Of a stretch of DNA of 26,655 nucleotides, positions 1 to 26,655 are shown one piece after another. Source of the stretch: Paludibacteraceae bacterium (lineage in GTDB: Bacteria > Bacteroidota > Bacteroidia > Bacteroidales > Paludibacteraceae). The stretch spans positions 1 to 26,655 of the forward strand of contig JAKSMY010000024.1 in the NCBI GenBank assembly GCA_024400275.1. Reading direction: 5' to 3'. Each line of letters begins with the position of its first letter. Positions within the stretch are counted from its first letter, which is position 1. Made by a program: the position numbers and the translations under genes. Below the pieces are notes generated by a model that saw only the letters and a list, made by a program, of their open reading frames with translations, did no database searches and was not told where the DNA came from.

Positions 1-306
1 AAATTGGAATCTTGAAGAATTTGCGTTGTTGTTCAAGGTGCCAAAATGGAACCTTGAATCCTCAACCTCTTCTTTTGTAAGTTGAAACATAAAATCCTCA
101 GGGAAACGTTTAATATTACGCTTTACCGCTTTATTTAAATTACCAGTTGTAATTCCATAAAAGCGAGCCAAGTCACTATCAAGCATCACCTGCACACCCC
201 GAATAGTAAAGATGCTATTCTCTACTTCATACTGTTCACTCGGATGCAGATTGACAACAATGTGCTCCGTTGACTTTGTAGAAACAATTTCTTTACTTTT
301 TGGCAT
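1..306 (-). CDS. ORF6N-domain DNA-binding protein, partial (C-terminus beyond left edge)
   Basis: The frame reads from an ATG at 306 to the window edge, 102 residues, with no stop. Residues about 30-85 match the ORF6N DNA-binding domain as I know it: an IFTIRGVQVMLDSDLARFYG stretch, then a basic NLNKAVKRNIKRFPEDFMF segment and FQLTKEE. This domain is common in phage-derived and chromosomal regulators of Bacteroidota, often tied to phage or mobile DNA, and its molecular role is poorly known. After it the sequence becomes S/N/F-rich (SRFHFGTLN... SRFQF), where relatives usually continue toward a TEQG-type motif; that part lies outside the window. A well-formed promoter lies 20 nt upstream of the ATG, so the gene is probably expressed alone. 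Domain call is firm; function is not. Confidence 0.85.
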   Translation of the reverse strand, partial: MPKSKEIVSTKSTEHIVVNLHPSEQYEVENSIFTIRGVQVMLDSDLARFYGITTGNLNKAVKRNIKRFPEDFMFQLTKEEVEDSRFHFGTLNNNANSSRFQF

Positions 307-325
307 ATGGTATCAATTTCAACTG

Positions 326-357
326 CAAAGGTACAAAAAATAATTGATATGAACAAA
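326..357 (-). promoter_or_regulatory. Bacteroidota-type promoter of the ORF6N gene
   Basis: On the minus strand a TACCTTTG box (326-333) is followed by GCAG; a TTTG box (354-357) lies 20 nt upstream. This fits the -33/-7 consensus of the Bacteroidota primary sigma factor. The ATG is at 306. Confidence 0.8.
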
Positions 358-389
358 ATAAAATTCAGTTTTGTGGAAAATAAGTGCCT

Positions 390-408
390 AATCCGCCAAT
401 GGCGGATT
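390..408. other. Short perfect hairpin AATCCGCC-AAT-GGCGGATT
   Basis: An 8-bp perfect inverted repeat with a 3-nt loop lies between the ORF6N promoter and the tRNA-Asp terminator. It has no U-tract, so it is a weak terminator candidate; it could be an operator for the ORF6N gene or a backup terminator for the tRNA. Confidence 0.5.
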
Positions 409-444
409 GTCGGATTGAGTTAACAGGTGGATTTACGTACACAA

Positions 445-476
445 AAAAAGGCATTCGCTTACGCGGATACCTTTTT
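445..476 (-). terminator. Intrinsic terminator of tRNA-Asp
   Basis: Read on the minus strand this is a 14-bp stem (AAAAAGGTATCCGC / GCGAATGCCTTTTT, one mismatch and one G-U) with a 4-nt loop, ending in a T-run. It begins two bases past the tRNA discriminator base, so it ends the tRNA transcript directly. Confidence 0.85.
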
Positions 477-477
477 G

Positions 478-551
478 CGGTGCGGACGAGACTCGAACTC
501 GCGACCTACGGCGTGACAGGCCGGTATTCTAACCAACTGAACTACCGCACC
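478..551 (-). tRNA. tRNA-Asp (anticodon GTC)
   Basis: The minus strand folds as a full cloverleaf. The acceptor stem is GGTGCGG/CCGCACC, the anticodon loop CTGTCAC carries GTC, and the T-arm is GCGAG-TTCGAGT-CTCGT. The discriminator is G, as expected for tRNA-Asp. The 3' CCA is not encoded (the next bases are CAA), so it must be added after transcription. A dedicated promoter lies upstream and a terminator immediately downstream, so this is a single-gene unit. Confidence 0.97.
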
Positions 552-584
552 CCAAAGATCACTGCTTCCTTTCGAAAGCAGGTG

Positions 585-615
585 CAAAGGTACAACATTT
601 TTTTGATATGACAAA
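585..615 (-). promoter_or_regulatory. Promoter of tRNA-Asp
   Basis: Minus-strand TACCTTTG (585-592) followed by GCA, with TTTG (612-615) 19 nt upstream. The mature tRNA begins at 551, so a leader of about 25-30 nt is expected. Confidence 0.8.
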
Positions 616-653
616 ATTTTTAGCGAAAAAAAACACAAAAAAATGTATTTTTG

Positions 654-3600
654 TCATTTTTTCCGTTGCTCACGACGTTTCTTGGCATCACCCGGATTGA
701 AATCATGACGGAAAACGAAACCTACTCCCTCTTGCATACCAGACTGATGCAACGAATATTTATCCACCGAATGCGTGAAAACCTTTGCTCGCAATTTGCC
801 ATCCGGTGTTAATTCATACTCAATATCAGCATCACCAAAGAAAGGTTGGTTACTGATATCATTGTAACGATAGCCCACATTACCATTGATAGTCAAACGA
901 TTGATTGGCTGAATCTGTATATTGGCTTCTGTTTCGTACGATTGATTGCCCTGCGTTCCGTCAGAACGTAAGTTAAATCCGACATTGACCATTGAAGTCA
1001 ATTTACTCAGCCATGAGTTTATCTGCCCTGTCACAGTGGACGACAACAAAGAATAAGCATCGTTCACTCCCGTTGACGCGTTCTCTGTACGCATGTAATC
1101 CGGTGTGTAGAAACGATTAAAGATAAGGAGGTAAATAACTTGTCGCATCAACATAGCCTCCGTATTGATGACAGCATTGATTTGTGCAGCCACACTTTCG
1201 TCTGATTGTGGAAATTCAATACCAAATTTCATCTGCATATCATTCAATCCCCCCATAATCCGAATAACGCAATCCACCGGTATGGACGAGCGTGAGGTGA
1301 TGGATTTAACCTCTGCTCCGAATAAATCACGCAAAGAAGCTGTACAACGATACTTAGCCGTGATATCCAATTGCGGTTCCTCAGGATTGCCGGACCATGT
1401 TACCGTAGAGCCTTCTTGAATAACAAAATCACGATGTATCAGATTGCCCACGGTATAAGAGAACGTACCACTCAACAAGGAATACACACCCAATAACTGC
1501 AAATTGCCCGTAGAAGCGTCCATGCTGAGACGCAAATTACCTTCGCCTCGTCCCACTATACCATCTCCGTTATGCGAATCCAGCATTAGATGAACTCGCG
1601 CCGAAGACAATGCTTCTATAGCTAAATTGAGCCAGATATGGGACATCGATGATGATGCAGCCTTCTTCGTTTTTTGCTCATCGGCAGATAAAGTATCCGA
1701 AGCAGGTTGCCGGAACGTAATAAAATCTGTTTCCGACGCATCTGAGGCTGTGGCTAAACTGAGGTAGAAATCTGTATTGCCTGCGGTGGACGCATTAACA
1801 TCAATACGTGTGTTTTGCTCATCGCCTTGAATATCCACCATGCCGGTGGCATACGCACGACCATAATACATACGCTGAGGATCCGACTGCAAATCAATAG
1901 CCATCAAATCCCGACATTTCAATCCAATGTGGTATTGGATATTCTCAAACTGTGTATGGGTAAGCATTCCGGATACGACTCCCTGATGTCCTTCCGCATC
2001 ACGCAAATGAATGGCGGGGAAAGAGACATACGTAGTATCCAAAATAACCGAATCCGAGAAAAAATAGCGGCAACCCGTATAAGGAATAGTCAAGGTGGCA
2101 TCTTTAGCGAACGCACGCGCGGTGACCCACGTTTGTAGATTGCTACCAAACAAATGGATATGCCCATATCCACGTCCGTCTATGCCATCTATTATGCCCT
2201 GTGTCCACCTATTGATAAAACTTAACGGAGCACCGTTGGCATCTATAAACAACTCCCAATAAACAGGTTTAGATGTCACTACTTGTCCTGTTAGTCCGGC
2301 AATACGCGTGCCGTCCAAATCAGCAGCACCATCTAATAAAACATTGCCTGTTGTTCTATCCAACGTGGCATTAGCAACAATACTTCCCACTCTAGTTTCG
2401 TTGATATAAGCATCAGACATTGTTACATTCGCTTCAAATTGAGGCGTTGAGAATGCTCCGTACAAGGTTCCCCACCCTGTCACATGACCGCGTATATCTA
2501 CGGATTCCACAATTTGTGTGGCTGATAATAAATACCCCAAGTCTATATCCTGAAAACGCATCGTAACGGAGTCATTCATATTGGTTGATAAACGCCCGTC
2601 TGCACTTAACATTTGGTCCACTGTATGAATATGTAGATTATTGACAGACAGGCACGTATCTTCCCCTGAATACTTCAGTTTTGCGTCTTCCACGTACCAA
2701 CGTTTATCACCCAACAAGAAGTTAGTCGGCAAAATATGCATCTCAATATGAGGGGCATTATTAACCCGAGCGAATGATGTCTGAATACAAATGTCCGGTT
2801 TGGCATCCAAACTTTCCTGAGTTCCAAATTCAAATGTCGTGGTTAGTGTATCCTGCCGTGCCCACGTTTGTGCCTGCAACACAATATCCCCTACGCGCAA
2901 ACGGGTAGAGTCCAACGATATGATATGTTGAGTAACTGAAAAAGCAGCCACCAAATCTTGTGTCGGAGTATTATTGTCCACAATAAGAGAAAGATTATTA
3001 TAAGCCGTATTCCCATTATGAATCGCAGGAACAGACACCGCCAAGAAATAAGCCGAATCGGACTCGTGAAGATAGCCGTTAATCATTGGGGTGTCCAAAA
3101 TATCCATATTATTGGGCATAATGACATCTAATAATTGATTCGGTTGAAGCACCTCAAGAGAGAAATTGATGTTGTTCTCCTTGTGCTCAACCACCGATTG
3201 TCCAACCAGAGACGGCAATCCTTTTCGGAGCAAACGCTTAATGGTAAGCGGTAACGTAGTCCATCGGAAAGACCCATCTACATTGGCTTTTGCCACCGAT
3301 GAGGTGAGTGTCAAACTTTTTGCCTGTTCGTCCTGCTGCAATTGCACATCAACGGTTGGCACCAACAGTCGTTTTTTGGCTCCGCTTATCCACAGTGAAT
3401 CCACCCATGCAAGACCATTCATCTCGTCAACAACCGAACCGGTAAGGCTATCACATGTTAAATGAATTCCTGCTTGAAAAGAGAGCGAATGTCCCAAAGC
3501 TGAATCGGTTAATTGCAACTTATCCAATTGCATAAAAGGAACATCTGCGTGAGCATCTAATGAATAGGGGCAATCGGCAACATTTAATAAACTATTGACC

Positions 3601-4823
3601 GTGATATTCACATTGGGATCTTTGACATCAAGACTAACTTCCATCAGCGTTGAATCAGCATGACCATGCAGACGGATATTGGAATAAGGATAGCCGTGAT
3701 ACGTCAAGCGAGAAACGAGTCCATCAACGTATGTATTCGTTTGCATATCCGATAGCACCGTTCGTACTTTGAGCGAGGCTGCCAAACTGCCTAATTCCGA
3801 GTTATGCAACATACGTCCCAATGCCCAATTGGACGTAGATACTGCTGCACGCAACGTGTCCCAATGAAGCATATCCGCTGTGGTGGAAATGGTGCCCATA
3901 CGTGTAACAAAAGCGCCATGCAGATGAAGATTATCTTTTTTACATTCCACCTGACCACGATAATGCATATTTCCCATTCGCACGATTTCAGACGGCATTT
4001 CAAAAGGTTGCTTCAGTACATCACTTAGCAGAGACGACAGCAGAGGGGCATTAACATATATATCCGTGCAAGACAAACGAGCCGAAAGAGAGTCATAAAC
4101 CAAAGGTTTATTCACTTGGACATCTCCTAAAAACATCTGCTGTCCTTGATAAACGACACATAGTTTATCTGCAAATAATGTGTCTAACGACCCATGCAAG
4201 TCAGCCTCTGCATACCCGTCAATTGATGGCACACGAGCCCGAAAATACAAGGCGCGCAAAGCCGCAGCGATAGAATCGCGTCCGCTGAATCGGAAACCTA
4301 CATCGGTTTGAATATCCGACAACATTAAATCCGTACCCGATGGAAGATGACGATAATGTATCCGAGCTCCCTCAATAGCTATTTTGCGGCATTCAATATC
4401 ATACGAGAATGTATCAACAGATTGCGTATTTTGGAATCTGTTAAGCAAAAAATCCATATTGGTTGATGCCGAGTCTTGAACGATATTGATATATGGATTG
4501 CTCAACTTGACGAGAGGGAAGGACAGATTATTCTTCTCCAAGGCAAAGGGATTGAATCGCACTTTCATTTCAGGAATGAACAGCAACGTATCTCGGTTTT
4601 GGTCACTCAAATACGCTCCTTTCATATACAACGACAACGGAGGACGTATCTCTACCTTATCTATATGTGTTTCCACATGAAAGATACGACTCATTTCTTC
4701 CGTCACTATTGCCACAACAGCCGTTTGCACACGCGAAGAGCGCAATGCCAGCAGCAATGCACCCACCGTAATCAGGGTACATAGCACAAAAACGGACACT
4801 ATGACAACAAGACGTTTAAACAT
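654..4823 (-). CDS. tamB: TamB-like translocation/assembly module protein
   Basis: A 1389-residue protein. One N-terminal membrane segment (about residues 5-27) is followed by a very long, beta-rich, low-cysteine region typical of the AsmA/TamB family, which spans the periplasm as a beta-taco and is thought to carry phospholipids or aid outer-membrane protein assembly. The last ~400 residues resemble the TamB domain (formerly DUF490): a LSGTFSYTVGN...FVIQEGSTVTWSG segment, then NVGYRYND and a C-terminal KVFTHSVDKY...GVGFVFRHDFN stretch that ends beta-barrel-like. A basic tail (KKRREQRKK) follows. The ATG directly abuts the stop of the upstream nucleosidase-like gene (TAG|ATG), so the two are co-transcribed and probably translationally coupled. 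No tamA homologue is visible in the window. The family call is strong; the substrate is unknown. Confidence 0.9.
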   Translation of the reverse strand: MFKRLVVIVSVFVLCTLITVGALLLALRSSRVQTAVVAIVTEEMSRIFHVETHIDKVEIRPPLSLYMKGAYLSDQNRDTLLFIPEMKVRFNPFALEKNNLSFPLVKLSNPYINIVQDSASTNMDFLLNRFQNTQSVDTFSYDIECRKIAIEGARIHYRHLPSGTDLMLSDIQTDVGFRFSGRDSIAAALRALYFRARVPSIDGYAEADLHGSLDTLFADKLCVVYQGQQMFLGDVQVNKPLVYDSLSARLSCTDIYVNAPLLSSLLSDVLKQPFEMPSEIVRMGNMHYRGQVECKKDNLHLHGAFVTRMGTISTTADMLHWDTLRAAVSTSNWALGRMLHNSELGSLAASLKVRTVLSDMQTNTYVDGLVSRLTYHGYPYSNIRLHGHADSTLMEVSLDVKDPNVNITVNSLLNVADCPYSLDAHADVPFMQLDKLQLTDSALGHSLSFQAGIHLTCDSLTGSVVDEMNGLAWVDSLWISGAKKRLLVPTVDVQLQQDEQAKSLTLTSSVAKANVDGSFRWTTLPLTIKRLLRKGLPSLVGQSVVEHKENNINFSLEVLQPNQLLDVIMPNNMDILDTPMINGYLHESDSAYFLAVSVPAIHNGNTAYNNLSLIVDNNTPTQDLVAAFSVTQHIISLDSTRLRVGDIVLQAQTWARQDTLTTTFEFGTQESLDAKPDICIQTSFARVNNAPHIEMHILPTNFLLGDKRWYVEDAKLKYSGEDTCLSVNNLHIHTVDQMLSADGRLSTNMNDSVTMRFQDIDLGYLLSATQIVESVDIRGHVTGWGTLYGAFSTPQFEANVTMSDAYINETRVGSIVANATLDRTTGNVLLDGAADLDGTRIAGLTGQVVTSKPVYWELFIDANGAPLSFINRWTQGIIDGIDGRGYGHIHLFGSNLQTWVTARAFAKDATLTIPYTGCRYFFSDSVILDTTYVSFPAIHLRDAEGHQGVVSGMLTHTQFENIQYHIGLKCRDLMAIDLQSDPQRMYYGRAYATGMVDIQGDEQNTRIDVNASTAGNTDFYLSLATASDASETDFITFRQPASDTLSADEQKTKKAASSSMSHIWLNLAIEALSSARVHLMLDSHNGDGIVGRGEGNLRLSMDASTGNLQLLGVYSLLSGTFSYTVGNLIHRDFVIQEGSTVTWSGNPEEPQLDITAKYRCTASLRDLFGAEVKSITSRSSIPVDCVIRIMGGLNDMQMKFGIEFPQSDESVAAQINAVINTEAMLMRQVIYLLIFNRFYTPDYMRTENASTGVNDAYSLLSSTVTGQINSWLSKLTSMVNVGFNLRSDGTQGNQSYETEANIQIQPINRLTINGNVGYRYNDISNQPFFGDADIEYELTPDGKLRAKVFTHSVDKYSLHQSGMQEGVGFVFRHDFNPGDAKKRREQRKK

Positions 4824-5306
4824 CTATTCTACACCATGAGTCAATTCATGATAGGCATGTAGGCTAAGGTTATCGCTCACCAACTTGAGTGCGCTGGTTT
4901 TAGCAAATCCCATCGCGGCTATATATGCCAATTCCATATCAAAAACGCAGTCCTTATAGTCCGATTGCAACACAAAATCCGAATTGGTATAGCACACCGC
5001 CTTACAATTAGCGATAGGGAACAATCCATCGTCCACAGCATCGAGCATCATCTCCGGTTCGGGGAAACGACAGTTGGGGTGATTGGTAAAAACTTGCGTA
5101 ACTTCCACCAATGTACCAATATCAAAATTTGCTGAACCGGCATAACCGATATTAAGAACGTGCGTATCTTTCGGCACATCGCGCAGCGCACGTACTATAT
5201 TGACACCTCCCACTCCAGTTACTAATACGGGCCAATCGGTGTCTGGCAGGTACTTTGAGATAAGGGTTCTCTCACCCTCTTCTGCTATTAGAATTAAATG
5301 TTCCAT
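4824..5306 (-). CDS. Short nucleoside phosphorylase / MTA-SAH nucleosidase-like protein
   Basis: A 160-residue protein of the PNP/MTAN (phosphorylase superfamily) fold. Visible motifs are TGVGGVN (30-36), NIGYAG (52-57), FDMELA (122-127; like the substrate-binding MET-GLU of MTAN) and VSDN (143-146; like the catalytic Asp of the SDxA motif). Typical MTAN or PNP enzymes are 230-280 residues, so this one is clearly compact, with the middle and C-terminus reduced. The start is set at the ATG at 5306 because the reading frame upstream of it overlaps the promoter and its residues are not family-like. It forms an operon with tamB with zero spacing. It may cleave or bind a purine nucleoside, possibly in S-adenosylhomocysteine/methylthioadenosine or menaquinone (futalosine) metabolism; that is inference. 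Confidence 0.75.
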   Translation of the reverse strand: MEHLILIAEEGERTLISKYLPDTDWPVLVTGVGGVNIVRALRDVPKDTHVLNIGYAGSANFDIGTLVEVTQVFTNHPNCRFPEPEMMLDAVDDGLFPIANCKAVCYTNSDFVLQSDYKDCVFDMELAYIAAMGFAKTSALKLVSDNLSLHAYHELTHGVE

Positions 5307-5362
5307 ACTGTTTTTTGTCTTAAAAAAAATGCCGCTTAAACAAAATATACAAAATTCGGCCA

Positions 5363-5394
5363 CAAAGTTACTATAAAATTTTGATATTTGCAAA
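5363..5394 (-). promoter_or_regulatory. Promoter of the nucleosidase-like/tamB operon
   Basis: Minus-strand TAACTTTG (5363-5370) with TTTG (5391-5394) 20 nt upstream. It physically overlaps the plus-strand promoter at 5380-5410, so RNA polymerase can probably bind only one side at a time. Confidence 0.75.
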
Positions 5395-5410
5395 AAAAGT
5401 AGTACTTTTG
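5380..5410 (+). promoter_or_regulatory. Promoter of the miaA/glycogen synthase operon
   Basis: TTTG (5380-5383), a 19-nt spacer, then TACTTTTG (5403-5410) followed by CAGC. It interleaves with the divergent promoter at 5363-5394. The first ATG of the operon is at 5429. Confidence 0.8.
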
Positions 5411-5428
5411 CAGCAAAATTTCGTTATT

Positions 5429-5983
5429 ATGATTTATAAGATTACTTTTTCATGCGATGAAGGCGAGGATTTACGGCTTACATTCGAGGCTGATCCTGAG
5501 GCTACTTTTTTAGATTTGCACAAAGCCATTTTGGCTGCCGTTAGGTATAAAGACGACCAAATGACTTCTTTCTTTATGTGCAACGACCGGTGGGAAAAAG
5601 AGCAAGAAGTGACATTGGTGGAAATGGATAATAACTTCGAGTATGACAATATGACAATGGAAAATACTCGTCTAAGTGAATTGATGGAGGAACAGGGGCA
5701 ACGGTTGATTTATATTTTTGACCCTATGTTCGAGCGTTATTTCTTCGGTTCTTTGCGTGAGATAATGTCCGGACAAATGGAAGGTGTCAAATTGGTAGAG
5801 AAAAAGGGTAAAGCCCCTAAACAACTGCAGACGGAAGATTCGTTGGCAGGCATTGTTGGTAAAGACGGCAAGGCCGATTGGGAAAGCGAAGAGGATTTCT
5901 ATGGCGATAGTCAATACGACGCGGAAGACTTAGATATGGAAGGTTTCCAAGACCTGAGTTTTGACGATGGGTCTATGTTTTAA
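5429..5983 (+). CDS. pRiA4b ORF3-like (IS1096 TnpR-type) domain protein
   Basis: A 184-residue protein. The ATG at 5429 is used because positions before it lie within or next to the promoter's -7 box (5403-5410). The first ~125 residues look like the plasmid pRiA4b ORF-3-like domain: MIYKITF, then F.DLHKAIL, an aromatic MTSFFMCNDRWEK segment and a later LIYIFDPMFERYFFG segment. The C-terminal ~50 residues are acidic and disordered-looking (WESEEDFYGDSQYDAEDLD). The domain is named after plasmid and insertion-sequence passenger genes, but free-standing chromosomal copies are common and have no settled function. It is first in a tight operon, 2 nt before miaA. No transposase or terminal repeats are seen, so I do not call it a mobile element. 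Confidence 0.7.
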   Translation: MIYKITFSCDEGEDLRLTFEADPEATFLDLHKAILAAVRYKDDQMTSFFMCNDRWEKEQEVTLVEMDNNFEYDNMTMENTRLSELMEEQGQRLIYIFDPMFERYFFGSLREIMSGQMEGVKLVEKKGKAPKQLQTEDSLAGIVGKDGKADWESEEDFYGDSQYDAEDLDMEGFQDLSFDDGSMF

Positions 5984-5985
5984 AG

Positions 5986-6915
5986 GTGAAGCGTTTATTA
6001 GTTATAACCGGACCGACAGGCGTTGGCAAGACCGACTTGACTCTTAGATTGGCAGAACGGTATGATTGCCCCATACTGAACGCAGATAGTCGGCAAATAT
6101 ATAAGGACATACCTATCGGTACAGCGGCACCAACTCAAGAGGACCAAGCCCGAGTAAAGCATTTCTTTGTTGAAACAAAAAACATCAATGAGACTTACAA
6201 CGCTGGAGAATTTGAGCGCGACTGTTTGGACGTAATACGAAGATTGCCCGACACAGATGTTCATCATCCCGTAACAGCTGTCTTGAGTGGCGGGAGCATG
6301 CTATACATCGATGCCGTTTGCAACGGATTAGATGATATACCCCCCGTTCCGGAATCTATACGCCAAACGGTGCAGCAACTATACCGACAAGGCGGCATAG
6401 CCCGACTCCAATCCGAGGTGCAGCGTTTAGACCCTGTCTATTGGGAAAGAGTGGACCAAGCCAATCCTCAGCGGTTGATGCACTGTATAGAAGTCAGCAT
6501 GGTTGCCGGATGTCCCTATTCGTCGTTCCGAAAGAAGAAAACAATAGAGCGTCCGTTTGAGGTTGTAAAAGTTGTATTGGACAGACCTCGCGAGGAGTTA
6601 TATACCCGCATTAACCAGCGTGTATTAGTGATGATAAAGGAGGGTCTGGAAGATGAAGCACGCAAAGTATGGAAAGAACCGATTCCCAACAGTTTGAATA
6701 CGGTGGGATATAAAGAGATGTTCGCTTTTTTCCGCAATGAAATCAGTCGCGACGAAGCCGTTCGTTTGATACAACAAAACAGTCGCCATTATGCCAAACG
6801 ACAAATAACTTGGTTTAGACAATATACAGATGCCCATTGGTTATCAGCAGATTTAGATTATGAAGAACAGATACATATTTTGGATAGTTGGCTTACTGAG
6901 CCTAACCGGATGTAA
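5986..6915 (+). CDS. miaA: tRNA dimethylallyltransferase
   Basis: A 309-residue protein that transfers dimethylallyl from DMAPP to N6 of A37 in tRNAs reading UNN codons (i6A synthesis). The P-loop GPTGVGKT is at residues 9-16, followed by the family motif LNADSRQIYKDIPIGTA, then an LSGGSMLYIDAVCNGLDDIP segment and the C-terminal YAKRQITWFR. Length is normal. The start codon is GTG, 2 nt after the preceding stop; no ATG alternative keeps the P-loop. The 3' end overlaps the next gene by 56 bp. Its isoprenoid substrate is made by the MEP pathway, of which ispE (14387) is a member elsewhere in the window. Confidence 0.96.
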   Translation: MKRLLVITGPTGVGKTDLTLRLAERYDCPILNADSRQIYKDIPIGTAAPTQEDQARVKHFFVETKNINETYNAGEFERDCLDVIRRLPDTDVHHPVTAVLSGGSMLYIDAVCNGLDDIPPVPESIRQTVQQLYRQGGIARLQSEVQRLDPVYWERVDQANPQRLMHCIEVSMVAGCPYSSFRKKKTIERPFEVVKVVLDRPREELYTRINQRVLVMIKEGLEDEARKVWKEPIPNSLNTVGYKEMFAFFRNEISRDEAVRLIQQNSRHYAKRQITWFRQYTDAHWLSADLDYEEQIHILDSWLTEPNRM

Positions 6916-7936
6916 GGAGTTTACATGTGATTTTTCTTATTCTCCCACTATGCCACATGCCGGACAAACGGTAGTGTTTGCCAATCAAAGCGTAGGGGCG
7001 GATGATTACGCATGGCAGTTTGGAGATAATGTTACATCGGACAGCAATACTCCTTCCCACGTTTATAAGAAACCCGGAACTTATACGGTTACTCTAAAAA
7101 TAACCCGAAACAAGGTGCAGCATAAATCGTGTACCCATGTCATTACCATACAGGATACGGTTCCTGCCATATCTGTTCCTGCGGGTGACATTCAAACGTA
7201 TGCCACCACGTTTATTTATGCCGATGTCTATAATCCGTGGAAGAAAAACATCACCTATCATTGGTCTTTGCCGGAAGATTTTGAGATAACATCACTGCCG
7301 TATAAAGATTCGTCAATGTTAATGGGCTATTTCACACAGCCCCATGACCAAGTATCTCTGGCTCTGGACCTGCACATTGCAGATTCTTTTCATTTGAATG
7401 ACCAAGATTTTCATTTGGAAAAATCAATAAACGTTTATCACCAACCTGCCACATCGCTTCTCTTTATGCAGGAGGACAAAGCTTATGAGCAGTTTATATA
7501 CACACTGAATAGCCAGCGTATTTATTCCGATGCCGTAGCCACTGTGGACGATGGCAATATCCATCTGCTGAAAAACGAACAAGATACAATCTATCAATAT
7601 GGCACTATTCTCTTTACCGTACCCAAAGTAGCCCAAATGATGGGACAAGATATCAAAGGTTTTCAAGTGGATCGATTATTAGGCAAGATATATGCCTATG
7701 GCAATGGCTTATGGGTGTGTAACATCAATGGAAGCAGCCTTGTCAAACTCCAAGACACTTTTGTCGGAGCCATCAAAGTAGATGTTGCCGGCAACCGGCT
7801 CTACTGGGCTACCGAAGAAGCCACTTTGGGGCAGCGTCTGTTGCAAACAAGCAACAATACAGACCAATTACGACCGGACACCATCAACCGCCGGTCCGAT
7901 GTTCAATGCATATCCGTTAATTCTATTCAACACTGA
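6860..7936 (+). CDS. PKD-domain lipoprotein
   Basis: A 358-residue protein. The N-terminus is a lipoprotein signal with lipobox SLTGC, lipidated Cys at residue 18, followed by K-E-F; the charged +2/+3 residues partly resemble the surface-export signal of Bacteroidota lipoproteins. Residues about 25-97 form a PKD domain (YAWQFGDN...SHVYKKPGTYTVTLKI). The rest is beta-rich and the last ~120 residues (FQVDRLLGKIYAYGNGLWV, RLYWATEE) look like a partial beta-propeller of the kind in low-density-lipoprotein-receptor-like YWTD proteins. It overlaps the end of miaA by 56 bp and ends 2 nt before glycogen synthase, so it is inside this operon although its job looks unrelated. It is probably a cell-envelope adhesion or sugar-binding protein; function not shown. 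Confidence 0.85.
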   Translation: MKNRYIFWIVGLLSLTGCKEFTCDFSYSPTMPHAGQTVVFANQSVGADDYAWQFGDNVTSDSNTPSHVYKKPGTYTVTLKITRNKVQHKSCTHVITIQDTVPAISVPAGDIQTYATTFIYADVYNPWKKNITYHWSLPEDFEITSLPYKDSSMLMGYFTQPHDQVSLALDLHIADSFHLNDQDFHLEKSINVYHQPATSLLFMQEDKAYEQFIYTLNSQRIYSDAVATVDDGNIHLLKNEQDTIYQYGTILFTVPKVAQMMGQDIKGFQVDRLLGKIYAYGNGLWVCNINGSSLVKLQDTFVGAIKVDVAGNRLYWATEEATLGQRLLQTSNNTDQLRPDTINRRSDVQCISVNSIQH

Positions 7937-7938
7937 TT

Positions 7939-9450
7939 ATGAAACCTGATTATATTTTTGAATCCAGTTGGGAAGTGTGCAATAAAGTAGGCGGTATCTA
8001 TGCCGTTTTATCTACTCGTGCGGCTTCTATGCAAAAAAAATGGAAGGACCAAGTTATTTTTATCGGACCTGATTTTGGTACTCACTCCGATTTATTCTTT
8101 GAGGAGAATGCAACCCTTTGGAAGAAGTTATCTCTTGCTCCCGAACTTTCTGCCCTGCCCCAAGCACGTATTGGACGTTGGAATATACCGGGTAAACCTA
8201 TTGCTATCTTGATTCATTGGAACCATTTATGGGAGCAGAAGAATACCATTTATGGTTGGGCGTGGGACCGTTTTGGTGTCAAGAGCCACGCAGCGTACGG
8301 AGATTATGATGATAGTTGTTTGTTCGGCTATGCAGCAGGACAAATGGTTGAAACCATAACACAAACCATAACGAAAACCCAAACGCGCCTCAATATTGTG
8401 GCACACGCTAACGAGTGGCAAACGGCTTTTATGCTTTTCTACCTGCGTGACAAATGTCCTCAGGTACGGACTTTATTCACCACACATGCTACAGGTATCG
8501 GACGCTCCATAGCAGGCAACGGCAAACCCCTTTATGACTATTTTGAGGGTTATCATGGCGACCAGATGGCGGACGAATTGGGTATGGTCAGCAAGCATTC
8601 AGCCGAGAAACAAGCCGCTTGGGTGGCTGATTGTTTCACCACGGTAAGCGACATCACGGCTCGTGAATGCAAGCAGTTGCTGGATAAACCGGTTGACATC
8701 GTTACACCTAATGGCTTTGAGCAGGGATTTGTTCCTAAAGGAGCCACTTATACGGAGAAAAGAGCAGCAGCACGCCGTATCTTACATCAATGGGCAGAGA
8801 AATACCTGCGAGAGAATATAGAAGACGATGCTTGTTACCTTTGTATTTCAGGCAGACAGGAATGGAAAAACAAAGGTATTGATGTTTTCTTGGACAGTAT
8901 GCGCCGTTTGGGTGCTTTGCGTTTGGAGCAAAGAGCAAAGAAACATGTTATAGCTTTTGTATTGGTGCCGTATTTGGAGCACCCCGTTATCCGAATTGGT
9001 AAAACGAGTGTCATCTTCTTGCCGTATTATTTAGATGGCAGTCACCCTATTTTCCACGTTACGTATTATGATGTGCTCATAGGGATGGACCTCAGTATTT
9101 TCCCCAGTTACTACGAGCCTTGGGGTTATACACCGTTGGAGAGTGTAGCCTTTGGAGTGCCTACTATCACTACCTCGTTAAGTGGTTTTGGCGATTGGTA
9201 TAAGCAACAGCCTGACACCAAAGCAGTCAAGTCCATCAAACCGGTCACTGTGGTAGAGCGCAACGATAGTAATTACGGACAAGTGGTGAACGATATTGTT
9301 GATACCATACTCACTTTCTTCAGTTTGGATACAAAACAAACAGCAACGCTACGCAAGGCAGCTATTGCTGTAGGTAAACAAGCTGATTGGGAGCATTTCT
9401 TCCCGTACTACGAGCAAGCCTATGACATTGCTCTCAGTAAGCGTTTATAA
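7939..9450 (+). CDS. Glycogen synthase, GT3 (eukaryote-like) type
   Basis: A 503-residue protein that polymerises glucose from a nucleotide sugar into alpha-1,4-glucan. The N-terminus ESSWEVCNKVGGIYAVLSTR (residues 8-27) is the donor-binding segment of GT3 synthases, and YYEPWGYTPLESVAFGVPT (from about residue 392) holds the E-x7-E pair used in catalysis. Bacteroidota use this GT3 form for glycogen rather than the usual bacterial GT5 GlgA. The C-terminus lacks the long regulatory phosphorylation tail of eukaryotic enzymes. It is last in its operon, 2 nt after the PKD lipoprotein, and its stop overlaps the 3' end of pepD by 6 bp on the other strand. Confidence 0.92.
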   Translation: MKPDYIFESSWEVCNKVGGIYAVLSTRAASMQKKWKDQVIFIGPDFGTHSDLFFEENATLWKKLSLAPELSALPQARIGRWNIPGKPIAILIHWNHLWEQKNTIYGWAWDRFGVKSHAAYGDYDDSCLFGYAAGQMVETITQTITKTQTRLNIVAHANEWQTAFMLFYLRDKCPQVRTLFTTHATGIGRSIAGNGKPLYDYFEGYHGDQMADELGMVSKHSAEKQAAWVADCFTTVSDITARECKQLLDKPVDIVTPNGFEQGFVPKGATYTEKRAAARRILHQWAEKYLRENIEDDACYLCISGRQEWKNKGIDVFLDSMRRLGALRLEQRAKKHVIAFVLVPYLEHPVIRIGKTSVIFLPYYLDGSHPIFHVTYYDVLIGMDLSIFPSYYEPWGYTPLESVAFGVPTITTSLSGFGDWYKQQPDTKAVKSIKPVTVVERNDSNYGQVVNDIVDTILTFFSLDTKQTATLRKAAIAVGKQADWEHFFPYYEQAYDIALSKRL

Positions 9451-10875
9451 TAGTTCCAAAGTGTGGCAAAGCCACTCATAGCACCGATCGGTAGAAGATA
9501 TACTCAGTCGCTCTTGTGGCGAGTGAACTCCGTACATTTGCGGGCCTATGCTGACCATGTCCAAATACGGATACTTCAGCAGGAACAGTCCACACTCTAA
9601 TCCTGCATGGATAGCCAATATACGTGGTGATTGTTGGAACAAATCTATATAAGCCTGTTTGGTTACTTCCATTAGTTTTGAATGCGTATTGGGAGTCCAG
9701 CCCGGATAACCTTCCCCGTGAGTAACTTCATCGCAAGCAATAGCCAAAGCTGCGTGTACACGGTCTTTGATAGCATGTTTTTCTGTTTCCACGGAGGAAC
9801 GCTGACTGGTATTCACTTCGATATACCCTTCTTTCATTTTAATAGAAGCCAAATTGGTGCTGGTCTCCACCAGCCCCTCTATATCTTTTGACATAGCAAT
9901 CATTCCGTGAGGACAGGTATATAAAGCCTCTATCAATTTATACGCTTGATCGGTTGGAATAAACTTTTCCGGCATTGGACATGAATTCAATACTAGATTC
10001 ATATCTTTTTCCACCACGCCGTATTCCTTTTCCACCTCAGCCTTATAGACATTAAAAGCAGCTATCACGTCATGCTTTTTATCTGCCGGTACTGCAAATA
10101 CAGCCTCAGCCTCACGGGCAATGGCATTACGCAAATTACCGCCTTGAAGAGTGGATAATTGATAATTGATAATTGATAATTGATGCAGGAAATTAACGAT
10201 TATCTTGTTTGCATTGGCTCTGCCTTTGTTGATATCATCGCCCGAGTGGCCACCTAACAATCCCTTGACCGATATACAGAAAGCGAACATAGCGTTCGTT
10301 GCTTTTAACAAGCAAGGCTGATAGTGCATTTTTGCCAGTGTATCTATTCCGCCTGCACAGCCGATAAAGATTTGACCATCGTCCTCGCTATCTAAATTGA
10401 TAAGCCTGCGCCCTTTCAAATAGCCATCTTGCAGTTTCTCGGCACCGGTCAAACCTGTTTCTTCATCTACCGTGAACAGGGCTTCCAAAGCGGGGTGTTT
10501 TAGATTTGGGTCAGTCAATGCTGCCAATGCCATAGATATGCCGATACCATCATCGCCGCCCAAAGTGGTGCCTCGTGCTTTAAGCCAATCGCCATCAATA
10601 TAGGTCTCAATAGCATCGGTCATAAAATCATGCTGCACATCGCTATTCTTTTCGCACACCATATCCATGTGTGCTTGCAAGATAACACCTTCTTTATCTT
10701 CGTAGCCCTCTGTTGCAGGCACACGCATAATAACATTCATGGCTTCATCACGCACGCACTCTATCTGATGCGATTGTGCAAAATCCACCAACCATTGACT
10801 AATCTGCTCCTCGTGTTTAGAAGGGCGAGGGACTTGACGAATAGCGTCAAATATATCAAAGACTGCTTTATTCAT
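9445..10875 (-). CDS. pepD: Aminoacyl-histidine dipeptidase (beta-Ala-His dipeptidase), M20 family
   Basis: A 476-residue zinc peptidase splitting Xaa-His and other dipeptides in the cytoplasm. Metal and catalytic residues are in place: QAHMDMVCEK (His69, Asp71), GGDDGIG (Asp108/109), DEET (Glu138/139) and NLDSED (Asp162). The family segment GLLGGHSGDDINKGRANANK starts the dimerisation (lid) domain, and LQGGNLRNAIAREAEA follows. Between them, residues about 231-241 are encoded by a 7-bp tandem repeat, yet the protein length there is close to E. coli PepD. It overlaps the upstream C69 dipeptidase by 8 bp, so the two peptidases are made together. The reading frame is intact in this copy. Confidence 0.95.
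   Translation of the reverse strand: MNKAVFDIFDAIRQVPRPSKHEEQISQWLVDFAQSHQIECVRDEAMNVIMRVPATEGYEDKEGVILQAHMDMVCEKNSDVQHDFMTDAIETYIDGDWLKARGTTLGGDDGIGISMALAALTDPNLKHPALEALFTVDEETGLTGAEKLQDGYLKGRRLINLDSEDDGQIFIGCAGGIDTLAKMHYQPCLLKATNAMFAFCISVKGLLGGHSGDDINKGRANANKIIVNFLHQLSIINYQLSTLQGGNLRNAIAREAEAVFAVPADKKHDVIAAFNVYKAEVEKEYGVVEKDMNLVLNSCPMPEKFIPTDQAYKLIEALYTCPHGMIAMSKDIEGLVETSTNLASIKMKEGYIEVNTSQRSSVETEKHAIKDRVHAALAIACDEVTHGEGYPGWTPNTHSKLMEVTKQAYIDLFQQSPRILAIHAGLECGLFLLKYPYLDMVSIGPQMYGVHSPQERLSISSTDRCYEWLCHTLELL
10154..10184. repeat. Heptanucleotide tandem repeat (GATAATT x 4.4) inside pepD
   Basis: Four perfect copies of GATAATT plus GAT lie within the pepD coding region. Seven is not a multiple of three, so gain or loss of one unit would shift the pepD frame. 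On the coding strand it encodes QLSIINYQLS. Confidence 0.95.
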
Positions 10876-12541
10876 GAGTTACTTCTTTTGAAATGATTCG
10901 TAAATAAGGTTCCGGGTAAGATAAACGGTTAGGACCTTCCGGGTTCCCCCATTTATTGCGTAAGAAAGCACCATTTTCTTCCTTGCGCTCTACACCGTCC
11001 AAGTATTTGGTAAACAGGTATATACCTAATTCTTTCCATGCTGCATGACTTTCTTCTGCTTGCGCCAACGAGTAGCGAGTGAGGAAGTTACGTTTTTGTG
11101 CATCGGGCATACCTGCCACAGACTCGTCGATGACGCTAATCTGGCTATTGAACTTGTCTTCCCATACGGCACGGGTACGGCGCAAATCAACAATCATACG
11201 CTCGTATTTGGTATATACCCAATTGGCAACGATATTAAAGGTCCACCATGCAGACGTGGGCGAATAGGTGTACAAGTCGCCATTACCCAGTTTATAGCAG
11301 TCCGGAATGGCATTTATACGGCAGTACATAGGCACGTATAGACTGGTAGCGGCATCGTCCACCGAGAACCAGAATATACCCTCTTTATGCGGGCGTATAT
11401 GGGCTACAAACGAGCAAGCCGTCTGCTGAGTAGCCGTAGGACGCTCGTACCAATAAGTCATACTATCCATTTTATAGGTCAGTCCGCCATAGCGCAGTTT
11501 ACTATGCCACGGACCGGCAGCCGTACCTTGTGTAATATCCAACGGCGTTCCCTCGTATTGGTCACGCATACATTCCTTCAATTCCTGCAATCCCACTTTA
11601 TGATTAGGACGGAAATAGAGGGGCATCGGTTCGCCTGCATCTTTACCGTTTGTAGCAAGGAAAGTCTTGCCCGAAGCGTAATCTAAATAGCGGTCCATAT
11701 CATCGTTAAAGCGGCGGAAGAACGACCACACACGGGTCTCGCACACATACAAACCCGAATATTCGAAGGGATTATAAGCGGCTGCGTAGTTAAAATCTTT
11801 GTCTTCCCCTGTGAAGAAACCGTTATCGCGGGCAAACGAGATAACATCTTTTGACCACAATACGCTACCGTCTTTGCTGACACAATATCCTTTTTTCTTG
11901 TCGTATCGGCTTCCTTTAACCGGCAAATAGGTTGTGCGGGCCTGGTTGGCGTGTGCCGAGATACAATCGTCGGGAATACGGGTAGCTACCCACACTGCAC
12001 CTTTTTCCTTACCGCCTTTACCGGTCATATCCATCAGCCAGACCTCGGTCGTATCGGCAATAGAGAAAGACTCGCCTTCGCTGGCATAACCATATCGGGC
12101 TACCAGCGATGTCATTACATCTACCGCTTCGCGGGCTGTGCGGCAACGTTCCAAGGCTATTTGCATCAGACTGACGTAGTCTATACCCACCGTATCCCAG
12201 CAAGCTTCTCTTCCTCCCCATGTCGTTTCAAAAACGGCTAACTGATGTTCGTTCATATAGCCCACTACGGAATAAGTATGTTCCACTTCATCTATCTCAC
12301 CCAGCGGTTTGCCCGTATCGCCTTCCACAATAGCGCGTTTGCTTCCTTTGGGGTGGTCTGCTGCCGGAGAAAAATTCAAATACCCGTAGTGGGCATAGCT
12401 GTCCATTGCATAGGTTATCATAACGCTCCCGTCGGCAGAAGCCTGCTTACCTACCAGAAAATTCGTACACGCATGCGAGAAAGACCCGAAGCACAAAGAT
12501 ATTGCCAAAACGGCAATCATAAGGTATAAACCACGTTTCAT
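10868..12541 (-). CDS. C69-family secreted dipeptidase (U34 type)
   Basis: A 557-residue Ntn-hydrolase dipeptidase. A signal peptide (about residues 1-24, ending FSHA) is followed at once by CTNFLVGKQASADGS; cleavage would make Cys25 the N-terminal nucleophile, as this family requires. Other family segments are TTWGGREACWDTVGIDY, EGESFSIADTTEVWLMDMTGKG and WVATRIPDD. Length is normal for Bacteroidota members. It is probably periplasmic or surface-exposed and splits dipeptides brought in from protein digestion. Its 3' end overlaps the start of pepD by 8 bp, so an exported and a cytoplasmic dipeptidase share one transcript, which fits a life on peptides. A clear promoter lies 25 nt upstream of the ATG. 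Confidence 0.92.
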   Translation of the reverse strand: MKRGLYLMIAVLAISLCFGSFSHACTNFLVGKQASADGSVMITYAMDSYAHYGYLNFSPAADHPKGSKRAIVEGDTGKPLGEIDEVEHTYSVVGYMNEHQLAVFETTWGGREACWDTVGIDYVSLMQIALERCRTAREAVDVMTSLVARYGYASEGESFSIADTTEVWLMDMTGKGGKEKGAVWVATRIPDDCISAHANQARTTYLPVKGSRYDKKKGYCVSKDGSVLWSKDVISFARDNGFFTGEDKDFNYAAAYNPFEYSGLYVCETRVWSFFRRFNDDMDRYLDYASGKTFLATNGKDAGEPMPLYFRPNHKVGLQELKECMRDQYEGTPLDITQGTAAGPWHSKLRYGGLTYKMDSMTYWYERPTATQQTACSFVAHIRPHKEGIFWFSVDDAATSLYVPMYCRINAIPDCYKLGNGDLYTYSPTSAWWTFNIVANWVYTKYERMIVDLRRTRAVWEDKFNSQISVIDESVAGMPDAQKRNFLTRYSLAQAEESHAAWKELGIYLFTKYLDGVERKEENGAFLRNKWGNPEGPNRLSYPEPYLRIISKEVTHE

Positions 12542-12565
12542 AACAATATAACTTTATTTTTGGTA

Positions 12566-12597
12566 CAAAAGTACACATTTTTTTTCAATTAAGCAAA
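12566..12597 (-). promoter_or_regulatory. Promoter of the dipeptidase operon
   Basis: Minus-strand TACTTTTG (12566-12573) with TTTG (12594-12597) 20 nt upstream. Its -33 box lies only 4 nt from that of the divergent promoter at 12602, so the two polymerase sites are back to back. Confidence 0.8.
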
Positions 12598-12601
12598 TAA
12601 A

Positions 12602-12633
12602 TTTGCATATTTTAGAAAAAAGTAGTACCTTTG
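12602..12633 (+). promoter_or_regulatory. Promoter of the LRR protein/ispE operon
   Basis: TTTG (12602-12605), a 20-nt spacer, then TACCTTTG (12626-12633). The LRR gene ATG is at 12654, so the leader is short. Confidence 0.8.
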
Positions 12634-12653
12634 TCGCCAAATTTGCAAATGAT

Positions 12654-14381
12654 ATGAAACGTATTTCTTTTTTTCTTCTTTTGGTTAGTGCATCGTTGTG
12701 TGCACAAGAAACAGCTTTTTACAATGATTTGAAGTTCTTGGTTGATCCGTTAAGCAAGACTGCCTCGGTCAGTCTCAACCCCAATGTATCCGGAGAGGTC
12801 TTGATTCCCGAGACTATTCCTGTTGGTCAGGATACTTATACCGTCACCGAGATTGGCGACAAAGCCTTCAAAAATGCCAAGCACATGGAGGCCATCGTCA
12901 TTCCTGCCACAGTCACACGTGTTTATCGCTCCGCTTTCGACGGAACGGCACTGATGGCAAATAAAGACCTGTGGTCCAACGGTGCTTTGATTGTGGATAG
13001 CGTGTTAATCGCCACCAACAAAAGCATTAAGAGCAAATATATCATTCCTGGCAACGTGCGTTTAATGGCATGTGGTGCCTTTGAGAACAACAAGAGTGCC
13101 GTGCGCGTGGAGATTCCCAATACCATTGATAAAATCGACCACTACATGTTCTCCGGTTGCCGTAATTTGGAGCGCTTGATTATTGCTCCGTCCGTTACGT
13201 GGATTGGTCAGGACGTTATGACGGGTAGCGGTATTTATAACAACGATAAGAAATGGAAAAAAGGAGCCCTTATCGTTGACGGCTGCTTGATGGCTATGCA
13301 GCAGAAAGGTCCTGCTAAATACGATTTCAAAAGCAAAGTTCCTGTCCGTTTGATTGCTGCCGGTGCTTTTGCAGGAAACAAAACCATCACTAAGTTGGTC
13401 ATTCCGTCTTTAATCACGGAGATAGCCGATGCCACTTTCTATGGTTGCGAGGCTTTGACTGAGATTACCATTCCGGAGAGTATTACCAAAATCGGGCGCA
13501 TGGCATTTGCCGAATGTGGCAAACTGAAAAAAGCCACCTTACCCGCATCCGTTACAGAGATAGGTGCGCGCTGTTTTTATAACTGTATCAACCTTCAGGA
13601 GCAGAACCTGAATGAACATATTACCGTTATTCCTACCGCAGCTTTCTTCGCTTGCCACAACTTGCACCAGATGACGTTGCCCAAGAGTGTGGAAGCTATC
13701 TACGAGGGGGCTTTTGCCGGATGTACCAACCTTGAGTCGGTCCAATTCCCGCAGGAGTTGAAATATCTCGGCAGTCAGGCATACGCGGGGTGTGCTCTTC
13801 TCAACGAGGTTCATATACCCTATTTGATTAACGAAATCAAGAAAGGCACTTTCCAAGACTGCCGCCAGTTATATAAGGTTTCCTTGCCGGAAGGGTTATA
13901 TGCCATCGGCGACGAAGCGTTTATGAACTGCCTGATGTTAGAAAAAATCAATGTGCCTACCACCACTTTCCGTATCGGTCAGCGTGCTTTTGCCAACTGC
14001 CAACAACTGGAGCATATTGATTTAGTCGATCAGATTCACCTGATTGAGGCAGGTGCTTTCCAAGATTGCAAAGTCCTTTTGGAAGTTAAAATACCGGAGA
14101 ACTTAGAGACCTTGGGCGAAGACGCTTTCCGTCATTGCCTGAATATGCGTAAGTTGGAGTTTAATAATAAGTTAGAGGTCATTCCTGCTCGTGCTTTCAT
14201 GGAATGTAAAGCTTTGGAAGAGATTTTCATAGAGAGCCCTATCCGCAGCGTAGGGGACGAAGCTTTTATGGATTGCAGCCGGCTCAAAACGGTCAACTTA
14301 TCCACCGAATTGGAGTATTGGGGCAAGAATGCCTTTAAGAACACGCGGGTGGATGTCAAGGCTTTGATGAACGACTATTGA
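12654..14381 (+). CDS. Secreted BspA-like leucine-rich repeat protein
   Basis: A 575-residue protein. The ATG at 12654 opens a clean signal peptide (about residues 1-17, ending LCA|QE); upstream in-frame codons overlap the promoter. After a short N-terminal part, nearly the whole protein is a run of ~23-residue LRR_5 (Treponema pallidum-type) repeats of the form I-P-x-x-[VI]-T-x-I-G-x-x-A-F-x-x-C-x-x-L. Several ALIVDG/ALIVDS insertions interrupt the first repeats. Such BspA-like proteins are surface or secreted and bind host or bacterial partners in some species. There is no C-terminal sorting domain that I can recognise. The gene is 5 nt from ispE, an odd pairing of a secreted protein with an essential isoprenoid enzyme on one transcript. 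Confidence 0.9.
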   Translation: MKRISFFLLLVSASLCAQETAFYNDLKFLVDPLSKTASVSLNPNVSGEVLIPETIPVGQDTYTVTEIGDKAFKNAKHMEAIVIPATVTRVYRSAFDGTALMANKDLWSNGALIVDSVLIATNKSIKSKYIIPGNVRLMACGAFENNKSAVRVEIPNTIDKIDHYMFSGCRNLERLIIAPSVTWIGQDVMTGSGIYNNDKKWKKGALIVDGCLMAMQQKGPAKYDFKSKVPVRLIAAGAFAGNKTITKLVIPSLITEIADATFYGCEALTEITIPESITKIGRMAFAECGKLKKATLPASVTEIGARCFYNCINLQEQNLNEHITVIPTAAFFACHNLHQMTLPKSVEAIYEGAFAGCTNLESVQFPQELKYLGSQAYAGCALLNEVHIPYLINEIKKGTFQDCRQLYKVSLPEGLYAIGDEAFMNCLMLEKINVPTTTFRIGQRAFANCQQLEHIDLVDQIHLIEAGAFQDCKVLLEVKIPENLETLGEDAFRHCLNMRKLEFNNKLEVIPARAFMECKALEEIFIESPIRSVGDEAFMDCSRLKTVNLSTELEYWGKNAFKNTRVDVKALMNDY

Positions 14382-14386
14382 TTCTT

Positions 14387-15268
14387 ATGACTCTTTACCC
14401 CAACTGCAAGATTAATATAGGTCTTCGTGTTGTGAGCAAACGTGAAGATGGTTACCATAATCTGGAAACCATCTTTTATCCTGTCTATGGTCTTCACGAT
14501 GTATTGGAGGTTACTCCGCTGACCGCATCAGCCCGGCAGTCTATTGATTTTCGTCAAGAGGGCATTGTTGTCGATTGTGCGGAAGAAGATAATCTTATTG
14601 TCCGTTGCTATCGTCAGATAGCAGCCCGATACCCGCAGATAGGCAGTGTGCAGGTGCATTTCACGAAGAATATACCTTTTGGTGCCGGATTAGGCGGAGG
14701 CAGCAGTGATGCTGCCCACATGGCGATAGCACTTAATGAACTTTTTCGTTTGGGGCTGACCAAAGAGCAGTTGGTGGAGCAAGTCAAACCGCTTGGTGCC
14801 GATTGTCCGTTTTTTATTTATAACACGCCCTGCTTTGCCGAAGGTATAGGCGACCTGCTGACACCCATTGATATGAACCTTACGGGTATGCGCTTGGTTA
14901 TGGTTAAGCCGGATATATCCGTCTCCACCCGAGATGCTTATGCCGGTTTATCTATTCAACCGGCTAAACCTGCTCAACCCGCTAAACTCGCTAAACCTGC
15001 TCAACCCGTTCAACCTGCTAAACTCACTCAATCCGCCCTCCCCAACGACTTCGAATCCACCGTCTTTGTCCAATACCCTCTTTTGGCGCAGATTAAGCAA
15101 CGTTTGTTAGACGCAGGTGCTGTCTATGCGGCTATGTCCGGCAGTGGGTCAACTATTTACGGACTCTTTCAAGACAATGCGGAAAGTGGTGCCGACACCC
15201 GGCTGAGAATGGAGAACGAAGATTTTGCCTCGATGATAATCTTCAATGATACGCTTACTCAGCGATAG
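14387..15268 (+). CDS. ispE: 4-diphosphocytidyl-2-C-methyl-D-erythritol kinase
   Basis: A 293-residue GHMP kinase of the MEP isoprenoid pathway, phosphorylating CDP-ME. The N-terminus MTLYPNCKINIGLRV...KREDGYHNLETIFYP is the family signature, the ATP-binding loop PFGAGLGGGSSDAAH sits near residue 97, and AAMSGSGSTIYGLF is the C-terminal GHMP motif. I chose the ATG at 14387, which puts MTLYPN at the family start; a TTG at 14378 overlapping the previous stop is possible. Residues 190-216 (QPAKPAQPAKLAKP...) are coded by a 9-bp tandem repeat replacing the normal variable linker. The last 120 bp are also coding on the other strand for the histidine kinase. Confidence 0.95.
   Translation: MTLYPNCKINIGLRVVSKREDGYHNLETIFYPVYGLHDVLEVTPLTASARQSIDFRQEGIVVDCAEEDNLIVRCYRQIAARYPQIGSVQVHFTKNIPFGAGLGGGSSDAAHMAIALNELFRLGLTKEQLVEQVKPLGADCPFFIYNTPCFAEGIGDLLTPIDMNLTGMRLVMVKPDISVSTRDAYAGLSIQPAKPAQPAKLAKPAQPVQPAKLTQSALPNDFESTVFVQYPLLAQIKQRLLDAGAVYAAMSGSGSTIYGLFQDNAESGADTRLRMENEDFASMIIFNDTLTQR
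14954..15034. repeat. Nine 9-bp units (consensus GCTMAACCY) inside ispE
   Basis: Nine successive imperfect 9-bp units such as GCTAAACCT, GCTCAACCC and GCTAAACTC code for alternating PAK/PAQ tripeptides. The same unit recurs at 24095-24139, in a different reading frame. Being nine bases long, changes in copy number stay in frame. Confidence 0.92.
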
Positions 15269-16297
15269 TCCCAGTCCCCAACCGCGTTTCTTGCTGGTGT
15301 AACCGGGTTGAAAAATAGAATGGAACAGATGGCGGTCAATGCCGTGTCCCGTATCGGTTATATCTAAATAAACGCTCTCTCCTCTCTGCCTTTCCGCCTC
15401 TCCGCTTTTCGTCACCTTTATGGTTATTGTTCCTTTGCCTCCCATTGCGTCCAAAGCATTCTTTATCAAGTTCTCCAGTACCCAACTGAACAATGGTGCG
15501 TTCAGCATTACCATCAGTCCGTTATCTATTGACACCTCGTTTAGGATAGTCACCTTGTTAGACACACGCGCACGCATATAGTCGATAGTCTTCCCGACGA
15601 CTTCCGCCAACTTGGCTTTTTGCAGTTCCGGTTCGCTGCCCACTTTAGAGAAACGTTCCGCTATGGTCTGTAGGCGGTCTAAATCGCGTTGCATCTCCGG
15701 TATCAAGTCGTCGGCTGGATATTTGTTTTTTAGCAGTTCCTGCCATGCGTTGAGCGACGAGATAGGGGTACCCAATTGATGGGCTGTTTCTTTACTCAGT
15801 CCCGCCCACACACGGTCTTGTTCGCTGCGTTGGGCGGTGAACAGGGTAACCACGGCGATACAGACAAACAGAAGGATAAGCCCGAATTCAATATATGGAA
15901 CCACTTTCAGTTGGGTCAATATAGTCGATTCGTCGTAGTAGATATATTGCACGATATTGTCTGATATGCGTAATTCGATAGGTCCGTTTAGGGTACGTGG
16001 GTCGGACACCGTCTTTTTTACGTTACGCGAGTTGATTATATTCCCTTCGCTATCTACTATATAGACAGGGATATTCGTATTGGCTTCTATGATAGACAGG
16101 TAGAAAGTCAAATCTTCCGAATCGTCGGCTTGGATCAGTCGTCTGGTAGCTTCCGCCCAAATTTCGATACGTTGTTTTTCTTCGTTTTCTAACCGTTGTA
16201 CAAAGTGGTTGGTATAGACAACGAATGCGATAACAATCAGCATTGCCACGCACACGATTAGTGATGCTATTTGGTAAGGAGACAGTTTATTTTTCAT
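15149..16297 (-). CDS. Membrane sensor histidine kinase
   Basis: A 382-residue inner-membrane kinase. Two membrane segments (about 8-29 and 134-154) flank a ~100-residue periplasmic sensor with a PAS-like stretch (IPVYIVDSEGNIINSR). The H-box SKETAHQLGTPISSLNAW has the phosphorylated His at 173; the ATPase domain shows the N-box NLIKNALDAM (Asn280), DTGHGI (315-320), F-Q-P-G-Y-T-S and GWGLGLSLSKRI (339-350). All catalytic boxes are present. No partner response regulator lies in the window, so it is an orphan here. Residues from about 344 on are encoded antisense to the end of ispE. An insertion rich in E/R/G (about 297-308) sits in the ATPase domain. Confidence 0.92.
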   Translation of the reverse strand: MKNKLSPYQIASLIVCVAMLIVIAFVVYTNHFVQRLENEEKQRIEIWAEATRRLIQADDSEDLTFYLSIIEANTNIPVYIVDSEGNIINSRNVKKTVSDPRTLNGPIELRISDNIVQYIYYDESTILTQLKVVPYIEFGLILLFVCIAVVTLFTAQRSEQDRVWAGLSKETAHQLGTPISSLNAWQELLKNKYPADDLIPEMQRDLDRLQTIAERFSKVGSEPELQKAKLAEVVGKTIDYMRARVSNKVTILNEVSIDNGLMVMLNAPLFSWVLENLIKNALDAMGGKGTITIKVTKSGEAERQRGESVYLDITDTGHGIDRHLFHSIFQPGYTSKKRGWGLGLSLSKRIIEDYHRGKIFVLHSQPGVGTTFRIVLKESVNS

Positions 16298-16317
16298 TTT
16301 CGTTTCATTTTACGTTG

Positions 16318-16349
16318 CAAAGATACAGTTTATTTTTTGAATATGCAAA
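16318..16349 (-). promoter_or_regulatory. Promoter of the histidine kinase gene
   Basis: Minus-strand TATCTTTG (16318-16325) with TTTG (16346-16349) 20 nt upstream; the ATG is at 16297. Confidence 0.75.
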
Positions 16350-16363
16350 TTTTTTTTATTTCA

Positions 16364-16571
16364 AGCAAGGGTGAACGTGAAGGCGTGCGACGGAACGCAC
16401 GCCGAGTGGTGCGCCCGAATTGTCCCCACAATGAGGATAAAGCGCGCCACATAGAACGGCGCGACCCTTGCGGTCACGCTGGCGACAGCCACCGCCCAAA
16501 TGAGCGTACAGGGTAGCGAGTGGGCGCAAAAAACAAGGCGTATAGGTCAAAAACTAAAGCAAGGGTGAACG
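16364..16571. ncRNA. Candidate structured RNA or REP-like element, GC-rich, many hairpins
   Basis: This intergenic block is much richer in GC than its surroundings. It is bounded by a 14-bp direct repeat AGCAAGGGTGAACG (16364-16377 and 16558-16571), and 16464-16471 carries the inverse of its core. Inside are nested perfect or near-perfect stems: GGCGTGCG/CGCACGCC (16382-16403, 6-nt loop); a 9-bp stem GTGGTGCGC/GCGCGCCAC (16406-16450, one G-U) that encloses ATTGT-CCCC-ACAAT (16419-16432); and GCGGT/ACCGC over GCTG-GCGA-CAGC, a GNRA tetraloop (16470-16495). No convincing protein is coded on either strand. It could be a small RNA of unknown strand or a repetitive element. I do not recognise it as RNase P RNA, tmRNA, SRP RNA or 6S RNA. 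Confidence 0.45.
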
Positions 16572-16608
16572 AACTCTGAACGAACCGTGATTTAACCGTC
16601 CTCTTTGG

Positions 16609-16650
16609 CCGACACTTGACCGACACTTGACCGACACTTGACCGACACTT
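16609..16650. repeat. 11-bp tandem repeat, CCGACACTTGA x 3.8
   Basis: Three perfect copies and one truncated copy (CCGACACTT) follow each other without spacers. It lies between the structured element and the promoter at 16719, in a stretch with no gene. No coding role seen. Confidence 0.95.
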
Positions 16651-16718
16651 TCTTCCTCCCACTTCCCTCAAAAAAAAAACTCTTATTCAGCAAAAAAACA
16701 CTTTTTTTCAAAAAAATA

Positions 16719-16750
16719 TTTGCGTATATCAAAAATTATTTGTACCTTTG
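16719..16750 (+). promoter_or_regulatory. Promoter of the antitoxin/PIN/secreted-protein operon
   Basis: TTTG (16719-16722), a 20-nt spacer, then TACCTTTG (16743-16750) followed by CAGC. It appears to serve everything to about 21173, because no further TAnnTTTG promoter is seen in front of the secreted protein at 17464. Confidence 0.8.
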
Positions 16751-16805
16751 CAGCCGATTATGGTGTATTATATGTTCTTTGCCCTGCATTGAATCAATAC
16801 AATAA

Positions 16806-16831
16806 ACAATTAACCCAAATTATTAACCCTT
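16806..16831. repeat. Leader direct repeat, copy 1 (26 bp)
   Basis: This A/T-rich 26-bp sequence (starting ACAATTAACCC, ending TTAACCCTT) recurs exactly at 17312-17337; A-rich sequence follows both. The two copies bracket the antitoxin and the truncated PIN gene. Confidence 0.9.
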
Positions 16832-16868
16832 AAAAAAACAAAGCAAAACAGGCAACACTAAACAATTT

Positions 16869-17102
16869 ATGGCAACAACGATTAGACATAAACAGTTCGG
16901 GTTGAATCCGATGCAGTTGCATCTGGTTAGTTTGTTGAATTTTAATTCGACAAAGGAAGCGGAGCAACGTCTTAAAATGGCATTGGAACAATTCTATCTT
17001 ACGGAGTTTAATCAAATGAAGGAGCAACTCTTTACTTCTGGTAAAATTACAGAAGCTGCAATTGCAGAAGGAGCATCTCGTCATTTTCGCACTGCGTATT
17101 GA
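16869..17102 (+). CDS. Antitoxin-like protein paired with a PIN toxin
   Basis: A 77-residue, mostly helical protein. The pattern LNPMQLHLVSLLNFN...AEQRLKMALEQFYLTEFNQMKEQLFTSGKITEAAIAEG followed by a terminal H-F-R-T-A-Y resembles the small antitoxins encoded just before PIN-family toxins in Bacteroidota (which end in forms like HxRTPY). It would bind and neutralise the PIN nuclease. The next ORF begins 2 nt after its stop, the usual antitoxin-first layout. Recognition is from memory of the pattern and not from a search; this family has no settled name known to me. Confidence 0.65.
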   Translation: MATTIRHKQFGLNPMQLHLVSLLNFNSTKEAEQRLKMALEQFYLTEFNQMKEQLFTSGKITEAAIAEGASRHFRTAY

Positions 17103-17104
17103 TT

Positions 17105-17332
17105 ATGAATATAGTTTTGGATTCTAACGTAATTTTGCAAGTAGCTTTTACACAAAAACCACTTAAAATAGTATGGGATAAATTATTAGAAGGTGCTTAT
17201 AGTTTATGTGTAACAGAAGACTCTCATTTTGATGCGTTAAAGGAAATCGACTTTCCCAAAGTGGACGTGATAAATTTGATGGAATTCGTATCTCTTTTAC
17301 AAAAACAATATACAATTAACCCAAATTATTAA
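17105..17332 (+). pseudogene. Truncated PIN-domain toxin
   Basis: 75 codons from ATG 17105 (a TTG at 17099 is also possible). The N-terminus MNIVLDSNVIL carries the first acidic residue of a PIN ribonuclease (Asp6), and WDKLLEGAYSLCVTEDS matches the first half of the putative-toxin PIN family. Full members are about 130-140 residues; the second half, which holds the D-x-D-D-x-K-F-x-D-type acidic cluster, is missing. The last six codons (TINPNY) and the stop lie within or next to the second copy of the 26-bp leader repeat, so the gene has been cut by whatever made that repeat. It probably has no nuclease activity, while the antitoxin remains intact. Confidence 0.7.
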
Positions 17333-17337
17333 CCCTT
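17312..17337. repeat. Leader direct repeat, copy 2 (26 bp)
   Basis: Identical to 16806-16831. It supplies the last codons and stop of the PIN remnant and begins the leader of the secreted protein at 17464. Confidence 0.9.
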
Positions 17338-17416
17338 TAAAAAACAACAAAAAACAAAAAAACAAAAAACAGATTACTAATTATTACTGATTTTCGAATC
17401 AATTAACTAAATTAAT

Positions 17417-17430
17417 GGGGTGTAAACCCC
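17417..17430 (+). promoter_or_regulatory. Small hairpin in the leader of the secreted protein gene
   Basis: GGGGT-GTAA-ACCCC forms a 5-bp stem about 33 nt before the ATG at 17464. The 131-nt gap (17333-17463) is otherwise A-rich and holds no promoter that I can see. The hairpin could tune translation; this is inference. Confidence 0.35.
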
Positions 17431-17463
17431 TAGTATTAACTTATTTTTCTAAACAACTAAAAA

Positions 17464-19785
17464 ATGAAAAAGATTCTTTTCTTATCGCTAACAGCGATTG
17501 CTATGCTGATTAGCGGAAATGCAAAAGCTGCGATTGCTTCAGTAACAGATTTGCAGAATGCAATCAATGACGCACCTCGTGGTGCAGCTACGGCAACTGT
17601 TATTACATTGGATCAGTCCATTGATTTTGGTGCAAGTAACATTGCTATTTTTGATCGTAACATTGAACTCGTGATTCCAGAAGGGATGAATATCACAAGT
17701 TCGGGAACTACCATCTATTTCTTAAAAGGAACTTTGAACATTTCAGGTAAAGGTTCTATTATTTCTTCTAGTACTGCTGATGCTATCCGTGTGATGGGTT
17801 CTGCTAATCCTGAAGCCGCCAACTATACCAACTTGACCGTTGGTAAAGATATTACCGTGATTGGTGGTAAAGGTATTCAAATTTATACCTTGGGTTGCGG
17901 TTATAAGTATGAAGAAGGTGCTTATGCAAGTATCAAAGCTTATGATAACAATGTATTGCAACCTTCGGCAGGAGCAGACCATATTACTGGCAAGATGAAC
18001 TTGAAGGAAGAAGAAATTACAGAACTTAAAAATTCAGCCAATAAACTTCAAAGTGTTTGCTTTAAGTCTGGCTCTCATGGCTATGCTTTCGGTGTAAATG
18101 TTGACATTTATGGTAAAGTTAGCGGTCGTGAGTATGCGCTTCAAGTTTCCGGTACCGTTCGTGGTTGCCGTACAATGGCTAATGGAACGGCTCCATTTAC
18201 TGGTGCTACTACTGCTAAGTGGCCTATGATTATCGTGGAAGAAGGTGCCGTGTTGACCGGTATCTCCAATGGTGGTAATATGTATCCTAAGGAAGGTGAA
18301 AGTTATCCGACAGGTATTTATGCAGCCGGTTATGCGGACTGGGTTATCAAAGGTAAAGTTACCGGTGATAATGGTATCATAGCTAAATCTGGTAAGGTTA
18401 CCGTTGATGAAAGTGCAGAAATCTCTGCTACTGGTAATTATGTACAGCCCACTTCTGCTGGATCGGGAACAAAATCTTCTGGTAATGCTATAGACTTGAC
18501 CTCTGATGATGCCTATTCCGGACGTATTGAAGTGTCTGTTAGTGGTGGTGCTTCCGTTAGTTCCGAAAAGGGATATGCTCTTATAGAGGAAGTTGCAATA
18601 GGCGCAACTACCAGTACCAAAACAGCTGATGTTACCATTACCGGTGGTAATTTCCAAGGTGGTGAAGGTAAAGCCGCTGTTAAGACGACTAGCGAGGTTA
18701 AGCAACAAATCGTAACGAAAGGTACAATTACCGGTGGTACGTTTAGCGATAACGAAATTAAAGAATATCTCCCCGCTGTTAGTGGTTTAATCACTATTGA
18801 GGTAAATGAGAACAATGAGCCCGTTTACGTAATTGGTGGTACGAAAGATCCTGTACAATGGAAGAATGAAGACATCAATACTGTAGCTGATGGTGCTTAT
18901 GTTGAATACAAAGGTAGTGATGTAAATTATACTTTGACTAAAGATGTAAACATTGCTTATCTGTCTATGGCAGACAAAGAGAATGATGCTACTATTACCA
19001 TTCCTGCTGGTAAGACCTTGAAGGTTGGTGAAATCGTTATGGGTGAGAATGCACAAATCGTTGTTGAAGCCGGTGGTAAACTTGTTGTTAATGGCGAGAA
19101 TGGTATCATTGCATTTGAGGTTTTCAACTTGGTTATCAAAGCCGATGCTACAAACGGTATGGGTACATTCGTTTTGAATCCTGCTGTTAAAGGTAACAAG
19201 ACTCCATGGGCTACGGTTGAGTATATGTGCAGTCCTTTAGCAGGTAAGTTTACTATTGCTAGCAAAACAGCATACTATTGGGATATTATATCTTCACCAT
19301 TTGCAGAAATGATTTCGATTACTACTCCAGATCAGTCATCTTATTATCAACGCGTAGTTGATCAAGCATATGTCAATGTAACTGATAAGCAACAAATTTA
19401 TGACAATGTTAAAGCATTTGATGCATTAGCAATCTGTCCGAATGCTGATCGAGGCTCAATAAAATACATTATGACTGGCAAATTGCAAGGCGCTACTTCT
19501 CTTGCAGATTATGCTGTTGTTTCTGGTTTCAACCACATGGGTAATGCTTATATGGCTAAAATGAATGCAAAAGAATTGGTAACTGAATTACAGCAAAATA
19601 ATGGTAGCATTCGTACTCTCATTTATATTTGGAGCGTAGAAAGCCAAAAGTATATTGGATATAATGGATATCTATTACAGCTATTAGGTAATATTGATCC
19701 AATGAAATCAGCATTCTTATATTCAGATGGTGAAGGTACTGCTAATTTGAATTATGAAAAGTTGATTTGGAATGTAAACAAATAA
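17464..19785 (+). CDS. Large secreted beta-helix-like surface protein
   Basis: A 773-residue protein with a signal peptide (about 1-22, ending AKA). The first ~450 residues are Gly/Thr/Val-rich with many short beta-strand turns (GTLNISGKGSIIS, TVGKDITVIGGKGIQIY, VTITGGNFQGG, GTITGGTFSD), typical of a right-handed beta-helix adhesin or surface protein. A second strand-rich block (TITIPAGKTLKVGEIVMG...GGKLVVNG) and a C-terminal ~180-residue domain with aromatic, non-repetitive sequence follow. No type 9 sorting motif is recognisable at its end (KLIWNVNK). The coding DNA turns AT-richer from about 19230. It is transcribed behind the TA remnant, and the tiny ORF at 19791 begins 5 nt after its stop. 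Function unknown. Confidence 0.85.
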   Translation: MKKILFLSLTAIAMLISGNAKAAIASVTDLQNAINDAPRGAATATVITLDQSIDFGASNIAIFDRNIELVIPEGMNITSSGTTIYFLKGTLNISGKGSIISSSTADAIRVMGSANPEAANYTNLTVGKDITVIGGKGIQIYTLGCGYKYEEGAYASIKAYDNNVLQPSAGADHITGKMNLKEEEITELKNSANKLQSVCFKSGSHGYAFGVNVDIYGKVSGREYALQVSGTVRGCRTMANGTAPFTGATTAKWPMIIVEEGAVLTGISNGGNMYPKEGESYPTGIYAAGYADWVIKGKVTGDNGIIAKSGKVTVDESAEISATGNYVQPTSAGSGTKSSGNAIDLTSDDAYSGRIEVSVSGGASVSSEKGYALIEEVAIGATTSTKTADVTITGGNFQGGEGKAAVKTTSEVKQQIVTKGTITGGTFSDNEIKEYLPAVSGLITIEVNENNEPVYVIGGTKDPVQWKNEDINTVADGAYVEYKGSDVNYTLTKDVNIAYLSMADKENDATITIPAGKTLKVGEIVMGENAQIVVEAGGKLVVNGENGIIAFEVFNLVIKADATNGMGTFVLNPAVKGNKTPWATVEYMCSPLAGKFTIASKTAYYWDIISSPFAEMISITTPDQSSYYQRVVDQAYVNVTDKQQIYDNVKAFDALAICPNADRGSIKYIMTGKLQGATSLADYAVVSGFNHMGNAYMAKMNAKELVTELQQNNGSIRTLIYIWSVESQKYIGYNGYLLQLLGNIDPMKSAFLYSDGEGTANLNYEKLIWNVNK

Positions 19786-19790
19786 TAACT

Positions 19791-19940
19791 ATGGTTAAGA
19801 AATATTTTTCACCTATCACTACAGAAATATTAGTGAGTAGTATGGAAATGCTATGTGATAGTAAATTTCCTGATAAAGAAGCGCCGACGCCAACAGACCC
19901 CACAACTCCGTTAGCTCCTGCTAGAAAACTTTATGTGTAA
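19791..19940 (+). CDS. Small MKxYIxP-type protein, copy 1 (49 aa)
   Basis: ATG 19791 to TAA 19938-19940, 49 residues, 5 nt after a large secreted-protein gene. The start MVKKYFSPITTEI and the middle SSMEMLCDS match the two other small ORFs at 21051 and 23970 (pattern M-[KR]-x-Y-[IF]-x-P ... M-[LA]-x-x-S). The C-terminus is P/T-rich. There is no signal peptide and no membrane segment. I recognise this as a kind of small ORF that recurs in Bacteroidales but know no assigned function. The next gene starts 18 nt downstream, so it is inside an operon. Confidence 0.72.
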   Translation: MVKKYFSPITTEILVSSMEMLCDSKFPDKEAPTPTDPTTPLAPARKLYV

Positions 19941-19958
19941 ATTTTAAATTATAAAAAA

Positions 19959-20984
19959 ATGAAATACTTAAAATTATTTTCAATTTGCCTTTTGGCATCA
20001 CTTGCAATGAGTGTGTCCGCTGCTGTGACTGCTCAGGCAACTATTAAAGCTCAAGGAGATTTAAGCCAAACTCCTGACTATCTAACAATCACTGAGGATG
20101 ATGCACTTGCAACTAATTTTGCTTCGCCAAATACAGGCATTTATAGTACTGCTGGTGGCAACGATTTTAGTGTGTCTTTGTATGCCGTTGATGGTGCAAA
20201 TAAATATTCACCTGTTGCAAGCAAGAGTTTGGAAGGTCTGCAAATCAAGTTTATTGCTAACGCTTACGAGACTGCTTACACCATGTCTTTCTCCAATGTT
20301 AGCGGTACTGAGTACTTCTTACAAAAAGGTGATGATGCTGCAAATCTGATTCCTATGACTGAGGATTATGCTTTCACATGCGCTGTTAGTGCAGAAATCA
20401 TTTTCACCGTTGTAAAACAAGCCGCTCCTGCTTACGACTATCCTCGTGATGGTTTGACCGCTGGTAACTGGTACACTATCTGCTTGCCGAAAGCTTCTTC
20501 GTCCTTCGTTGGCATGGAACTCTACAAAGTAGCTGGTTATGTTGAAGGTCAAGGTTTGGCTGTTGATCCTGTTGAAGGTCAAATGGTAGCCGGTATGCCT
20601 TATATCTTCTTAGCTACTGCTACCGAAATTGGCGTAATGTACACCGGTGAAGCAGCTGATGCTCAAACTGCTAACTATTTGGTAGGTGTGTTGGCAGATG
20701 AGTTTGTAACTCCTGCTGTTGCATACGTAGTTGCTAACAACGTGCTCAACTGGGCTGCTGCCGGAACTCCTGTTCCTGCTAACCGTGCATACTTGGCTAA
20801 AGAGGACATCACCACATTAGGTGCTCCTACTATTAGTGCTCCCGGTCGTAAGTTCATCGCTCCTAAGGCTATGCCTACCGAACTTAACGAAGTGGCTGCC
20901 GGCATGGCTGACGGAACATACATGATCAATGGTCAAGTTGTTCTCGTTAAAGGTGGTAAAATGTTTAATGTTCTTGGCCTCTAA
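19959..20984 (+). CDS. Secreted protein with beta-rich surface module and conserved C-terminal motif
   Basis: A 341-residue protein with a signal peptide (about 1-21, ending VSA). Residues ~25-150 are an unrecognised domain. Residues ~155-300 form a module common in Bacteroidales secreted proteins: WYTICLPKA, then AGMPYIFLATA, then NYLVGVLAD...YVVANNVLNWAAAGTPVPANRAYL. The last ~21 residues (YMINGQVVLVKGGKMFNVLG) match the end of the phosphatase fusion at 22391 in the pattern GQVxxxxxGxxxNxxG; this could be a sorting or anchoring tail. The gene lies 18 nt after the small ORF at 19791 and 66 nt before the next one at 21051. Likely exported; function unknown. Confidence 0.82.
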   Translation: MKYLKLFSICLLASLAMSVSAAVTAQATIKAQGDLSQTPDYLTITEDDALATNFASPNTGIYSTAGGNDFSVSLYAVDGANKYSPVASKSLEGLQIKFIANAYETAYTMSFSNVSGTEYFLQKGDDAANLIPMTEDYAFTCAVSAEIIFTVVKQAAPAYDYPRDGLTAGNWYTICLPKASSSFVGMELYKVAGYVEGQGLAVDPVEGQMVAGMPYIFLATATEIGVMYTGEAADAQTANYLVGVLADEFVTPAVAYVVANNVLNWAAAGTPVPANRAYLAKEDITTLGAPTISAPGRKFIAPKAMPTELNEVAAGMADGTYMINGQVVLVKGGKMFNVLGL

Positions 20985-20994
20985 TTATTAACTA

Positions 20995-21033
20995 TCCCCC
21001 TTCTCCCCCTTACTGAGGGGGTCGGGGGGGGGT
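20995..21033. repeat. C-rich/G-rich inverted element with a 9-G tract
   Basis: CCCCC and CCCCCTT are followed by ACTG and AGGGGG, then TC and nine G (21024-21032), making several alternative hairpins between the 341-aa gene and its small partner ORF. The tract may form a G-rich structure and is prone to length change, but it is not in a reading frame. Confidence 0.75.
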
Positions 21034-21050
21034 GAAAAAACAAAGTTTTT

Positions 21051-21173
21051 ATGAGAAAACAATATATCGCTCCTCTAAGCGAGGACATCAAATTGGAAGC
21101 CTTAATGGCTGAGTCGAAAATTCTGGATATTAATCAACCCAGCACTCCTGTAACAGGATTGACCGCTGAATAA
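21051..21173 (+). CDS. Small MKxYIxP-type protein, copy 2 (40 aa)
   Basis: ATG 21051 to TAA 21171-21173, 40 residues. The N-terminus MRKQYIAPLSEDIKLEALMA and the following ESK align with the small ORFs at 19791 and 23970. It follows the 341-aa secreted protein and is followed by a perfect hairpin (21198-21233), so it closes the operon. No signal peptide. Function unknown; pairing with an exported protein is the only clue. Confidence 0.72.
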   Translation: MRKQYIAPLSEDIKLEALMAESKILDINQPSTPVTGLTAE

Positions 21174-21197
21174 TCTATATCCTTAGAATATCTATAA

Positions 21198-21233
21198 TTA
21201 AGAGCCGAATTGCTGAGTCAGTTCGGCTCTTAA
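21198..21233 (+). terminator. Perfect 12-bp hairpin, likely end of the surface-protein operon
   Basis: TTAAGAGCCGAA and TTCGGCTCTTAA flank a 12-nt loop, 24 nt after the stop of the small ORF. There is no T-run, so it is terminator-like and not a textbook intrinsic terminator. Confidence 0.6.
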
Positions 21234-21235
21234 TG

Positions 21236-21300
21236 ATTCCATCAATAAAAAAATCTCAAAAAATTTTGCTTGTTTGAGATTTTTTTTGTACCTTTGCAGC
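21236..21300 (+). promoter_or_regulatory. Palindromic promoter of the MNT/HEPN module (copy 1)
   Basis: TTTG (21265-21268), a 20-nt spacer and TACCTTTG (21289-21296) form the promoter. A 14-bp perfect inverted repeat AAAAAAATCTCAAA/TTTGAGATTTTTTT (21247-21260 and 21273-21286, 12-nt loop) straddles the -33 box. Almost the whole 65-bp block recurs at 22302-22365. The inverted repeat could be an operator for the TA complex. Confidence 0.75.
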
Positions 21301-21323
21301 GTAAACGCAAAAAATCAGGATAT

Positions 21324-21632
21324 ATGCCAAGCAGGGAAGTACAAAAGATGATACCCAAGATTCAACAGTATTTTGCCACTCAACCCATTGAGCGTGCATA
21401 CTTGTTTGGGTCATGTTCTCGAGGGGAAGAGACAAGAGATAGTGATGTGGATTTATTGGTTACTTACACCGATAGTGACAAGTTGTCCTTATTGACCATC
21501 TGCCACATTATGAACGAATTATCTGATCAACTTGGGCGAACAGTTGATTTGGTAGAAGAACGGGGTCTTCTTCCTTTTGCAGCTCCATCTGTTAACAAAG
21601 ATAAAATGCTTATATATGAGAGAGCCAATTAA
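21324..21632 (+). CDS. mntA: MNT-family nucleotidyltransferase antitoxin
   Basis: A 102-residue minimal nucleotidyltransferase. The motif GSCSRGEETRDSDVDLLV (residues 29-46) has the G-S-x10-D-x-D arrangement (Asp41, Asp43) that binds metal and ATP. In studied MNT-HEPN pairs the MNT protein inactivates the HEPN toxin by adding AMP to a tyrosine near its active site. The ATG at 21324 is chosen because earlier in-frame codons overlap the promoter. It overlaps the toxin gene by 17 bp, the antitoxin-first layout seen in this class. Confidence 0.88.
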   Translation: MPSREVQKMIPKIQQYFATQPIERAYLFGSCSRGEETRDSDVDLLVTYTDSDKLSLLTICHIMNELSDQLGRTVDLVEERGLLPFAAPSVNKDKMLIYERAN

Positions 21633-21960
21633 AGACAAAGGGCGTTTGGAACATATTATGCAAAGCATAACCAATTTGCAAAATTTCTCAAAAGGAAAGA
21701 CTTTAGAAGATTTGGAGAATGATCATATCTTATATTTCGCTTTGGTTAAGAACATAGAGATTATTGGCGAGGCGGCATATATGCTTTCCGAGGAATTTAA
21801 ATCAACACATGCAGATACAAATTGGAGAGATATTATTTCTATGCGGCATGTTTTGGTGCATGGTTACTATGCTATCAGTCCCGGACATGTTTGGTCTGTT
21901 ATTGAGCGCGATATTGAACCACTCAAAAAACAGATTTTGCAATATCTTTCAGAATCTTAA
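21616..21960 (+). CDS. hepT: HEPN-domain ribonuclease toxin (DUF86, HepT)
   Basis: A 114-residue helical protein. RHVLVHGY (Arg77, His82, Tyr84) is the R-x4-H-x-Y motif, in which Arg and His cut RNA and Tyr is the residue AMPylated by the MNT antitoxin. LVKNIEIIGEAAYMLSEEF is the usual DUF86 helix. All key residues are present, so unlike the PIN remnant this toxin looks functional. The ATG at 21616 gives the family-like start MREPIKDKGRLEHIM; an upstream in-frame ATG at 21577 lies inside the antitoxin gene. It works in the cytoplasm against RNA; the specific target cannot be told from sequence. Confidence 0.88.
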   Translation: MREPIKDKGRLEHIMQSITNLQNFSKGKTLEDLENDHILYFALVKNIEIIGEAAYMLSEEFKSTHADTNWRDIISMRHVLVHGYYAISPGHVWSVIERDIEPLKKQILQYLSES

Positions 21961-22301
21961 ATAGAACATTATACATAGCTAATTTGTACATTCTAACTAC
22001 GTCCCGAGCGCGATATTAGAGGATGCACCAAAGGCGCTACAGTTTAGAGGAGTCCTTACTCCTTATTCCATTCTCTATTTAGATTTTCATTAGATTTCTC
22101 GGAGCGCAGCTCCGAATACAATCTATTTTTCGTCCTTATATTTTTGGCTGAGATTTTCAATCGGATTTTAAAATCTTACTAAAATCTTTGCTTAAAATCG
22201 AATTGACGATATTCTTTTTGATTTCGCTTACGCTCAGAAATCTAACTAAAAATCAAAGCTATTTCTGTAGCGCTTCCGGCGCATCATTCCATCAATTCAT
22301 C
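21961..22301. other. Intergenic stretch with hairpins, no gene seen
   Basis: About 340 nt of AT-rich DNA between hepT and the second palindromic promoter. It holds small hairpins, TCGGAGC-GCA-GCTCCGA (22099-22115) and GATTTC...GAAATC near 22230. Near its end it holds a 16-bp tandem unit (ATCATTCCATCAATTC then ATCATTCCATCAATAA). A 12-bp string GAGCGCGATATT at 22006-22017 repeats one within hepT (21904-21915). No ORF there looks like a protein. Confidence 0.6.
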
Positions 22302-22365
22302 ATTCCATCAATAAAAAATCTCAAAAAGTTTTGCATATTTGAGATTTTTTTTGTACCTTTGCAGC
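22302..22365 (+). promoter_or_regulatory. Palindromic promoter of the phosphatase gene (copy 2)
   Basis: TTTG (22330-22333), a 20-nt spacer and TACCTTTG (22354-22361). A 13-bp perfect inverted repeat (22313-22325 and 22338-22350) with a 12-nt loop straddles the -33 box, exactly as in the copy at 21236-21300. The copies differ by one A and a few substitutions. Confidence 0.75.
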
Positions 22366-22390
22366 CGATTGTGTTAACTTTTTTCTAAAA

Positions 22391-23962
22391 ATGACAACTA
22401 CTCATCTTTTCAAGGGGCTGTTTTGTGCCCTATTATGCCTTTGTGGAAGCCGCGTTGCAGCTGCTACAGGTGTTACTTTGGATGCTGATTTGAAAGCAGC
22501 ACTTCCCAGTGGTGAATTTTTCTTACCTGCTCCTCCTGCGGTAGGTTCGTTGGTTTGGTTGGACGATTCCACCAAGTATTTTCAGTACAAAGAGATGGGG
22601 CATGTCTTTGACCAAGACAAGCAGGCTTATTGGGACTCTATCTGGGCTAAGATGAATGAGCAGTACTATTTCGCCCTCTATCGCGTAGGTGCAGATAGCG
22701 TGATGAATGCACCCTTTGTTAGTGTCAGTTGGACTAAAGCATCTGCCACTAAATACAATGTCAGTTATACTCGCAATACCACCGACTTCCCGGCAATGAA
22801 TGCCTTGGAACTGCTCTGTGAGCAGATGAAAGAGGACGGTACGTCCGGCTTATGGCGCACACGACCGCGTCCTTATTACTATTTTGGTGATTGGTATGCC
22901 GGAAAAAAATATGCGAAAGACCTAACTAATGCATCTTCCTACCCTTCCGGTCATGGCTATTTTGCCGGACTGTTTGGTATGGCTATGCTCTATATTGACC
23001 CCGACCATTCGTTGGCTATCAAAAATATGATAGACGAATGGCTTAACTGCCGTCTTATCTTAGGAGCCCACTGGAACACTGACCTCAGTGCCGGCTGGCA
23101 ATTGGGAGCCATCACTTTTGCTATCGCGATGAACTACGACCAATTCAAGAACGCAGTAGAGGCAGCAAAAACCGAATTGTCAACTTATCGTGCTGCCCAA
23201 TTGGCACCCAAACGTATTCCCGATGATGTAACAGGTGAGCAAACATTAGAGAAAGCACAAACGGCTATTGCTACAACTCTCGCAGGTTGGAAAGCCGATT
23301 GCGATGCCAACCCGGAAAAGACTATGGATATTGAGATTAGCCGCACTTTCTTTTGCGATGGTTTCTACAACTCATTGTCCTTGCCTTTTGATATTGCAGA
23401 AGCCGATTGGACAGATGCCGACAAGAACCCTTTGGCAGAAGGCACACTCAAACGTTTCGTCAGTGCCGAAGTGGTAGATAATATCCTTAACATCACTATC
23501 GAATCGGCTTCGTCTATTGAAGCAGGCACACCTTATTTAATTAAGTTCCCTGCTGGCGACAACATCGTCAATCCTATTTTCAAGGGCGTACGTGTAGCTG
23601 CCGATATTGCCGGTACAACCGAAACAGAGGCGATGGACTGCAAAGGTACGTTCATTCCCTATCAGATTCCAACAGGAAAAGAATCAGGACACCTGATTTT
23701 AGGGGCTAACAACGCACTCTATTGGCCGGCAGAAGATGCTGAATACTTACGTGGCTTCCGTGCTTTCTTCCAAGTGAACGACACACCTGCTGCTGCGCCT
23801 ATCCGCCACAATATGAGTACTCAATTGACGGAAAGAAGAACGCCGACAAATGACCCTTCTGTCCCTTATACCAATTTGCAAACCTATAAACTGATTGACG
23901 ACGGACAAGTCTTTATTATTCAAGAAGGTATTAAATATAATATGTCCGGTGTCGTTAGATAA
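22391..23962 (+). CDS. Secreted PAP2-type acid phosphatase fused to a surface module
   Basis: A 523-residue protein with a signal peptide (about 1-24). Residues ~30-280 are a class A-like acid phosphatase of the PAP2 fold: PSGH (185-188) and R-LILGA-H-WNT-D (Arg221, His227, Asp231) are the second and third catalytic motifs. The first motif is R-T-R-P-R-P, but the Lys normally seven residues before RP is not found. Residues ~320-485 hold the Bacteroidales secreted module (FYNSLSLPFDI, AGTPYLIKF, LILGANNALYWP, RGFRAFFQV), and the end (LIDDGQVFIIQEGIKYNMSG) matches the end of the 341-aa protein. It would release phosphate from organic phosphates outside the cytoplasm. A small ORF follows after 7 nt. 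Confidence 0.85.
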   Translation: MTTTHLFKGLFCALLCLCGSRVAAATGVTLDADLKAALPSGEFFLPAPPAVGSLVWLDDSTKYFQYKEMGHVFDQDKQAYWDSIWAKMNEQYYFALYRVGADSVMNAPFVSVSWTKASATKYNVSYTRNTTDFPAMNALELLCEQMKEDGTSGLWRTRPRPYYYFGDWYAGKKYAKDLTNASSYPSGHGYFAGLFGMAMLYIDPDHSLAIKNMIDEWLNCRLILGAHWNTDLSAGWQLGAITFAIAMNYDQFKNAVEAAKTELSTYRAAQLAPKRIPDDVTGEQTLEKAQTAIATTLAGWKADCDANPEKTMDIEISRTFFCDGFYNSLSLPFDIAEADWTDADKNPLAEGTLKRFVSAEVVDNILNITIESASSIEAGTPYLIKFPAGDNIVNPIFKGVRVAADIAGTTETEAMDCKGTFIPYQIPTGKESGHLILGANNALYWPAEDAEYLRGFRAFFQVNDTPAAAPIRHNMSTQLTERRTPTNDPSVPYTNLQTYKLIDDGQVFIIQEGIKYNMSGVVR

Positions 23963-23969
23963 GAGACTT

Positions 23970-24086
23970 ATGAAAACCTATATTCAACCGCAAAGCGAAA
24001 CCGCCACTATTCATAGCGCAATGTTATGCACCTCGTCTGAAATCAAGGTGTCAAACGATCCGTTGTCCCAACGAGATGCAAGATAA
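23970..24086 (+). CDS. Small MKxYIxP-type protein, copy 3 (38 aa)
   Basis: ATG 23970 to TAA 24084-24086, 38 residues, 7 nt after the phosphatase gene. The start MKTYIQPQSET and the middle SAMLCTSS match the ORFs at 19791 and 21051. It lies in the same reading frame as the following YD-like gene, separated from its open frame by this single TAA. No signal peptide; function unknown. Confidence 0.72.
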   Translation: MKTYIQPQSETATIHSAMLCTSSEIKVSNDPLSQRDAR

Positions 24087-24094
24087 AAGAACTC

Positions 24095-24139
24095 GCTCAA
24101 CCTGCTAAACCTGCTCAACTTGCTAAACCGGTTAAACAT
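24095..24139. repeat. Five 9-bp units (GCTMAACCY) at the start of the YD-like gene
   Basis: Units GCTCAACCT, GCTAAACCT, GCTCAACTT, GCTAAACCG and GTTAAACAT follow each other. They are the same family as in ispE (14954-15034) but read in another frame here (LN-L-LN-L rather than PAKPAQ). They include the likely start codon of the next gene. Confidence 0.88.
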
Positions 24140-26655
24140 ATTGCTCATTCTGCTTCTGGGGTTACTCTCCGGCCAATTGGCGTATGCAGCGGAAGCATGT
24201 CCGATGGATAGCGTGATTACGTATGACCAAGATGGTAATCCTACATCCCGTTTGTCGTATGTGTATGATCAAGAAGGTCGCCAAATTGAAACTGTTGGAT
24301 ATAAACTTTCTAATTCAATATGGGTGGGATATTTCCGAAATACGACTGTATATACAACATCTGGAAAAGTTGCGGAAACTGCTAGTTGGACTTGGAATAA
24401 TAATATGTGGGAAGGAAATACTAAATCTGCATATACTTACGATTCCAACAATCGAATTCTAACCGAATCTACTTTCTCAGGTTGGGCTGATAATGATTGG
24501 GTCGGACTTACTCGTAAAGAATACCAATATGATTCAAAAGGGAACAGGACAACGATAGCCACGTTGTCTTGGTCAACTACTGCAAAGGAATGGAGTCCGG
24601 ATAATAAGTATGAATATGTTTTCGATGCCCAAAATCGCCAAACTGAAATCAAATATTATGTGGGTCACAATGGTGTGTGGATTTCTCAAACATGGCAAGA
24701 GTATGCGTATGACGGACATGGAAATTTATCTTTAAATCGGTATTGGAATGGCTACAATACTTCTACCAATAAATGGATTGGCGAATCATGGCAAAATAAT
24801 ACCTACAACACATCTAACAAACTAATTGCAAAAGAGCAATACGGCTGGAAAGATAATGATTGGTACGGCACTTCCAAAACCGAATACGGCTACAATGCAG
24901 CTGGCAAACAGACCATTTATATCAACTATACATGGAACACAACCACTTCTGCTTTTGATAAGTCCACCGAAACATATTACGACTACGACCAGTGGAACAA
25001 TACCATCTTGCAGGAGCAATACCAGTGGCAGGGCACTCAGCGTACCGGCGTAGTCAAAGTGCGCTATGAATATACTGCCTATAACAGCGATCCGGTTATG
25101 ACCGCCACCTTCCAATGGGACGCGACTAAAAGTATATTTATAGGTGTAGATAGTACCCGCATTGCCAAAGATGCTGCGGACAACCTCATCCTTAACGAGC
25201 AATACACATGGTCAGCCAACGATTGGGTAGGTACAAAAAAGGAGGAATACACCTACGATGCCAACAAACTTGTCCTCAGTACCGTTGCCTATAAATGGGA
25301 CGTGGTAAAGAACACGTGGGGTTATAGCACTAAAGTGCTGGCGGACTACGATAGCCATAAAAACCAGACCAAAGACGAACGCTACCAGTGGACAGCAGAT
25401 GCTGCCCTACCCGATGGCGGATATTGGAAGGGTACCAAATACGAAGTCACTACCTACAACGACAAGAACGTTGAGACCGACAAGATAACCTACCAATGGG
25501 ACGACACCAACCGCCGCTGGTTGGGCAACTCCAAATCAATTTATGAGTTCGACGCTGCCAATCACCTCGTCTTAGAGGAGCAATATACATGGTATTTAGA
25601 CCCCACTAATCCGGCAGGCGGATACTGGCAGGGTACCAAGAAAGAGGAGTTTGGCTACAATGCCGCCAATCAGCAAACCAAAGCCGTCACTTACGAATGG
25701 AGTACCGCTATCAACGATTGGATAGGCAAGACCAAAGTCCTGTCCGATTATGATAGCAACAAGAACCAAACCCTAAACGAACAATACACTTGGACTATAG
25801 ACGCCTCGCCCGAAGGCGGCTACTGGCACGGCTCCGTCAAAGAGGAATATACATTCAACAAGAATAAGCAGCAGACCTCCTCGCTTATCTACGTCTGGAA
25901 CGATACCGGGCGTGATTGGGACTATGTGTCAAAAACCAAGTCGGAATACGATACCAAGAAAAACCTGACTTTGGACGAACGCTACGAGTGGCAAAACGGT
26001 GCTTGGGTCGGTACACTCAAAAAAGAATATGCCTACAATGCCCAAGGGCAACAAACCATGTTTGCTTACTATGCGTGGGACGAGACCAAAGGGGCGTTTG
26101 TGGGTACACAGAAAGAAGAGACCGAACTCGATGCCGAAGGACGTACTGTCCTGCACGCTACCTATACATGGGGCACTACCGATTGGATAGGTAAATCCAA
26201 AAATGAATATACCTACACGGCTACCAACCAAATAGCCACGGATATTGTATCTCTGTGGAGCAATAATAAATGGACATATAGCACCAAGACCGAGAACACC
26301 TATACCGATAACAAGGTAACAAGTTATATCCGATACGATTGGGTCAATAACGCATGGGTGGCTGCTACCCGCTGGGAGCAGGTAGATGCCGATACGGAAC
26401 GCAGTTACGAGTGGTGGAACAACAACTGGAGCATTACCCAGGAGAAAGCCAAGTCCTACGATGGTCAAAATAGGCTTGTCTCGGAGTCTATGCAGAACTG
26501 GCGGCAAGGCATACAGACTAGCGGCAGCAAGACCGAACATACCTACACGGGCAACAACCTGACCCAGAAATCGTCCTATATCTTTGAGAGCGATTGGGTA
26601 GAGACCGACCGCATTACCAATACGTTTGATACGGAGAACCGCCAAACCAACACCA
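24120..26655 (+). CDS. Secreted W/Y-rich tandem-repeat (YD-like) protein, partial at right edge
   Basis: The frame is open from after the TAA at 24086 to the window edge (about 845 residues from the start chosen). No ATG precedes the signal peptide; TTG at 24120 gives M-L-N-R-L-N-I-L-L-I-L-L-L-G... ending AYA|AEACP, a good signal peptide, so I chose it. TTG at 24141 is an alternative. The mature part is about 20 repeats of roughly 40 residues with the theme W-x-G-x-x-K-x-E-Y-x-Y-[DN] and Y-x-W, akin to YD/Rhs-type repeats but Trp-rich. It probably forms a long surface fibre or shell. No toxin domain or sorting tail is seen in the visible part. DNA before about 24840 is AT-richer than after. 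Confidence 0.75.
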   Translation, partial: MLNRLNILLILLLGLLSGQLAYAAEACPMDSVITYDQDGNPTSRLSYVYDQEGRQIETVGYKLSNSIWVGYFRNTTVYTTSGKVAETASWTWNNNMWEGNTKSAYTYDSNNRILTESTFSGWADNDWVGLTRKEYQYDSKGNRTTIATLSWSTTAKEWSPDNKYEYVFDAQNRQTEIKYYVGHNGVWISQTWQEYAYDGHGNLSLNRYWNGYNTSTNKWIGESWQNNTYNTSNKLIAKEQYGWKDNDWYGTSKTEYGYNAAGKQTIYINYTWNTTTSAFDKSTETYYDYDQWNNTILQEQYQWQGTQRTGVVKVRYEYTAYNSDPVMTATFQWDATKSIFIGVDSTRIAKDAADNLILNEQYTWSANDWVGTKKEEYTYDANKLVLSTVAYKWDVVKNTWGYSTKVLADYDSHKNQTKDERYQWTADAALPDGGYWKGTKYEVTTYNDKNVETDKITYQWDDTNRRWLGNSKSIYEFDAANHLVLEEQYTWYLDPTNPAGGYWQGTKKEEFGYNAANQQTKAVTYEWSTAINDWIGKTKVLSDYDSNKNQTLNEQYTWTIDASPEGGYWHGSVKEEYTFNKNKQQTSSLIYVWNDTGRDWDYVSKTKSEYDTKKNLTLDERYEWQNGAWVGTLKKEYAYNAQGQQTMFAYYAWDETKGAFVGTQKEETELDAEGRTVLHATYTWGTTDWIGKSKNEYTYTATNQIATDIVSLWSNNKWTYSTKTENTYTDNKVTSYIRYDWVNNAWVAATRWEQVDADTERSYEWWNNNWSITQEKAKSYDGQNRLVSESMQNWRQGIQTSGSKTEHTYTGNNLTQKSSYIFESDWVETDRITNTFDTENRQTNT

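Follow-up and report, generated by a model that had tools for sequence, protein, structure and literature searches.

Three small open reading frames (ORFs) in a 26,655-nucleotide stretch of Paludibacteraceae DNA, hereafter the window, probably encode leader-core precursors of a RiPP system like that of the linear polyphosphorylated peptides (LPPs), with precursor genes that are dispersed and paired singly with genes for cargo of the type IX secretion system (T9SS). This reading rests on sequence comparison, which establishes the family itself, selection at the level of its protein, its place behind genes with T9SS-like tails, its co-occurrence with a stand-alone RiPP recognition element (RRE), the neighbours of that RRE and, in three other genomes, direct adjacency of RRE gene and small ORF. 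The evidence on the RRE and its associated machine genes comes from other genomes, the window's own genome lying outside the sample, and none of the machine genes is encoded in the window itself.

Three small ORFs in the window

All three ORFs lie on the forward strand and are candidate RiPP-type precursors by alignment with their family. ORF A (19791..19940, 49 aa) has a YxxP leader with Y5 and P8, a conserved Ser24 (codon 19860-19862) and then a Pro/Thr-rich tail with the C terminus APARKLYV; it was recovered as P0010 by the family profile, of which it is itself a row. ORF B (21051..21173, 40 aa) has Y5, P8 and Ser22 (codon 21114-21116), and ORF C (23970..24086, 38 aa) has Y4, P7 and Ser22/Ser23 (codons 24033-24038). 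An earlier note on this DNA gave the coordinates, strand, lengths and gaps to the upstream gene (5, 66 and 7 nt) correctly, but the patterns it proposed fit in part: M-[KR]-x-Y-[IF]-x-P-x-x-[ET] describes ORF C (MKTYIQPQSE) and not ORFs A (MVKKYFSP...) and B (MRKQYIAP...), which carry one extra residue before the Tyr, and M-[LA]-x-x-S fails for ORF B, which has M-A-x-S. Of the ATG ORFs of 30-60 aa in the window, exactly ORFs A, B and C fit M-x(1-3)-Y-[IVF]-x-P. Three such ORFs are unlikely by chance, as had been supposed, since 200 dinucleotide-preserving shuffles of the window gave a mean of 0.22 and a maximum of 2, and 1000 shuffles of a 5.2 kb region a mean of 0.025 and a maximum of 1, although the test is somewhat generous because the spacing was picked after the three ORFs had been seen.

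A secreted protein precedes each small ORF, judging by eye from signal-peptide-like N termini. The ending GQVxxxxxGxxxNxxG that had been ascribed to these proteins is present on two of the three. The 341 aa protein between ORFs A and B (19959..20984, forward strand) ends in a type 1 tail resembling a T9SS C-terminal domain (CTD; ...DGTYMINGQVVLVKGGKMFNVLGL, 20847..20981, forward strand), as does the 523 aa protein with a PAP2 domain (Pfam PF01569, E 8.7e-7) before ORF C (22391..23962, forward strand; tail ...KLIDDGQVFIIQEGIKYNMSGVVR, 23825..23959, forward strand); both match the tail profile by construction, because each tail is one of its rows. ORF A is the exception, since the protein that precedes it (773 aa, 17464..19785, forward strand) is without such a tail (tail-HMM E = 93). 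Residues 514-769 and 493-770 of this protein match, by BLAST, relatives in L153 and L081 respectively, whose genes have the tail, and the matches stop before those tails.

The sorting-domain models TIGR04183 and PF18962 matched no tail at E <= 1 among the three window proteins and 10 others, the same 13 proteins giving one sub-threshold match, which is internal. The tails resemble the short T9SS CTDs of Prevotella intermedia, as far as the available parts of PMC11969387 describe them: the approximately 45-residue end has a T-[GA]-[IV]-[DE] motif, like the cleavage site PT/GI, and in type 2 tails the order of the Y..G, GxY and basic motifs is, by eye, preserved. Type 1 tails (DGQLxIxRxGxxYNxxGQxVK), in contrast, have another motif order, and no T9SS model matches at the tail. 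No mention of small proteins downstream of T9SS cargo was found in those parts of the text.

A multicopy family behind tail genes

In Paludibacteraceae the small ORFs form part of a multicopy family, with 0-17 matches per genome at E <= 1. This family is under purifying selection, with dN/dS values of 0.07-0.73: none of the 20 computable pairs reaches 1, and 19 of them do not exceed 0.41. YxxP is the defining feature of the set and is followed by the consensus x-T-E-x-x-x-[LVI]...[IL][ML]; this leader is conserved and the tail is variable. Among 128 anchored distinct ORFs, 73% carry Thr at P+2 and 66% carry Glu at P+3, and the tails contain 18.7% Gly and 10.5% Pro, with Cys in a single tail. 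Ser is found at Y+17 to Y+21 in 54 of 65 small ORFs, the positions in ORFs A, B and C being Y+19, Y+17 and Y+18/19.

The earlier note's picture of small proteins without a signal peptide, conserved as a family and closely tied to secreted-protein genes, is borne out, and neither of the two outcomes that it named as refuting (dN/dS near 1, or scattered homologues) was seen. Homologues are not scattered: 59 of 66 further matches lie directly behind a gene with a CTD-like tail, compared with 23 of 985 background genes. The gap between tail gene and small ORF has a median of 35 nt, some pairs overlapping as ATGA, and its value modulo 3 is evenly distributed (19/20/20); the small ORF is therefore no read-through tail of the cargo gene. 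That the ORFs are a non-coding artefact, conserved DNA 3' of cargo genes that is open by accident, is largely refuted and has a negligible chance of being right: they are short, and two of the three in the window have longer TTG-started alternatives, but the dN/dS values, the shuffles, the even gaps and the excess of the pattern over its reverse (25 matches against 3 in four genomes) all argue for coding sequence.

An unlikely account of this arrangement, though the foremost of the alternatives, is that the small protein is a cytoplasmic chaperone or partner, which would attach to the T9SS preprotein (for example at its tail) while this is nascent or unfolded and awaits export, in co-adapted pairs. 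The near-obligate place behind tail genes and the lack of a signal peptide would suit it, as would the observation that upstream tails are also alike within one small-ORF ortholog group. Tails far exceed small ORFs, however (2-113 against 0-17 per genome; at the IspE loci, a small ORF stands at 3 of 20 tail genes), it is the YxxP leader and not the whole protein that is conserved, and for some relatives the neighbour is an RRE gene upstream or a lipoprotein-like gene downstream.

Co-occurrence with a stand-alone RRE

The family tracks the RRE more than it tracks the T9SS, whose SprA/Sov translocon (PF14349) is encoded in 58 of 61 genomes of the genus, or the tails, which the tail profile finds in all 61. 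The RRE, detected as PF05402 above cut-off, is present in 44 of these genomes, with a single match in 39 of the 44, and also in G138, G194 and G173. When a best E <= 0.1 is taken for the small ORF, RRE and ORF occur together in 41 genomes, the RRE without the ORF in 3, the ORF without the RRE in 2 (G406 and G418, 1.5 Mb MAGs that are possibly incomplete) and neither in 15 (Fisher p 1.4e-9); the corresponding counts are 40/4/2/15 at E <= 0.05 and 21/2/2/10 (p 2e-5) among the 35 genomes with 29-70 tails.

Genomes that lack the RRE are poorer in tails (mean 37.9 versus 68.5, p 1.8e-5), which the chaperone account would predict of genomes poor in small ORFs, but they retain tails and T9SS, mostly without small ORFs. 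Because 15 of the 61 genomes have T9SS-tail genes and neither RRE nor small-ORF match (best E <= 0.1), the proposal that the small proteins partner or regulate the cargo from the cytoplasm is not supported as originally worded; with the small ORFs tracking the RRE, the protein with which they interact directly is more likely to be the RRE, together with its leader peptidase. Two further results bear on the strength of the association. Co-occurrence is clade-structured on a SprA tree of 56 genomes, and independent contrasts on this tree are not significant, whether for the RRE (6 well-supported contrasts; mean 4.0 concordant, 0.0 discordant and 2.0 uninformative; sign test median p 0.125) or for the ORF (5 contrasts; 3.3 concordant, 0.1 discordant; p 0.25). 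At the level of the order, PF05402 is not specific: it occurs in 16 of 27 genomes without a small-ORF match as well as in 6 of the 8 that have one, although G111, one of the 16, does contain a small ORF, which escaped the profile. Support for an LPP-like system is slightly lower once the order-level and tail-number results are counted.

Neighbours of the RRE genes

Three of the 12 RRE loci read, those of the other Bacteroidales genomes G173, G111 and G113, have a small ORF with YxxP immediately downstream of the RRE gene; that of G173 was also found by profile A4, the other two by a loose pattern and by eye. In G173, the gene that immediately precedes the RRE has a C-terminal Por_Secre_tail (PF18962) above cut-off (E 2.9e-9), and its counterpart in G111 a sub-threshold C-terminal match to the same model (E 6.4e-4).

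Of 29 RRE loci, 26 have a signal-peptidase-like gene no more than 2.5 kb from the RRE, in 23 loci no more than 300 nt away, and the same 2.5 kb hold an HprK-like kinase in 10 loci, an NTP transferase in 5 and an ABC gene in 4. The kinase, transferase and exporter genes are thus not near the RRE in most loci, and among the regions fetched all five types (RRE, signal-peptidase-like, HprK-like, NTP transferase and MsbA-like) stand together only in G138. Loose patterns find the Ser-His-Asp triad, in that order, in all 27 signal-peptidase-like ORFs and a Walker A-like motif in all 11 HprK-like ORFs. Among NCBIfam models, all below cut-off, archaeal signal peptidase I (TIGR02228) was best for all five peptidase-like ORFs and ScmC or HprK_rel for all four kinases; of two exporters, one had MsbA as its best model and the other had it in second place.

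This processing and export set, with kinase and ABC exporter in some loci, speaks against a reading that we consider less likely still than the chaperone, in which each small protein is a cytoplasmic ligand that reports expression of its cargo operon, with neither modification nor export, and all share one receptor, whether the RRE-like protein or a different one. Such a regulator would fit a common N-terminal motif with many variable tails and the one RRE match of most RRE-bearing genomes.

Very improbable is a third reading, that the ORFs are lasso peptide precursors, with the YxxP leader, a lasso-type RRE, HprK and NTP transferase part of a lasso pathway. Lasso systems, especially of the paeninodin type, do combine a YxxP/WxxP leader with a discrete PqqD-like RRE and may have HprK-like kinase and NTP transferase accessories (available parts of PMC13381572), and the RREs give sub-threshold matches to the lasso PqqD models NF033530 and NF033536 and weak matches to the solved lasso B1 proteins TfuB1 (E 0.054) and TbiB1 (E 0.072, where a designed repeat protein scored higher). 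Yet the B2 leader peptidase (PF13471) is above cut-off in none of the 61 genomes, with one weak match, and no asparagine-synthetase-like macrolactam cyclase was noticed beside the RRE when the N termini encoded at the RRE loci were inspected by eye.

Likeness to LPP systems

LPP RiPPs, which their 2026 description places in Bacillota alone, have as their reference system the lpp cluster of Paenibacillus alginolyticus; in the parts of that description available (PMC13381572), their leader consensus is YxxPxVLxHQxIxFETxxS, with 1-3 precursor genes within the cluster, the YxxP motif is fixed by an Asn and an Asp of LppB, and the phosphorylated Ser3 of LppA lies 18 residues past the leader Tyr (Y-16 to S3). 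Compared with that account, the present family shares short precursors with a conserved YxxP N terminus, a variable C terminus and a Ser about 18 residues after the Tyr, the five gene types found together in G138, and the lack of lasso B2 above cut-off. Counterparts of the two LppB residues occur, by motif position, in all 27 RREs recognised by pattern, of 29.

The differences are that the present family belongs to Bacteroidota, its machine genes are often split up, and Paludibacteraceae precursors, with up to 17 matches per genome, are dispersed, nearly every one behind a T9SS cargo gene; the precursor-in-cluster feature is found in G173, G111 and G113. Between YxxP and Ser there is T-E after P-x, and VLxHQxIxFET is not kept. 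Short leader-core precursors are also known in Bacteroidales from GG-leader RiPPs and bacteroidetocins, with their peptidase-containing exporters, but there the leaders are of the double-Gly type and the clusters mostly include a C39 exporter (available parts of PMC10352776), unlike the YxxP leader, signal-peptidase-like protease and dispersed precursors of the present family.

In an LPP-like system, the leader would extend to about residue 22, with K-K-x-Y-I-x-P-x-T-E from residue 1 and a hydrophobic [IL][ML] after it, and the Gly/Pro/Asp-rich remainder would be a variable core. By analogy with LPP biochemistry, the PqqD-like RRE, encoded elsewhere, would bind the YxxP leader and present the precursor in trans, the HprK-like kinase would phosphorylate the conserved Ser, the archaeal-type signal-peptidase-like protease would cut off the leader just before that Ser, and the MsbA-like ABC protein may export the peptide, which the NTP transferase may decorate. 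Since the precursor gene lies 3' of the cargo gene, the peptide is probably produced along with the surface protein, and our guess is that the finished peptide probably acts at the cell surface alongside its cargo. The products are probably peptide-like in function, and a role as peptide signals, which the earlier note had entertained, would be compatible with the data. A bolder extension, possible but not one we favour, is a RiPP system wired into type IX secretion, in which dispersed precursors would be served by one trans-acting RRE, leader peptidase and kinase, and each cargo in part of the secreted coat would have its own exported peptide, phosphorylated and perhaps sugar- or nucleotide-linked, acting with it at the surface, for example in attachment to surface polysaccharide.

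Implications

If the LPP-like reading is true, an LPP-related pathway exists in Bacteroidota with its precursors spread over the genome instead of clustered. That would account for a group of tiny ORFs that have no annotation and would escape RiPP mining based on clusters, since precursor and enzyme genes are not neighbours. The role of LPP peptides is given as unknown in the available parts of the 2026 description (PMC13381572), and the place of the precursors behind T9SS cargo genes would give a concrete indication of their site of action. A little-known peptide pathway would then be tied to the surface proteins of these gut bacteria.

Three small ORFs in the window

The three small ORFs of the window, A (19791-19940), B (21051-21173) and C (23970-24086), lie where the earlier note had placed them, 5, 66 and 7 nt behind the genes that precede them. 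The exact residue pattern proposed to unite them fits ORF C and fails in ORFs A and B by one extra residue before the tyrosine; with relaxed tyrosine spacing, the window contains exactly these three ORFs. That three such ORFs are unlikely to have arisen by chance was borne out, as none of 200 shuffles of the window and none of 1000 shuffles of the 5.2 kb region gave three. ORFs B and C stand behind genes for a 341 aa protein and a PAP2 protein, respectively, both with a T9SS CTD-like C terminus, here called a tail, and the 773 aa protein preceding ORF A is without one. None of the three ORFs matched a family in Pfam or NCBIfam at E <= 1, a single-sequence protein search with ORF B as query gave no match, and no relative of the 341 aa cargo protein turned up when genomes were searched with it.

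Other features of the window adjoin these ORFs. The interval from ORF B to the PAP2 cargo gene holds, at 21270-21960, a nucleotidyltransferase and HepT-like pair (PF18765, E 2.8e-15; PF01934, E 3.2e-22) resembling the type VII toxin-antitoxin MntA/HepT, at scores below the NCBIfam cut-offs. Near-identical stretches seen by eye (catcaataaaaa..., tctcaaaaa, ...ttgagattttttttgtacctttgcag) stand ahead of this pair, at ~21240-21305, and ahead of the PAP2 cargo gene, at 22285-22372, and could represent a repeated promoter or terminator element common to both. Immediately after ORF C, an ORF of at least 856 aa (24087-26654) runs off the window, with a signal-peptide-like start that lacks an obvious ATG and is followed by many YD-like repeats.

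Extent and conservation of the family

The closest relatives of the window's IspE (best identity 65%) are in MAGs of Bacteroidales and Paludibacteraceae, many of them from the guts of ruminants, horses and pigs; the comparison therefore used that group, by way of the genomes to which its loci belong, many of which are probably MAGs. The DNA pattern M-K-x(1,2)-Y-[IV]-x-P had 25 matches in four genomes of this group, as against 3 for the reversed pattern; 12 of the 25 could be read as family members, and the other 13 held no readable small ORF or chance ORFs only. Profile A3, built from 15 members, found matches at E <= 1 in 51 of the 61 genomes of one genus (that of genome G001), with up to 17 per genome. 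Across the order the distribution is patchy: the strict pattern occurs in 5 of 295 genomes, an out-of-frame null with mis-spaced pattern in 1 of 295, and matches to a second family profile, A4, at E <= 0.05 in 9 of 149, but two other genomes, G138 and G194, have 16 and 18 matches. A protein search with A4 returned 178 proteins at E <= 1; the named ones are annotated as hypothetical, two belonging to Paludibacteraceae, and no Pfam domain was present among the 120 listed. In regions anchored on the IspE gene, a loose regular expression gave 104 matches, similar in order to controls (55, 84 and 86); apart from the window, L061 was the one unmistakable family member noticed among them, and members in L046 and L053, missed by this expression, were recovered later; a loose DNA pattern across 81 family genomes gave mostly noise except in a few genomes.

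In seven small ortholog groups, codons were compared over 23 pairs; dN/dS was 0.07-0.73 in the 20 that could be computed and at or below 0.41 in 19 of these, values that are rough because synonymous sites are often near saturation. The family is conserved as protein, dN/dS not being near 1. AlphaFold modeling of the family was uninformative (mean pLDDT 70.5, pTM 0.20, no structure elements reported).

Position behind genes for secreted cargo

Tails of two types, [KR]x[IVL]x[DN]GQLxIxRxGxxYNxxGQxVK (type 1) and GIYxxxGxYxG...LPAGVYVVDGxKxVK (type 2), recur upstream of the small ORFs. By eye, a tail gene lies upstream of all 12 readable pattern matches and in 26 of the 27 loci read from a second set of 30 (all but L147, L160 and L167), the exception being L152; L143 duplicates L081. 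A third set of 24 loci, five of which duplicate earlier ones, has 21 with a tail gene (L258 and L275 were misread by script and L267 was masked). Among the 66 next-best profile matches, with none dropped, 59 lie behind a tail gene, of which 56 were recognized with a tail HMM and 3 with a pattern. The profile used for part of this recognition derives from loci of the same family, the window's two tails included, and it also scored the background, where 23 of 985 genes of the IspE-anchored loci have a tail. The link to secreted proteins drawn from the window thus extends to the homologues, which are not scattered. The seven others comprise L281, L282 and L303, with only 168-242 nt of upstream contig, and L299, L321, L333 and L337, with no tail gene upstream. 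Several family members of G194 likewise follow type 2-like tails. The reverse link is weak, with 2-113 tails per genome and a small ORF behind only 3 of 20 tail genes in the IspE loci.

Gaps from cargo gene to small ORF range from -4 (an ATGA overlap) to 213 nt, with a median of 35 and no frame preference. That such a small ORF merely continues the cargo by read-through or a frameshift was rejected, since the gap modulo 3 is even (19/20/20 of 59).

The tails of the window and family resemble, by eye, the short T9SS C-terminal signals described for Prevotella intermedia, with a T-[GA]-[IV]-[DE] motif that recalls the cleavage site of that species (PMC11969387). Curated T9SS models did not match the family tails; the T9SS itself is present, with SprA in 58 of the 61 genomes. 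In other Bacteroidales (L136, L140/L175 and L193), relatives of the small ORF precede lipoprotein-like genes (N termini ...CSDDD, ...CSKED, by eye), with no tail gene ahead.

Leader-like sequence and co-occurrence with an RRE

Family statistics over 128 anchored ORFs, out of 130 distinct ones, place the conserved part at the N terminus, as K-K-x-Y-I-x-P-x-T-E followed by [IL][ML] and Ser; the remainder is variable, Gly/Pro/Asp-rich and nearly Cys-free. In 54 of 65 ORFs a Ser lies 17-21 residues past the Tyr; in the window the distances are 19 for A, 17 for B and 18/19 for C. Judged by sequence, a conserved N terminus with a variable remainder is the look of a RiPP precursor, and YxxP is the motif bound by discrete RiPP recognition elements (RREs) of lasso-type systems (PMC13381572, PMC12710340); the co-occurrence of small ORFs and stand-alone PqqD-like RREs (PF05402) was therefore examined. 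In one locus, L333 (G433:C1:43417), a YxxP leader (MKKIYVQPRTETVATTPQQMLCASGG) shares an open frame with ~345 more residues of lipoprotein-like sequence, either a fused precursor or a missing stop.

Within the genus, PF05402 is found in 44 of the 61 genomes: 41 have both RRE and small ORF (best E <= 0.1), 3 the RRE only, 2 the ORF only and 15 neither (Fisher p 1.4e-9; this and the next two p values are inflated by shared ancestry). SprA does not separate the genomes, being present in 14 of the 15 with neither (G420 is the exception), and tails do so partly, as all 61 genomes have them, with fewer where the RRE is missing (mean 37.9 vs 68.5, p 1.8e-5). The association persists among 35 genomes with 29-70 tails (21, 2, 2 and 10 in the same order, p 2e-5). 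On a SprA tree of the 56 genomes with a strong SprA match, RRE and ORF traits change 10 times each. Over six well-supported independent RRE contrasts, concordant ones averaged 4.0 and discordant ones 0.0, with a median sign-test p of 0.125; over five ORF-first contrasts the averages were 3.3 and 0.1, with p 0.25. Neither series was significant; the direction is right, the sample small and the contrasts too few for significance.

At the level of the order, the PqqD family as a whole is too widespread to act as a marker: of 35 genomes, PF05402 occurs in 6 of the 8 with a small-ORF match and in 16 of the 27 without. RREs in genomes without a match may act on different precursors or on ones that have diverged further; in one of those 16, G111, an ORF overlooked by the profile sits beside the RRE. 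A second, different PqqD-like ORF in G001 (L238, G001:C17 around 148700) has an ABC exporter and a gene for a secreted protein nearby, and in L220 (G385:C111), from a genome with an RRE but no small-ORF match (best E 0.737), an RRE of another type adjoins HprK-like, weakly signal-peptidase-like and ABC genes.

Genes around the RRE and likeness to LPP systems

Linear polyphosphorylated peptides (LPPs) form a RiPP family, described in May 2026, in which LppB, an RRE, binds YxxP of the precursor LppA, the HprK-like kinase LppK phosphorylates Ser3, and LppS, an archaeal-type signal peptidase, cuts just before the core, aided by LppB; Tyr-16 and Ser3 of LppA are 18 residues apart (PMC13381572). Taken over all loci, the genes near the Bacteroidales RRE make up the set described for LPP (PMC13381572), with all five together only in G138 among the fetched regions. 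Within 2.5 kb of the RRE in 29 loci (from 30 fetched regions, a subset of the RRE matches; L238 gave no RRE match), a signal-peptidase-like gene is present in 26 loci, HprK-like in 10, NTP transferase in 5 and ABC in 4. Ser-His-Asp order is kept in 27/27 signal-peptidase-like ORFs, a Walker A-like motif in 11/11 HprK-like kinases, and counterparts of LppB's YxxP-holding Asn and Asp, by motif position, in all 27 pattern-recognized RREs, 2 of 29 being unrecognized.

Among 12 order RRE loci read, taken from 30 RRE matches, three (G173, G111 and G113) have a YxxP small ORF immediately 3' of the RRE gene, that of G173 being also matched by A4 and the other two recognized by eye with a loose pattern. 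G173 has, in order, a 1530 aa gene with a C-terminal Por_Secre_tail (PF18962, E 2.9e-9, over cut-off), RRE, small ORF, HprK-like, signal-peptidase-like and ABC; in G111, RRE and small ORF follow a 1292 aa gene whose C-terminal Por_Secre_tail match is sub-threshold (E 6.4e-4). The ORF-rich G138 has signal-peptidase-like, HprK-like, NTP transferase, ABC exporter and RRE genes all together, and in G194 HprK-like, signal-peptidase-like, RRE and ABC genes are consecutive.

In one Paludibacteraceae set (L211, L213-L215, L218, L239, L244, L246, L247, L251 and L252), the RRE and signal-peptidase-like pair adjoins large secreted-protein genes, several with tails and one, in L214, an M6 metalloprotease (TIGR03296, E 4.1e-56); a short secreted protein of ~180 aa is often nearby.

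At the level of the predicted mechanism, the likeness to LPP is close. Unlike LPP, the Paludibacteraceae small ORFs have a different precursor consensus after YxxP and lie outside the biosynthetic cluster; on these two counts we class the system as a variant and not an LPP member, LPP-like but with its precursors scattered and linked to T9SS cargo. Lasso peptides have RRE and kinase in common with this set but require B2, and membership among them was rejected, as B2 is over cut-off in none of the 61 genomes. LPP is described by its authors as restricted to Bacillota and of unknown role (PMC13381572), and the main text of that paper has, by text search, no word beginning 'bacteroid'. A search of mainly open-access papers gave no link of T9SS cargo to RiPP precursors and no report of LPP-type clusters in Bacteroidota.

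Proposed function

Our best guess is that cargo and peptide would be made from one transcript, the peptide being phosphorylated and cut in the cytoplasm and exported by an MsbA-like ABC protein. From the gene arrangement, the exported peptide may then work on the cell surface, either together with the cargo or on it, or on the polysaccharide to which the cargo is anchored. LPP clusters in Bacilli are described as often beside capsule loci (PMC13381572), and T9SS cargo as joined to surface polysaccharide (PMC11969387), which may hint at a common theme.
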